From NCBI GenBank assembly GCA_021324045.1, contig JAJPJV010000012.1, positions 1 through 56,971 of the forward strand: a stretch of 56,971 nucleotides of DNA, given 5' to 3'. Under the pieces are notes generated by a model, which did not search any database, had not been told where the DNA came from, and saw only the letters and a program-made list of their open reading frames with translations. Position numbers and translations under genes: made by a program. This stretch comes from Actinomycetota bacterium (GTDB lineage Bacteria > Actinomycetota > Acidimicrobiia > Acidimicrobiales > RAAP-2). Of this stretch, positions 1 through 56,971 are shown one piece after another (the stretch's first letter is position 1; every line of letters begins with the position of its first letter).

Positions 1-26
1 GCTCTGACCAACTGAGCTACGCCGCC
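1..26 (-). tRNA. Partial tRNA (5' part), probably tRNA-Met
   Basis: Read on the minus strand, these bases give a 7-base acceptor 5' strand, the TA linker and a complete D-arm of the GCTCAGTTGGTCAGAGC type. The window edge cuts the gene before the anticodon, so the amino acid cannot be read. It lies 4 bases downstream of tRNA-Thr on the same strand. In actinobacteria a Thr-Met tRNA pair commonly precedes rpmG-secE-nusG, so Met is the likely identity, by inference from context. Confidence 0.8.
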
Positions 27-30
27 GGGG

Positions 31-103
31 AGCCCCCTGTCGGAATCGAACCGACGACACCAGCCTTACCATGGCTGTGCTCTGCCGACTGAGCTAAGGG
101 GGC
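31..103 (-). tRNA. tRNA-Thr(GGT)
   Basis: The minus strand folds as a 73-base cloverleaf. The acceptor stem GCCCCCT pairs with AGGGGGC, followed by discriminator T. The anticodon stem is CAGCC/GGCTG around the loop ATGGTAA, giving anticodon GGT (Thr, codon ACC). The T-arm contains GGTTCGATTCC. No CCA is encoded. Confidence 0.95.
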
Positions 104-231
104 GCGGGCCGGGCGACCGCCAACAGGCATGATAGTCAACGGCTGGGCACCCCCCTCCTCCAGCGCTGCGGCTGTCTTCCCGCCAGATCGCCCGGTGGCG
201 AGCCGGCCCCGGCCCATCGTGTGCCGGTCGC

Positions 232-237
232 TACCAT
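232..237 (+). promoter_or_regulatory. TACCAT -10 box, leaderless promoter of the GNAT gene
   Basis: TACCAT ends 8 bases before the ATG at 246 and no Shine-Dalgarno sequence is present. The same TANNNT-to-start geometry recurs before many genes here, which supports a leaderless transcript. Inferred, not measured. Confidence 0.45.
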
Positions 238-245
238 CGCCGGCA

Positions 246-767
246 ATGCGCATTCGACGAGCCGAACTTGGCGACGCCCGAGCCATTGGTTCGATCTACA
301 ACCACGAGGTAGTGACCTCCATCGCGACGTTCGACATCGTTCCGTGGACCACGAGCGACGAACGTAGCTGGCTCGAACGCCACCAGGGCGCCCATCCGGC
401 CGTCGTCGCCGTGGCAGAACCGCGATCGGAGCACGACCTGTTGGGGGCGCACGGTGAAGCCGTCCTGGGCTTCGGTGCCCTCTCGCCCTATCGAGAGCGT
501 CCGGGGTACGCCACGACCGTCGAGGATTCGGTCTATGTCGATGCCCGTCATCGGAAAGCAGGGATCGGCCGCGCCATCCTCGAAGAGCTCATTCGACTGG
601 CGTCAGCTCACGGGTTCCACACAATCATCGCTCGCATCGGTGGCCGGAACGAGGCTTCGATCGCCCTCCATCGCGCCTGTGGCTTCGAATGGGTCGGGGT
701 CGAACGGGAAGTCGGCCGCAAGCACGGCGTATGGCTCGATGTGGTCGAGCTCCAGCGGATGCTCTGA
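246..767 (+). CDS. GNAT-family N-acetyltransferase (phosphinothricin acetyltransferase-like)
   Basis: A 173-residue single-domain acetyltransferase that should transfer acetyl from acetyl-CoA to an amine in the cytoplasm. It opens IRRAELGDARAIGSIYN, typical of the Pat/YncA branch. The acetyl-CoA loop motif RKAGIG lies near residue 99, followed by the late GGRNEASIALHRACGF block in which the asparagine and the FE turn are family hallmarks. The ATG at 246 is preferred to an upstream in-frame start at 129, because the extra 39 residues are low-complexity and a TACCAT -10-like box lies 8 bases before this ATG (leaderless start). The substrate is unknown; Pat relatives include methionine-sulfoximine acetylases. 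Confidence 0.85.
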   Translation: MRIRRAELGDARAIGSIYNHEVVTSIATFDIVPWTTSDERSWLERHQGAHPAVVAVAEPRSEHDLLGAHGEAVLGFGALSPYRERPGYATTVEDSVYVDARHRKAGIGRAILEELIRLASAHGFHTIIARIGGRNEASIALHRACGFEWVGVEREVGRKHGVWLDVVELQRML

Positions 768-849
768 GCGGTTCATGTGACCCTTGGAGTTCTGCCCCAT
801 CGGCATGAACATAGGAGCCACCCCAAAAAGACGGTCGCCGCAGAAATGG

Positions 850-2544
850 TCAGCCGTCGACCAGGTGCGCCGAGAACTCCTCGGAGACACCGTCGTAGGA
901 ATGGGACGTCAGTGCCCTTCCCCACGCCGACCAGCGGTCTACCGGAACGAGCCAGACCGCCAGGAGAGCGAGGAGCGCCGCCGCCTCTGCGAGCGGATTG
1001 GCATGTGCCAGGTCAACGAGCAGCTGCCGACCCCCGGGAAGGCCGATGAACGGGGAGGCAACCGAGATCCCAACGAGCACCTTTCTCATGGCCCGGCCAG
1101 CCACTGGTGCCAGGAGTACAACCCCCCACGTCAGGTACCAGGGTTGCACGACCGGGCCAAGCACCACGACGGCAAGCAAGCTCAGCCCCATCGCCCACAG
1201 GCCGCCGAAGCGATCGCTGTTGATCAGCAGGTAGAGACCAACCCCTGCCGCAACCACGAACCCGATCGCTCGGGTGACCGACAGGATCCCGTGCAAGCCG
1301 AGCTGCAAGCCCACCAGGTGGAGCAATCCGGTGATCCCCATGGCCACGCCTGTCGTCGGGGCGATCCAGCTACGGACCGTACCCGGGGTTCCAAGATTCG
1401 CGATCCATCCCCATCCCAGGCCACTGATGACGGTCACGACACCGATGACCGCGGTCGCCAACAGCCCAGCGGTGACCAACGGCCGAATCCGTTGCCGCCA
1501 GGGGATGTTCGGTCCCAGCCATTCCCACCCGATGTAAACGACACCTAATGCAGCAGGCACCTTCACGCTCGTGGCGAGCGCGCACAGCACGATGCCCCAG
1601 ACCGGGTGTCCCCGTTTGGCCACGGTGATCCCGGCAAACAGCAACCCGAGCATCAGCGCGTCGTTGTGAGCCGAGCCGACCAGCGAAAGGAGGGTCAACG
1701 GGTTGCAGACCACCAGCGCGAACAGCGCCGCCGGATCCTTCCCATACGCGTGAGCGAGCCGCGGGACACAGAGACCCATCAAGACGACGCCCCCCAAGGC
1801 TGCCAGCCGCAACAGGACGACCGTCCCGAGTACGTGATGGAAGCTCGCTGAAGCGAAGAATCCATCGAGCATGAGGAACAGCGGACCATACGGCGCCGGA
1901 GCATTCAGCCAGAGAGGGTCGACAGGGTTGACATACGGGCCCGCACCGAGGGTGAACGGCCCGTAGTGGTAGGGGTTGATGTGCCGGCTCATCATCTCGC
2001 CCTGGGCGGCGTAGGAGTAGACGTCGCGACTGAAGATGGGCGCGACCACGAGCATCGGCAGCACCCACAGGGCGAAGACGACCCAGAGGTACCGGACTGG
2101 CACCCCCGGACGGGTGCGCAAGGTCACCGTCAGCCGGTACCACACCCGACCGAGGAGCACCAGCCCGCCGTAGACCGTGACAAGCCCGAGGAACGGATCG
2201 GCCGGCGGGGCGTTCGCTGGAGGGGTCACTGACGGGACCCCGAAGAACCATGTCCCCGGCATGTCCAGCTTGAAGGGCGAATTCGGGAGCGACACCCCAA
2301 CCGCGATCGAGACCAGCGCGATCAGGCCCAGGGCCGCGGGGCGGAAGAGGAGACGCCAGTCGGTTGGCTCGTCGGTCACCCCCGGAGCCCCGGCCGAACG
2401 CAACCCCTCGTCACCTTGGATCAGGGCCGCGTCCTCGTCAACCCGCGAGACATCGGGCATGGCCTCGCTTCGACCAGTCGAGCTGTTCGGATTGTCTGGC
2501 ACCGTGGTGTCGACCTCGTGTGCTGGGTTCGGGCTCCAACCCAC
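850..2544 (-). CDS. Polyprenol-phosphate-mannose-dependent alpha-1,6-mannosyltransferase (MptB-like, GT-C)
   Basis: A 564-residue multi-pass membrane glycosyltransferase. After about 60 polar, probably disordered residues come roughly a dozen hydrophobic segments. The extracytoplasmic loop after the third or fourth helix carries FSRDVYSYAAQG at about residue 171, then an HINPYHYGP stretch and PAPYGPLFL, the diagnostic block of the MptB family. The Asp in FSRD is the expected catalytic or metal residue of GT-C enzymes. Relatives extend the alpha-1,6-mannan core of lipomannan or arabinomannan from polyprenol-phosphate-mannose on the outer membrane face. The start is uncertain: the GTG at 2544 has no clear ribosome site, and an ATG at 2460 would remove only disordered sequence. 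The acceptor glycan is unknown. Confidence 0.85.
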   Translation of the reverse strand: MGWSPNPAHEVDTTVPDNPNSSTGRSEAMPDVSRVDEDAALIQGDEGLRSAGAPGVTDEPTDWRLLFRPAALGLIALVSIAVGVSLPNSPFKLDMPGTWFFGVPSVTPPANAPPADPFLGLVTVYGGLVLLGRVWYRLTVTLRTRPGVPVRYLWVVFALWVLPMLVVAPIFSRDVYSYAAQGEMMSRHINPYHYGPFTLGAGPYVNPVDPLWLNAPAPYGPLFLMLDGFFASASFHHVLGTVVLLRLAALGGVVLMGLCVPRLAHAYGKDPAALFALVVCNPLTLLSLVGSAHNDALMLGLLFAGITVAKRGHPVWGIVLCALATSVKVPAALGVVYIGWEWLGPNIPWRQRIRPLVTAGLLATAVIGVVTVISGLGWGWIANLGTPGTVRSWIAPTTGVAMGITGLLHLVGLQLGLHGILSVTRAIGFVVAAGVGLYLLINSDRFGGLWAMGLSLLAVVVLGPVVQPWYLTWGVVLLAPVAGRAMRKVLVGISVASPFIGLPGGRQLLVDLAHANPLAEAAALLALLAVWLVPVDRWSAWGRALTSHSYDGVSEEFSAHLVDG

Positions 2545-2837
2545 CTTGCGTCCGGGGACGTCATCCCCACCGGTGTCGCCAGAGCAGATCCTCTGGGTTC
2601 AGCACGCTTCTGGCCGGTCACTCCCTCCGGTCCGGAACAGCCGGCGCAAAAGCATTTCGGCCCCGGTGTCACCTTGCGACCGGGAAGGCGGCCCGTAATG
2701 GCATTGTAACGCCCAACCCCCAGTGTGCAAGGTCGCCCTTCTCCGGACCCTTTGCCCAGGACCGAAGGTGACGGCACAACGGGCACCTCCAAAGCCTTCC
2801 TCGTCGGCTGACCACCGACGGCCATCGGGCACTCGTA

Positions 2838-2885
2838 CAGAAGGTTCCAGTACCTGGTGTTCAGAAGGTTCCAGTACCTGGTGTT
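2838..2885. repeat. Two exact tandem copies of a 24-bp unit
   Basis: A 24-base unit beginning CAGAAGGTTCCAG and ending CCTGGTGTT occurs at 2838-2861 and again, identical and adjacent, at 2862-2885. Each copy contains the inverted CCAG-TAC-CTGG. It lies outside any credible gene. It may be a recent slippage duplication or paired protein-binding sites. Confidence 0.9.
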
Positions 2886-3251
2886 CCAAATCGACGCTCC
2901 CCACCGTCCTGGGCGTGCGAATGACCCCTTGAGGAGCGCCGTAACCCACGGTCGGTCATCGCCGAGTCCGACAGTGGTCAGGGGCGAGCCCTGCCTCGTT
3001 GCATGCTCGTTCCTCCTGCATCGAGATGCAGCGGCTGGGACCGCGCCGGCGGTCAACGAGACTTGAGCGGGACGAGCAGGCCGCGGTTTGCCGTTGACGG
3101 AACCGTCACTTACCGTCTGCCGCGGACGCGGCCTCGATCGGGTACACCATGGACGCCGATGCCCACACGATGCCGGTGATTCGCGACACCGGGGCCACGA
3201 ACGTGGCGCTCTCCCTGTTCGTGCGCACAGAGATCACCACAGCCGATCTGC

Positions 3252-3290
3252 CGAGGCTGCCCTGTTCCGGTCCTCGTCTGGGCAGCCTCG
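3252..3290 (-). terminator. Hairpin just downstream of tRNA-Tyr
   Basis: CGAGGCTGCCC (3252-3262) and GGGCAGCCTCG (3280-3290) are a perfect 11-bp inverted repeat with a 17-base loop, starting 4 bases past the 3' end of tRNA-Tyr on the minus strand. There is no U-tract, so it is either a non-canonical (I-shaped) terminator or a 3' processing signal. Confidence 0.55.
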
Positions 3291-3294
3291 AAAG

Positions 3295-3376
3295 TGGGCC
3301 GGGAGGGATTCGAACCCCCGTAGGCTGCGCCGGCAGATTTACAGTCTGCTTCCTTTGGCCACTCGGACACCGACCC
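3295..3376 (-). tRNA. tRNA-Tyr(GTA)
   Basis: An 82-base class II tRNA on the minus strand. The acceptor GGGTCGG pairs with CCGGCCC (one wobble), discriminator A. The anticodon stem is GCAGA/TCTGC around CTGTAAA, giving anticodon GTA. The long variable arm expected for Tyr is present, and the T-arm contains GGTTCGAATCC. No CCA is encoded. Confidence 0.95.
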
Positions 3377-3505
3377 GCGGATGAGGATATCCCCGCCGGG
3401 CCAACGGCCATGCGCGCAACTCCGTCTCGCCATGGGCGCATCCCTGACGAACCCCCGGTCCCTCCTCGCTCCCCGGCGCCACCTGGGCCAGCGAAGCACA
3501 CCCAG

Positions 3506-3511
3506 TAGGCT
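3506..3511 (+). promoter_or_regulatory. TAGGCT -10 box of yajQ (leaderless)
   Basis: TAGGCT is followed by 7 bases and then the ATG at 3519. No ribosome-binding site is present. A longer in-frame upstream extension has no conserved sequence, so this box helps fix the start. Confidence 0.45.
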
Positions 3512-3518
3512 TTGGCGC

Positions 3519-4007
3519 ATGCCGAGCTTCGACATCGTCTCCGAAGTCGACATGCAAGAGGTGCGCAATGCTGTGGACCAGGCGAACCGAGAGGCGGCAA
3601 CTCGGTTCGACTTCAAGAACACGGACTCGACCATCGAGCTCGGTGACGGCGCACTCATCCTACGGTCATCGACGCCTGACCGGCTCCGAGCCCTCCACCA
3701 GGTGCTCGAGGAGAAATTGGTACGCCGCGGCGTCTCACTCAAAGCCCTTGAGGACGAACGGATCGAAGAGGCCTCGAAAGGGTCGGCTCGGCAACGGGTT
3801 CGAATCCGTGCTGGCCTATCCGCCGATCACGCGCGACAGATCAACAAGTTCATCAAGGGCCTCGGTCTCAAGGGTGTGAGTTCACAGACCCAGGGTGCCC
3901 AGATCCGTGTAACCGGCAAGAAGCGGGATGACCTCCAAGCGGTGATTGCCTCCTGCAAGCAAGAGGACTTCGGGATTCCGCTACAGTTCGAGAACTTTCG
4001 GGACTAG
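3519..4007 (+). CDS. yajQ: YajQ family nucleotide-binding protein (UPF0234)
   Basis: A 162-residue protein of normal family length. It begins PSFDIVSEVDMQEVRNAVDQ and contains RFDFKNTDS near residue 29. The second ferredoxin-like half has AGLSADHARQINKFIKGLGL and ends IPLQFENFRD, all hallmarks of YajQ. Members bind nucleic acid or nucleotides, and the Xanthomonas homologue binds cyclic di-GMP. The start is fixed by homology and by the leaderless box 7 bases upstream. It is convergent with cobT and has its own promoter. A BldD-like regulator also lies in the window, so c-di-GMP signalling is conceivable, but no direct link is visible. Confidence 0.92.
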   Translation: MPSFDIVSEVDMQEVRNAVDQANREAATRFDFKNTDSTIELGDGALILRSSTPDRLRALHQVLEEKLVRRGVSLKALEDERIEEASKGSARQRVRIRAGLSADHARQINKFIKGLGLKGVSSQTQGAQIRVTGKKRDDLQAVIASCKQEDFGIPLQFENFRD

Positions 4008-4105
4008 TGCCCACCTGCCCCTGAGCAGCTTTCCAGGGCTGGGGTGTGCCGACACTGGCCTACCCAGGCCTCGAGCGAGCAGTACACGTTGCGCCCCGTA
4101 TCGGA

Positions 4106-5194
4106 TCAGCTGCCCTTAGGCAACCGAGCCGCGGCTCCCCTTTCGCTGACCTGGGCCGATTCGAACGTTGCCATCTCGCCGAGAATCTTGGCCGCGGCTT
4201 GGAGGATCGGGAGCGCGAGGCAGGCACCTGTTCCCTCGCCAAGTCGCAGCTCCAGGTCCACTAGCGGGTCGAGTCCAAGGTGCGCCAACGCGACGGTGGC
4301 TCCAGGCTCGACCGAACGATGACCTGCGAAGAAGTATCCGACGGCCTCTGGGGCGATCGCGACTGCGACGAGCGCAGCGGCGTCGGCGATGAGTCCGTCA
4401 AGCAAGACCGGGAGTCGAGCTGCAGCCCCACCGACGAGGAAGCCGGTGAGGGCCGCGATCTCCAAACCACCGAGCGACGCCAAGACGTCGACCGGGTCGG
4501 TCATCGTCCGAGGGTCGACCCGGCTCAGTGCTCGCTCGACAACATCGACCTTGTGCTTGAGCTGTGTATCGTCGACTCCGGTTCCTCGTCCGGTGACCTC
4601 GGCGGCTGGACTCCCCGTGAAGGCTGCAACCAGCGCCGCTGCCGGGGTCGTATTCCCGATCCCCATATCCCCAGTGAGCAAACAGCGTGCGCCTGCGTCG
4701 GCCAGCTCCATCGCAATGCCCGCGCCGAGATCGAGTGCCTGCCGCACCTCCGCATCACTCATTGCTGGCCCGGCAGCGATGTTCCCAGATCCCCTCCGGA
4801 TCTTGGCCCGTCGGAGCGTCGGGGCTGGCGGCAGGTCTGCGGCCGTCGCCACGTCGACCACGACGACGTCGGCACCGACGTGGCGTGCCAATACGTTCAC
4901 GGCAGCACCACCGCCGCAGAAGTTCGCCACCATCTGGGCAGTGACCTCCTGTGGCCAAGGCGACACGCCCTCCTCCAGGACCCCGTGGTCGCCGACGAAC
5001 ACCGCGACCGTCGCCGGTGCGGGCACCGGCGGAGGACAAGAACCGGCGATCGCCGAAAGCTGGATCCCCACCTTTTCGAGGAGACCCAACGACCCCGAGG
5101 GTTTGGTCAGACGTTCCTGATAAGCACCCGCGCGCTCAGCGGCCGTGGCGTCGGGAGCGGCCACTCGAGCGAGGGCCTCATCGAATGACGGCAC
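4106..5194 (-). CDS. cobT: Nicotinate-nucleotide--dimethylbenzimidazole phosphoribosyltransferase
   Basis: A 362-residue cytoplasmic enzyme that makes alpha-ribazole phosphate from nicotinate mononucleotide and a lower-ligand base, in the nucleotide-loop step of cobalamin assembly. Visible family blocks are LTKPSGSLGLLE near residue 29, VFVGDHGVLEEGVS near 65, GDMGIGNTT near 175 and LRLGEGTGACLALP near 326, whose Glu is the expected catalytic base. Its start overlaps the end of gtrA by 17 bases, so the two are probably co-transcribed and coupled. No cobalamin riboswitch was seen upstream. A cobalamin need fits the propionyl/methylmalonyl-CoA genes further along. Confidence 0.95.
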   Translation of the reverse strand: MPSFDEALARVAAPDATAAERAGAYQERLTKPSGSLGLLEKVGIQLSAIAGSCPPPVPAPATVAVFVGDHGVLEEGVSPWPQEVTAQMVANFCGGGAAVNVLARHVGADVVVVDVATAADLPPAPTLRRAKIRRGSGNIAAGPAMSDAEVRQALDLGAGIAMELADAGARCLLTGDMGIGNTTPAAALVAAFTGSPAAEVTGRGTGVDDTQLKHKVDVVERALSRVDPRTMTDPVDVLASLGGLEIAALTGFLVGGAAARLPVLLDGLIADAAALVAVAIAPEAVGYFFAGHRSVEPGATVALAHLGLDPLVDLELRLGEGTGACLALPILQAAAKILGEMATFESAQVSERGAAARLPKGS

Positions 5195-5783
5195 CCTGCG
5201 GACGCTCCCGCTTTCGGACAGATCGCTGCGCTGCGTCTGTCGCTTCGCCAGCTCGGGCCATCACCTGGACCACCTCCTCGCGATGGCGGCCTTCGGGCTG
5301 CAGACCGCCTCCGACCTCTTCGATCAGCGGCGACACCTGGAAGAGCCGGTCGAAGATGAGCAGCTTGAGCACCCAAAAGACACCGAAGGAGGTGACGTTG
5401 GCCGCCAAGACCAACACCGTTCGCACCTCGTGGGAGAAGGCATAGTGCTTTCCGATGTGCCCTGCCAGATCGGCCCAGAAAATCGAGAACGCAATGCCCG
5501 CGGCAGCGATCACCCAGAATGGCAGGACCTCCTTGAGGAGATGGGAGCGCCCGGTCTTCCCCCAGGCCCAGTTTCGGTTGAGCCAGTACGACGGGACCGT
5601 GGCGACTCCGTTGGCAAAGACGGTGCTCGGGACCTCACTCCACAACCGGCCAACGCCGTAGACCAGGAACAAGACGACGAAGGACACCGCCGTCGAGATC
5701 ACCGAGACCATCGAATACCGTGCGACTTTCGTACCCTCGGGCGTCTGGAGCCACGCCCAGAGACGAGCGAGTTTCACGGGCAT
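5178..5783 (-). CDS. GtrA-like membrane protein
   Basis: A 201-residue membrane protein with four hydrophobic segments in the first 150 residues (about 23-45, 55-75, 88-108 and 122-146). It has the GtrA signature KVARYSMVSVISTAVSF near residue 19, an invariant-looking NRNWAWGKTG and LLIFDRLFQ. GtrA proteins are proposed to flip or aid transfer of polyprenyl-phosphate-linked sugars. The polar C-terminal tail of about 50 residues is atypical. TAGGAT lies 6 bases before the ATG, indicating a leaderless start. It is first in a two-gene unit with cobT; the functional link is unclear. Confidence 0.82.
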   Translation of the reverse strand: MPVKLARLWAWLQTPEGTKVARYSMVSVISTAVSFVVLFLVYGVGRLWSEVPSTVFANGVATVPSYWLNRNWAWGKTGRSHLLKEVLPFWVIAAAGIAFSIFWADLAGHIGKHYAFSHEVRTVLVLAANVTSFGVFWVLKLLIFDRLFQVSPLIEEVGGGLQPEGRHREEVVQVMARAGEATDAAQRSVRKRERPQGAVIR

Positions 5784-5789
5784 CTTGTG

Positions 5790-5795
5790 ATCCTA
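5790..5795 (-). promoter_or_regulatory. TAGGAT -10 box of gtrA-cobT (leaderless)
   Basis: On the minus strand TAGGAT is followed by 6 bases and then the ATG at 5783. No Shine-Dalgarno sequence is present. Confidence 0.45.
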
Positions 5796-5879
5796 ACGGT
5801 TCGTTCGGACTCCGACCCCTCACCGCCTCGCGTCCCTCGCCTCTCGCCAACCTCCTTCGAGGGCTGCAAACATGAGCCC

Positions 5880-6731
5880 GTGACTGCGGCACTCGACGCC
5901 CTCGTGAAACTGCTCGACCTTGAACCCATAGAGCACAACATCTACCGGGGGTCCCAGCCCGAGGGCGAGCTGCAGCGCGTCTTCGGGGGGCAAGTCGCCG
6001 CCCAGGCGCTCATGGCAGCCGGACGCACCGTTGCGCACGGGACGGTGCACTCCTTGCACTCGTACTTCCTCCGTCCGGGGAACCCGGCTCTGCCCATTCT
6101 TTATACCGTCGACCGGATACGAGACGGGCGTTCGTTCACCACTCGTCGGGTCGTGGCCGTCCAACAGGGAGAGGCGATCTTCAACCTGGCAGCTTCGTTC
6201 CACGACGAAGAGCCCGGGCTCGAGCACCAGTTCCCGATGCCCGACGTCCCTCCTCCTGAAGAGCTCCCTACCCTCGCAGAGCGATTGTCAGCATGGCGGA
6301 GCGACCTCGCGGGTAGCCGCCAACATCCACCTGCTGTGGACCAACGCTTCATCGGCAATCTCCCCTGGCAGAACGAGAGCGAACCGCTCGAGCCCTTCCA
6401 GCGCCTATGGATCCGCGCGGACGGACACCTCCCTGACGACCCCCTGCTCCACGCGTGCGTGGCGACCTATGCCTCCGACCTGTCGCTCTTCGACACCATC
6501 GTTCGACCCCACGCGCTGCACTGGGATGCCCCACACTTCATGGCAGCCAGTCTCGACCACTGCATGTGGTTTCACCGCCCTTTCCGCAGTGACGAATGGC
6601 TCCTCTACGACATGGATTCGCCGGTAGCAGCAGGAGCACGTGGACTGGCTAGGGGATTCTTCTTCGATCGTTCCGGCCGGCTCGTAGCTTCGATGATCCA
6701 AGAAGGACTGATCAGAGCCCTCGACCGCTGA
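5880..6731 (+). CDS. tesB: Acyl-CoA thioesterase II (TesB family)
   Basis: A 283-residue double hot-dog thioesterase hydrolysing fatty acyl-CoA to free acid and CoA. Typical blocks are FGGQVAAQALMAAGRTV (about 34-50), HSLHSYFLRPGNP, the catalytic-Asp segment YASDLSLFDT, SLDHCMWFHRPF and the Gln in SMIQEGLIR near the C-terminus. The start is taken as the GTG at 5880. An ATG at 5872 in another frame reads only ATG-AGC-CCG-TGA, so its stop overlaps the GTG. That arrangement could act as a minimal upstream ORF or be chance. It is divergent from gtrA and convergent with citrate synthase. Confidence 0.93.
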   Translation: MTAALDALVKLLDLEPIEHNIYRGSQPEGELQRVFGGQVAAQALMAAGRTVAHGTVHSLHSYFLRPGNPALPILYTVDRIRDGRSFTTRRVVAVQQGEAIFNLAASFHDEEPGLEHQFPMPDVPPPEELPTLAERLSAWRSDLAGSRQHPPAVDQRFIGNLPWQNESEPLEPFQRLWIRADGHLPDDPLLHACVATYASDLSLFDTIVRPHALHWDAPHFMAASLDHCMWFHRPFRSDEWLLYDMDSPVAAGARGLARGFFFDRSGRLVASMIQEGLIRALDR

Positions 6732-6739
6732 GCATCGGC

Positions 6740-8008
6740 TCAGCGAGCTTCGAGGGGCACGTAGTCCCGCTTGTCAGGGCCGATGTAGACCTGTCGGGGC
6801 CGAGCGATCTTCGAGTCCTGATCGAGCATCTCCTGCCAGTGCGCCAGCCAACCCGCCGTCCTCGGGATGGCGAAGAGCACGGGGAACATCTGGAGTGGGA
6901 AGCCCATCGCCTGGTAGATGAGGCCAGAGTAGAAATCGACGTTGGGATAGAGCTTGCGCGAGATGAAGAACTCGTCCGAGAGCGCGATCTCCTCAAGCTT
7001 GAGCGCGATGTCCAGGAGCGGGTTCTTCCCCGTGACGGCGAAGACGTCGTCCGCTGTGCGCTTGATGATCTTTGCCCTCGGGTCATAGCTCTTATAGACA
7101 CGGTGGCCGAACCCCTGCAATCTCACGGCTCCGGACTTGACTTCAGCGATGTACGCGGGCACGTTCTCGATGCTTTTGATCTCCATCAGCATCCGAATCA
7201 CCGCCTCGTTCGCCCCACCGTGGCGCGGGCCGTAAAGAGCTGCGCATGCAGCGGCCGTGGCTGAGTAGGGGTCGGCGTGCGACGAACCGACCACGCGCAT
7301 GGCAGTCGTCGAACAGTTCTGCTCGTGGTCCGCATGAAGGATGAACAGCACGTCGAGCGCTCGGGCGAGCACCGGATTGGCCTCGAAGCGGGGCTCTGCC
7401 ACCTTCCAGAGCATCGAGAGGAAGTTCGACGTGAAGTCGAGGGAGTTGTCGGGGTAGACGAAGGGCATCCCGACGCTGAAGCGGTGAGCGGCGGCAGCCA
7501 GCGTCGGCATCTTGGCAATGAGACGGATGATCTGCCTCCGACGCGCCTCGGGATCGAAAATTCCCTTCGCGTCGAGGTAGAAGGTGGAAAGCGCGGCTAC
7601 CGCGGAGACGAGCATCCCCATCGGGTGGGCGTCGTAGTGGAACCCTTCCAAGAAACGCTTCCTCACGTTCTCATGGATGAACGTGTGGTACGTGATCTCA
7701 TGGCGCCACGCTTCGAACTGCGATGGGGTCGGGAGCTCGCCGTGGAGAAGCAGGTACGCCACTTCCAAGTACGTCGACTTCTCGGCAAGCTGTTCGATCG
7801 GATATCCCCGGTACCGGAGGATTCCCGCTTCGCCGTCGAGGTACGTGATGGCGCTCTCGCAAGCCGCTGTGGAAAGGAACCCCGGATCGAGGAACCAGAT
7901 CCCAGGCAAGAGCTTCGCCCACTCTGAGGCTGCAACCCCGCCGTTGATGATCGGGATCTCGATCGATTCGCCGGTCCTGTTATCAGTGATCGTGATGCTC
8001 TCGGTCAC
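6740..8008 (-). CDS. gltA: Citrate synthase
   Basis: A 422-residue type II citrate synthase condensing acetyl-CoA and oxaloacetate to start the TCA cycle. The catalytic residues are visible: His in LHADHEQNCS, His in GPRHGGANEAV and Asp in LYPNVDFYSG. It opens ITITDNRTGESIEIPI with the extended N-terminal small domain of type II enzymes. The start is a GTG at 8008 (GTG ACC GAG), preceded by AAAGGGAAAGGA about 9 bases upstream. A TAGGAT box near 8065 could be the promoter. Single-gene unit, convergent with tesB. Confidence 0.97.
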   Translation of the reverse strand: MTESITITDNRTGESIEIPIINGGVAASEWAKLLPGIWFLDPGFLSTAACESAITYLDGEAGILRYRGYPIEQLAEKSTYLEVAYLLLHGELPTPSQFEAWRHEITYHTFIHENVRKRFLEGFHYDAHPMGMLVSAVAALSTFYLDAKGIFDPEARRRQIIRLIAKMPTLAAAAHRFSVGMPFVYPDNSLDFTSNFLSMLWKVAEPRFEANPVLARALDVLFILHADHEQNCSTTAMRVVGSSHADPYSATAAACAALYGPRHGGANEAVIRMLMEIKSIENVPAYIAEVKSGAVRLQGFGHRVYKSYDPRAKIIKRTADDVFAVTGKNPLLDIALKLEEIALSDEFFISRKLYPNVDFYSGLIYQAMGFPLQMFPVLFAIPRTAGWLAHWQEMLDQDSKIARPRQVYIGPDKRDYVPLEAR

Positions 8009-8125
8009 AGCCGGCGATCCTTTCCCTTTCTATCGGACGACCCTCACATCTATCACCGCTCTGATCCTATGGCGACGGCGCGCCGAGATCACACCGCCGG
8101 GCGCTGCGCACCCGGTTGGCTCGTC

Positions 8126-9253
8126 TCAGCCACTGGCCGACGGCGGGAGATTACCCACCGCGATGGTCGAGGTGACCGAAAGCGTGCCGAGACCGACAGT
8201 CTGCCCTGGAGGCGGCTGGATGGCGACCGTCAGCTGATAAGTAACCCCCGGACTCACCTCGAGCGCCGGCATGGCGACTGCCATGGCCGTGCCTGCCCGC
8301 ACGTTGACCTCCCGGCGAACGGTGGAAGCCACGCCTCCTGGCACCTGGACGGTCGCCGTGACCGTCAGTGCCCCGACGTCGACGTTGCCGACATTGTCGA
8401 CAACAGCCGTGACGGTGAGCTGATGGGTCGGAGGAACTTCGGGAACGCCCGATGGTGCAGGAATGGGTCCTACTGGGGGTACCAGTCGAACAGTGCTGAG
8501 CTCCACGTGCACGTCTGCAGCAAGGCTGGACGATGCCTGGATCGTGCTCACAACCGACGCCACAGAGGCCGGTGCGAGCATCCCGGATCCCATCCAGGCC
8601 GAACGGGGGAGCAGGGCGCCGCCAGGGTCAGCTCGCAGGCGCGCTCTGGCCAGCGCATATAGCTCATCGGCCTTCTCCAGCAATGCGCTCACCTCGGCCA
8701 GGTCGTTGACCGCCGAAGACGGATCGAGAGTCGCTCCCGTGTTGGCAAAACCCTGGGCACGGGTGCCTGAACCCTGCACCGAGACGCCGGGGTTCGACGA
8801 ACCACTCGCGGGTACGCTCGCTACGCCGAGCAGCCCTTCAACCACGGAACGAAACCGCTCCACGGCCAGCTCGCGATCGGCCATCGCCCGAATGAACGGT
8901 GTACTCACCGTCCCCTGCGGCGCGGGGTTCGAGATGGCGCCAGCTTCGTGCTCCGTCGTCTGAGTGGCTGCCACCAGGGTGTCCAACACGCCATAGAGCT
9001 CTGGGCGCCCAAAAGTGCCAATCGAATGGAGCAGGGCCTTGAGATCAGCGGCGGTCGCATTCGACTCCTTGGCAACCACCGATGCCTGGACGCCGAAGGA
9101 ACGATCGACGCTTGTCCAATACGAGCCAGACCCCCGGCCGATCCTGGCGATCCCCCCAACGACCACGAAGAGCACCAGCGCTACGACGACCAGGGAAAAC
9201 GCCAGGGGGAGCAGGCCGCGCCGACGACGGCGGCGACGGACGCGCTGCAACAT
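8126..9253 (-). CDS. Membrane-anchored extracytoplasmic protein of unknown function
   Basis: 375 residues. The N-terminus is strongly basic (VRRRRRRRG), followed by one hydrophobic helix at about 14-35, so the bulk should be outside the membrane. Residues about 45-215 look helical, with Ala/Leu/Glu-rich heptad-like stretches (DLAEVSALLEKADELYALARARL). Residues 265-375 read as a beta-sandwich resembling an Ig-like or CARDB fold (HQLTVTAVVDNVGNVDVGALTVTATVQV). No catalytic motif is seen. TAGCGT lies 9 bases before the ATG (leaderless). A role in cell-envelope adhesion or assembly is possible, but the family is not recognised. Confidence 0.7.
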   Translation of the reverse strand: MLQRVRRRRRRRGLLPLAFSLVVVALVLFVVVGGIARIGRGSGSYWTSVDRSFGVQASVVAKESNATAADLKALLHSIGTFGRPELYGVLDTLVAATQTTEHEAGAISNPAPQGTVSTPFIRAMADRELAVERFRSVVEGLLGVASVPASGSSNPGVSVQGSGTRAQGFANTGATLDPSSAVNDLAEVSALLEKADELYALARARLRADPGGALLPRSAWMGSGMLAPASVASVVSTIQASSSLAADVHVELSTVRLVPPVGPIPAPSGVPEVPPTHQLTVTAVVDNVGNVDVGALTVTATVQVPGGVASTVRREVNVRAGTAMAVAMPALEVSPGVTYQLTVAIQPPPGQTVGLGTLSVTSTIAVGNLPPSASG

Positions 9254-9371
9254 CAGCGCATGACGCTACAACGTGGGTTTTCCCTCCTGCGCTACAGCGA
9301 CCGACGTCGAGGACTCACGTGCGAGAACTCGGTCCACAAGGGGCGTCCAAGCTCCGCGAAGGGCCGGCCGC

Positions 9372-10712
<1,341 letters not shown>

Positions 10713-10809
10713 TCAGGATGCCAGAGAAACCTTGGAAGAAGCTGAGAAACCCGCTTGTCGGCGACCAGTAGATCGTAAATATTCGATAAACAGGGCCGGT
10801 CGAGACGGA

Positions 10810-12321
10810 TCAGCCCCTGGTCTCGAGCTCGGCAACCCGACCAGATCCACCAAGGTCCCCGCTGCGGGACTCCTCGTTGCCCTCCTCGGGGCCTTCAGGC
10901 TCCGGCAGGAGGCCGAACGACGACGCCTCGTGGGTTCTGGCGAGGGTGAGGCGTCGCGTCACCCCCTCCGGGGCCTGGGGAGCACGCGGTGCCGCCGTCA
11001 CGGGCTGGAGCTCGGGAAGGGGTTTCCCACCTTGACCGACGCCAAGATCAGGGAAGCGACGAGCCGTCACCAAGACTCTCGACTCAAGGGATCCGACGGC
11101 GTCGTTGAACGCCTTGACCGTCCCACTCAAGCTCGAATGCAGCCGGGAAAGGTGCCGAGCGAACACTCCGAGCCGTTCGTAGAGCTCAGCACCGAGCCGC
11201 TGAACCTCCCGCGCGTTCTCGGTCATCGCTTCCTCTCTCCAGCCATGGGCGATCGTTCGAAGCAATGCGATCAACGTCGTCGGCGTGGTAACCAAGACCC
11301 GAGAAGCCATTGCGTGCTCGATCAGGCCGGGATCGTTCTCGAACGCGGCGGCCAAGAGCGGATCCCCGGGAACGAAGGCGACGACGAACTCAGGCGAACG
11401 CTCGAATTGCTGCCAATACTCGCGTCTTGCCAGGCGGTCCACATGCGCCCGTAGCTGCCGAGAGTGTGCCACCAGGTGAGCTCTTCTGGATTCGTCGTCA
11501 TCAGCGTCGGAAGCCTGGAGGAAGGCCTCAAGCGGTACCTTGGCGTCCACGACGACCTGGCCGCCTCCGGGAAGATGGACGACGAGATCGGGACGGAGTC
11601 GCCCGTCATCGCTATAGGTGGTCACCTGCTCCTCGAAATCGCAGTGGGCGAGCATCCCCGCAATCTCGACCACTCGCCGGAGCTGCATCTCACCCCACCG
11701 GCCTCTGGTCTGTGGAGCTCGAAGTGCAGTGACCAGGTTCCGTGTCTCACGCTGGAGCTGCTCTTGGGACGCGGCGAGCTGCTGCACTTGCTCGGTCAGG
11801 CCCCGATAGGCACCATGTCGGTCGAGCTCGAGCTGTCGCAGTCCTTTCTCGTAGCGCTCCAAGGTCTCCTGGAGTGGTTGGAGGAGCCTCGCAATCGCTT
11901 CCTCGCGCTTACCGAGCTCGCCTTTGGCTGCTTCTTCTGCTTGCTTCCACCTCGTGTCGGCGAGAACGAGGAACTGTTCCGCGTTCTTTTGGAGTGCTTC
12001 TGTGGAGAGCTGGGCAAAGGCGCCCTCCAGGCGTTGGCGATCCTGCTCCCAGGATGCCGATCGCTCCTCAGCGTGCCTTCGTTCGAGATCGAGTTGAGCA
12101 GAGAGGCGTGCCTGTTCGGAGCGGGCGGTCGCGAGTGCAGCGCCAACCTCCTCGAGCTGCGCCGAGAGCTTCCTCACCGATTCGTTCGCGTCCTGCAGGC
12201 GCGCCTCGGCGGTCCGGGCCTCCGCCGCCAAGCGGACCTGCGAACGAGCACGCACGCCGAGGGCGACCGCGATGCCAACCCCTACGCCAACGAGCAGTCC
12301 GATGATCAATCCTGGGACCAT
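10810..12321 (-). CDS. rmuC: RmuC family DNA recombination protein
   Basis: A 503-residue protein with one N-terminal membrane helix (about 3-22), a long coiled coil (about 30-170, many EL/QL heptads) and a PD-(D/E)XK-like nuclease core. The core block LRAPQTRGRWGEMQLRRVVE is followed by RPDLVVHLPGGGQVVVDAKV, whose DL and DAK match the nuclease motif. RmuC limits recombination at inverted repeats. An ATG at 12321 is chosen because TACGCT stands 7 bases before it and the helix begins immediately after; a GTG at 12351 is the alternative. The tail after residue 430 is Pro/Glu-rich. Confidence 0.9.
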   Translation of the reverse strand: MVPGLIIGLLVGVGVGIAVALGVRARSQVRLAAEARTAEARLQDANESVRKLSAQLEEVGAALATARSEQARLSAQLDLERRHAEERSASWEQDRQRLEGAFAQLSTEALQKNAEQFLVLADTRWKQAEEAAKGELGKREEAIARLLQPLQETLERYEKGLRQLELDRHGAYRGLTEQVQQLAASQEQLQRETRNLVTALRAPQTRGRWGEMQLRRVVEIAGMLAHCDFEEQVTTYSDDGRLRPDLVVHLPGGGQVVVDAKVPLEAFLQASDADDDESRRAHLVAHSRQLRAHVDRLARREYWQQFERSPEFVVAFVPGDPLLAAAFENDPGLIEHAMASRVLVTTPTTLIALLRTIAHGWREEAMTENAREVQRLGAELYERLGVFARHLSRLHSSLSGTVKAFNDAVGSLESRVLVTARRFPDLGVGQGGKPLPELQPVTAAPRAPQAPEGVTRRLTLARTHEASSFGLLPEPEGPEEGNEESRSGDLGGSGRVAELETRG

Positions 12322-12328
12322 TCGAGCC

Positions 12329-12334
12329 AGCGTA
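12329..12334 (-). promoter_or_regulatory. TACGCT -10 box of rmuC (leaderless)
   Basis: TACGCT is 7 bases upstream of the ATG at 12321 on the minus strand. It supports the shorter start over the GTG at 12351. Confidence 0.4.
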
Positions 12335-12477
12335 ACGAGAGGCTGTGTCACCGTCGTGGATGACGCCTGTGCTTGAACAGCAGCCGGTCCGAGACCCGAC
12401 CAAGAGGCGCTGGCGACGCGATGTCAAGCGTGCCTCGCGTCGGGCGCGACCGCGACCGTGGAGAGCTCGGCGACCGG

Positions 12478-12483
12478 TACCGT
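12478..12483 (+). promoter_or_regulatory. TACCGT -10 box of phoU (leaderless)
   Basis: TACCGT is followed by 8 bases and the ATG at 12492, with no ribosome site. It is the main argument for this start. Confidence 0.4.
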
Positions 12484-12491
12484 TGACCTTC

Positions 12492-13283
12492 ATGGGACGG
12501 AGGATCGGTGCTGGGCGCCGGGTGCAGCCGCTCACCCCGACCCCTCACATGCCAGCCGCAGCCGGAGACGAAGCCCCCAAGACCAGTCTCACGGTCCAGA
12601 GGGCCATCGCCCTGGGAGCCCCAGGTTTGGGCGAGACCTCACCGGCAGCGGATCCAGGGCTCGAGCGCCTGCTCGTCCAAGCATTCGCGCTCGTCGGCGA
12701 AGCGATCGCGGGAGCGACACATGCCCTCCTGGCAGGCAATCGACAGGCTGCGAAACAACTCGTTGAGGCCGACGAGGCGATCGACGCGCTCATTGACCGA
12801 ATCTCACGGGCGGCCCAGCAACGACTCGTCTCAGGCCATGGCGACGCTGAGGAGCGCCAAGAGCTCGTCGCAATCCTGCGGATGCTCCCGGACCTCGAGC
12901 GAAGCGGCGATCTGGCCGAACACGTCGCCCGCCGTGCGGCTCGCGGTCTCGGAACCGAGATGTCCGCTCGGAGCAGAGGTCTAGTAGAGCGGATGGGTGA
13001 GGTCGCTGTCACGATATGGCGCGCCACGACGGACACCTTCGCTGAGCGATCGGCGGCTGGTGCAAGCATCGTCGACGACCTTGACGACGAGATGGACGAC
13101 CTCCATGTCAGCCTCACTGCGGAAATCGTCTCAGGGACGATGCCGCTCGCGGTCGCCATCGAACTGGCGATGGTGGCGCGTTTCTACGAGCGTTTCGGAG
13201 ACCACGCGGTCAACCTGGCGCGCCGCATCGCGGCCCTCGCAGATGGCAATGCCGGCTCAGTCAAGGGCGAAACACAAGAATGA
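12492..13283 (+). CDS. phoU: PhoU-like phosphate-uptake regulator
   Basis: A 263-residue all-helical protein of the PhoU family, a cytoplasmic negative regulator linking the Pst transporter to phosphate signalling. Two three-helix repeats are visible. Each contains the metal-cluster type motif: (E/D)xxDxxID in LVEADEAIDALIDRIS and DDLDDEMDDLH, and the paired RxxExxGD blocks LPDLERSGDLAEHVAR and ARFYERFGDHAVNLARR. The start at 12492 rests on the leaderless box; an ATG at 12549 is possible. It lies about 20 kb from the pst genes instead of at the end of the operon, and is convergent with asd. Confidence 0.9.
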   Translation: MGRRIGAGRRVQPLTPTPHMPAAAGDEAPKTSLTVQRAIALGAPGLGETSPAADPGLERLLVQAFALVGEAIAGATHALLAGNRQAAKQLVEADEAIDALIDRISRAAQQRLVSGHGDAEERQELVAILRMLPDLERSGDLAEHVARRAARGLGTEMSARSRGLVERMGEVAVTIWRATTDTFAERSAAGASIVDDLDDEMDDLHVSLTAEIVSGTMPLAVAIELAMVARFYERFGDHAVNLARRIAALADGNAGSVKGETQE

Positions 13284-13356
13284 GCGCAGGATCGCTTGCT
13301 CCCTCCCGCCTCATCGACGCCAATCGGCTGGGGCTCTGGTATGCCGATCCGGACCG

Positions 13357-15650
<2,294 letters not shown>

Positions 15651-15658
15651 TCGGCTGG

Positions 15659-15664
15659 ACGCTA
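15659..15664 (-). promoter_or_regulatory. TAGCGT -10 box of lysC-asd (leaderless)
   Basis: TAGCGT is 8 bases upstream of the ATG at 15650 on the minus strand. Confidence 0.45.
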
Positions 15665-15726
15665 CAACACTCATTCCTGGGGCTCGCGCGGCTGCCTGGC
15701 GCCGCCAGCGTCACCCACAGGCCCGG

Positions 15727-15732
15727 TAGGGT
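15727..15732 (+). promoter_or_regulatory. TAGGGT -10 box of the cyclophilin gene (leaderless)
   Basis: TAGGGT is followed by 8 bases and the GTG start at 15741. It forms a compact divergent pair with the lysC box about 63 bases away. Confidence 0.45.
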
Positions 15733-15740
15733 GTCGACCC

Positions 15741-16514
15741 GTGCCCAGCGAGAAACGCGCTCGCCAGCGTGCCGGACGAGAGGCTCGACGCGCGGCTCTG
15801 GCCCGGCACCAACGTCGCCGGCGCCTGCTGCGAAGCAGCATCCTTGTCGTCGTCGTCGGGGCGGTCATCGTCGGTTCGGTCGCGCTGGCCACCCACCACT
15901 CAAGCGCACCCAAGAGCCCTCAAGCCACCGCCACCGCGGCCGCCGTCGCTGCTGGATGCCCCTCGAACCCGCACACCAGGGTCAACACGCTCTCCTTCAA
16001 GTCGGCCCCGCCGATGACGATCAACACCTCGGGCACCTACAGCGCCATTGTCAAGACCACAGCAGGCGACTTTCGGATCGCGCTCGACCCCAAGATCGCA
16101 CCGGTGACGGTCAACAACTTCGTGTTCCTGGCCCGCAAGGGCTTCTACCGGTGCGTGATCTTCCACAGGGTCATTCCCGGCTTCGTCGACCAGACGGGCG
16201 ATCCAACCGGCACGGGCCAGGGAGGACCCGGATACACGATTCCTGACGAATTCCCACCCGCCGCCGCTAACGCCGCTGACCAGTACCCCCTCGGGTCGGT
16301 CGCGATGGCGAACACCGGGCAGCCACACTCAGGGGGTAGCCAGTGGTTCATCGTCGCCGGCCCGAAAGGTGAGTCCCTACCGAACCGCTATTCACTCTTC
16401 GGCAAGGTTGTCTCCGGAATGCGAGTCGTTGAGAAGATCAACCGGGAGGGCACGAGCTCGGGGGCACCGAAGGTCGTCCAGCGCATCCTGTCGATCAAGA
16501 TCACGTCCTCATAA
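15741..16514 (+). CDS. Membrane-anchored peptidyl-prolyl cis-trans isomerase (cyclophilin)
   Basis: A 257-residue protein with a basic N-terminus, one membrane helix (about 31-52), a Thr/Ala-rich linker and an extracytoplasmic cyclophilin domain (about 95-257). Typical blocks are FHRVIPGFVDQTGDPTGTG, which has the catalytic Arg, then GSVAMANTG and GSQWFIV. It should speed proline isomerisation in exported proteins. The start is a GTG at 15741. Canonical IQGGDP is VDQTGDP here, a variant common among actinobacterial secreted cyclophilins. A Cys pair (CPSN and YRCVIF) could form a disulfide. Confidence 0.93.
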   Translation: MPSEKRARQRAGREARRAALARHQRRRRLLRSSILVVVVGAVIVGSVALATHHSSAPKSPQATATAAAVAAGCPSNPHTRVNTLSFKSAPPMTINTSGTYSAIVKTTAGDFRIALDPKIAPVTVNNFVFLARKGFYRCVIFHRVIPGFVDQTGDPTGTGQGGPGYTIPDEFPPAAANAADQYPLGSVAMANTGQPHSGGSQWFIVAGPKGESLPNRYSLFGKVVSGMRVVEKINREGTSSGAPKVVQRILSIKITSS

Positions 16515-16527
16515 GCGCTGAGCCGTC

Positions 16528-17232
16528 CTATCGGTCGACCAGGGCCGCGAGCCGCTCGACGCCGTCCTCGACCACGGTCCCGTCCACAAAGACGGTCACC
16601 TCACCTTGCCCAGCACTCCGCCATGTCCCTGCTGGGCCGCGGATCAGGGCAGTGCGTTCGGGAATGCCCACGACCGGTAGGTGGGGGGGCGCCAGTGCGA
16701 CCGAGCGGTGGAGCTTTTCGCCATGGGCATCCTCGTCAACATCACCAAAATGCGGCACCACGGCGAGATGCTCGATGAGCCCGAGCCCGACGGTGAGCGC
16801 GCCGCCACGTGGATCCACCATCGGGTCGGTCAAGACCATCGCGCCAGCTGAGGAACCGGCCAAGACAGCGCCCTCGGCCCAGGCTTGGCGCATGGCCTCG
16901 AACACTCGCGAGCCCTTCAGTACCGATCGCAAGTGAAGGGGTGAACCCGGACCCAGGTAGATGAAGCGAGCCCTCCGCACGATGTCAGCCGCACCAAGAT
17001 CTTCCGCATCGGCTCGTGTGAGGACCATAAGCCCGTGCACCCTGCCACCGAGGGACTCGAACCACTCCGAGGCGGCAACTACCGACCGTTCGGGGTGCTG
17101 GTATGCCGCTGCGGTCGGGAGCACCAGGATTTCTGCCCCACCGGCCTCAGCCAGGAGTTCGGCGTCGAAGGTACAACCCGGCGTCCACTCCGCCCCGCCG
17201 ATGAGCGCGAGCGGGCCCCGATCACCACTCAT
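16528..17232 (-). CDS. Peptidase S51 / cyanophycinase-like protein
   Basis: A 234-residue Ser peptidase of the dipeptidase E/cyanophycinase clan. The nucleophile elbow is AGSSAGAMVL near residue 125, preceded by YLGPGSPLHL and followed by VVPHFGDVDED with the family His. The start is taken as the ATG at 17232; TTG and GTG codons lie 2-3 codons upstream. The specificity (aspartyl dipeptides, cyanophycin or other) cannot be told. No cyanophycin synthetase is nearby. It is downstream of the carboxylase operon on the same strand with a 74-base gap. Confidence 0.8.
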   Translation of the reverse strand: MSGDRGPLALIGGAEWTPGCTFDAELLAEAGGAEILVLPTAAAYQHPERSVVAASEWFESLGGRVHGLMVLTRADAEDLGAADIVRRARFIYLGPGSPLHLRSVLKGSRVFEAMRQAWAEGAVLAGSSAGAMVLTDPMVDPRGGALTVGLGLIEHLAVVPHFGDVDEDAHGEKLHRSVALAPPHLPVVGIPERTALIRGPAGTWRSAGQGEVTVFVDGTVVEDGVERLAALVDR

Positions 17233-17306
17233 GGTCACCAAGGCATCCAGGTACCGTCATCGACTCTCCCCGAGCATGGGGTGCCGACCCCCGCATCAGA
17301 CAATCG

Positions 17307-17597
17307 CTACCGCCCTGTCCACGGACGGTCACGGCGCGCCGGGATCGGCCGATGCCACCAACGACCGCTGAATCGCCAGGCAGGAACCGGGGCGCTGCGC
17401 TCCCGAGGTGCCCGTGCGGCTCGGGTAGCAAGGATCTTGCGGGTGGCGATCGCGATCGCCGCGATGACCGCTTCGTCAGGCTGAGACCGTGGTGGAAGGT
17501 CCAGTATTGGAACGCTGGGCCCCCCAGCAGCTGGCCGCCCCGGTCGCTCCGGCCCTGGTGGTTCGGCCGTTGACCTATTGGGTCCCACGACGGTCAC
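17307..17597 (-). CDS. Acyl-CoA carboxylase epsilon-like small subunit
   Basis: A 96-residue basic protein whose ATG overlaps the stop of the carboxyltransferase gene (ATGA), so it is tightly coupled to it. The middle [16 protein letters not shown] matches the short helical repeat of actinobacterial AccE/PccE epsilon subunits, and the C-terminus has the WRFSGRWW-type end expected of that family. Epsilon subunits stabilise the alpha-beta carboxylase complex. They are poorly conserved, so position and size carry most of the weight. The Pro/Gly-rich N-terminus is not diagnostic. Confidence 0.7.
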
Positions 17598-19150
17598 AGC
17601 GGGATGTTGCCATGCTTACGGCGAGGAAGCTCTTCGCGTTTGGAACAGAGCATACGAAGGCTTTTGATAAGGACGGCACGGGTGTCGGCAGGGGAAATCA
17701 CATCATCGACGTAGCCACGCTCAGCCGCGATGTAGGGGTTCGCATAGCGCTCCGTGTACTCCTCTACGAGCTCGCTCCGCCGCGCGATCGGGTCGGCAGC
17801 CGATGCGAGCTCCCTGCGATAGACGATCTCGACTGCACCCTGCGGCCCCATCACCGCCAGCTCCGCCGAGGGCCACGCGAACGCGAGGTCGGCGCCGATC
17901 GACTTGGAGTTCATCACGACGTACGCGCCACCGTAAGCCTTGCGGGTGATGACCTGAATCCTCGGAACCGTCGCTTCGCAGTATGCATAGAGGAGCTTCG
18001 CCCCGTGACGGATGATCCCCCCGTACTCCTGATCCGTTCCCGGCATGAAGCCGGGAACATCGACGAAGGTGACGAGCGGGATGTTGAAGGCATCGCAGGT
18101 TCTTACGAACCGAGCCGCCTTCTCGGAGGAATCGATGTCGAGGACGCCAGCCAAGACAGCCGGCTGGTTCCCCACCACGCCGATCACCTGGCCATCCAGC
18201 CGAGCGAATCCGCAGGTGATCGACATCGCCCAATGCGCATGCACCTCGAGATATTCGCCGTCGTCAACAACCGCAGAGATGACCTTCGTCATGTCATAGG
18301 GCTGATTCGGTGAGGCGGGTATGAGGTCGATGAGCTCCGGGGTGGTGCGCTCCGGGTCGTCGTCGCTGTCAATGGCGGGTGGCTGCTCCAGATTGTTCGA
18401 CGGCAAGAACGAGAGGAGATAGCGGACATCGTCCAGGCATGCCTTCTCGTCGGGAGCAACGAAGGTCGCGACGCCCGATTTTGTCGCATGGCTCATCGCT
18501 CCGCCCAGCTCCTCCAGGCTCACCTCTTCGCCGGTCACCGTCTTCACCACGTCGGGTCCCGTGATGAACATGTGGGAGGAGCCTTGCACCATGAAGATGA
18601 AGTCGGTGATTGCCGGGGAGTAGACGGCTCCGCCGGCACACGACCCGAGCACGACGCTGATTTGCGGAACCACCCCAGAGGCCTGGACGTTGCGATAGAA
18701 GATCCCGCCATAGGCATTGAGCGCGACGACGCCTTCTTGGACCCGGGCGCCCCCCCCGTCATTGAGCCCCACGACCGGAACCCCGATTGAGACCGCGAGG
18801 TCCATAAGCTTGTGAATCTTCTCACCGTGAACCTCTCCGAGCGAACCCCCGGAGACCGTCGCGTCCTGGCTGAAGACACAGACTCTGCGGCCATCGATCG
18901 TTCCGAACCCCGTGATCACCCCATCGGTGTACGGACGATTCCTCTCGAGCCCCATCCCGTGCGCCCGGTGGCGGGCAAGCATGTCGAGCTCTTGAAAGGA
19001 CCCCTCATCCAGGAGGTACTCGACCCTTTCCCTGGCCGTCATCTTGCCACGCGAGTGGTGACGCTCGACCGCCGCCTGGGATCCGGCGTGAAGAGCCTCT
19101 TGCTTCCGGGCGGCCAGGTCCTCGAGCCGCTGCTTCATCGAGTGCTCCAC
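17594..19150 (-). CDS. pccB: Acyl-CoA (propionyl-CoA) carboxylase beta subunit
   Basis: A 518-residue biotin-dependent carboxyltransferase. It carries the N-lobe [19 protein letters not shown] (35-53), the oxyanion-hole [13 protein letters not shown], the C-lobe [20 protein letters not shown], and [11 protein letters not shown] with the second oxyanion Gly pair. It transfers CO2 from carboxybiotin to propionyl- or acetyl-CoA. The adjacent methylmalonyl-CoA epimerase argues for propionyl-CoA. The start is a GTG at 19150 with TAGCTT 9 bases before it; an ATG 4 codons later is an alternative. No biotin-carboxylase subunit is in the window. It lies 33 bases after the epimerase gene. Confidence 0.95.
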
Positions 19151-19183
19151 GAACCAGACAAGCTACAGGCGCAGGGACGGACC

Positions 19184-19687
19184 TCAAGCCTCTACGAGCT
19201 CGATCAGGGTACCCAGCGCACCCTTGGGGTGCACGAAGGCAACCGTCGTACCTCGCGATCCTGGTCTCGGCTGGGCATCGATGGTGGGGACACCGGCTCG
19301 CTTGACCGCCTCGAGCGCGGTCGCGCAATCGGCAACCCGGTACCCCACGTGATGGATGCCCTGGCCACGCGTCTGGAGGAACTTGGCGACCGGCGAGTCC
19401 TCCCGAATGGGGGTCAGCAATTGAATGAACGAGTCCGCCACGCCGAGCAACGCTTCTTCCACGCCGTCACGATCGACCCGTTCTCGAGCGACCACCTCGG
19501 CGCCGAAGACCTGCCGGTACCAGTCGATCGCCGCGTCGAGATCCTCGACGGCGATGGCAACGTGGTCGATCTCGGTAAGAAGAGCAGGCAGTCGCTCGGG
19601 CCCAGGGCCAACGCGGTCCTTCGGCGATGGAGCGAGCGGACCCGATGGGGCCACTACGTCAGCTGGCTGGCCTTGCGTCTGGTTCAT
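19184..19687 (-). CDS. mce: Methylmalonyl-CoA epimerase
   Basis: A 167-residue VOC-fold metalloenzyme interconverting (S)- and (R)-methylmalonyl-CoA. The first beta-alpha-beta module starts EIDHVAIAVEDLDAAIDWY, with the metal-ligand His in DHVAIAV. The second contains GIHHVGYRVAD with a ligand His, and the end LGTLIELVEA holds the ligand Glu. The ATG at 19687 is chosen because TAGCGT is 7 bases upstream; the first 35 residues are a disordered extension. It is upstream of pccB in the same unit and divergent from a thiolase. Together they suggest branched- or odd-chain acyl-CoA handling via methylmalonyl-CoA mutase, not in the window. Confidence 0.93.
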   Translation of the reverse strand: MNQTQGQPADVVAPSGPLAPSPKDRVGPGPERLPALLTEIDHVAIAVEDLDAAIDWYRQVFGAEVVARERVDRDGVEEALLGVADSFIQLLTPIREDSPVAKFLQTRGQGIHHVGYRVADCATALEAVKRAGVPTIDAQPRPGSRGTTVAFVHPKGALGTLIELVEA

Positions 19688-19694
19688 CGACTGC

Positions 19695-19700
19695 ACGCTA
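19695..19700 (-). promoter_or_regulatory. TAGCGT -10 box of mce-pccB (leaderless)
   Basis: TAGCGT is 7 bases before the ATG at 19687 on the minus strand. Confidence 0.45.
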
Positions 19701-19824
19701 CCGGAGGAAGCCACGGCGTCCCAACGTGCCGCCGACAAGGCCGAGCTCAGGACCCACACGACCAGCCCGAAGGCCTCAACCGCTTCAGTAACATCGGGTT
19801 CTTCGACTGCTCGAGGAGGTAGCG

Positions 19825-21009
19825 ATGCCCGGATCGTTGATAGCGGCAGCAGCACGCACACCCATCGGCAAGCTCATGGGCTCGCTCGCCGGCTTCACGC
19901 CTATGGAGCTCGCCGGCGCAGCGATTGGGGAAGCGCTGCGCCGCGCAGGCCTCAAGCCCGACCAGGTCGAACATGTACTCGTGGGTCAGGTGCTACAGGC
20001 AGGCCACGGACAGGTGACCGCCCGCCAGGCTGCCGCGGCGGCAGGCATACCGCTCTCGGTTCCCGGCATGACCATCAACAAGGCCTGTCTGTCCGGGCTG
20101 AACGCGATCCACCTGGCAGACCAGATGGTGGCTGCAGGCGAAGCGGAGGTCGTCGTCGCCGGAGGGATGGAGTCGATGACGCAAGCACCCTACTTGGTGC
20201 CTGGTGCGCGCGCTGGATTCCGCATGGGCGACGCTTCGCTGCTCGATTCGATGACCTCCGACGGCCTCACATGCGCCTTCGATCACCTGAGCATGGGTGC
20301 GGCAACTGACCGCTACAACCGTCGCGTGGGAATCTCGAGAGAGCGCCAGGACGTCTTCGCTGCTGGTTCCCACGAAAAAGCCGCCGCGGCCGCCAAGGCC
20401 GGCCGCCTCCGTGAAGAAATTGTGCCCATCACCGCCCCTTCACGGCGCGGGGATCCGATTGAGATCGATTCCGACGAAGGAATCCGACCCGAAACGACCC
20501 CAGAATCCCTCTCGGTTCTCCGACCCGCCTTTGACCCTGAGGGCACGATTACTGCAGGCAATGCCTCGCAGCTTTCCGACGGCGCGGCCGCAGTCGTGGT
20601 CGTCTCCCCCCGTCGGGCGGAACAGCTCGGCGTCACCCCTCTCGGTGAGATCGTCGGCTACGGACAGGTCGCCGGTCCTGACCCCTCCCTGCACTACCAA
20701 CCGTCGCGCGCAATCCGCCGAGCCCTCGACAAAGCCGGCATTTCGACCGGCGACGTCGACCTCTTCGAGATCAACGAAGCGTTCGCCGCAGTGGTCCTCG
20801 CCTCGGTCGATGACCTCGATGTGCCTGAGGACCTCGTCAACGTCAACGGAGGGGCGATCGCCTTGGGGCACCCGATCGGCATGTCTGGCACGAGGATCGC
20901 CCTCACCGCCCTTTATGAGCTGCGCCGTCGAAAGGGCTCCATCGCCGTCGCCGGGCTCTGTGGTGCGGGCGGCCAGGGTGACGCCATCGTCCTGCGCTCG
21001 GTTCGCTGA
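19825..21009 (+). CDS. Acetyl-CoA C-acyltransferase (thiolase)
   Basis: A 394-residue thiolase catalysing reversible condensation or cleavage of acyl-CoA and acetyl-CoA. The nucleophile Cys is in INKACLSGLNA near residue 89. The C-terminal NEAFAAV, GGAIALGHPIGMSG (His) and AGLCGAGGQGDA (second Cys) complete the active site. It opens SLIAAAARTPIGKLMGSL. GAGGAGGT stands 6 bases before the ATG, a strong Shine-Dalgarno sequence, unlike the leaderless neighbours. It is divergent from mce-pccB and could be biosynthetic (acetoacetyl-CoA) or degradative. Confidence 0.95.
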   Translation: MPGSLIAAAARTPIGKLMGSLAGFTPMELAGAAIGEALRRAGLKPDQVEHVLVGQVLQAGHGQVTARQAAAAAGIPLSVPGMTINKACLSGLNAIHLADQMVAAGEAEVVVAGGMESMTQAPYLVPGARAGFRMGDASLLDSMTSDGLTCAFDHLSMGAATDRYNRRVGISRERQDVFAAGSHEKAAAAAKAGRLREEIVPITAPSRRGDPIEIDSDEGIRPETTPESLSVLRPAFDPEGTITAGNASQLSDGAAAVVVVSPRRAEQLGVTPLGEIVGYGQVAGPDPSLHYQPSRAIRRALDKAGISTGDVDLFEINEAFAAVVLASVDDLDVPEDLVNVNGGAIALGHPIGMSGTRIALTALYELRRRKGSIAVAGLCGAGGQGDAIVLRSVR

Positions 21010-21118
21010 GCATTCGGTCGTTCGCAGCCTCCCATTCGAGGCTCCGCCGGTCGCTACACGTTGCTCGCTCGCTGCGGTCTGTCCAGTGCACTCGTGCCGG
21101 TCTCCCGGAACGAGTGCC

Positions 21119-21703
21119 TCAGTATGGTGGCTGGAACACCCCCAGGAGCGTCGGTGACGTGAGCGCTTCCGCCCACGACCGAAGGCCTGGAAACGCGAAA
21201 ACGGCAAGCGCGCACGGCGGAAACGGGGTGATCGAACGCCGTTGGAGTCCCACCGGGCCTTTCATGGCATCCGCGTCAACGGGGTCCAATGCTTTCGCAG
21301 AAAGTCGTCCGACGAGGTCCTCGAACCCAGGGTTGTGCCCAACCACCATGATTGACGAAACTCCAGGATCGACCTTGGCGACTTCTTCGACCACCTGTTC
21401 GACCGAGGCCCCGTAGAGCGCTCGCAGGTACCGGATCTCGGGCTCCGGGTGACATCTCGCCAGAGCCAGGCTTGCCGTCTCACGCGTTCGCTCCGAGGTC
21501 GAACACAGGACCACCTGTGGCAGCTGATTTGACTGCAGGCCGAACCGATCGCCAGGTTGTCCGATGCGTCGGGCGAGCGCTCGGGCATCGTGGCGACCCC
21601 TCGGGGCAAGAGCTCGGTCGTGATCCGCCCCACCAGAGGGCGGATCATCCTTGGCTTTTGCGTGCCGAAGGATCCAAAGAAGCCGGCGCTGCTGATCAAA
21701 CAT
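21119..21703 (-). CDS. SixA-type histidine phosphatase
   Basis: A 194-residue single-domain branch-2 histidine phosphatase. The catalytic motif is [12 protein letters not shown] (about 9-20), where RHA replaces RHG, as in SixA. The second His is in [12 protein letters not shown] near residue 120, and [11 protein letters not shown] holds the second Arg. SixA proteins dephosphorylate His-containing phosphotransfer domains or the Npr PTS. Its start overlaps the end of recR by 8 bases, so it is co-transcribed in dnaX-recR-sixA. The target is unknown. Confidence 0.85.
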
Positions 21704-22292
21704 CGTGGCGTCCCTCCAAGGCTCGCCCCAACGTCAGCTCGTCGGCATACTCAAGATCACCCCCGACAGGAAGGCCACTGGCGATGCGGCTCACCCGCAC
21801 ATCGAGAGGACCGAGCAGTCGAGCGAGATACATCGCCGTTGCTTCTCCCTCAAGATTGGGGTTCGTGCACAAGATGACCTCGCGAACGGAATCCTCCTTC
21901 ACCCGGGAAACGAGTTCTTGAATGCGCAACTGCTCCGGGCCGACCCCCTCAAGTGGATTCAATGCCCCGTGCAGGACGTGGTATGTCCCCCCGAACCGGC
22001 GAGTCCGCTCCACCGCTGCGATGTCGCGAGGGTCCTCGACGACGCAAATGGTCCCAGCGTCACGTGAAGGGTCCGAACAGATCTCGCAGAGCTCATCGAC
22101 CTCGGCCACGTTGAAGCACCGCGGGCAAAAGGCAGTCCGTTCCTTTACGGCGATGATGGCCTCGGCCAAGCGCAAGGCGTCCTCGGAGGGGATCCGGAGC
22201 AAGTAGAAGGCGATGCGCTGAGCAGACTTGGGGCCAACCCCTGGCAATTTGCCGAGCTCGTCGACGAGCGCTCGCAAGGATGCGGTATACAT
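21696..22292 (-). CDS. recR: Recombination protein RecR
   Basis: A 198-residue RecFOR-pathway protein that loads RecA at gaps. The N-terminal helix-hairpin-helix [20 protein letters not shown] is at about 13-32. A four-Cys zinc finger follows (CPRCFN and CEIC, about 56-72), then the Toprim segment [13 protein letters not shown], and the C-terminal [22 protein letters not shown] is the standard RecR end. Length is normal. The gene starts 6 bases after the dnaX stop. Confidence 0.97.
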
Positions 22293-22298
22293 CTTCGA

Positions 22299-24305
22299 CT
22301 ATCCAGGAACTTCCTCTGCCCCGGGAAACGCCTGGAGCAGTCGCGTTTGAACATAGGCGTCGAGCTCGAAGGGCTCCCCGGGGTCGCGTGGGTCGAAATC
22401 ATCGTCGTCATCCAGTGGTGGTGAGATGGAAGGATCTGCTCGGGATCCAGCACCAAGTCCTGGACCGCCCCTCGCTGATCCTCGATCCGCAGGGCGCCGG
22501 CGCCCCGACGGCGCTGGTCCCGCACGTTCCGAGAAATCGTCGACCACCAGCTTCAGCCGAACAGCCGTGCCGAAGTGTTCCGAGAGGGCCGCTTCGACCT
22601 GGGACTGCAGATCGATACAGCGTTCACGGTGCCTAGGAGTCGGCAGTGCAAACAGGGCGTGGGCGTCTTCGACACCAACAAAACGACCCGCGCTGAACAG
22701 CGCCTTGGCCCTTGCCGGCAGGGTACGCAGGACATGATCTCCCCAAGCCTGGACGAGGCTGTCACGATCAGGACATCCCAAGGCGCTTGCCGGAGCACCT
22801 TGTCCGTCTGAGTCATCACGGTCGCCGCTCGATTGGCCGGCTGGGTCCAGGACCGCCATTTCTTCGCTGGCATCCTTCGGGCTCTCGGCCATAGGCTCCA
22901 TGGAGGAGCTTGGCCCCGGGCGTGCCCCCGTACGGATCGTCTGAGGCTCTTGCGCCTGCTGCCCCAGTCGATTGCGCCGCAAGGCACCCAGCGTCGGGCG
23001 TGCGAGCGGATCCCCGTGGCCTCGCACAGATGGGTCGGGCGCAGAGGTCTCCCCCGAAGCGACCGTGGTCGGAGCTGGTTGGTCTGGCTCGAGGGCAGCG
23101 TCAGGCGAAGACGCCGGGATCGCAGCGGTACGACGTGGATGCGGTGAGGACGACCCTGCCGATTTCGGACCCGACGGGGCCCGCTGAGCCATTCCCGCAG
23201 TGAGGGCCTGCTCGACGCGACTGAGGCGCTCCGCCAGTGCAGCCGGCGAGGTGTCGAGCTCGTTGCGGCAAAGGCGCACCAGCGCCACTTCAAGAACGAC
23301 ACGGGGGTCAGGAGCATCCCGCATCTCTACCTGGGCCTGGCCGAGGACCTCCATCACCCGAACCAGCCGCGCCAGGCCGAGCATCCCCGCCTGCGCCGTC
23401 AAGCGATCTCGCTCGTCACCACTGACTTCGGCGAGCTGCGGAGCCAGCGCGAGCAAGAACGACTGTCGGAGATCGTCGATCACTTCACTCGCGAGCTGTT
23501 GGGGACCCCAACCGGAGGAGTGGAGCTTGGCGGCCGCGACGAGCACCCCCTCGACGTCGTTGTGGCCAAGGGCGTCGATGAGCGTACCCAGCTCCGGGCG
23601 GGCATCCTCGATTGCGCCCGAGGCGACAAGTTGGTCGAGTGCGGACAGGGCGTCTCTTGCAGACCCTCGCCCACGTCTCACCGCCAAGGACAGGGTCTCG
23701 TCGCTCAGATCGAGCGACGCCTGGGCGCTCACGGACTGCAGCAGCTCGAGCAAGGTCTGTGCAGGAAGCAAGCGGAACTCGTAATGCTGCGTCCTGCTAC
23801 GAAGGGTCGGGAGTGCCTTCTGCGGATCGGTGGTCGCCAGCACGAAGACGACATGCGCCGGTGGCTCTTCGAGCGTTTTGAGCAGGGCGTTCGATGCCGC
23901 GTTCGAGAGCATGTGCACCTCGTCGACGATGTAGACCTTCCAGCGGCCCGGCGTGGCAAGAGCCGCGTGGGCAATCAGCTCACGCATCGCGTCGACGCCG
24001 TTGTTCGAGGCGGCGTCGAGCTCGTGGACGTCTAGGGAAACCCCGTGGGCGATGTCGACGCAGGACTGGCAAACGCCACAGGGCTCACCTTCCTGGGGGC
24101 TCGCACAGTTGAGGGCGCGCGCCAGGATTCGCGCGGCCGAGGTTTTGCCGGTTCCGCGAGGACCGCTGAACAAATACGCGTGGGCGACGCGGCCGTCACG
24201 CACCGCACTGCGGAGGCCCTGCACGACATGAGGCTGGCCTCGAAGCTCTTCGAAACGGCCGGGACGAAACCGCCGGTAGAGCGACAGGTACGGCTCGTCA
24301 AGCAC
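22299..24305 (-). CDS. dnaX: DNA polymerase III subunits gamma/tau
   Basis: The 668-residue clamp-loader ATPase. Walker A GPRGTGKTS is at about 48, a four-Cys zinc module at about 68-84 (CASPQEGEPCGVCQSC), Walker B VYIVDEVHML near 127, sensor 1 LATTDPQK and the arginine-finger segment TLRSRTQHY. From about 370 to 510 runs a Pro/Ser/Ala-rich linker, and the C-terminal tau region ends with a strongly acidic DDDDDFDPRDPGEPFELD segment. A GTG start at 24305 with TAGGCT 7 bases upstream indicates a leaderless start. No obvious slippery frameshift site was identified. The SRP RNA gene lies directly upstream on the same strand. Confidence 0.95.
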   Translation of the reverse strand: MLDEPYLSLYRRFRPGRFEELRGQPHVVQGLRSAVRDGRVAHAYLFSGPRGTGKTSAARILARALNCASPQEGEPCGVCQSCVDIAHGVSLDVHELDAASNNGVDAMRELIAHAALATPGRWKVYIVDEVHMLSNAASNALLKTLEEPPAHVVFVLATTDPQKALPTLRSRTQHYEFRLLPAQTLLELLQSVSAQASLDLSDETLSLAVRRGRGSARDALSALDQLVASGAIEDARPELGTLIDALGHNDVEGVLVAAAKLHSSGWGPQQLASEVIDDLRQSFLLALAPQLAEVSGDERDRLTAQAGMLGLARLVRVMEVLGQAQVEMRDAPDPRVVLEVALVRLCRNELDTSPAALAERLSRVEQALTAGMAQRAPSGPKSAGSSSPHPRRTAAIPASSPDAALEPDQPAPTTVASGETSAPDPSVRGHGDPLARPTLGALRRNRLGQQAQEPQTIRTGARPGPSSSMEPMAESPKDASEEMAVLDPAGQSSGDRDDSDGQGAPASALGCPDRDSLVQAWGDHVLRTLPARAKALFSAGRFVGVEDAHALFALPTPRHRERCIDLQSQVEAALSEHFGTAVRLKLVVDDFSERAGPAPSGRRRPADRGSARGGPGLGAGSRADPSISPPLDDDDDFDPRDPGEPFELDAYVQTRLLQAFPGAEEVPG

Positions 24306-24312
24306 TCAGGCG

Positions 24313-24318
24313 AGCCTA
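24313..24318 (-). promoter_or_regulatory. TAGGCT -10 box of dnaX-recR-sixA (leaderless)
   Basis: TAGGCT is 7 bases upstream of the GTG at 24305 on the minus strand. It lies between the SRP RNA 3' end and dnaX. Confidence 0.45.
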
Positions 24319-24376
24319 TCTGCGGAACAGCGATCCACCGATGCCGCGAACGGAACGCCGCGCCGCTCGATGCGGC

Positions 24377-24472
24377 GGTCAGGTTGGCTACGGCACACGA
24401 CCGTTCCCGCTGAGAGCTGCTGCCTTCCGACCCTGACTCGGTTCACGGGCGACCGTTGCGTAGGACCCGGCC
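24377..24472 (-). ncRNA. ffs: Small signal recognition particle RNA (4.5S-type)
   Basis: The minus strand reads CGCAACGG, then CGTGAACC, GTCAGG, GGAAGG and AGCAGC with the spacing of the conserved SRP domain IV, as in mycobacterial ffs. The flanks can pair (CTACG near the 5' end with CGTAG near the 3' end) to close one long hairpin of about 96 bases. The exact ends are estimated. Placement next to dnaX and tRNA-Ser is the usual actinobacterial order. It is the RNA scaffold for Ffh in co-translational membrane targeting. Confidence 0.88.
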
Positions 24473-24570
24473 GCCGTATCCAGCGGCGGACGAACCCAGC
24501 ATACCGAGCTGCCTACAGGCGGCGAACGAGCCAGGGTTGCGTGGCACCGCTATAGCCTGTTGCACTCCAG

Positions 24571-24655
24571 GGAGGAGTGCGAGAGCGGCCGAATCGGCAC
24601 GACTGGAGATCGTGTGTGGGGCAACCCACCGTGGGTTCAAATCCCACCTCCTCCG
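24571..24655 (+). tRNA. tRNA-Ser(GGA)
   Basis: An 85-base class II tRNA. The acceptor GGAGGAG pairs with CTCCTCC, discriminator G. The anticodon stem CACGA/TCGTG around CTGGAGA gives anticodon GGA. It has a long variable arm (GTGGGGCAACCCAC) and the T-arm GGTTCAAATCC. A TATAGC box lies about 15 bases upstream. No CCA is encoded. Confidence 0.95.
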
Positions 24656-24658
24656 CCC

Positions 24659-25222
24659 ATGGCCATCGATCCGCGCCCTGGTATGAGTCCCAGATTGCCG
24701 CCCAGCGCACCGCCTGGACCCATGCCGGGGGGGGCGCCAGACGCTACCGCCATCATCGGAGCAGAACCGTCTTCAGAGCGCGCAGCCATGCGACTCGCCC
24801 TGCTCGAAGCTCGAGCGGCTCTCGAGCACGACGACGTCCCGGTCGGAGCCGTGGTCCTCGTCGAGGGCCGAGTCATTGCTGCTCGTCACAACGAACGCGA
24901 GCTGACGGGGGATCCAACCGCGCATGCAGAACTGCTGGCCCTGCGCGATGCAGCCCATGCAGCTGGCAACTGGCGGCTTGGCGCCGCGCAGGTCGTCGTG
25001 ACCTTGGAGCCGTGCCCGATGTGCGCCGGTGCGCTTGTCGGGGCACGTGTCTCCCGCTTGGTCTTCGGGGCATCCGACCCTCGCGCGGGCGCCTGCGGAT
25101 CGCTCTACAACCTCTGCACTGATCCCCGCCTCAACCACGAGGTCTCAGTGCGCGGAGGTATCCTCGAAGAGGAGTGCAGCCAGCTGCTGACCTCGTTCTT
25201 CGCACGGCGGCGTGTCCGTTAA
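24659..25222 (+). CDS. tadA: tRNA-specific adenosine deaminase (TadA-like)
   Basis: A zinc deaminase predicted to convert A34 of tRNA-Arg(ACG) to inosine. The zinc and catalytic motif HAE lies in DPTAHAELLALRDA and the Cys pair in LEPCPMCAGAL. DVPVGAVVLVEGRVIAARHNERE is the standard N-terminal strand pair. The start is uncertain. The ATG at 24659, just past tRNA-Ser, gives a Pro-rich 40-residue leader; the ATG at 24788 (RLALLEARAAL) would match the usual family start. It probably reads through from the tRNA promoter. Confidence 0.9.
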   Translation: MAIDPRPGMSPRLPPSAPPGPMPGGAPDATAIIGAEPSSERAAMRLALLEARAALEHDDVPVGAVVLVEGRVIAARHNERELTGDPTAHAELLALRDAAHAAGNWRLGAAQVVVTLEPCPMCAGALVGARVSRLVFGASDPRAGACGSLYNLCTDPRLNHEVSVRGGILEEECSQLLTSFFARRRVR

Positions 25223-25727
25223 CCCCTGCGGAAAGGTGGGGGCCGTCGGGCACCTCCAAGTGGTAGCTGTGCCCGGCTGCCTCCAACGATCACCCGTTGG
25301 GACCGAAGCTGGACTCGTTCCGCTGAGCTCGACGAGGCCAGCGCCAAGTCCGCAACCCAGCGGCCGCCGACGCCGTTGTTCGACTTCAGGGCACTGAATG
25401 ACATGGGCACGCGGTGAGGCCCGAAGACACCAGCGCCTGTGACGGGGTCGTGTAGGAGGTCATCACGGCAAGCGCCCGGTCGGACCCCACCGCTCCGTTG
25501 CCCCAACGCCAACCTCTTGTTATCCACGACAGGCTTCTGCAAGATGGACCAGGCCTTGCTCGTGGGCAATCGGCTATGCGCCAGATGTGCCCAAGTGAGC
25601 ATTCGCCGACACGTCAACGCCCCTACGGGAGGCGAACACGGAGCGGGGAACCATGCACGTCAACCCCGCTTCGGCCAAGTGACCGTCCACGATGACGGCG
25701 TCGAACCGTAGAGTACAAATGGCTGCT
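25223..25727. other. Spacer without a supported gene
   Basis: About 500 bases between tadA and tRNA-Ser(CGA). A CCAACG-N6-CGTTGG hairpin at 25283-25300 may end tadA transcription. A minus-strand open frame covers 25219-25617 but has no recognisable domain, no start signal and no family pattern. It could be a decayed gene. Confidence 0.5.
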
Positions 25728-25818
25728 GGAGGGATGCGAGAGTGGCCGAATCGGGCGGTCTCGAAAACCGTTGTGCCTGTCATGGGTACCGTGGGTTCGA
25801 ATCCCACTCCCTCCGCCA
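25728..25818 (+). tRNA. tRNA-Ser(CGA), CCA encoded
   Basis: A class II tRNA. The acceptor GGAGGGA pairs with TCCCTCC, discriminator G, and CCA at 25816-25818 is encoded, unlike the other tRNAs here. The anticodon stem GCGGT/ACCGT around CTCGAAA gives anticodon CGA. It has a long variable arm and the T-arm GGTTCGAATCC. Confidence 0.95.
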
Positions 25819-25945
25819 TCTCCCATCCCTCCGGTCTGCAAGCAAGCTGGTGGGGGTGCGAGTGCCCTGATGCGGTGCGCGCCGCCACCACGGCTTCGAG
25901 CGCCCTCGAGACCCGGGCGCCTCGAGAACGAGCTCGCGGGTCTCG

Positions 25946-26893
25946 TCACGAAGGATCGTTCGGTCGGTCGCGGGTCTCAAGCCAACGCCGCAGCCCTGCG
26001 GCATTGGAGTGTACGCCGCTCATGACCTCGAACTTCTCACGGTGCTCGGCGGGGACGGATTGGACCGAGACGCCGAAACGCTCGTCGAGTGCGACGGCAA
26101 TGTCCTTGCCTTCGCGATAAGCGACCTCTGCCGTCTCCGCCCACTGCCTGAGCACCGCTTCTGCCTCGACAAGCAGCGTCGTCGGGTCTGGTAAGAGACC
26201 GTAGTGAGCAAGGGCGATCGCCGTCGGCCGGCGTTGCGCAAAGCGCGCCAGCGAGTGCAAAGCTTGATCGAGATCGAAGTCGGGCGGAGGTGTCGCTGGC
26301 CGGAGGACCCCGACGTCAGGCAATCGTACGCCCACGGCATCGCCAGCAAAGAGGATCCCGGTCACTGAATCGTGCAATCCCAGATGATGCTTGGCGTGGC
26401 CCGGAGAATCGATAGCGGTCAATGTCCGCCCAGGCCCCACGCGGATCTGCTCTCCGTCTTCCAGAACGTGAATTCGCTCGGGCGCCGTGGGCTCCAGCCG
26501 CCCATAGAGGGAGTCGAGCAGCGGACCGTATACGCGACCGGCCGAGCTCACCAGCCGCTGTGGGTCTGCCAGATGCCGTGCTCCTTTCGGGTGCACGTAC
26601 ACCGTGGCCGACGGGAACGCCCGTGCCACGTCGCCGACCCCTCCCGCATGATCCAGGTGGATATGCGTGACGACGACGCTGGCGAGATCCGACGCGCCGA
26701 TCCCAACACGGCCGAGCGCGTCGAGCAGCACAGGGACCGAGCTCTGACTGCCGGTTTCCACCAGCACCGGTGCCGGACCTTCAAGGAGATACCCGGCAGT
26801 CACTGATCGCCACCCCCCGAGGAGGGTGTCGACCTCGAGAACCCCGTCGGCGATGCGCGTCGGTACCGATTGTGCTCCTTTGTCTTCGGGCAC
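25946..26893 (-). CDS. MBL-fold metallo-hydrolase
   Basis: 315 residues with a complete metallo-beta-lactamase metal site: HxHxDH in VVVTHIHLDHAGG (about 75-87), the third His in IDSPGHAKHHLG, the bridging Asp in LFAGDAVGVRL and a late His in LAHYGLLPD. The C-terminal 80 residues are helical. The fold suits hydrolysis of thioesters, lactones or phosphodiesters, or a glyoxalase II-like role, but the substrate cannot be read. The start is a GTG at 26893 with AGGAG about 10 bases upstream. It is downstream of the glucose dehydrogenase gene on the same strand with an 89-base gap, so a lactonase role is conceivable but not shown. Confidence 0.82.
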   Translation of the reverse strand: MPEDKGAQSVPTRIADGVLEVDTLLGGWRSVTAGYLLEGPAPVLVETGSQSSVPVLLDALGRVGIGASDLASVVVTHIHLDHAGGVGDVARAFPSATVYVHPKGARHLADPQRLVSSAGRVYGPLLDSLYGRLEPTAPERIHVLEDGEQIRVGPGRTLTAIDSPGHAKHHLGLHDSVTGILFAGDAVGVRLPDVGVLRPATPPPDFDLDQALHSLARFAQRRPTAIALAHYGLLPDPTTLLVEAEAVLRQWAETAEVAYREGKDIAVALDERFGVSVQSVPAEHREKFEVMSGVHSNAAGLRRWLETRDRPNDPS

Positions 26894-26982
26894 TTCGCCG
26901 GGTCTCCTTCTCCCCTCGTCCTATCGGGGTTGCCCTTCGAACGCATCGAGGCGCCGACTTCCCCGGGCAAACACTGGGCCGC

Positions 26983-28032
26983 TCAATGTTCGGCGACCTC
27001 GACGACTACCTTCACATCGTCTGGCGAACGGTCTAGCGCGTCAGCCCACCGCTGGAGCGGGACTCTGCGCGAGATGAGCCGCTCAAGCCACGAGCGATCA
27101 GCTTTCGCAAGGGCATCCGCCGCTGCCTCGTAATGACGCCGGTTCGCGTTGACCGAGCCCACGACCACCTCGTTCTCGAGCACCATCGAACGATTCAGGT
27201 CCCCGGCATCGATCCCGAGGGTACGGCCTCCCGACGACACGCCAGTCAGGCAAACGACCCCACCAGGTCCGATGTGCTCCATCGCGTCGAACACAAGGGA
27301 TCCCACCCCCGTGCACTCGATGATCACGTCGGGGTTCTTCCGAGCTTCGCTGATCGCGCCGGTGTGGTACTCGGCACCGAGCGCCCGAACCAGCTCGGGC
27401 TTCACCCCCTGGACCATCTGGTCGATCACATGGACCTCCAGCCCCCTTTGGACTCCGAGTAACGCTGCCAGCAGCCCAACGGGTCCGGCCCCGGTCACCA
27501 CCACGCTCGACGGTGACCAGTGAGCCCGGTTCCCGATTCGTTCCACCTGTTCCCAGGCCTTGGCGACCACACTGGTGGGCTCGAGGAGGACCCCAAGCAA
27601 CCCGAGGGTAGGGTCGACCTTCACCACAAAGTCCGGCGTGATCCGATAGCGCTCGGAAAGGTAGCCGTCGTGCTGCTTGATGCCGCGCTCGGTGTACTGT
27701 CCGTTCCGACAGAAGTCCCACTCCCCGACGGCGCAGTTCGAGCAGGGGACCGGATCCGGGCGGCGGACGATGCCGACCACCAGGTCGTCCTTGGCTACTG
27801 CTCCGCCAATGGGAGCTTCGAGCACTCGACCGAGGGATTCGTGACCCAGGACGAGCCGGTCCTTCCCAGGAGGCGCCCACCCGTAGCGGCCTGAAACGAT
27901 CTCAGCGTCGGTGCCGCAAATCCCGATCGCGATCGTTTCGACGAGCACCGGTCCGTCGGAGTCAGGCGGCTCCTCCACGTCGGACAGCTCGGCAGTCCCC
28001 GCCTGCATTGGCACAACGGTCAGCGCTTTCAT
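26983..28032 (-). CDS. Glucose 1-dehydrogenase-like zinc alcohol dehydrogenase
   Basis: A 349-residue medium-chain dehydrogenase. The catalytic-zinc ligands sit in GICGTDAEI (Cys near 39) and LGHESLGRV (His-Glu near 64-65). The structural-lobe Cys cluster is PCSNCAVGEWDFC. The NAD(P) fold is VVVTGAGPVGLLAAL. The blocks YTERGIKQHDGYLSERY and LLEPTSVVAKAWEQ are specific to the archaeal-type glucose dehydrogenase group, which oxidises glucose to gluconolactone. Its ATG overlaps the GH15 stop (ATGA), so the enzyme that frees glucose and the one that oxidises it are coupled. Confidence 0.88.
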   Translation of the reverse strand: MKALTVVPMQAGTAELSDVEEPPDSDGPVLVETIAIGICGTDAEIVSGRYGWAPPGKDRLVLGHESLGRVLEAPIGGAVAKDDLVVGIVRRPDPVPCSNCAVGEWDFCRNGQYTERGIKQHDGYLSERYRITPDFVVKVDPTLGLLGVLLEPTSVVAKAWEQVERIGNRAHWSPSSVVVTGAGPVGLLAALLGVQRGLEVHVIDQMVQGVKPELVRALGAEYHTGAISEARKNPDVIIECTGVGSLVFDAMEHIGPGGVVCLTGVSSGGRTLGIDAGDLNRSMVLENEVVVGSVNANRRHYEAAADALAKADRSWLERLISRRVPLQRWADALDRSPDDVKVVVEVAEH

Positions 28033-30197
28033 CGGTCAACCTTTCGCGGGCGTTCGCCGGAGTCGTTCGCATCGCCTGCCGGGCGATCCTGGACATGATC
28101 TCGGTGTCCCGGGTCGACGTTCGAACGGGGATCGCCATCGGGTCCGTTGCCGGCACCATGTGCGACGGTCCCGCCTGCGTCAGTGCCGTTCGAGCCACTT
28201 TTCGCCTCCGGCGAGGACCCGATCAACGATCGCACTTTGGAGGCAAGGTGCGGCACGGTCACTCGTCGTTGGTGTCGATCGTCCCTCGCCTCGCCCGTCA
28301 GCACTCGCCACGGAAGAGCGCTCACTCTCCCTAGCGAGGCAAACTGACCCCCGAGGTGCGCCCTCACCAACCGGCGCGCCTTGCCGTCCTCCTCCGAGAG
28401 CTCTGCGAGTGGCGGCATCCGATGCCCGACCAACCGACAGGCGGTATTGACCAGCGACACGTGAGAAAAGGCTTGAGGAAAGTTCCCGACGAGTCGGGCA
28501 TGGACCGGGTCGTACTCCTCGGAGAGAAGACCCAAGTCATTGCGAACGGTGAGCAGGCGTTCGAACATCTTTCGTGCATCCTCGTGACGGCCGATCATGT
28601 GCAAGCTATCGGCCAACCAAAAGGAACACGCGAGGAACGCACCCTCGCGGCCGGTCAAGCCGTCGACTGTCCCCTCGTCGCTCGTTCGGTAACGGAGCAC
28701 GAACCCGTCGACGACCAGTTCGCGTTCGATCGCCTCGACGGTCGAGATCACGCGGGGATCGCTCGGTGGGAGAAAGCCCACCATGGGGATCATCAAGATG
28801 CTGGCATCGAGCTCGTCGGAGCCGTAGTACTGGGTGAATGCCTGCTTCGAGGGGTTGTAGCCCTTCTCGAGGACCTCGGCTCGGATCTCGTCGCGCAACG
28901 CTCGCCAACGCTCCAACGGTCCGTCGAGGTCGGGCCACTCCTCCAAGGTGCGGACCGCACGATCGAGGGCAACCCAGGCCATGACCTTGGAATGGGTGAA
29001 ATGCCGACGCGGGCCGCGGACCTCCCAGATCCCGTCGTCCGGATGTCGCCATCCATCCTCGAGAAATTCGATAAGGGCACGCTGAAGGCCCCACACCGCG
29101 CGGCTGTGAACGCCGTCGAACGAGCTCCCGGCATAGAGCGCGGACATCACCTCTCCGTAGACATCCAGCTGGTACTGGTTCGAAGCGGCGTTCCCGACAC
29201 GAACAGGGGTAGACCCCTCATATCCAGGGAGCCAGTCGATCTCCCACTCCTCGAGCCGGCGCTCCCCCGAGGGCCCATACATGATCTGGAGTTTGGTGAC
29301 ATCGCCCGAAGCGGCACGAAGCAGCCAATCTCTCCATGCAATGGCCTCCTCGTGGTAGCCGCCGTTCGTCAGCGCCTCAAGGGTCAAGGTCGCATCGCGA
29401 AGCCAGCAGTACCGGTAGTCCCAGTTCCGGTTCCCCCCCAGGCTCTCGGGGAGCGAGGTAGTCGCTGCGGCAACGATGCCCCCCGTGGGCTCGTAGGTCA
29501 GCGCCTTGAGGGTGATGAGCGACCGCAGCACCGCGTCACGGTATTCACCCTCGTAGGTGCAGGCATCGGACCAGGCGCACCACCAAGCTTCAGTCGTCTC
29601 GACCGCATACCACGGGTCGATCGGTCTGGGCGGCGACTCGTGCGAGGGGTACCAGGTCAATGTGAAGGGCACCTGCTGACCTTCACGCATGGTGAATTCG
29701 GCGACTGTCTTCATGCCCTCGCCGTGGGTCCTGACGCGGCTCCACATGGCCAGTGAGTCTGGACCCGTGGTTGCCGTGAGCAACCCGTCGTGCCGGGTGA
29801 CCCAGGGAATCATCTCTCCGTATCCGAACCGGACGCACAGCTCCATCCGAACCGGGATCTCTCCTCGAACTGCTTCGACCACCCGGATGACCTGGGGACT
29901 GGCCTCCCGAATCGGCATGCAGTCAGTAACCCGCAAGGTCCCGCCGGGAGTATCGAACTCGGTCTCAAGCACAAGCGTCCCCGGCCGGTAGCGGCGACGC
30001 GTCGCCACGACGGAACCGGGGCCTCCGGCAGGAGCGATTCGCCAGTAGCCGTGGTCCTCGGTGCCGAGCAAGCGGGCAAAGCAGGCCGCCGAGTCAAAGC
30101 GCGGGAGACACAGCCAGTCGATAGAGCCGTCTCTGCCAACCAGGGCGGCCGTGTGCAGATCGCCGATCACCCCGTAGTCTTCGATCGGCGAGCTCAC
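28029..30197 (-). CDS. Glycoside hydrolase family 15 protein (glucoamylase/trehalase type)
   Basis: 722 residues, cytoplasmic (no signal peptide). The N-terminus SSPIEDYGVIGDLHTAALVG with WLCLPRFDS is the classical bacterial GH15 start, and the beta-sandwich domain runs to about 250. The (alpha/alpha)6 barrel has NWDYRYCWLRDAT, the general-acid Glu in DDGIWEVRG and the base Glu in LSEEYDP. Members split alpha-glucans or trehalose, releasing beta-glucose. The final 85 residues are a disordered Gly/Asp/Arg-rich tail not typical of the family. The GTG at 30197 is chosen by homology; a TTG 3 codons upstream is possible. It is coupled to the glucose dehydrogenase downstream. Confidence 0.92.
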   Translation of the reverse strand: MSSPIEDYGVIGDLHTAALVGRDGSIDWLCLPRFDSAACFARLLGTEDHGYWRIAPAGGPGSVVATRRRYRPGTLVLETEFDTPGGTLRVTDCMPIREASPQVIRVVEAVRGEIPVRMELCVRFGYGEMIPWVTRHDGLLTATTGPDSLAMWSRVRTHGEGMKTVAEFTMREGQQVPFTLTWYPSHESPPRPIDPWYAVETTEAWWCAWSDACTYEGEYRDAVLRSLITLKALTYEPTGGIVAAATTSLPESLGGNRNWDYRYCWLRDATLTLEALTNGGYHEEAIAWRDWLLRAASGDVTKLQIMYGPSGERRLEEWEIDWLPGYEGSTPVRVGNAASNQYQLDVYGEVMSALYAGSSFDGVHSRAVWGLQRALIEFLEDGWRHPDDGIWEVRGPRRHFTHSKVMAWVALDRAVRTLEEWPDLDGPLERWRALRDEIRAEVLEKGYNPSKQAFTQYYGSDELDASILMIPMVGFLPPSDPRVISTVEAIERELVVDGFVLRYRTSDEGTVDGLTGREGAFLACSFWLADSLHMIGRHEDARKMFERLLTVRNDLGLLSEEYDPVHARLVGNFPQAFSHVSLVNTACRLVGHRMPPLAELSEEDGKARRLVRAHLGGQFASLGRVSALPWRVLTGEARDDRHQRRVTVPHLASKVRSLIGSSPEAKSGSNGTDAGGTVAHGAGNGPDGDPRSNVDPGHRDHVQDRPAGDANDSGERPRKVDR

Positions 30198-30345
30198 TGG
30201 CAGCAATTCTTAGCGCTTGGCTTGCTACTCGGTGCGCCGGCTCGTCCGGTACCCGGGCACGAGCAGGATGGGCACTGATCGCGAACACAGGGATCGCCAC
30301 CAACGGCGGCCGTGACCTCGATCGCCCGGTGTGCCATACCCCCTT

Positions 30346-31518
30346 TTAGCCTGCGGCGCATCCCTGCGTACTGACTGCTTGGGTCTTCCCGAGCGCCTCG
30401 GTGACCTCCGCGAGGACGGCGGGCGAAGCCAGGGCATAGGCAACCGCGGGATCAGCGACCGAACGGGAGAAGACGACTCCCACCACCGATCCGCTAGCAG
30501 TCAGGAGCGGACTCCCCGAGTTCCCAGGCTCGATCGTTGCGTCGATCTGGTAGACATGTCGCGTCACCAAACCCCGACCGTAGATGTCCCGTCCCTGGGC
30601 GTCGATCAGCGCGGCAACACCCGCTGGTGAGACGGCCAATGGCCCGTTCTCCGGATAGCCGATCACCGCGCCTTGCTGCCCGCGAGGGACGTAGCCAGCA
30701 TCGAGTGGCAGCGGCCTGCCAAGCGGCGCATCGGTTCGAAGGACGGCGACGTCGAGTTCCGGATCGAAAAGGACGACCGTGGCTGGATAGCTGGAGCCCT
30801 CGACGACCACGCTGGTCGCGCGCTCGCCGGCTACCACATGTGCGTTCGTCACCAGTGTCCCGGCGGCGACGACAAACCCGGTTCCCTCCTGAGTGGCCCC
30901 ACACGCCTGCCCGAGCACTTTGACCGTCGATGCCGAACCCTGGCTTGCGATTGCTAGGGCCTGAGCCCGTGATGGAACGTTGACGGGCCCGAACAACTGC
31001 GGCGTCAGCTGGGCGAATACGGATGGAAAGCCTTCGGAGTTGAGGAACTGCTGCACATCGGCAAAGACGGAGGGAACGGGAGGAAGCACCTCATCGACGG
31101 CATGCAGAACGTCAGACTGGTCGATTGCCGACCCCAGCCAGCTGTAGGAAGTCTGTGAGAGCACACTGGCAACGAGCCAGGCGGAGAGCAAGACGGCCAC
31201 GGCTGCAACGGCCACACCGAGTGCGGCATCGAGCGATGCCAGGTGATGGCGGCGAAGGGCGATGCTGCCCCAACCACCGACGACTCGCCCACCCCCAGCG
31301 CCAAGCGCTGCCGCGACGAGCACGATCACGAGGGTTACCGTCGCCTTGACCGCGCCTGCATGAACCGAGGAGACAAGTGCAATCGATAAGAGAGCGCCCA
31401 ACGTCAGGCCGAGCCAGAATCCGGCAAAGGTCAGGAGCTGGACAGCCGCTCCCACCCGCAGACCATTGATCGCCCCGCCGACCACGGCCACCAGTACGAG
31501 CGCGTCGACCCAGTTCAC
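30346..31518 (-). CDS. marP: MarP-like membrane serine protease (acid resistance)
   Basis: 390 residues. Four membrane helices fill the first 150 residues (CvpA-like domain beginning NWVDALVLVAVVGGAINGLR), followed by a periplasmic trypsin-like domain. The catalytic triad is His in VTNAHVVAG, Asp in DPELDVAVLRTD and Ser in IEPGNSGSPLL. Two Cys (ACGAT and the C-terminal QGCAAG) could form the disulfide known to control MarP. In Mycobacterium MarP keeps cytoplasmic pH in acid. The start is a GTG at 31518 with TACCCT 9 bases upstream; a frame extension further upstream is non-conserved. Confidence 0.92.
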   Translation of the reverse strand: MNWVDALVLVAVVGGAINGLRVGAAVQLLTFAGFWLGLTLGALLSIALVSSVHAGAVKATVTLVIVLVAAALGAGGGRVVGGWGSIALRRHHLASLDAALGVAVAAVAVLLSAWLVASVLSQTSYSWLGSAIDQSDVLHAVDEVLPPVPSVFADVQQFLNSEGFPSVFAQLTPQLFGPVNVPSRAQALAIASQGSASTVKVLGQACGATQEGTGFVVAAGTLVTNAHVVAGERATSVVVEGSSYPATVVLFDPELDVAVLRTDAPLGRPLPLDAGYVPRGQQGAVIGYPENGPLAVSPAGVAALIDAQGRDIYGRGLVTRHVYQIDATIEPGNSGSPLLTASGSVVGVVFSRSVADPAVAYALASPAVLAEVTEALGKTQAVSTQGCAAG

Positions 31519-31527
31519 TGCGAGCTG

Positions 31528-31533
31528 AGGGTA
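31528..31533 (-). promoter_or_regulatory. TACCCT -10 box of marP (leaderless)
   Basis: TACCCT is 9 bases before the GTG at 31518 on the minus strand. It lies in the divergent promoter region shared with the propeller gene at 31625. Confidence 0.4.
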
Positions 31534-31624
31534 GACGAAGCTGCGGTCGCAACATCGGCAGGACTGCATCCACCGAGCTGCGCATCGACCGTAGGATCGG
31601 CCACGGCCAGGAGGGGAGCTGAAC

Positions 31625-32830
31625 ATGGGGGACGGTCCCGCCGAACCTGCAACCCGGTGTATACCGAGATCGCGCGTCGTGGTGGTGCTCGTCGTCCTGG
31701 CAGCTTTGCTGACAACAATCCTGTCGACGGTCACCGTGGCGACGCCGTCCAGCGCCACACCGGGCCACCGTCGAAAGCAGAGTCCGGCCGCGCTGGTTGT
31801 CGGCCAACCATCACCTTCCATCGCGGCACGAGCGTCCTCGGTCTCCTGCCCCACGCCCCAGCGCTGCTGGGTGGTCGGCTCCGAGGATCTCGGTGGGATC
31901 CGGAAGGCGTGGATAGAGATGACCCACGACGGCGGCTTCGCCTGGAGGCCGCAACGCGCCCCTGCATCGGTCTCTACGCTGTCTTCGATCAGCTGCACCA
32001 GCGATAGCGGGTGCGTCGCCGTCGGCACCAGCACGGAGGGGCAGGCCATCACCGTCCTAACCCGTGATGGCGGAAGTACCTGGACAATCGGTGGCCCGCT
32101 GGCTGGTGCTTCCGAGGCAACGAGCGTCGATTGCCGGACCGTGTTCACCTGCATCGCCATCGTGGCAAGCGGTGCAGCGTCATGGAGTGTCCGCACCGGT
32201 AACGGTGGCCTGAGTTGGCAACGGGATGGAGATCTTCCACCAGGATTCTCTGGACCTGGGCCGCTGTTCTGTTCGTCCACCGAGCGGTGCCTGGTCGCTG
32301 GCTACACACCAATCGCTCCGGCGCGGGGCACCGGAGCGATTGCCAGCACTGCGGATGGCGGCAGCACCTGGGCACTCGACGCGCTGCCCCAGGGGGTCGG
32401 GCTCCTCCACGGCGTTGCCTGCCTGGCGAACCTGTGCATCGCAGTGGGTACCGCTTCAACAACGGATACGGCGGTTATCCCGGCCAAAGGGATGCTGCTG
32501 CGCAGCGATGACGCCGGTCGGACCTGGGCAACCAGCCCCTGGCCCGCAGGGCTGAGCGATGCTTTCGGAATCAACTGCGTCGCGCCTGCCACATGCGTCG
32601 TGGTCGGTACCAGTTGGCTCACAGGAAGGCCGGCAATCCCCACCGGCTTCGCGATCACCACGATTAATCGTGCAGGGAGCTGGCAGTTGGCAAGGACCCG
32701 TTACGTCGCCAACGGGCTCGTCTCGATCGACTGCGGTTCTCAAGCTGCCTGTGTTGCTGTCGGCGGGAGCGAAGTTGCCACCGTGAGGGTCCCAAGCGCT
32801 TCCGTGCAACCAGCAGGCATCGGCAGCTGA
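31625..32830 (+). CDS. Secreted Cys-paired BNR/propeller-like protein
   Basis: 401 residues with one N-terminal hydrophobic segment (about 17-40, ending ATPSSATP), either a signal peptide or an anchor. The rest is about seven similar units. Each has a strand S(I/V)xC-x5-7-C-(V/I)AVG(T/S), where the two Cys probably form a disulfide, and several also have a BNR/Asp-box-like turn DGGxTW (THDGGFAW, TRDGGSTW, TADGGSTW, SDDAGRTW). This fits a six- or seven-bladed beta-propeller on the cell exterior. No catalytic residues are obvious. It is divergent from marP. Ligand unknown. Confidence 0.75.
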   Translation: MGDGPAEPATRCIPRSRVVVVLVVLAALLTTILSTVTVATPSSATPGHRRKQSPAALVVGQPSPSIAARASSVSCPTPQRCWVVGSEDLGGIRKAWIEMTHDGGFAWRPQRAPASVSTLSSISCTSDSGCVAVGTSTEGQAITVLTRDGGSTWTIGGPLAGASEATSVDCRTVFTCIAIVASGAASWSVRTGNGGLSWQRDGDLPPGFSGPGPLFCSSTERCLVAGYTPIAPARGTGAIASTADGGSTWALDALPQGVGLLHGVACLANLCIAVGTASTTDTAVIPAKGMLLRSDDAGRTWATSPWPAGLSDAFGINCVAPATCVVVGTSWLTGRPAIPTGFAITTINRAGSWQLARTRYVANGLVSIDCGSQAACVAVGGSEVATVRVPSASVQPAGIGS

Positions 32831-32951
32831 TCGGCAAGACAATTTCTACGATCCCTCTGCCGTCGGCCTGCTGGCCACTTCTGTCCGGTTGTTACCGACT
32901 GATTTCGGATCACCAACCGTTTCCCGACATTTTGGCTTCCTGTTTCGCAGC

Positions 32952-32984
32952 TTTCGCCGAACGTTCACCTGGCATCGATACCTT
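32952..32984 (+). promoter_or_regulatory. Candidate PHO box and leaderless promoter of the pst operon
   Basis: GTTCACC at 32963-32969 matches the conserved core of actinobacterial PhoP direct-repeat units. A degenerate copy (TTTCGCC) starts 11 bases upstream at 32952. TACCTT at 32979-32984 is followed by 8 bases and the pstB GTG at 32993. The direct-repeat match is partial, so PhoP control is inferred. Confidence 0.45.
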
Positions 32985-32992
32985 CGACAAGC

Positions 32993-33865
32993 GTGGCGAA
33001 CGACGGTGAACACCAAGCAACGAGTCGTCCCATCATCGGCACCACTGATTCGCGCAGCGAGGAACGGATTGATCCGATCCTCGCTGCGCTGGACCCCGAC
33101 CGTGAGCGCCCGGAACACGTCATCTGTTCTCAGTCCCTGACACTGTCCTTCGGACAGAAGCGCATCCTCGACAGCATCACGATCGAGTTCCGCCGGGGCA
33201 GCATCACGGCGCTGATCGGCCCGACTGGATGCGGGAAGACAACCTTCCTGCGAACACTGAATCGTATGAACGACAAAATTCCCGGCTTCCGCTACAGCGG
33301 AGACGTCACCCTCGAGGGCGAAAGCATCTGGGGACCAAGCCAGGATCTCCTCGATCTCCGACGCAGGGTGGGAATGCTGTTCCAGCGTCCGAATCCCTTT
33401 CCGATGTCAATCCGTGACAACGTCGTTGCAGGAGTAAAGGCACACCGGATCGCAAAGGGGAAACAGCTCGACGTTCTCGCTGAAGAGCGTCTTCGTCAAG
33501 TAGGCCTCTGGGAGGCTGTCAAGGATCGACTGAACGATTCACCCTTCCGCTTGTCGGGGGGGCAACAGCAGCTGCTCTGCCTGGCTCGTGCGCTTGCGGT
33601 TGGACCAGAAGTCCTTCTGTTGGACGAGCCAACCTCGGCCTTGGACCCGATATCCACGGAATACATCGAGCAATTGCTTCGCCAGTTGACGCCCGCGCTC
33701 ACCCTCATCATCGTCACGCACAACTTGGGACAGGCGCGTCGAATCTCCCACAACACCATGTTCCTCTACGAAGGCGAGTTAGTCGAACACGGACCGACTG
33801 AGGACGTCTTCGAACGCTCCCGAGAGGAACGGACTCAGGTCTACGTCACCGGACGAATGGGATGA
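32993..33865 (+). CDS. pstB: Phosphate ABC transporter ATP-binding protein
   Basis: A 290-residue ABC ATPase energising phosphate import. Walker A GPTGCGKTT lies near residue 76 and the PstB-type FQRPNPFPMSI follows. The signature is RLSGGQQQLLCLARAL, Walker B VLLLDEPTSALDP and the H-loop IVTHN. In the signature the usual GGQQQR is GGQQQL, a substitution next to the ATP contact region. The start is a GTG at 32993, leaderless. Position is unusual: pstB precedes pstS, whereas most operons run S-C-A-B. The N-terminal 35 residues are an extra polar tail. Confidence 0.95.
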   Translation: MANDGEHQATSRPIIGTTDSRSEERIDPILAALDPDRERPEHVICSQSLTLSFGQKRILDSITIEFRRGSITALIGPTGCGKTTFLRTLNRMNDKIPGFRYSGDVTLEGESIWGPSQDLLDLRRRVGMLFQRPNPFPMSIRDNVVAGVKAHRIAKGKQLDVLAEERLRQVGLWEAVKDRLNDSPFRLSGGQQQLLCLARALAVGPEVLLLDEPTSALDPISTEYIEQLLRQLTPALTLIIVTHNLGQARRISHNTMFLYEGELVEHGPTEDVFERSREERTQVYVTGRMG

Positions 33866-33985
33866 CCCAACGGAAGGCTATCGATCTCGGTCGAGCTCTG
33901 ACCCATCGTGTCTAACTCGAACACCTTCGGCGAGAAACACAACTCACACGGCGATCCAGTAACCACCAATCCAAAAGGAGGACCA

Positions 33986-35107
33986 TTGCATCGATTCGCC
34001 CGCGCTACACGCCTGCTTGCCGCTACCACGATTGCCCTGGTTGTCGGCGCCTGCAGCTCGCTCGCTGTCGGGACCACGGTAGGCGCCATGCCAAAGCTGC
34101 CAAGAAGCGGGGTGGAGAATCCCCCTGATGGTCCGATCAGCGAGACCGGCAGCACGCTGCTCTACCCGTTGTGGAACATCTGGGTACCCGCCTACACCCA
34201 AAGGTTTCACGGGGTCTCCGTAACGACTGCAGGGACGGGATCTGGAACCGGAATCTCAAGCGCGGCAACAGGCACCGTTGATATCGGGTCCTCAGACGCC
34301 TACCTCTCACCCAGTCAGCAACAGCAGTATCCGACCCTCGAAAACATCCCGCTTGCAATCTCAGTGCAGGTGATCGCGTACAATCTCCCTGGGATCACGG
34401 CACATCTTCACCTGAGCGGCAAGGTCCTTTCCGACATCTACCAAGGGAAGATCACAAAATGGAACGATCCCGCTATCACTTCGGCGAATCCCGGAGTGAA
34501 CCTTCCTTCCATTCCCATCGTGGCTCTCCACCGCTCCGACGGCAGCGGTGACACCTTCCTCTTCACCCAATACCTTTCCAAGTCGGACCCTTCCGGCTGG
34601 GGAACGAAGGTGTCCTATGGAACCAGCGTCTCATGGCCAAGCACACCTGGTGCGCTCGCCGAACAAGGGAACGGTGGCATGGTCTCCGGCTGCAAGGCCA
34701 CGCCCGGCTGCATCGCATATATCGGGATCAGCTACCTCTCACAGATCCTCGGCGACGGAATGACTTACGCGGCATTGCTCAACGGCAGGGGACAATACGT
34801 CCTACCAACCACCGCGACCGTGGCTGCCGAAGCAGCGTACTTCGTCAAGAAGACCCCGCCGAGCGGAACTGTTTCCCTCATCGACGGTCCGGTGAAGAAT
34901 GGATACCCGATCATCAACTATGAGTACGCCATCGTGAACACGAGGCAGCCAAGCGCCTCAACGGCAAAGCGGATTCGCTCACTGCTCGAATGGGCAATCA
35001 ATCCGAAATTTGGCAACAACCCCGAGTTCCTCAGCCAGGTCAACTTCCAACCGCTCCCGGTGAAGCTATACAAGGCATCCATCAAGCAAATCCTCAAAAT
35101 CAGCTAG
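33986..35107 (+). CDS. pstS: Phosphate-binding lipoprotein PstS (TTG start)
   Basis: A 373-residue substrate-binding protein tethered outside the membrane. A lipoprotein signal peptide ends at LVVGACSS, with Cys the lipidated residue. Phosphate-pocket segments are SETGSTLLYP, GTGSGTGISSA, IGSSDAYL and HRSDGSGDTFLF. The start is a TTG at 33986: AAAAGGAGGA ends 5 bases before it and the signal peptide begins directly. A GTG at 33908 in frame lacks a ribosome site and would bury the signal. It is followed without a gap by pstC, with a strong hairpin just past the stop. Confidence 0.95.
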   Translation: MHRFARATRLLAATTIALVVGACSSLAVGTTVGAMPKLPRSGVENPPDGPISETGSTLLYPLWNIWVPAYTQRFHGVSVTTAGTGSGTGISSAATGTVDIGSSDAYLSPSQQQQYPTLENIPLAISVQVIAYNLPGITAHLHLSGKVLSDIYQGKITKWNDPAITSANPGVNLPSIPIVALHRSDGSGDTFLFTQYLSKSDPSGWGTKVSYGTSVSWPSTPGALAEQGNGGMVSGCKATPGCIAYIGISYLSQILGDGMTYAALLNGRGQYVLPTTATVAAEAAYFVKKTPPSGTVSLIDGPVKNGYPIINYEYAIVNTRQPSASTAKRIRSLLEWAINPKFGNNPEFLSQVNFQPLPVKLYKASIKQILKIS

Positions 35108-36202
35108 ATGGCGACCATTGATCGTGCCGCCACGGGAAAACCCGTGGCGGCACGACACGAACCGGCGTCGTTGGCCACCGCCCTTCGCCGCTGTGCGGCA
35201 TTCCTCCGACGGAACGAGCCGCACCTATGGACATGGGGTGGCCGAACGGCCGCCCTTGTCCCACTGGTGGCGCTGACGCTCACCGTTCTCGTCCTGACCC
35301 TGAAGGCCTGGCCTGCAATCAAGGTAAACGGGGCTCACTTTCTCGTTGGTTCGGATTGGAAGCCCGGTAACACTTACGGAGCGACGGTTCACACAGATGG
35401 CGTTGCGCACCCCTTAGGCTCCTCCTACGGCGCGTGGCCGTTGATCGCTGGAACCTTGCAATCCTCGGTCATCGCGATTGTGATCGCTGTACCGGTCTCG
35501 GTCGGCACGGCGTTCGCGCTCACTGAACGGATCCCCCGATGGCTGGCAGAGATCCTCCGCTCAGCGATCGAGATCTTGGCTGGAGTCCCCAGCGTCCTGA
35601 TCGGACTCTGGGGAGCACTCACCCTCGGTCCACTGCTAGCGAACGACGTATACCCCGTCATCGCCGACCACATGCCAGATATCCCAGTCTTCAGCTATTT
35701 TCGCGGACCCACCTATCACGGAGAGGGGTTGCTCACCTCCGGGATCGTCTTGGCGCTCATGATCGTGCCGATCATCGCCTCGACGACACGCAACCTGTTC
35801 GCCCAGGTTCCACCACTGCCCAAGGAGGGCGGCGAGGCATTGGGAATGACCGACTGGGAGGTTGGGCGCAGGATCACGATCCCTTGGGTCCGTTCAGGGA
35901 TCATCGGAGCGACCATGCTGGGCCTAGGCCGCGCGCTCGGCGAAACCATCGCCGTCGCCATGGTCTCCGGATCGCTGCTGAATACAATTGCCCCCAATAT
36001 CTACGGAACGATGGGGACCATCGCCGCCGCGCTCGTCACGCAGCTCGATTCGGCGTTTACTGATGGCACTGGGTTCGAAGTCCGCACGCTCGCCGAGCTC
36101 GCGGTCGTGCTCGTCGGTGTGCTGCTCGTCGTCAACATGCTCGGCAGGCTCATCATCCGTCGCACCGGTCACCTGGATGCACCGGCGGGGCAAGGGTACT
36201 GA
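35108..36202 (+). CDS. pstC: Phosphate ABC transporter permease PstC
   Basis: 364 residues with six to seven membrane helices and the permease EAA-loop block GGEALGMTDWEVGRRITIPW near residue 240, which docks PstB. The later GLGRALGETIAVAMVSG is highly conserved in PstC. The assigned ATG at 35108 abuts the pstS TAG stop. It lacks a Shine-Dalgarno sequence and its first codons lie in the 15-bp hairpin, so a start further in, such as the TTG near 35170 (LATALRRCAAF), is possible. Its stop overlaps the pstA start (TGATG). Confidence 0.93.
   Translation: MATIDRAATGKPVAARHEPASLATALRRCAAFLRRNEPHLWTWGGRTAALVPLVALTLTVLVLTLKAWPAIKVNGAHFLVGSDWKPGNTYGATVHTDGVAHPLGSSYGAWPLIAGTLQSSVIAIVIAVPVSVGTAFALTERIPRWLAEILRSAIEILAGVPSVLIGLWGALTLGPLLANDVYPVIADHMPDIPVFSYFRGPTYHGEGLLTSGIVLALMIVPIIASTTRNLFAQVPPLPKEGGEALGMTDWEVGRRITIPWVRSGIIGATMLGLGRALGETIAVAMVSGSLLNTIAPNIYGTMGTIAAALVTQLDSAFTDGTGFEVRTLAELAVVLVGVLLVVNMLGRLIIRRTGHLDAPAGQGY
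35122..35155 (+). promoter_or_regulatory. Perfect 15-bp hairpin at the pstS-pstC junction
   Basis: TCGTGCCGCCACGGG (35122-35136), loop AAAA, then its exact complement (35141-35155). It begins 15 bases after the pstS stop, inside the first codons assigned to pstC. There is no U-tract, so it is not a classical terminator. A hairpin here could protect the 3' end of pstS mRNA or partly block transcription or translation into pstC, giving more binding protein than permease. Confidence 0.8.
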
Positions 36203-37110
36203 TGATCCGAAGAACGCGCTATGTGGCTTCGGAAGCCTTTCCTCGCTCTCGACGGCGCCGCGCGGCCGATGTTGCATTCCGGGTGGGAGCGCTCGCCGCG
36301 CTTGCCATCGTCGTGGCACCAGTGGTCTGGGTGATGGCCGACGTCGTCGCCCGAGCAATTCCGCACTGGCGATGGTCGGTGCTTGTGACCAGCACAGTCG
36401 GAACGGGTGGAGGACTTGAGAATGCCATCCTTGGAACGCTGGTCCTCTTACTAGGGGTCCTCGTCCTCGCGGGCACAGTGGGAATCCTGGCTGGTGTCTA
36501 CCTCGCGGAGTTCGCCGGTCTGGGCCGGAGCGGCAAGCCGCGTGGCAGGCTCTTGCGCGCTGCCACCGAGATCCTCTCAGGGGTTCCCTCGATAGCCCTC
36601 GGCCTCGTCGGATACCTCGCGCTCGTCACCGGCTTCCATTGGGGATATTCGCTGCTCGCCGCCCTCATCGTGCTGTCGGTGATGGTCATCCCCTACATCG
36701 CCCGCGGCACCGAGACCGCGTTGCGCCAAGTGCCGACCAGTTATCGCGAGGGCGCCCAGGCCCTCGGGATGCCGGCAGGATACGCGCTACGCAAAGTCAT
36801 CCTCAGGACAGCGTTCCCCGGAATCGTGACCAGCCTCCTCATCGCCCTCGCAATCAGCGGCGGTGAGACTGCTCCGCTCCTGTACACGGCTGGCTGGTTC
36901 ACAGGGACGCCGAGAGCCTCCCTGCTCCATCAACCCATCGGATACCTCACGTATCCGGTGTGGACGTTTTGGGACTACCCATCGAACGAGGCCCACTATC
37001 TCGCATTCGACGCCGCGCTGATCCTGCTCGTTATCGTCCTTGTCCTGCTGGTGACCGCACGCGTCATCGTGAACCGGACTCAGCGCTTCGCCGAGAGCCG
37101 CAGACCTTAG
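36202..37110 (+). CDS. pstA: Phosphate ABC transporter permease PstA
   Basis: 302 residues with six membrane helices. Conserved blocks are GILAGVYLAEFAG, EILSGVPSIALGL and the PstB-docking loop REGAQALGMPAGYALRKVIL near residue 186, followed by ISGGETAPLLYTAGWF. Its ATG overlaps the pstC TGA. It is the last gene of the pstB-S-C-A unit. Its end overlaps by 4 bases the end of the convergent polysaccharide deacetylase gene. Confidence 0.95.
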   Translation: MIRRTRYVASEAFPRSRRRRAADVAFRVGALAALAIVVAPVVWVMADVVARAIPHWRWSVLVTSTVGTGGGLENAILGTLVLLLGVLVLAGTVGILAGVYLAEFAGLGRSGKPRGRLLRAATEILSGVPSIALGLVGYLALVTGFHWGYSLLAALIVLSVMVIPYIARGTETALRQVPTSYREGAQALGMPAGYALRKVILRTAFPGIVTSLLIALAISGGETAPLLYTAGWFTGTPRASLLHQPIGYLTYPVWTFWDYPSNEAHYLAFDAALILLVIVLVLLVTARVIVNRTQRFAESRRP

Positions 37111-37946
37111 CTGGGTGGACGCACCGAGGAGGAGCGCTCGACCGATACCAGCTGATCAAGGGTGACGGCGTGCAGCTCGAGACGTTTGAGCTCCGCAGCA
37201 ATCGTTGGCAACGCGGCCACCACGGTCTCCCACATTCGCTCACGGCCGAAGGCATCGTTATCGTGCAGCAGAACAATGGCGCCTTCCTCCAGGCGAGCGA
37301 TCACGCTCGCGGCCACCGTGACGGGGTCGTCCGTGAGCCACTCACGCCCCCATGCCGACCACAGCACCGTCTCAAGACGCTGTTCTTTGGCAGCAAAGAC
37401 TGTCGCCGCGCTGATCTGTCCGTAACTGGGGCGATACCACTTGGGTACCAGCCCGTGGAACCCCATGGTCTCCACGGCTGCTCGCACGTCCGATCTCACC
37501 CATGACGGTGACCGCAACAAATGATGCTCATGTCGGTAGCCGTGAGTCTCGATCTGATGCCCTCGGCGAGCGATCTCCCCGACGAGGGCAGGCTGTTCGC
37601 CGATGAGCGAACCAAGGCAGAAGAACGTGGCCCGAAGCCCGAGCCGATCTAGTGCTTCGAGAACTGCAGGGGTACCCTCCGGATGTGGCCCGTCGTCGAA
37701 GGTGAGTGCAACCGCTCCTCCCCCTCCGGTGCACCGCCTGGCAGAGGGATCTTGCCCGATGTCTCCGGTCTGGAGAGGACCGGGTCCTAAGGTTCCGAGC
37801 GCCCGAGGACCGCGCCACCGACAGATCCCCAGCGGAAACGACCGCAGGGGCAACCACGAACCGAGAACGAGCACGGAAGGCAGGAGGTGCGCGGCCAGGC
37901 CAGCTCCTCCCACCTGGAAGGCCCTCCGCTGCCACTTTCCGATCAC
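37107..37946 (-). CDS. Polysaccharide deacetylase (NodB-homology, CE4)
   Basis: 279 residues with an N-terminal hydrophobic signal or anchor (about 12-35) and an extracellular NodB domain. The metal/catalytic motifs are LTFDDGPHPEG (TFDDG, about 80-90), the His pair in IETHGYRHEHH (HxxxH), the KWYRPSYG block, and the final WSAWGREW and IVLLHDND, whose His is catalytic. It should remove N- or O-acetyl groups from peptidoglycan or another surface polymer. The start is a GTG at 37946 with GGAG 6 bases upstream. It is convergent with pstA. Confidence 0.9.
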   Translation of the reverse strand: MIGKWQRRAFQVGGAGLAAHLLPSVLVLGSWLPLRSFPLGICRWRGPRALGTLGPGPLQTGDIGQDPSARRCTGGGGAVALTFDDGPHPEGTPAVLEALDRLGLRATFFCLGSLIGEQPALVGEIARRGHQIETHGYRHEHHLLRSPSWVRSDVRAAVETMGFHGLVPKWYRPSYGQISAATVFAAKEQRLETVLWSAWGREWLTDDPVTVAASVIARLEEGAIVLLHDNDAFGRERMWETVVAALPTIAAELKRLELHAVTLDQLVSVERSSSVRPPS

Positions 37947-38069
37947 GCAATTCTCCGTTGCACGATTGTGGGCGTCATACCGGCTCGACGAGGGTGCGCC
38001 GTCGGGAGCGACAGGGGCGACAAACGGGCGCCATTGGGCCAGAATAGAAGAGGTGACGAGAGGGCTCTA

Positions 38070-38114
38070 TTGTCATCTGAGGCATTGTCATCCGAGACAC
38101 TGTCGTCTGAGGCA
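38070..38114 (+). repeat. Three tandem 15-bp repeats encoding LSSE(A/T)
   Basis: Units at 38070-38084, 38085-38099 and 38100-38114 share (T/C)TGTC(A/G)TC(T/C)GAG(A/G)CA. They keep frame and code for LSSEA, LSSET and LSSEA at the very start of the BldD-like gene. Each of the first two begins with a possible TTG start codon. Confidence 0.85.
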
Positions 38115-38753
38115 GCGCCGTCGGTGGCACCGGGGCTGGTGACTGACGAGATGGCGAACCCACCCGCCTCTACTGATCCGCCTGCAGAAGCTCGGAGTGT
38201 ATCCGAGAAAGGTGCCGACACGCCCGCGTCGGCGGAGTACGCACGCGCGGTCGGGGCCCGCTTGCGCGGCGTCCGCCAGCAACTTCGGCTCTCCCTCCAG
38301 GCTGTCGAGGCCCGCTCGGCACAGGAGTTCAAGGCGTCGGTGCTCGGAGCCTACGAACGGGGGGAGCGGGCGATCTCGGTTCCTCGGCTCCAGCGCCTCG
38401 CAAAGCTCTACCGCGTCCCGGTGGACTACTTGCTCCCGCCCACCGACATCGATGGCCCGCCTGAGGTCACCGAGCAGCGTCCCAGGGAGGCTGGTGGACC
38501 TGCTTCTCGAACCCCATGGCTGACGACCGACCGGAACCGGGTGATCATCGACCTCGGCCGGCTTGAGGGCCTCGACGAACTGGAGCGGACCTTGCTCCGA
38601 CGCTTTCTCGACACGATCCAGCGCCAGCGTCAGGAATTCGGGCAGCAACGCATCTCCATCCGCTCTGACGACCTGCGCGCGATCGAGATCCTCTTCGGCT
38701 TCCAGGCAAGGGCACAGGCTTCGCCGAGCGACGAGCAGCAGCCTGAACGCTGA
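38070..38753 (+). CDS. BldD-like transcriptional regulator with c-di-GMP motif
   Basis: About 227 residues from a TTG at 38070, placed 5 bases after GAGAGGG. The N-terminal HTH SAEYARAVGARLRGVRQQ continues to SVLGAYERGERAISVPRLQRLA and VPVDYLLPP, matching BldD of Streptomyces. The C-terminal domain has IIDLGRLEGL, then RQE, eight residues and RSDD. This is the BldD cyclic-di-GMP signature RxD-x8-RxxD with Asp replaced by Glu. It probably dimerises on c-di-GMP and represses or activates many genes. Three LSSE(A/T) repeats at the N-terminus precede the HTH; later starts at 38138 (GTG) or 38150 (ATG) would remove them. Confidence 0.85.
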   Translation: MSSEALSSETLSSEAAPSVAPGLVTDEMANPPASTDPPAEARSVSEKGADTPASAEYARAVGARLRGVRQQLRLSLQAVEARSAQEFKASVLGAYERGERAISVPRLQRLAKLYRVPVDYLLPPTDIDGPPEVTEQRPREAGGPASRTPWLTTDRNRVIIDLGRLEGLDELERTLLRRFLDTIQRQRQEFGQQRISIRSDDLRAIEILFGFQARAQASPSDEQQPER

Positions 38754-38863
38754 CACTCTCTGAAGACGAGACTCGCGCCGGGACGCCGCTGCGCGCCTCC
38801 TGTGCTGTAGGCCCTGCCGGGAACGCCGCTGCCGAACGGCGCCTCGACCGGCGGCCGAATGGC

Positions 38864-40495
38864 TCACTTGTGTAAGCCGAGCTGGATCGATTTGACCAAG
38901 AGCATGGTGACCGCCACGATCAGGTACCCGCGCAGCGCATACATCGCGACCAACCGTGGCCGGGACCATACCGGGCGCTGGAGCAGGTTGAGGGGAGGCA
39001 TTCTCCAGGTCGCCTTCCGCTCCTCTGAGATTGTCTCGAGGGCAATTCGCCTTGGACGTGACCGAAGAGCGATCGCTCCGCCGATGGCGTAGGCGACAAG
39101 GAGCACGCATCCCAGGACCAAGGCCAGGATCTTGACGTTGAGCTGAGGGAACAGCGTCGTCGCCATGAGCACCAGGGACATCATGAGCAGGATCGAGACG
39201 ATGACCGTTGCGACCGCGTTCAGCCACGGCCGGTTGACCCAAGGACCCAGAACCTCCTTGTCGTTGCAGAGCAAGAGCAGGAACACGGTTGCGCTCGGCA
39301 ACAGGACCCCGGCAAGAGCCTGCACGCCCGTCGTGATGAGGCCAAGCGGAGCCCCCGGGATCAACACAATGGCCGCGGCAAGAACGACCATGCCCGCGAA
39401 GATCCCGTAGAAGAATCGGGCCTCACGCCAGCTGCGATGGAGCGAATGGCGAGCTCCGAAGACATCGCCGAACGCATACGACGTCGAAAGCGTCACCGAA
39501 GCTGCTCCGATCAACGACGCATTGAGCAACACCACGGCGAACAATGCCCCGGCGGCATGACCGACACGACGGTCCAGGCCGATGGCGACGCCAAGGGCAT
39601 TGGTGAAATGGCCTGCGTACCCAGAGCCGGCGAAAGCTGCAGCGACCACGGCGACTACGAGCGAGGCACCGATCACGGTCACGAAGGAACCGATGACGGT
39701 GTCCACGCGCTCGTAATTGATCCAGCGTGGGGTGATGCGCTTGTCGATGATGTTCGATTGCTGGAAGAACAACTGCCACGGCGCGACCGTCGTCCCGACA
39801 ATCGCGATAATGAGCAGGACCGAGGTCGAGTTGAAGCCGCCTTTGACCCCCGGGACAACGAGATCGTGGAGAAAAGAGCTGACCGGCGGGTGGCTGAAGA
39901 CTGCGAGGGGGATCACCAAGAAGTTGGCGAAGATGAAGACGAACATGAAACGTTCCCACCGCCGGAAGCTGCCCGTTGCGGTCATGACGACAAGGAGGAT
40001 CGCCGCGATGGGAACCGACACGTCCGCACTGACGTTGAAATAGCGGAGTGACAGACTCACTCCGATGAATTCGGTGACGATGGTGAGGAAGTTCAGGATG
40101 AACAGGTCTCCGACCGAGAAGGCCCCCCAGAACTTGCCGAAGCGCTCATTGATCAAGCGGGCATGGCCGACGCCGGTGACCGCTCCGAGCCGAACGACCA
40201 TCTCCTGATTGACAATCAGCACCGGGATGAGCAGCGGAAGGGTCCAAAGGAGCGTCAGCCCGAAGTTCTGACCGGCCTGGGCGTAGGTGGCTATGCCACC
40301 GGCGTCGTTGTCCCCGACCATGACGATGATGCCAGGACCCATGATCGCCAACAGCGTGAGGATCCTCGCGGCCCACGACCGCCTGCGCGCAATGTCGTGC
40401 TGGCGAATCGTCCCGAAGGCGCCACGGATGTCACCGTGGTGTGCCTCGTCGAGCACGGCGTCGACGTGCTGGGCTTGGGAGACTGTCTCGGCCAT
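38864..40495 (-). CDS. Nramp-like divalent metal (possibly Mg2+) transporter
   Basis: A 543-residue carrier with about 11 membrane helices of the Nramp fold. Helix 1 has GPGIIVMVGDNDAGGIATY; the canonical metal-binding DPGN is DAGG (64-67), keeping Asp but losing Asn. In helix 6 the canonical MPHN is APWQ (238-241), so the soft Met ligand is Ala. Such changes are reported for Nramp-related magnesium transporters and predict harder ions than Fe/Mn. The ATG has GAGGT about 7 bases upstream. The next gene upstream encodes a detached MgtE-type sensor, consistent with Mg2+. A 386-base structured spacer separates the two. Confidence 0.88.
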   Translation of the reverse strand: MAETVSQAQHVDAVLDEAHHGDIRGAFGTIRQHDIARRRSWAARILTLLAIMGPGIIVMVGDNDAGGIATYAQAGQNFGLTLLWTLPLLIPVLIVNQEMVVRLGAVTGVGHARLINERFGKFWGAFSVGDLFILNFLTIVTEFIGVSLSLRYFNVSADVSVPIAAILLVVMTATGSFRRWERFMFVFIFANFLVIPLAVFSHPPVSSFLHDLVVPGVKGGFNSTSVLLIIAIVGTTVAPWQLFFQQSNIIDKRITPRWINYERVDTVIGSFVTVIGASLVVAVVAAAFAGSGYAGHFTNALGVAIGLDRRVGHAAGALFAVVLLNASLIGAASVTLSTSYAFGDVFGARHSLHRSWREARFFYGIFAGMVVLAAAIVLIPGAPLGLITTGVQALAGVLLPSATVFLLLLCNDKEVLGPWVNRPWLNAVATVIVSILLMMSLVLMATTLFPQLNVKILALVLGCVLLVAYAIGGAIALRSRPRRIALETISEERKATWRMPPLNLLQRPVWSRPRLVAMYALRGYLIVAVTMLLVKSIQLGLHK

Positions 40496-40881
40496 GCTCT
40501 GACCTCGGTAGCTCGAGCGTGTGCGAATGGACGTTTAGCGTGCACGCCCGAGCGCAGGAAGAGACAGCCCGGGATCAGCCCAACGGCCGTCGGTCCTGCC
40601 TGGTGCGCGCACGCGTCATTGGTCGTAACGACCGGTCAGCGTGCAGCGGTGCTCCTCTGTCTGGCCCTCCGATGCCGCGCCCACGAGAGCTGTCCGGTGG
40701 GCGCCGGACGGCGTGGAGAACCTCCACGCCTCTCTCGTCAAGGAATCAGGCAAGATGCGGCATTGCCTACACCATGATGATAGCGGGTCGGGAACAACGC
40801 TAAAAGCCGCACTACCAGGCCGAGGGCCTCGTTGTCGCGGATCGAAGGGACCCAGCCGAGCGAACCCGATTGGGGGCCGGC
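40496..40881 (-). other. Structured intergenic/leader region upstream of the Nramp-like gene
   Basis: 386 bases with no coding frame. On the minus strand, in order, they hold TATCAT or TAGGCA promoter-like boxes (about 40766-40785), a GGCAA/TTGCC hairpin, a 56-base three-way junction, a GGTCG-TTA-CGACC hairpin near 40630 and the GAGGT ribosome site. The layout suggests a long 5' leader on the transporter mRNA. It lacks the AGGTGAGGCTCC-type core of the M-box. Confidence 0.55.
40683..40738 (-). ncRNA. Candidate three-way-junction leader RNA
   Basis: Outer stem ACGAGAG (40738-40732) pairs with CTCTCGT (40689-40683). Inside are a 9-bp hairpin GGCGTGGAG-GTT-CTCCACGCC and, directly adjacent, a 6-bp hairpin GTCCGG-CGCCCA-CCGGAC. 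That is 22 perfect Watson-Crick pairs in 56 bases, 188 bases before the Nramp-like ATG. It could be a metal-sensing leader or, less likely, a terminator of the upstream gene. It matches no riboswitch class I know. Confidence 0.5.
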
Positions 40882-42171
40882 TCACTCCTCGGCTGCAGTC
40901 ATACCGAAGTCCCGTCGCCAACCCGTTGGGAGCATCAACCGTAGCAGGTCGTCGACCGTCACTACGCCGATCATGTGATGCCCTTCATCCATGACCGGAA
41001 GAACGGTGAGGTTGTAATCAGACATCTTCCGCAGGATCGAATGGACGTCCCAATCCGAATGGACATGAGGCGGATCTCGCTCGACGACGGACGCCAGGCT
41101 CGCCTCCGGAGAGGATTGGACGAGTGAGACCACCGAAACCATCCCCGACAGCACGCCGTCGTCATCGTGAGTGAAGATTGCGCCAAGGGCTTCCGGGGGG
41201 GCCGTGCTCGATCTCACCGCCTCGAGCGCCTCGTGGACCTTGGTCGCCTCAGGAAGGCAGAGAAAGTCAGGGCTCATCAGGCCGCCGGCGGTCTCGGGGT
41301 TGTAGTTGAGCAGCTCCCGAATCTTTCGCTGCGTGGTTGCCGGAAGGAGCTGCAAAACAGGGAGTCGTCGGTCCTGATCGAGCTCGCTGATGAGGTCTGC
41401 CGCCGCGTCGGGCGCCATGGAGGCCAGGATCCGGGCAGCCTCCTCGTTGGAGCGTGACTGGAGGAACTCAAGCTGGAAGTCGGCGTCGAGCTCTTCGAAG
41501 ACATCGGCCTCGAGCTCCCGGTCCTGACCGACGGCCTCAATGATCTCTTCGCCCTCTTCGTGCGAGGCAGCTTCGACCAGGTCGGCGATCTGGGCCGGAT
41601 GAAGCCGTGCCAGCTTCCGATACGGGATGCGGAGGCGTGCGCTCGGAACGTGAGCGACAAACGGCTGGATGTTCGCCCAGTCGATCACCGGTCCGATCCC
41701 TGCAGCGTGCCCACGGAAGCGGCGGAAGAGGCGCCGGAACGCCACGCGAGGGCTGGGATCGACAGCGACGACCTCCCAGCGACCGTCGACGTGAGCCAAC
41801 TCGATCTCGTTGGCCCGGATCAGTCTCGCACCCTGGAGGTTGATGAGGTGTCGCGCGTAGAGATCCTGCGCCAGGAGCAGCTCCCCGGGTCGACGCTCGA
41901 AGCGCTGCAGGTTGAGTGTGTCACCAACGAGCACCGCGCGCCCTGGTTCGATACTGGCAATCCGGGCCATCGGAACGAAGAGTGACCGGTGACCGATGCG
42001 AACGACGAGGCCGACCAGCGGCGGATGGGCAGCAGCGCCGGGACGAACCACGACATCCTCGACCCGCCCTAACCGATCCCCGGAGCTGTCGACGAGCGCG
42101 GCTTTCACGACATCTGACAGGTGCAGGATCTCGACGCTGAGCCCTCGACTGGCGTCCCGAGCGATGGTCAC
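40882..42171 (-). CDS. Soluble PRC-barrel / MgtE N-domain / CBS-pair protein
   Basis: 429 residues with no membrane helix. Residues 10-150 look like two PRC-barrel-like units (LSDVVKAALVDSSGDRLGRV and later LLLAQDLYARHL). Residues about 190-300 are the superhelical MgtE N domain (LARLHPAQIADLVEAA, FEELDADFQLEFL, ILASMAPDAAADLI), followed by the MgtE-type junction YNPETAGGLMSPDF. A CBS pair (about 300-425) ends TVDDLLRLMLP. In MgtE these parts sense Mg2+ and gate the pore; here the pore domain is absent and an Nramp-like carrier is the next gene. A GTG start with GGAGGTG 5 bases upstream is preceded by TAGCGT. Confidence 0.88.
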   Translation of the reverse strand: MTIARDASRGLSVEILHLSDVVKAALVDSSGDRLGRVEDVVVRPGAAAHPPLVGLVVRIGHRSLFVPMARIASIEPGRAVLVGDTLNLQRFERRPGELLLAQDLYARHLINLQGARLIRANEIELAHVDGRWEVVAVDPSPRVAFRRLFRRFRGHAAGIGPVIDWANIQPFVAHVPSARLRIPYRKLARLHPAQIADLVEAASHEEGEEIIEAVGQDRELEADVFEELDADFQLEFLQSRSNEEAARILASMAPDAAADLISELDQDRRLPVLQLLPATTQRKIRELLNYNPETAGGLMSPDFLCLPEATKVHEALEAVRSSTAPPEALGAIFTHDDDGVLSGMVSVVSLVQSSPEASLASVVERDPPHVHSDWDVHSILRKMSDYNLTVLPVMDEGHHMIGVVTVDDLLRLMLPTGWRRDFGMTAAEE

Positions 42172-42257
42172 GTTTTCACCTCCACGCTACCCGACGCGAA
42201 GGCAACGAGCCTTCGCCACGTCCCTGGTGCGCGCTAGAAGGAGCGCAGAGCCTGTGC

Positions 42258-43379
42258 TCAGTGTGCTCCGGTCGCCTGGAGCACAGCGAGGGTGGTGGCC
42301 AGGGAGAGCGGGGTCACCACGGCGCCGAGCCGCACCGCGCGCGCCACCGAGGGAGAGGCGCCCACCGACCGTGCTGCTCGAAGCCAGAGGACCCACGCCA
42401 GCGAGCCGCTGATGAACAGGTTTGGACCAAGGTTGAGCCCTGCGAGCAGGGCATAGGGGTGCGGCGGTGGTCTCGAGGCCAGCAACGACGCCGCGGGGAG
42501 GTTGTTGAGGGCAACCGAAGCCAGCGCGCCAACGCCTCCGGTCGCCCACGGGTCGAGGTGCGTAAGCAGCTCCGAGGGACCAGACCAGCTACGACCGACG
42601 ACGCCGAGGGCGGCTGCGATCCCGAAGAGCCCTACGAGCACGGGCAGGCCGAGCGTCGTTCGCACCCGCTCGAGGCGCTCACGACCCTGCCCCACACGGA
42701 CCGCCGCTGCCGCAATGCCGACCCCGGCGACCGGAAGCGCCGGTGAAGGAAGTGCAACGACCAACACGATCGCCGCCGCCACCGCCGCAGCGCCAACCCC
42801 GATCACTGGCCGGCCCAATGGCTCTTGTGGGTCGTAGCTCCCTGAGCGCCGGTGCTCAAGGACAGCAACGGATACGCCCGTCACAGCGATCGCGGCCAGC
42901 CATGCACCGGCAGTGCGGGTGAAGAAGGCACCGCCTGAGAGATGCAAGTGCCCGAGAACGATCAAGTTGGTCAGGTTCGAACCTGGAAGCAGCAACGACG
43001 CGGCGTTCGAGAGCAGCAAGCAGGAATAGATCATGGTGCCGTCGCTGTCGCCCCTCTTCCTCGTCGTGTACACCATGACTGGTGTCAGGAAGGCGACCGA
43101 GGTGTCGAGGTTCAAGACAGCTGTCACGAGCGCGACAGCGATTACGGAGCCGACGAACAACGTGCTTTCGGCGCGTGCTCGACGAGCAAGGCGATGGCCG
43201 ATCGCGGAAAAGAGACCGTCGCCGTCAGCCACGACCCCGATGAGCAGCAATCCAGCAACGAGGACGAATGGGGGCCAATCCTGTGCAGCTGCCGCCTGTG
43301 CCTCACTCGGTCGAACGAGCGCCGCAACGACGATGCAAACCCCACCGAGGACTCCGAAAAGCTGCGCCCTTTGCACCAC
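42258..43379 (-). CDS. ArsB/SLC13-type permease
   Basis: A 373-residue membrane protein with about 10 helices. Family blocks are VLNLDTSVAFLTPVMVYT (helix-loop typical of the ion-transporter superfamily), LLLSNAASLLLPGSNLTNLIV and, in the second half, ASVALNNLPAASLLAS and LAGLNLGPNLFISGSLAWVLWL. The two NxP/GxN re-entrant regions match ArsB/NhaD/CitM carriers. The substrate could be an oxyanion, a carboxylate or sodium/proton. It starts 3 bases after the debranching-type glycosidase stop on the same strand and is likely co-transcribed, although that pairing has no known logic. No ars regulator is seen. Confidence 0.78.
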   Translation of the reverse strand: MVQRAQLFGVLGGVCIVVAALVRPSEAQAAAAQDWPPFVLVAGLLLIGVVADGDGLFSAIGHRLARRARAESTLFVGSVIAVALVTAVLNLDTSVAFLTPVMVYTTRKRGDSDGTMIYSCLLLSNAASLLLPGSNLTNLIVLGHLHLSGGAFFTRTAGAWLAAIAVTGVSVAVLEHRRSGSYDPQEPLGRPVIGVGAAAVAAAIVLVVALPSPALPVAGVGIAAAAVRVGQGRERLERVRTTLGLPVLVGLFGIAAALGVVGRSWSGPSELLTHLDPWATGGVGALASVALNNLPAASLLASRPPPHPYALLAGLNLGPNLFISGSLAWVLWLRAARSVGASPSVARAVRLGAVVTPLSLATTLAVLQATGAH

Positions 43380-43382
43380 CGG

Positions 43383-45503
43383 TCATTCCGGGCCGGTGCG
43401 AACGACGCGGACACCTTTAGGCAGGTCCTCGACCAGCACCTCGTCGCCAGAGACCTCGATCGTCACCCTCTGATCGGCAAGTGGGACGTTCTCTACGCGA
43501 AGATTGCCAATCCTGGGAGGAAGATTGGGGGCAACCGCGAGCTCCCCGCGAGGAATCGATGGATCAAGACCGAGCAGAGTCCGCACCATGCAGAAGACCG
43601 ATGCGGCTGCCCACGCCTGCGGAGAGCAAGACGTCGGATATGCAACAGGGAACGCAAACTCGCCTCGATCAAAGCCGCAGAACAGTTCTGGGAGGCGGCC
43701 GCCGAAATGGTCGGCGGCATCGAGTAAGCCACTGATGATCTTTTGCGCTTCCTCGACAAAGCCATAGCGCATTAGCCCTGCCGCGCTGATCGCGGTGTCG
43801 TGCGGCCAAACTGAGCCGTTCTGGTAACTCATCGGGTTATATGCCCCCATAGAAGAGGCCAGGGTCCGGATTCCCCACCCAGCGAACATATTGGGGTCAA
43901 TGAGATGTCGTGCGATCTCAGCCGCCTTCTCACGATCAACAATTCCTGTCCAGAGGCAGTGCCCGATGTTCGACGTGAGCGAGTCAATCGGCCGTTTGTC
44001 GGGACCGAGTCCTACGGCCAACCACCCGTGCTCTTCGAGCCAGAACCTCTCGTTGAATGCCTCCTTCAACCGAGCTGCCTTGCGTCGATAATGCTCTGCG
44101 GTGCTTTCGTCTCCTGCTTCGTCGGCGAGCTCAGCCCTTCCGAGGTATGCCGCGTAGGTGTAGCCCTGCACCTCACACAGAGCAATGGGCGGCTCTGCGG
44201 CTCGACCCGAGGCGTAACTGATGCCGTCAAAGGAATCCTTCCACCCCTGGTGCAACAGGCCCCTATCAGTCATCCGCTTGTACTCGACGAACCCGTCGCC
44301 GTCCTGATCGCCGTAATGGTCGATCCATTGCAGGGCCCGATCTGCGTTCGGTAGCAGGCTCTTGACCACCTCCTGACCGAGACCCCAACGCCTGAGTTCG
44401 GCCAGCAACATGACAAAGAGCGGCGTGGCGTCGACCGTCCCGTAGTAGACATCCCCGACGCCTTCGAAGAGCGGAGCGCCCCATCGGATCTCATGGAGGA
44501 TCCTGCCGGGCTGCTCCTCGGTAAGGGGATCTTCCTTCTCCCCCTGAAGCTGGGCAAGGGTGAGGAGGGTTCCCTCGGCAAGCGTAGGGTCGACGAGTAG
44601 GGTCATCCACGACGTCAAGAGCGAGTCGCGGCCGAAAACCGTCATGAACCATGGAGAGCCAGCAGCAACGATCGCTCGATTTGGAAGCGCGGGGTCAAAG
44701 ATCCGAAGGGCGCCAAGATCCTCGACCGCGATGGCGACGACATCCTCTAGAACCTCGTCATCGCTGCGGACAGTCGCCGTTCGTCTTCGCCAGGAGTGGA
44801 GCCGTACCGCAGGAGCTGAATACTGCACCGGTATGCCGGTTGCGAACTCCGGCGTTGCGCGCACCCCATCAGTGGAGAGCGAGAAGTGCATCGAACCCCG
44901 CCACTCGCCTCGTGCAGGAACGACGATCTGCATCAGCAAACGGCCCGGGCTCGCGATGACAGGACCTAGGACGTCCAAAAGCAGCTCACGTTCCCGGTCT
45001 GACCAATCGCTCCAATAGCGCAGCCCTGACTCGGTCACCTCGATCGAGGGAGGCGGGCGTCGAGCCGGCCTCCCCTCCTTGACCTCGAACAGGTGCGCAA
45101 AGTCCGCTTCTACTTCAATGGAAACCGTGCAAGCGCTGGGCTCGGCTGCGAGATTGCGAAGTACGAGATCTTCCCGCATCCCGTTGCCGACGTAACGATG
45201 GCGCACCACCAGCAATGTGCTGTCCGCTTGTCCCCCCCGCGGGTGTGCTCGGGTGACGAACGTCCCTGCGAACGGCTCTGGCGTCTCGACAGACAGCGGC
45301 TCGAGCGCCGCACCGTTGATCTGCATCCGCCAACCGGAGAGGAATCGGGTGTCCCTAAAGAACAGCCCTTGGGTCATCCCCGGTTCCATGTCCCCATTTG
45401 GGGAAGAAATGGCGAAGCACGCCCCCTCCACCAAGGTCACAGCTGATGCAGGGCCGGACGTTGCTGGGGGCGAACCCATGTAGGTCCAGGCAGAGACCGT
45501 CAT
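43383..45503 (-). CDS. Glycogen debranching-type amylo-alpha-1,6-glucosidase
   Basis: 706 residues, cytoplasmic. The N-terminal domain (about 20-220, VTLVEGACFAISSPNGDM then GLFFRDTRFLSGW) is the GDE_N beta domain. The C-terminal (alpha/alpha)6 barrel has MTVFGRDSLLTSW near residue 293, VDATPLFVMLL, LLHQGWKDSFDGI, VQGYTYAAYLGRAE and NGSVWPHDTAI, the standard GH63/GDE barrel blocks. It probably cleaves alpha-1,6 or other alpha-glucosidic bonds in storage or osmolyte glucans. It sits between a GT4 glycosyltransferase and the ArsB-like permease. The start at 45503 has no ribosome site; an ATG at 45479 is possible. Confidence 0.88.
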   Translation of the reverse strand: MTVSAWTYMGSPPATSGPASAVTLVEGACFAISSPNGDMEPGMTQGLFFRDTRFLSGWRMQINGAALEPLSVETPEPFAGTFVTRAHPRGGQADSTLLVVRHRYVGNGMREDLVLRNLAAEPSACTVSIEVEADFAHLFEVKEGRPARRPPPSIEVTESGLRYWSDWSDRERELLLDVLGPVIASPGRLLMQIVVPARGEWRGSMHFSLSTDGVRATPEFATGIPVQYSAPAVRLHSWRRRTATVRSDDEVLEDVVAIAVEDLGALRIFDPALPNRAIVAAGSPWFMTVFGRDSLLTSWMTLLVDPTLAEGTLLTLAQLQGEKEDPLTEEQPGRILHEIRWGAPLFEGVGDVYYGTVDATPLFVMLLAELRRWGLGQEVVKSLLPNADRALQWIDHYGDQDGDGFVEYKRMTDRGLLHQGWKDSFDGISYASGRAAEPPIALCEVQGYTYAAYLGRAELADEAGDESTAEHYRRKAARLKEAFNERFWLEEHGWLAVGLGPDKRPIDSLTSNIGHCLWTGIVDREKAAEIARHLIDPNMFAGWGIRTLASSMGAYNPMSYQNGSVWPHDTAISAAGLMRYGFVEEAQKIISGLLDAADHFGGRLPELFCGFDRGEFAFPVAYPTSCSPQAWAAASVFCMVRTLLGLDPSIPRGELAVAPNLPPRIGNLRVENVPLADQRVTIEVSGDEVLVEDLPKGVRVVRTGPE

Positions 45504-45603
45504 CGGTCAGTTCCGCAACGTTCCCGCGGGGACCTCGCGAGGCTGCCGCCGCCTGACGCCCGTCATGACTGGTTCTGGAACTCTTGGCGCAGCGGCGACG
45601 AGC

Positions 45604-46761
45604 TCAGCTCGCCTCGCGAGCGGCGAGGTCCGCGGTCGCTGGGGCCGTCGGACGGCGAAGAGCCAGCTCCGCGGCCGATGTCGGTACCGGTGCACCCGGC
45701 CCAATCGAGGCCGTCCAGAGCGTGCTCGAAAGCGAAGCACGTTTCGACCCATCGAGGAGCTCTTCGTAGAAGCGGACATGCTGTCGTACCATGCGCTTGA
45801 GGGAAAAACGCTCGGCAACGTATGAACGACACCGTTCGCGCTCGAGCGACGCCACCTTACCCAAGGCTTCGACCAGCGCGTCCTCACTGGAGCAGAGGTA
45901 GCCCACCGTGCCGTCGTCGACAATCTCGGGTGCCGCCCCAGACCGCGTCGCGATCACTGGCGTGCCACATGCCATTGCCTCCACCATGACCATCCCGAAT
46001 GGTTCGGGCCATGCAATCGGGTTAAGAAGACACAGGGCGTCCCCGAGGAGCTCTGCCTTCGCCTCTCGATTGACTTCCCCAAGGTACTCGACGCCTCCTC
46101 CCAGCTGGGGTCGAATGGCGGCTTCGAAGTACTCCTTCTCCGCTGGCTCCGAGCACTTTGCTGCAATCAGCAGCGGAATCCCTGCGCGGCGAGCGACCCG
46201 GGCAGCGACGTGCGCCCCTTTGTTCGGGTGGAGTCGACCCAGGAAGAGTGCATAGCCGCCCTGACCAGGGCCGATCGGCCACTCCTCGACATCGATGCCG
46301 TGGTGGATCACTGCGGCAATTGGGATCCCCTTCGCCAACGAGGCCTGGTGGTGCGAGATCGCAATGATAGGGACCTCCGGAGCGATCGCCCGATACAGGG
46401 GCGTCAGTGTGGAATCGAAGGGCCCATGGTTCGTGGTGACCACCTGAAGATCTGGGAACCACTTCGAGTAGAGCGGCCCAACGAGCGTGTGATCGTGAAC
46501 GATGTCGCATGCCTTCAGATGTCGATAGGCGTGCAGTACATGGAGGAGCTCGGCCGTGGCGTCCCCTGTCCCGATGCCGACGGCACGCTCGTGGACGTGG
46601 ACTTTGGGGACAGGACAGGTGCTCTCACCGGTCGTCGCGAGCAGCACCTCGTGACCTTCCGCTTGCAGCCCGCGGACCAGGCAGTCCAGGACCCCTTCCG
46701 TCCCCCCGTACCCCAGCGGTGGGACTGGGAGCCAAGGTGGAGCAATGATCCCGATACGCAT
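45604..46761 (-). CDS. GT4-family glycosyltransferase
   Basis: A 385-residue GT-B enzyme. The N-terminal half opens RIGIIAPPWLPVPPLGYGGTE with the Gly-rich nucleotide loop. The C-terminal half has ALFLGRLHPNKGAHVAARVA and the retaining GT4 EX7E motif EPFGMVMVEAMACGTPVIA near residue 267. It uses a nucleotide sugar to build an alpha-linked glycoside. The closest architecture resembles actinobacterial trehalose/glucan or lipid glycosyltransferases; the acceptor is unknown. The ATG at 46761 (RIGIIAPPW) is preferred over one 12 codons upstream. The C-terminal 45 residues are disordered. It lies 100 bases upstream of the debranching-type gene. Confidence 0.88.
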   Translation of the reverse strand: MRIGIIAPPWLPVPPLGYGGTEGVLDCLVRGLQAEGHEVLLATTGESTCPVPKVHVHERAVGIGTGDATAELLHVLHAYRHLKACDIVHDHTLVGPLYSKWFPDLQVVTTNHGPFDSTLTPLYRAIAPEVPIIAISHHQASLAKGIPIAAVIHHGIDVEEWPIGPGQGGYALFLGRLHPNKGAHVAARVARRAGIPLLIAAKCSEPAEKEYFEAAIRPQLGGGVEYLGEVNREAKAELLGDALCLLNPIAWPEPFGMVMVEAMACGTPVIATRSGAAPEIVDDGTVGYLCSSEDALVEALGKVASLERERCRSYVAERFSLKRMVRQHVRFYEELLDGSKRASLSSTLWTASIGPGAPVPTSAAELALRRPTAPATADLAAREAS

Positions 46762-47232
46762 CTCTGTTCGTCGCAACTGTAGTGGCAACTGGAGCACGCC
46801 CCGTCACAGCTCCACGGACTGTCCGAGACCCTCGGCCTGGAGGTGGCTCCAGCTCGAGGTCACGAGCCAGGCAGATTTTCACATGGCAAGGTCGAGCCCG
46901 TAGCACGCTGCTCGCCGACCAGGCTGGCTCCCGCCTGAACCCATCCTCACCGGCGCCCTCGGGATGCGGTCCGCTGGGCTGCACCGGCGGGACGCCGCCT
47001 CTCGGGAGGATCCGCCCGACCGCCCGTGGCGGCACTCACCAGCGTCCCAACCACGCCGGCCCGACCGTCTTGTGTACGCCACCAGGTTCTCGGCTCAGCA
47101 GCGGGGGTGATACCGAGATCACTCCAGGAGCCTGGCACCGTGGCTGTGGTGCGCTCGAGTGATCGCATGACAACCAACCTTGGAGGGGCGGGACGAAGCC
47201 CGTACCATGGAGGCCCTGCATACACTGCATGG
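46762..47232. other. Divergent intergenic region, no gene seen
   Basis: 471 bases between the GT4 gene and the methyltransferase, which diverge. Open frames on both strands are Arg/Pro/Gly-rich without homology. The right edge carries the methyltransferase promoter. No RNA family was recognised. Confidence 0.5.
47221..47226 (+). promoter_or_regulatory. TACACT -10 box of the methyltransferase (leaderless)
   Basis: TACACT is followed by 6 bases and the ATG at 47233. An overlapping ATG at 47229 in another frame would start at the expected transcript edge too. Confidence 0.4.
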
Positions 47233-47931
47233 ATGCGACATCGGTCGCTGCCCAAGCTCGTCCTTTCCCATACAGACGTGCGAGTTCTCTCCTTCCTCCC
47301 CGAACTTCGCCTCCGCGTCGCCACCGATGCGATAGGCCTCTGGGAGGCCATCGAAGGGGCGGTCGACCGTGGAGAGCTCCCGCCACCGTTCTGGGCCTTC
47401 GCTTGGGCGGGCGGCATGGCCCTGGCTCGTCACCTCCTCGCTCATCCAGAGCTCGTCGCGGGACGCCAAGTGGTCGACGTCGCGACGGGGTCGGGGGTTG
47501 TCGCCGTCGCCGCAGCGCGTGCCGGCGCACGGGAGGTCGTGGCCTCTGACATCGACGAGTTCGCGATTACGGCGGTAGCGCTGAACGCTCGACTGAACAG
47601 GGTGCGAGTCGAGCCACGACTGGCCGACGTGCGAGAGATCCATGTCCAGCCCGGCGCGGTCGTCACCGCCGGAGACGTCTTTTACGACCGCGACATTGCT
47701 TCGGCGATGATCACCGGCCTGGGCTCGCTCCGCCTCGCCGGAGCTGAGGTTCTCGTCGGAGACCCCCACCGCTCCTTTCTCCCCGAAGACCGCCTCGAAC
47801 CCCTGGCCTTCTATGACGTTGAGGTGGAAGAAGACCTCGAGAACGCGACACTCAAGCACACGGTCGTGGCCCGACTCGTCGAACCAGCTGGACCTCGATC
47901 ATCAGAGGTGCATGGGCACCAAAAAGTTTGA
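47233..47931 (+). CDS. Class I SAM-dependent methyltransferase (ETFB/PrmA-like)
   Basis: A 232-residue Rossmann methyltransferase. PPFWAFAWAGGMALARHLL then VVDVATGSGVVAVAAARAGA (motif I) and VASDIDEFAITAVALNARLN (motif II) match the ETFB-lysine/nicotinamide-N-methylase-like group, often annotated as a PrmA relative. The post-motif block GDVFYDRDIASAMI is where a catalytic or substrate-binding loop is expected. Target unknown (protein lysine or small molecule). The ATG at 47233 is chosen from the leaderless box and from where family similarity begins. Confidence 0.82.
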   Translation: MRHRSLPKLVLSHTDVRVLSFLPELRLRVATDAIGLWEAIEGAVDRGELPPPFWAFAWAGGMALARHLLAHPELVAGRQVVDVATGSGVVAVAAARAGAREVVASDIDEFAITAVALNARLNRVRVEPRLADVREIHVQPGAVVTAGDVFYDRDIASAMITGLGSLRLAGAEVLVGDPHRSFLPEDRLEPLAFYDVEVEEDLENATLKHTVVARLVEPAGPRSSEVHGHQKV

Positions 47932-47957
47932 CATCTAGTTTGGCTCCAAGATATTCT
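47928..47957 (+). promoter_or_regulatory. Sigma-70-like promoter TTGACA-N18-TATTCT for the MFS-marR unit
   Basis: TTGACA (47928-47933) overlaps the methyltransferase stop, and TATTCT (47952-47957) follows after 18 bases. This is the most consensus-like promoter in the window. The spacer holds TTGG-CT-CCAA, a possible half of a regulator site. The transcript would have about 50 bases of leader before the ATG at 48013. Confidence 0.55.
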
Positions 47958-48012
47958 TCTGTGCCTGGCTGACTCCGTCAACAGACACCGTCACTCCCAC
48001 CGCCAGGCCACG

Positions 48013-49485
48013 ATGCGAGCCCTCCAGTCCCGTCAAAATCCTCAGCGCATGGACCCCCGGGTCAAGCAGGTCGCCGTTGTGATCGTGCTCGGCTCGATCA
48101 TGTCCATCCTGGACACCACCATCGTCAACGTCGCATTGGACAGCCTGTCCCGCCAGCTCCACAGCTCGCTGACCACCGTCCAATGGGTCGTCTCCGCGTA
48201 TCTCCTCGCCCTAGCTGCGGTGATACCGCTCACCGGATGGGCGGTGCGGCGATACGGAGCATTTCGCATCTACCTCCAAGCGCTCATCCTCTTCACGATG
48301 GGCTCGGCGCTCTGTGGCCTCGCGACCTCCACTGCTGAACTCATTGCGTTCCGAGCGCTCCAGGGTCTTGGCGGTGGGATGCTCGTGCCCACGGGAATGA
48401 CGCTGCTAGTGCGCGCCGCCGGACCCCGGAATCTTCCCAGGGTAATGGCCACCATCGGCGTCCCTCAGGTGATCGCCCCCGTGTTCGGCCCAACGCTCGG
48501 TGGATTCCTTTTGCAGAGCGTGACATGGCACGCCATTTTCCTGGTCAATGTCCCCATTGGGATCGTCACCGCTGCCATTGCCATCCGGCTCTTGCCCCGG
48601 AGCGAACCCGACCCGGCGGCAGGTCAGCTCGATTGGCCAGGCCTCCTCCTCGCCGCGGCCGCAACGGTGGGAATCACCTTCGGGCTCTCCCAGAGCGAGA
48701 CGGCCGGCAGCATCACCTCGGCGTCGGTCTTGGCGCCGGTCGTTATCAGCCTCGCACTGCTCGTTGTCTACGTTCTTCGGTCACGACGGCTTGCGAATCC
48801 ATTGCTCGACCTCAAGCTGTATCGCATCCGCGCATACAGCGCCGCAACCGTGGTGATGTTCTGCCTCGGTGCGGCAATGTTTGGCGCCATGATCCTCCTG
48901 CCGCTCTATTTCCAGGTTGCCCGGGGGCAGGATGCGATTCATACGGGGCTGTTTCTCATTCCTCAAGGGATCGGTGCTGCCATCGGCATGAACCGCTCGG
49001 CCGCTGCGACCACCCGCCTTGGTGCAGGGCTCACATCATTGATCGGGAGCATCATCATGCTTTCGGCTACAGTGCCCTTCGTCATCTTTACTGCGACGAC
49101 GCCGTACGAATGGATCGCGCTCTCGATGATTTTCCGTGGCGTCGGTGTCGGGCTCGCGTTCATGCCGGCCATGACCGCCGCGTTCGCCGTTCTTGACCAC
49201 GAGCAGGTGAATGACGCCAGTCCCCAACTAAACGTCATCCAACGCGTTGGCGGCTCGCTCGGGACGGCAGCAGTTGCCGTCGTCCTCCAAGCAAAACTCA
49301 CGGATGGGTCGGCCCATCGGACGGCAGCCTCAACCGCTGCTGCCTTTGCAGGAACGTACTGGTGGGTGTTGATCCTCACCGCCATCTCACTGTTACCGGC
49401 GATCGTGCTGTGGCGTATCGAGCGGCAACATCGAGGCAACGAGGCATCGGCTCGCGAAGATCTCCTCGTGGAGGCCGTTGCGTGA
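48013..49485 (+). CDS. DHA2-family MFS multidrug exporter
   Basis: 490 residues and 14 predicted helices. Helix 1 has the DHA2 motif D1-like IMSILDTTIVNVALDSL. Motif A-like GWAVRRYGAFRIY follows helix 2, and motif C in helix 5 is VPQVIAPVFGPTLGGFLL. It should export toxic compounds by proton antiport. The ATG at 48049 (DPRVKQVAV) is an alternative start. Its stop overlaps the start of a MarR-family gene (GTGA), indicating coupled expression and local regulation. Confidence 0.92.
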   Translation: MRALQSRQNPQRMDPRVKQVAVVIVLGSIMSILDTTIVNVALDSLSRQLHSSLTTVQWVVSAYLLALAAVIPLTGWAVRRYGAFRIYLQALILFTMGSALCGLATSTAELIAFRALQGLGGGMLVPTGMTLLVRAAGPRNLPRVMATIGVPQVIAPVFGPTLGGFLLQSVTWHAIFLVNVPIGIVTAAIAIRLLPRSEPDPAAGQLDWPGLLLAAAATVGITFGLSQSETAGSITSASVLAPVVISLALLVVYVLRSRRLANPLLDLKLYRIRAYSAATVVMFCLGAAMFGAMILLPLYFQVARGQDAIHTGLFLIPQGIGAAIGMNRSAAATTRLGAGLTSLIGSIIMLSATVPFVIFTATTPYEWIALSMIFRGVGVGLAFMPAMTAAFAVLDHEQVNDASPQLNVIQRVGGSLGTAAVAVVLQAKLTDGSAHRTAASTAAAFAGTYWWVLILTAISLLPAIVLWRIERQHRGNEASAREDLLVEAVA

Positions 49486-49937
49486 CCGTATTCAGCGAGT
49501 CCAGTCACGAGTTCGCCTTGGAACAACTACGAATTGCCATGGGCGAGCTCTTTGGCGCGGAGCGTCGCCTGCGAGGTCGAGAGCAGCACCAGGCACGCGA
49601 CCTTACGAGCTCTCAGTTTCGCGCGCTCGCACTCATCGACAAGGACAACGAGGTGACTGCCGGTGAGATCGCCCGGAGCGCAGATCTCAATCCCGCGAGC
49701 GTGACCGCGATGCTCGACCTTCTGGAGGCAAGGGGCATCGTGGAACGGAGAAGAGCGGTGACCGATCGCCGAATGTGCCTAGTCTCCCTGACACCTAAGG
49801 GCCGAAAAGTCGTCGAAGAGAAACGAGCGCAATGGCAGGCTCTCTGGCAAGACCGGCTCGGGCACTTCACAAAGGAGGAGTTGGTAGCGGCCTTCCGGGT
49901 CATGCGAACCATGATCGAACTGCTCGAGGAATTCTAA
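49482..49937 (+). CDS. MarR-family transcriptional regulator
   Basis: A 151-residue winged-helix protein. The recognition region LTSSQFRALALIDKDNEVTAGEIARSADLNPASVTAMLDLLEARG (here described only: helices about 42-86) is followed by the wing ERRRAVTDRRMCLVSLTPKGR, with the invariant DRR. The long flanking helices suit dimerisation. A GTG start overlaps the upstream exporter stop. It probably represses the exporter operon in response to a phenolic or drug-like ligand. Confidence 0.92.
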   Translation: MTVFSESSHEFALEQLRIAMGELFGAERRLRGREQHQARDLTSSQFRALALIDKDNEVTAGEIARSADLNPASVTAMLDLLEARGIVERRRAVTDRRMCLVSLTPKGRKVVEEKRAQWQALWQDRLGHFTKEELVAAFRVMRTMIELLEEF

Positions 49938-50101
49938 GGTTCCCGATTCTGCGCCAAGAGCTGGCTGGTTATCCCGTTCCGTGAGTCGCTCGACTCGCTG
50001 GACGCTGCCGGAGACCTGGCCAAATATGAGAACGGCGCGATGATCGAGGTCCACGGGGTTTTCGAACCTCGTGGCGCTATAGGTCCTGGACAGGAGGGTG
50101 C
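49938..50101 (+). pseudogene. Possible N-terminal remnant of a UbiD-type decarboxylase gene
   Basis: The frame directly after the marR stop reads IPFRESLDSLDAAGDLAKYE and continues open to 50138. This resembles the FR-x2-L-x2-L-x-AAG-L start of UbiD-family decarboxylases. It lacks a clear start codon and is cut off by the SDR gene. It may be a fragment left by deletion, or chance similarity. Confidence 0.25.
50051..50074 (+). terminator. 10-bp hairpin with TTCG tetraloop
   Basis: CCACGGGGTT, loop TTCG, AACCTCGTGG: ten pairs with one G-T wobble, between marR and the SDR gene. No U-tract follows. It could end the exporter-marR transcript or shape the SDR leader. Confidence 0.4.
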
Positions 50102-50854
50102 ATGGTTGCTGATCTGTTCGATTTGTCCGACAAGGTAGCGCTGGTCACCGGCGGAAGCCGAGGCCTTGGCTATCAGATGGTGCGAGCATTCGCCGAGCAC
50201 GGAGCAGATGTAGTGATCGCAAGCCGGAAGCTCGACAATTGCGAAAGGGTCGCCAAAGAAATGCGCGGCATGGGCCGTCGAGCAATGGCCGTTCAGGTGC
50301 ACGCAGCTCATTGGGACTCGATCGATCGAATGATCGAGCTTGTCTACGCCGAATTCGGGCGCGTCGACATCCTCGTGAACAATGCGGGAATGAGTCCACC
50401 GATGCCGAGTCACGAGGTCACCGAAGCTCTCTTTGACAGCGTCGTGGGCTTGAACTTCAAAGGACCGTTTCGCCTTGCGAGTCAGATCGCGAGGCGAATG
50501 CGCGATGGCAAGGGTGGGGTGATCATCAACGTCTCCTCCTCAGGCGCCCTCATGCCGTTGCCCAATGTGGTTCCCTACGGGAGCGCGAAGGCAGCTCTCA
50601 ACGCGATGACCCGCTCCCTCGCGGCCGAATACGGCCCTTCTGTCCGGGTCAACACGCTCTCGCCAGGACCATTCCTTACCGACATCGCCAAGGCTTGGGC
50701 GCCAGAGGCTCGGGAGCGATCCGACAACGCGCTCGGGCGACCGGGCCGGCCGGAAGAGATCGTTACCGCAGCCCTTTTCCTGGCCAGCCCTGCCTCGAGC
50801 TTCACAACCGGGGCCCTCGTCAGGGTCGACGGCGGGCTCAAGATCGGCCAATAG
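50102..50854 (+). CDS. Short-chain dehydrogenase/reductase (SDR)
   Basis: A 250-residue classical SDR. The cofactor loop TGGSRGLG is at 16-23, NNAG at 93-96, catalytic Ser near 146 (NVSSSG), Tyr159 and Lys163 (YGSAK), and the PG motif in NTLSPGPFLTD. SR after the second strand (IASRKLD) suggests NADP(H). It probably oxidises or reduces a hydroxy or keto group. CAGGAGGGTGC precedes the ATG, a strong ribosome site. Substrate unknown; nearby exporters and an LLM oxidoreductase suggest xenobiotic or secondary metabolism. Confidence 0.92.
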   Translation: MVADLFDLSDKVALVTGGSRGLGYQMVRAFAEHGADVVIASRKLDNCERVAKEMRGMGRRAMAVQVHAAHWDSIDRMIELVYAEFGRVDILVNNAGMSPPMPSHEVTEALFDSVVGLNFKGPFRLASQIARRMRDGKGGVIINVSSSGALMPLPNVVPYGSAKAALNAMTRSLAAEYGPSVRVNTLSPGPFLTDIAKAWAPEARERSDNALGRPGRPEEIVTAALFLASPASSFTTGALVRVDGGLKIGQ

Positions 50855-50895
50855 CTCAAGCCGGATCCTCGTCGGCCAGACCTTCCCCGAAAGCC

Positions 50896-51513
50896 GTGGC
50901 GATTTCTGACACCTCGCTCTTCGCCGAGTCCTTCGTCACCGTCTTGGTGGTGATGGACCCTGTGGGGAACGTTCCAGTATTCCTCGCCCTAACGAGGGAT
51001 CGCACCACGGCCCAGCGTCGGCGTGCCGCAGGGGAGGCATGCATCGTTGCCGCTGGCGTCGTCTTTTTGTTCGCGCTCTTCGGGCAGGAGATCCTTCATC
51101 TGCTCGGTATCTCCCTTGCCTCGCTCGAAGTCGCTGGAGGGATGGTGCTGGTCCTGGCCGCTCTCTCCTTGCTCTATCCGAGAGTAGGCGAGACCGAGCA
51201 AGATGCCCGCGCCGTCAACGTCGCGTTCGTACCTTTGGGAACCCCTTTGCTGGCTGGGCCGGGGGCGATCGCTGCTGTAATGGTCTACATCCGGCGCACG
51301 AGCGGTCTTTCCCAGGTCCTGATCGTGCTGGCAGCCGTAGCCGGAGTCCTCATCTTGCTGTTCCTCGTCTTGCGCTTCGCCGACCGCTTGGCCCGAGCGT
51401 TGACCGACAATGGAATCGAACTACTCTCCAGGATCGTCGGATTGCTCTTGGCAGCGATCGCCATCCAGCTCGTGGCCACTGGAGCCTTGTTCTGGGCGCG
51501 GCACGGGGTGTGA
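50896..51513 (+). CDS. MarC-family integral membrane protein
   Basis: 205 residues, six helices. Conserved MarC features are FVTVLVVMDPVGNVPVFLALT near the start, GGMVLVLAALSLL, VAFVPLGTPLLAGPGAIAAVMV and ELLSRIVGLLLAAIAIQL. The function of MarC proteins is unsettled; an earlier link to multiple antibiotic resistance was withdrawn. The start is taken as the GTG at 50896, without a clear ribosome site. It follows the SDR by 41 bases on the same strand. Confidence 0.88.
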   Translation: MAISDTSLFAESFVTVLVVMDPVGNVPVFLALTRDRTTAQRRRAAGEACIVAAGVVFLFALFGQEILHLLGISLASLEVAGGMVLVLAALSLLYPRVGETEQDARAVNVAFVPLGTPLLAGPGAIAAVMVYIRRTSGLSQVLIVLAAVAGVLILLFLVLRFADRLARALTDNGIELLSRIVGLLLAAIAIQLVATGALFWARHGV

Positions 51514-51843
51514 ACGATTGCAAGCTGCGGATCGCTCCGAGCGACTCCGGCCGAAAGGGCTTCGATGTTCGAAGTGATTGCTCAACCCTCGGCGTACGGA
51601 CCGCTCTCGCACGCCTCGTCTGTCGCAAAGCTCAAGAGCTCACTGGGTCTCGCCGTCTCAATACGATCGGCGAGCCGGGTTACTGCTCTGTGCCTCGCGC
51701 ACTATCCTCGGTGCTCTCTGGAAGGGACTGATCCATTCGAGCGCGCCTGGTAATACCGGTGCACGAGGTTAGCGCAAGGACCTGAGCACCGAGTGAACCA
51801 CGCTACACGGTAACGTCCGAACACCACCTTGCCGAGAACGACG
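51514..51843. other. Spacer without a supported gene
   Basis: 330 bases between the MarC-like gene and the second exporter. Frames are short and compositionally random. Promoter-like TACACGGTAACGT lies near 51805-51817, about 30 bases before the exporter ATG. Confidence 0.5.
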
Positions 51844-53319
51844 ATGAGCACGACGACTGAACCGAGCATGGGGGTGCAGACCCATCTGAAGCGCCATCCA
51901 ACGCTGGCGCTGGTAGTCATCGCTTGTGCGCAGCTCATGGTCATCCTCGACGCCACCATCGTCAATGTCGCATTACCGACGATCCGCGCAGAGCTTCATT
52001 TCTCGGCCGCCAGCCTCGAATGGGTTATTACCGCCTACGCTGTCACGTTCGGCGGGCTCCTCCTCTTTGGGGGCCGTACCGGCGACCTCTACGGCAAGCG
52101 CCGCATGTTTATGGTCGGCGTGGGTTTGTTCGCCATCGCATCACTGTTTGGAGGCCTCGCAACCAACGAGCTGTGGCTCATTATCACCCGCGGGCTCCAG
52201 GGAGTAGGTGGCGCCATTGCGTCCCCGACCGCCCTTTCTTTGGTGGCGATCAACTTCTCCGAAGGGCCTGAACGCAACAGAGCCATGGGTGTCTACTCCG
52301 CAATGTCAGCATTGGGCGGCGCGCTCGGCCTGCTCCTCGGTGGGCTCCTCACCAGCTACGTTTCATGGCGTTGGATCTTTTTCGTGAACGTCCCCATCGG
52401 CGCAGCCGGCCTGCTGATGGCACCGCGCGTGCTCCAGGAGTCGATCCCCACCCCAGGGCGCCTGGACGTACCAGGGGCTCTCACAGTCACAGCCGGGATG
52501 CTCAGCTTGGTCTACAGCCTGACCAATGCTTCCCTGCACCCCTGGAGCTCGATGGGAACGGTAATCCCATTAGTCGGTGCTGGCATTCTTCTCATGGCCT
52601 TTGTCGCCATCGAGCGGAGCACACCGGCTCCGCTCATGCCGTTGTCGATCTTCAAGTCCCGAAATCGCTCCGGAGCCTACGCGATCATGCTCGCCCTCGG
52701 CGTGGCGGTCTTCGCCGTGTTCTTTTTCATGACCCAATACCTCCAGGACATCCAGTACTACAGCGCGGTGCGCACCGGTGTGGCCTTCTTGCCGATGTCG
52801 GTAGCGATCATGGTGGCTGCAGTCGGCACGTCCCGGTTGCTGGGCAAAATCAGCATCCGGGTACCACTGTTGGTGGGACCGATCCTTGCCCTCGCTGGCG
52901 AGCTGGGTCTGAGCCGCTTGACACCGACCTCAGGATACGCTGCCGCCATCATCCCTCTCGTCCTAATCGCTTTCGGAATGGGGCAGAGCTTCGTTCCACT
53001 GACAGTGACAGTCATGTCCGGGGTAGCGCCAAATGAAGCCGGTCTGGCATCGGCTCTGCTCAACACTGGTCAGCAAGTCGGTGGCGCTCTAGGGCTAGCA
53101 GTACTGGGAACCATTGCGATATCGGCTGCGCACCGCTACATGAACACCGCACTTTCCGCGCACCACCGACCAACAGCTGCACTCTTGCACGCCGCCACAG
53201 TCCACGGCTACACACGAGGATTCGAGGTCGGCACGCTGATTGCCGCCGTGGCACTGCTCGTATCTGTGTTCGTACTGCGAAAACCATCAGGAAGCCGAGA
53301 GTCGCTACCCGTCCCCTGA
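51844..53319 (+). CDS. DHA2-family MFS exporter (EmrB/QacA type)
   Basis: 491 residues, 14 predicted helices. It carries the DHA2 motif QLMVILDATIVNVALPTI in helix 1, motif A GGRTGDLYGKRRMF between helices 2 and 3, motif B LWLIITRGLQGVGGA and motif C SALGGALGLLLGGLL. It is a proton-driven exporter of drugs or secondary metabolites. The ATG at 51844 (STTTEPSMG) is used; a TTG 5 codons upstream is possible. It is only a distant paralogue of the exporter at 48013. It has no regulator directly attached. Confidence 0.93.
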   Translation: MSTTTEPSMGVQTHLKRHPTLALVVIACAQLMVILDATIVNVALPTIRAELHFSAASLEWVITAYAVTFGGLLLFGGRTGDLYGKRRMFMVGVGLFAIASLFGGLATNELWLIITRGLQGVGGAIASPTALSLVAINFSEGPERNRAMGVYSAMSALGGALGLLLGGLLTSYVSWRWIFFVNVPIGAAGLLMAPRVLQESIPTPGRLDVPGALTVTAGMLSLVYSLTNASLHPWSSMGTVIPLVGAGILLMAFVAIERSTPAPLMPLSIFKSRNRSGAYAIMLALGVAVFAVFFFMTQYLQDIQYYSAVRTGVAFLPMSVAIMVAAVGTSRLLGKISIRVPLLVGPILALAGELGLSRLTPTSGYAAAIIPLVLIAFGMGQSFVPLTVTVMSGVAPNEAGLASALLNTGQQVGGALGLAVLGTIAISAAHRYMNTALSAHHRPTAALLHAATVHGYTRGFEVGTLIAAVALLVSVFVLRKPSGSRESLPVP

Positions 53320-53386
53320 CATCCCCCCAGCGGTGCCGACATGCCTTCGGTCCTCGCCTCCAGAACTTTCTCGACACGTAGCTGGG

Positions 53387-54193
53387 TCATGCACTCGCGG
53401 CCCCAGGTACCAGATTTTCTTCTGGTTGCGGGAAGCTCCACGGATTGACGACGTGGCGATCCAGGAACAAGGTGATGAGCCTCGCCGACAGCAAGCCGAA
53501 CGCCGGTATGAGATCGAATGCATGCGGCAAGCCTTCGAAAATGTGAACCTCGGCCTGAACCCCTGCTTCGATCAACGCTTGGTACATCTTGAGGCTTTGA
53601 CTCCAGTGAATCCGGTGATCGTGGTTACCCGTCATCAAGAGGGTGGCAGGAAAACGCGGACTCACATAGGTCATTGGGCTCATCGCTCGAAGGCGAGAGT
53701 CTGAAACGTCTTCGCCCAAGAGGTACTTCATTGCCTCGGGGATTCCCTGTGCCTTCGCATCTGGCCCCGTGAAATCAACCGGTGGGTAGAGGGCAACCGC
53801 GGCGGCAACAGGGTGCACACCGAGGCCCGCAGCCAAGAGTGCTAGGCACCCACCAGCCGAATTCCCTGAAACCGCGATTTTTTCAGTCGCGACGTCAAAT
53901 GAGGACGCGTGGTCACAGAAGTAGCCGAGTGCCGTCTGGACATCATCGAGCTGAGCTGGCCATTTGGCCTCAGTTGCGAGCCGGTATTCGCATGCCATGC
54001 ACGTGAACCCCTCTTGTGCAAGGGCAATCCCATAACCGGCCAACTGTCGGCGGTCTCCATGGACGAAACTCCCGCCGTGGATCAGTAGTACGCCTGCGCC
54101 ATTGGGTTCCTGTGGTCGGTACAGATCCGCCAGAAGCTCACGTCCTTCGACGTGGCCGACCCTGATCGGCTCGGCGGGCGCGACCTCTGACAT
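53387..54193 (-). CDS. Alpha/beta hydrolase (HSL-type esterase/carboxylesterase)
   Basis: 268 residues. The oxyanion-hole HGG is in LLIHGGSFVHGD (about 38-49), the nucleophile elbow is VSGNSAGGCLAL near residue 128, the acid Asp lies in MTGNHDHRIHW and the His in GLPHAFDL. This is the hormone-sensitive-lipase/BD-FAE-like esterase layout, hydrolysing small carboxylic esters. The ATG at 54193 has AAAGGAGG 6 bases upstream, which rejects a longer start. It is convergent with the exporter; its promoter side faces the palindrome at 54297. Confidence 0.9.
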   Translation of the reverse strand: MSEVAPAEPIRVGHVEGRELLADLYRPQEPNGAGVLLIHGGSFVHGDRRQLAGYGIALAQEGFTCMACEYRLATEAKWPAQLDDVQTALGYFCDHASSFDVATEKIAVSGNSAGGCLALLAAGLGVHPVAAAVALYPPVDFTGPDAKAQGIPEAMKYLLGEDVSDSRLRAMSPMTYVSPRFPATLLMTGNHDHRIHWSQSLKMYQALIEAGVQAEVHIFEGLPHAFDLIPAFGLLSARLITLFLDRHVVNPWSFPQPEENLVPGAASA

Positions 54194-54296
54194 GCCATTC
54201 CTCCTTTCCAGACGATGCCCAGAACCTCTCAGCCTTCCGCTGACCACGCTCGTGAGCACGCATCGCATCTACCCCGCGCGGGTCTGCAATAGCCTT

Positions 54297-54320
54297 GAGA
54301 CGATGATCAATCATCATCTC
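54297..54320. promoter_or_regulatory. 24-bp palindrome, operator-like
   Basis: GAGACGATGAT at 54297-54307 and ATCATCATCTC at 54310-54320 are inverted arms matching at 10 of 11 positions around a 2-base centre. It lies between the divergent esterase gene and the small zinc-ribbon ORF, about 100 and 80 bases from their starts. This fits an operator for a dimeric regulator of either or both. Confidence 0.6.
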
Positions 54321-54399
54321 AGCTGAGGCGTCCACGATGTTGTAGTCATGCGTGATCAGGTAACCTGGACGCGGTACCTTGTTCACGGAGACCTGCTTC

Positions 54400-54588
54400 A
54401 TGGAGATCCGCACAATCGATGGAGAAGTGATCCGTGTGAACGCGAAGGAACAATCACCTGTGATCTGGCGATGTTCCAGGTGCGGAGCGCTCGTCCATCC
54501 TTCTGATGACCAAAACCCGGTTGCTTGGTGCCCACGGTGCAGGCGCCCAGTTGACGCGCGACGTGACGGCGGCTCCGATGAAAGGTAG
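54400..54588 (+). CDS. Small zinc-ribbon protein
   Basis: 62 residues, opening EIRTIDGEVIRVNAKEQ, then two Cys pairs, WRCSRCGALVH and AWCPRCRRP, spaced as a zinc ribbon, and a polar tail. The ATG at 54400 has GGAG about 9 bases upstream; a TTG at 54379 could add seven residues. The Cys pattern is clear but the gene is short and unclassified. It could be an accessory electron or nucleic-acid-binding protein, or a regulator. Confidence 0.5.
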   Translation: MEIRTIDGEVIRVNAKEQSPVIWRCSRCGALVHPSDDQNPVAWCPRCRRPVDARRDGGSDER

Positions 54589-55040
54589 GGAAAGCTCTTC
54601 AGCTCGCTCGTGATTCGCAAGAAAGTCGGCGTCGGGGCATTCGATTCGCGATGAGTGTATCCAAGGCTTGAGCCCGTCGGCTGCAGGCCTTCAGTCGGCC
54701 GCATCGCCGACGCAGCCCGAGCTCCCATCGAGACGCAATAGCGCAATCGCGTCGTGTCGGGCCTTCCAGCCGTGGAGCCAACAGGGCACTTTGGTGGCGA
54801 AGGAACACCGATGATCCCGGCAGGACTCCCTGGTCGAGGTCGGTTGGGTGACGACTGACGTCGCGGCCTTGCTCGGCGAGCGAACCGGCTTATGAGTCGG
54901 CGGACATTGGTCTGGTGACCCCGGAGGCTTGCGTAACGAGGAACTGCCGAAGGCGGGTTGCGAGCGGACGCTTATGTGGCCTCAAGATCGTCGTATTGTC
55001 TCCGCATTGACCTTCACGGTCCACGTCAGGGGGTTGCGCG
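54589..55040. other. Spacer without a supported gene
   Basis: About 450 bases upstream of the LLM oxidoreductase. No frame has recognisable domains on either strand. AGGGGG at 55027-55032 is the oxidoreductase ribosome site. Confidence 0.5.
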
Positions 55041-56087
55041 ATGAACATCGAGATCTGGAACGCGAGCGGGAACGTCGCCGGCCAGGCCGCGGCTCTTGCC
55101 CGTCGAGCGGAAGCAGAGGGCTTCGATGGCCTGAGCTTCGGCGACACCCAATGCCTCAGTGCGGATCCGTTCGTCGGACTCGCGGTAGCCGCAGGTGCCA
55201 CACGTCAACTCAAGTTGGGTGTGGGTGTCACCAATCCCCTCACGCGCCACCCTGCGGTCGTCGCGTGTGCCGTCGCAACGCTTCAAGCCGAGTCTGGAGG
55301 TCGGGCTGTACTCGGGATCGGGCGTGGAGACTCCGCCGTCGCCAAACTCGGGATGCGCGCCGCGCCGGTCGCAGTACTCGATGCCTACCTTGAGCAACTC
55401 CAGCGATACCTCGCAGGTCAAGAGGCTACCGTCGATGGTCATCGGAGCGCATTGGAATGGTTGACAGGACAGTCGTGGCCAAAGGTTCCTGTCGATGTGG
55501 CTGCCACCGGGCCAGCGGTAATCGCCATCGGCGCCAAGCGCGCTGAGCGAGTGACATTCAACGTAGGAGCGAACAAAGACCGCCTGGATAAGGCGATCGC
55601 GCTTGCTCGACAGGCCCGAGCCGAGGTCCAGGCGCCACAAGCGGAACTGTCGCTTGGTGCTTACATCAATGTCGTTCCACACCCTGACCGGAGCGTCGCT
55701 CGCGACCTCATCAAGGGGGTGCTCGCGACCTACGCCCGGTTCTCGGGCATGCCGGGACATCCAGTCGAACTCCTGGACCCCGCCGATGCCTCGGTGATTA
55801 CTGCTCTAGGGCAACACTACGACGGCTCCCGCCACGCCCGCAGTGACGCCCCCCACGTTCAATACCTCAATGACGATTTCATCGATCGATTCGGGGTGGC
55901 AGGGCCACCGGAACACTGTATCGAGAAACTTGTCGGGCTCTTCGCTCTTGGCCTCGATCGGCTCGCAATGGTTGGACCCGCCCCCGATGGACCCCCAGAG
56001 CTCGTCGCTGAGTCTCGGCAACTGCTTGTCGATGTCGTCCTCCCCGCCGTCCGAACTGGCGTCGCAAAGGCGCAGCAGCTGAGCTGA
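55041..56087 (+). CDS. LLM-class (luciferase-like) F420-dependent oxidoreductase
   Basis: 348 residues, TIM-barrel of the bacterial luciferase family. AEAEGFDGLSFGDTQ (about 24-38), LGVGVTNPLTRHPAVVA and GGRAVLGIGRGDSAV (about 94-108) resemble F420-dependent methylene-tetrahydromethanopterin reductase relatives in actinobacteria. It probably moves hydride to or from F420 (FMN is possible) on an unknown substrate. AGGGGG stands 8 bases before the ATG. It is separate from its neighbours; proximity to the SDR, esterase and exporters suggests modification of small hydrophobic compounds. Confidence 0.9.
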   Translation: MNIEIWNASGNVAGQAAALARRAEAEGFDGLSFGDTQCLSADPFVGLAVAAGATRQLKLGVGVTNPLTRHPAVVACAVATLQAESGGRAVLGIGRGDSAVAKLGMRAAPVAVLDAYLEQLQRYLAGQEATVDGHRSALEWLTGQSWPKVPVDVAATGPAVIAIGAKRAERVTFNVGANKDRLDKAIALARQARAEVQAPQAELSLGAYINVVPHPDRSVARDLIKGVLATYARFSGMPGHPVELLDPADASVITALGQHYDGSRHARSDAPHVQYLNDDFIDRFGVAGPPEHCIEKLVGLFALGLDRLAMVGPAPDGPPELVAESRQLLVDVVLPAVRTGVAKAQQLS

Positions 56088-56131
56088 CGGGTCGGCTATC
56101 GCTGGCTCCGTCTCCCGACAGGCCGATGACA

Positions 56132-56971
56132 TCACGACGATGCCTTCCACGTGTCCGTGAAACTGTCCCCCGCTGCGTCAAGGGGACCGGGCTGGGCAAG
56201 GACCGTCTGCCCGTTCACCATTTCGATCAGCGCATCGGGGTTTGAACTGATCGTTCCACTCGCCGTCGTCGTCGTCGTCGAGGCACTCGAAAACGTCACC
56301 GTTCCGAAGTCAGTTAGGGAGGCGAGTGAACAGAAAATGAATCTGCAGATCTCTGGCCGTTCGACGATCCACTCGGCAGAGGACTGAGCTGCAGAGAAGC
56401 TGAATGTCGCCGAGTACGTCCACCCGTGCGACGATGAGTCGGTAATCGACAACGTCCAGCTGTTGTTCGTCACGCTTACCGAAGCGCTGATCGAATCACC
56501 AGGTTCTACCGGGTTCGAGGAGGGCGAAAGCTCGACCTCGTATCCATTGTTGACTGCGGTGTCCCCGTACATCTCGTACCAGGCGTAATACGAGGGTGAT
56601 CCGTTGACGCAGTTGGCCGAGATACCGTCCTGTTCAGCAGTCGAGCTTGAGTACCCATCGATGCCAACCCATTCTGCGGAGTACGAGTTCGACCCGCTCG
56701 GGCAGGTCACGGTCGGAACGGACCAGCTGGCTTTAACGGCGGTGAACGTGGCGTTTGTGTCCGCATAACCCGACCAGTTCGACGATTGCACGGTTTGCGT
56801 CGGAGCAGACGTCACCGTGAGCGTGACCGTGTTCGTCGTGGCGCTCCCCGCGGAATTGCTGAACACCGCTTCGTACTCCCAACCATTCTGGGAGGAAGAG
56901 GCGGTGAACGAATAGGTTGGTGAGGTTGCGCCGCTGATGGCGCTAAAGGTGTTCCCGCCACTGTTCGTGTA
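56132..56971 (-). CDS. Secreted Ig-like / peptidase G1 (glutamic endopeptidase), 5' part outside the window
   Basis: Partial: 279 residues seen, open to the window edge. The first 55 residues finish a bacterial Ig-like repeat (GGNTFSAISGATSPTYSF, then WEYEAVFSNSAGSATT). Then comes a G1 domain: SSNWSGYADTNATFTAVKASW, WVGIDGYSSSTAEQDG with the catalytic Gln, and SAEWIVERPEICRF with the catalytic Glu. G1 (eqolisin) peptidases work at acidic pH. The Cys residues (TVTCPSG, SANCVNG, EICRFIFC) may form disulfides. It was presumably exported with a signal peptide beyond the window. Confidence 0.88.
   Translation of the reverse strand, partial: YTNSGGNTFSAISGATSPTYSFTASSSQNGWEYEAVFSNSAGSATTNTVTLTVTSAPTQTVQSSNWSGYADTNATFTAVKASWSVPTVTCPSGSNSYSAEWVGIDGYSSSTAEQDGISANCVNGSPSYYAWYEMYGDTAVNNGYEVELSPSSNPVEPGDSISASVSVTNNSWTLSITDSSSHGWTYSATFSFSAAQSSAEWIVERPEICRFIFCSLASLTDFGTVTFSSASTTTTTASGTISSNPDALIEMVNGQTVLAQPGPLDAAGDSFTDTWKASS

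Follow-up and report, generated by a model that had tools for sequence, protein, structure and literature searches.

BldD is a master gene switch whose usual trigger is a cage of four c-di-GMP molecules. The window analysed here, a stretch of 56,971 nucleotides from one contig of an Actinomycetota bacterium of the order Acidimicrobiales, encodes a BldD-like protein in which one of the signature residues of the c-di-GMP sensor is replaced. This raises the question of what such a sensor can still bind, and whether the replacement is a peculiarity of one sequence or part of a wider change.

A BldD orthologue with an altered signature

The gene (38070-38753, plus strand; 227 aa if TTG 38070 is the start) encodes an HTH_3 domain (29.7 bits in Pfam) followed by a BldD-like C-terminal domain (PF21179: E-value 7.3e-11, 42.2 bits against the Pfam cut-off of 27), whose match covers profile positions 1-55 of 70 (38538-38702, plus strand). 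The closest solved structures are the BldD DNA-binding domain (PDB 2ewt, E-value 1.3e-16), which identifies the HTH of the window protein (aa 54-123 by alignment to 2ewt; 38229-38438, plus strand) as an XRE-type domain related to that of BldD, and the BldD C-terminal domain (E-value 1.2e-4). Foldseek searches with the model of the window protein likewise gave clear matches to DNA-binding domains of BldD and weak ones to its sensor domains (E-value 0.02 to 0.04). Against the NCBIfam BldD equivalog NF050110 the window protein, which was the sequence scored, reaches 124.4 bits, below the curated cut-off of 250. The genome (2.75 Mb, 52 contigs) contains a single match to BldD-like_C, namely this ORF; a second intact BldD elsewhere was considered, and the same search found none. 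Judged from its sequence, ORF 38070-38753 is thus the single BldD orthologue of its genome, and the PF21179 match together with that to the solved DNA-binding domain bears out the homology proposed in the first-pass annotation. Exact copies of the BldD box (TNAC-N5-GTNA) occur three times in the window, against 5.5 expected, and none lies at the bldD-like gene; this box may not be the operator used in this order.

The signature had been described as RQE-x8-RSDD, with Glu for the first Asp of RxD-x8-RxxD, and this proves exact: codons 38628-38636 (plus strand) encode motif 1 as R-Q-E, in which Arg114 is kept and Asp116 is Glu, eight residues follow, and codons 38661-38672 (plus strand) encode motif 2 as R-S-D-D, with Arg125 and Asp128 kept (R-Q-E-FGQQRISI-R-S-D-D; positions assigned from the survey alignment described below). 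The window protein therefore departs from RxD-x8-RxxD, retaining three of the four residues and their spacing. In its passages on ligand binding, the 2014 paper on BldD (PMC4151990) names Lys84, Ile110, Asn118, Ser123 and Arg130 among the c-di-GMP contacts. Ile110, Ser123 and Arg130 are kept in the window protein, Lys84 is Arg, and Asn118 is Gly (38640-38642, plus strand), so that a non-conservative change and the Glu both fall at motif 1.

A polar tail in place of the last helix

The window protein does not contain a complete sensor with a second beta-alpha-alpha repeat: the Pfam match ends at position 55 of 70, and AlphaFold2 (mean pLDDT 74.7, 14 sequences) models no helix past that of motif 2, none being present beyond residue 182 of 200 (counted from ATG 38151), where confidence is low. 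For a canonical relative, an additional helix is modelled. According to these models and to a comparison with the tails of relatives, a polar stretch (38697-38750, plus strand) replaces the last sensor helix; since the 26 residues past motif 2 make up a tail of similar length to that of the relatives, removal of the helix by an early stop is ruled out. A C-terminal frameshift was also considered and rejected. The tails of 95 relatives were set against every reading frame of 38600-39100 and match strongly in frame only (best E-value 3e-10), this similarity ends by 38735, and among the matches listed no relic of the helix in another frame beyond 38735 is better than E-value 0.4. The BldD proteins of the genus labelled g8 (see below) end similarly, which also speaks against a frameshift. 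Of the earlier interpretation, BldD homology and a real Glu variant thus stand; the Glu is no isolated point change, as Asn118 and the last helix are gone too.

N-terminal repeats and the start codon

The ORF opens with three tandem 15-bp repeats encoding LSSE(A/T) (38070-38114, plus strand; units 38070-38084, 38085-38099 and 38100-38114), which agree pairwise at 13, 13 and 11 of 15 positions. The total, 37/45, is that of the best tandem triplet in the window and exceeds the maximum of 30 found across 20 first-order Markov shuffles, so the repeats that had been pointed out are real and above chance; as also stated, units 1 and 2 begin with TTG, and unit 3 begins with CTG. A dispersed repeat is not seen: the unit pattern with at most one mismatch recurs genome-wide only as units 1 and 2 and at one further site (G000:C47, one mismatch). 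Repeat number may, as suggested, shift the start; the family sample of 172 genomes contains no second member of the window genus in which it could be compared.

Downstream starts had been placed at 38138 and 38150, each off by one; the in-frame alternatives are GTG 38124, GTG 38139 and ATG 38151 (38124-38153, plus strand). That translation begins downstream of the repeats, at GTG 38139 or ATG 38151, and that the repeats are not protein-coding, is in our judgement an evenly balanced matter. Relatives begin, by eye, about 17 to 35 residues ahead of a YARAVG-like block, and the distance to this block is 28 residues from ATG 38151, 32 from GTG 38139 and 55 from TTG 38070. Ribosome-site energies (TTG 38070 -6.9, TTG 38085 -5.6, GTG 38124 -5.6, GTG 38139 -5.1, ATG 38151 -6.1) are close to one another and point the other way, the best preceding TTG 38070, though 5 to 20% of random 20-mers of the window match it (-7.7 at 5%, -5.4 at 20%). 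Scored for in-frame codon usage, which is not decisive for placing the start, 38070-38138 (0.06) fares no worse than 38139-38231 (-0.23).

Survey of BldD-like C-terminal domains

BldD-like C-terminal domains were collected from three samples: 198 genomes searched in the same family and order (107 with a match), 396 genomes of the phylum (128 with a match; 90 places read, comprising 30 returned loci and 60 fetched), and named contigs, of which 18 of 19 were used. The resulting 214 loci, minus L061 (cut by a contig end) and the duplicate L123, gave a set of 212 domains, which still includes paralogues and some near-identical loci (e.g. L125, L126, L127, L128 and L141, or L074 and L132, whose contigs are equally long). 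The BldD proteins of L125 and L126, on contigs titled as a Bifidobacterium breve MAG, are almost the same as the BldD of Actinobacteria bacterium IMCC26207 (L127), and the species label looks wrong. L113, L114 and L116 possess a BldD-like DNA-binding HTH without a recognisable BldD C-terminal domain; L110 and L142 also yield no C-terminal match, both being cut by contig ends.

The alignment reported in the 2014 paper, as far as its account of the signature goes, shows R114, D116, R125 and D128 conserved in every BldD homologue included (PMC4151990). Our survey found Arg114, Arg125 and Asp128 in 212/212 domains. Position 116 is occupied by Asp in 198, Glu in 7, Asn in 2, and Gly, Gln and Ser in 1 each, and is deleted in 2. 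The 14 domains without Asp116 are spread over six families, with half of them (7/14) in the clade of the window protein and g8; Glu is the commonest replacement (7/14) and is a real, recurrent variant. In two genomes of one other family, f74, the domain has RxE with Trp after the Glu and is complete (L227, L257). Asn118 is retained in 184/198 domains with Asp116 vs 1/14 without it (Fisher p 1.4e-12, kinship ignored), and the lone exception (L080) adjoins a deletion where the alignment is unsure. As Asn118 is lost along with Asp116 and the other three residues are invariant, motif 1 erodes as a unit and motif 2 stays. Part of the invariance of motif 2 reflects detection, because domains without it may escape the profile. 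In the literature covered, which leaves out preprints and most subscription journals, our searches brought up neither natural BldD variants with a changed Asp116, nor a c-di-GMP-independent BldD, nor BldD in Acidimicrobiia.

A clade with genus g8

By exclusive sequence marks, trees and partly shared gene order, the window protein forms one clade with the BldD proteins of seven g8 genomes (G007, G026, G038, G046, G054, G060, G064). Only these eight proteins carry RQQLRLS in the DNA-binding domain (8/96) and RAIE after motif 2 (8/212); the set of 96 consists of the window protein and 95 loci, leaving aside paralogues, partial matches and later fetches (L110, L112-L122, L124, and L125-L143 from named contigs) as well as the duplicate L123. 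RAIE is also absent from all 19 loci of the genome-contig search made with the window protein alone. The whole-protein tree groups the window protein with g8 (SH-aLRT 96), as does the tree of the DNA-binding domain (SH-aLRT 82; 70 columns, few forks resolved); L061, cut by a contig end, and L111, with a long insert, were left out of both. In a RecA tree, from which G155, G012 and G017 were omitted for partial RecA, the window genome and g8 group together with a further genome, G011 (bootstrap 83, SH-aLRT 90), which is placed closer to g8 than is the window genome (bootstrap 83, SH-aLRT 75); a constraint uniting the window genome and g8 to the exclusion of G011 cannot be rejected (AU p 0.26).

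A recognisable last helix is missing from every one of the eight clade proteins. Most of the aligned last-helix positions are also missing from L143, whose end is different and shorter. Asp116 is absent from 7/8, the seven g8 proteins having Glu, Glu, Gly, Gln, a deletion, a deletion and, in G046, Asp, while Arg114, Arg125 and Asp128 are unchanged in 8/8. Values of pN/pS, which are rough because synonymous sites are far diverged, were 0.13 for the DNA-binding domain, 0.26 for the C-terminal core and 1.04 for the tail in g8 (7 sequences, pairs summed), and 0.08, 0.02 and 0.21, respectively, in the canonical genus g15 (12 sequences). These estimates point to a working gene whose sensor is under relaxed constraint, and not to a pseudogene.

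Genomic and signalling context

In the window, bldD is preceded by genes read here as the phosphate transporter genes pstS, pstC and pstA (33908-37110, plus strand), and gene-order comparison places them upstream of it in three g8 genomes as well (G007, G046, G064). In G026 the 8 kb upstream of bldD contain no pst match, and the flanking families F36 and F20 are present; in G038, G054 and G060 the contig ends before the pst position. The seven canonical genomes examined share a different neighbourhood, without pst genes. In the window a polysaccharide deacetylase gene (37107-37946; PF01522, E-value 3e-25), divergent from bldD, has its stop overlapping the end of pstA; the g8 stretches compared have no match to such a deacetylase. 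In two g8 genomes the altered bldD is followed, some 1.7 kb downstream, by a sequence encoding a GGDEF domain (G026:C66:15408-15872, G054:C72:2172-2636).

The window genome has 8 GGDEF matches, 7 with an intact motif, and is predicted to synthesise c-di-GMP; GGDEF proteins are kept in 8/8 genomes of the clade. In the family sample a bldD orthologue is present in 35/172 genomes (42 with matches, minus 7 with weak, non-orthologous ones), each of which also has GGDEF matches. Conversely, bldD is absent from all 31 genomes that lack GGDEF (Fisher p 8e-4, kinship ignored), and 106 have GGDEF and no bldD. The near relative G011 (about 93% complete) yields no match to bldD and none to GGDEF. One of its loci (L286, G011:C20:6000-25000) contains pst genes that lie one gene away from a deacetylase resembling the one in the window, and no bldD was found in this 19-kb stretch. 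BldD and c-di-GMP synthesis have thus apparently been lost jointly in G011, as far as its genome sequence tells.

What the eroded sensor may bind

In this clade of BldD orthologues the sensor has lost its last helix and a large part of the motif-1 half of the c-di-GMP site (Asp116, Asn118), and has kept Arg114 and motif 2. One reading, for which we see about as good a chance of being right as wrong, is that the sensor has become a half-site. Such a protein would be predicted to bind one c-di-GMP dimer, or to bind weakly, and a half-site would leave the natural pattern, with position 116 free and positions 114, 125 and 128 fixed. The prediction draws on PDB entries 5tzf and 5tzg, titled BldD CTD(D116A)-(c-di-GMP)2, in which that variant is combined with a c-di-GMP dimer and which are among the Foldseek matches of the window model (E-value 0.02 to 0.03); a passage of PMC11082216 also describes BldD as able to dimerise with one c-di-GMP dimer bound. 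Besides the pattern of the four signature residues and the loss of Asn118 with Asp116, we count in its favour the retained Ile110, Ser123 and Arg130 with Arg for Lys84, the GGDEF genes of the genome and the association of GGDEF with bldD in the family, and the C-terminal core of g8, still constrained (pN/pS 0.26), though less so than in g15 (0.02). Against it counts a charge-swapped motif 1 (R114D with D116R), which in the mutant data given in PMC4151990 abolishes c-di-GMP binding by Streptomyces BldD, although Arg114 is changed there as well. The missing helix could unfold the site, and G046, of the same clade, retains Asp116. The detection effect behind the invariance of motif 2 and the kinship ignored in the GGDEF association also count against it. 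A 2017 study is said to regard the four-molecule complex as the functional form, in which case proteins with a half-site would switch more weakly or at another setting.

It is also conceivable, but in our view rather unlikely, that Glu simply substitutes for Asp, the full c-di-GMP tetramer being bound and the protein acting as an ordinary BldD. The prevalence of Glu among the replacements, the intact x8 spacing and other three signature residues of the window protein, and the occurrence of RxE with a complete C-terminal domain in other families (L102, L224, L227, L257) would fit this explanation, which has to contend with the loss of Asn118, the unrecognisable last helix, and a sister genus in which position 116 is also Gly, Gln or deleted. 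If, alternatively, the sensor has decayed altogether, its remaining residues would serve folding or protein contacts, and the protein would regulate independently of c-di-GMP, through the HTH alone or via another dimer contact. The relaxed constraint in g8 (tail pN/pS 1.04 vs 0.21 in g15) and the absence of bldD and GGDEF matches from G011, placed in the clade by RecA, agree with such a course, as does the statement, in the part of PMC4151990 that deals with the isolated domain, that the BldD DNA-binding domain alone can dimerise at concentrations of at least 10 uM. Yet Arg114, Arg125 and Asp128 are unchanged in every protein of the clade and GGDEF proteins are retained in every genome, and we consider c-di-GMP independence rather unlikely too.

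Extending the half-site interpretation, we put forward tentatively, as a possibility we would not yet favour, that natural half-site BldD proteins, in which Asp116 and Asn118 were lost together more than once, use the c-di-GMP dimer rather than the tetramer as their physiological ligand in several actinobacterial lineages, and that the window clade is on a route leading, in G011, to the disappearance of both BldD and c-di-GMP signalling. The survey shows that one of the four residues called conserved in 2014 is not, and that its loss is tied to that of Asn118. A half-cage, represented here otherwise only by the engineered D116A structure, becomes testable as a natural ligand state, in a lineage where a switch run by a second messenger seems to be breaking down, and where nature itself provides a test of how switches of this kind are rewired.

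Comparison with known BldD proteins

With BldD of Streptomyces (2ewt and 4ob4 for the DNA-binding domain, 4oaz and 5khd for the sensor) the window protein shares an HTH that is 54% identical in the Foldseek alignment and a sensor of which 54 residues align, with Arg114, Arg125 and Asp128 in place. It differs in the changes of Asp116 to Glu and Asn118 to Gly, in the unrecognisable last helix and in a longer N-terminus. Canonical BldD proteins of the same family and order have the same domain order and are 48 to 61% identical to the window protein (among the matches listed above 150 bits, the window itself excluded); unlike it, they mostly have RQDFNGR-x4-R-x-[ED]-D and the last helix. The g8 proteins resemble that of the window in the RQQLRLS and RAIE marks and in having no recognisable last helix, and are more eroded, the motif spacing being shortened in 5/7. 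The D116A intermediate of 5tzf and 5tzg, compared here by the titles of these entries, has an engineered Ala in a complete domain, whereas the window protein has Glu together with an altered Asn118 position and last helix; in both, position 116 is not Asp, and Arg114 and motif 2 are intact.
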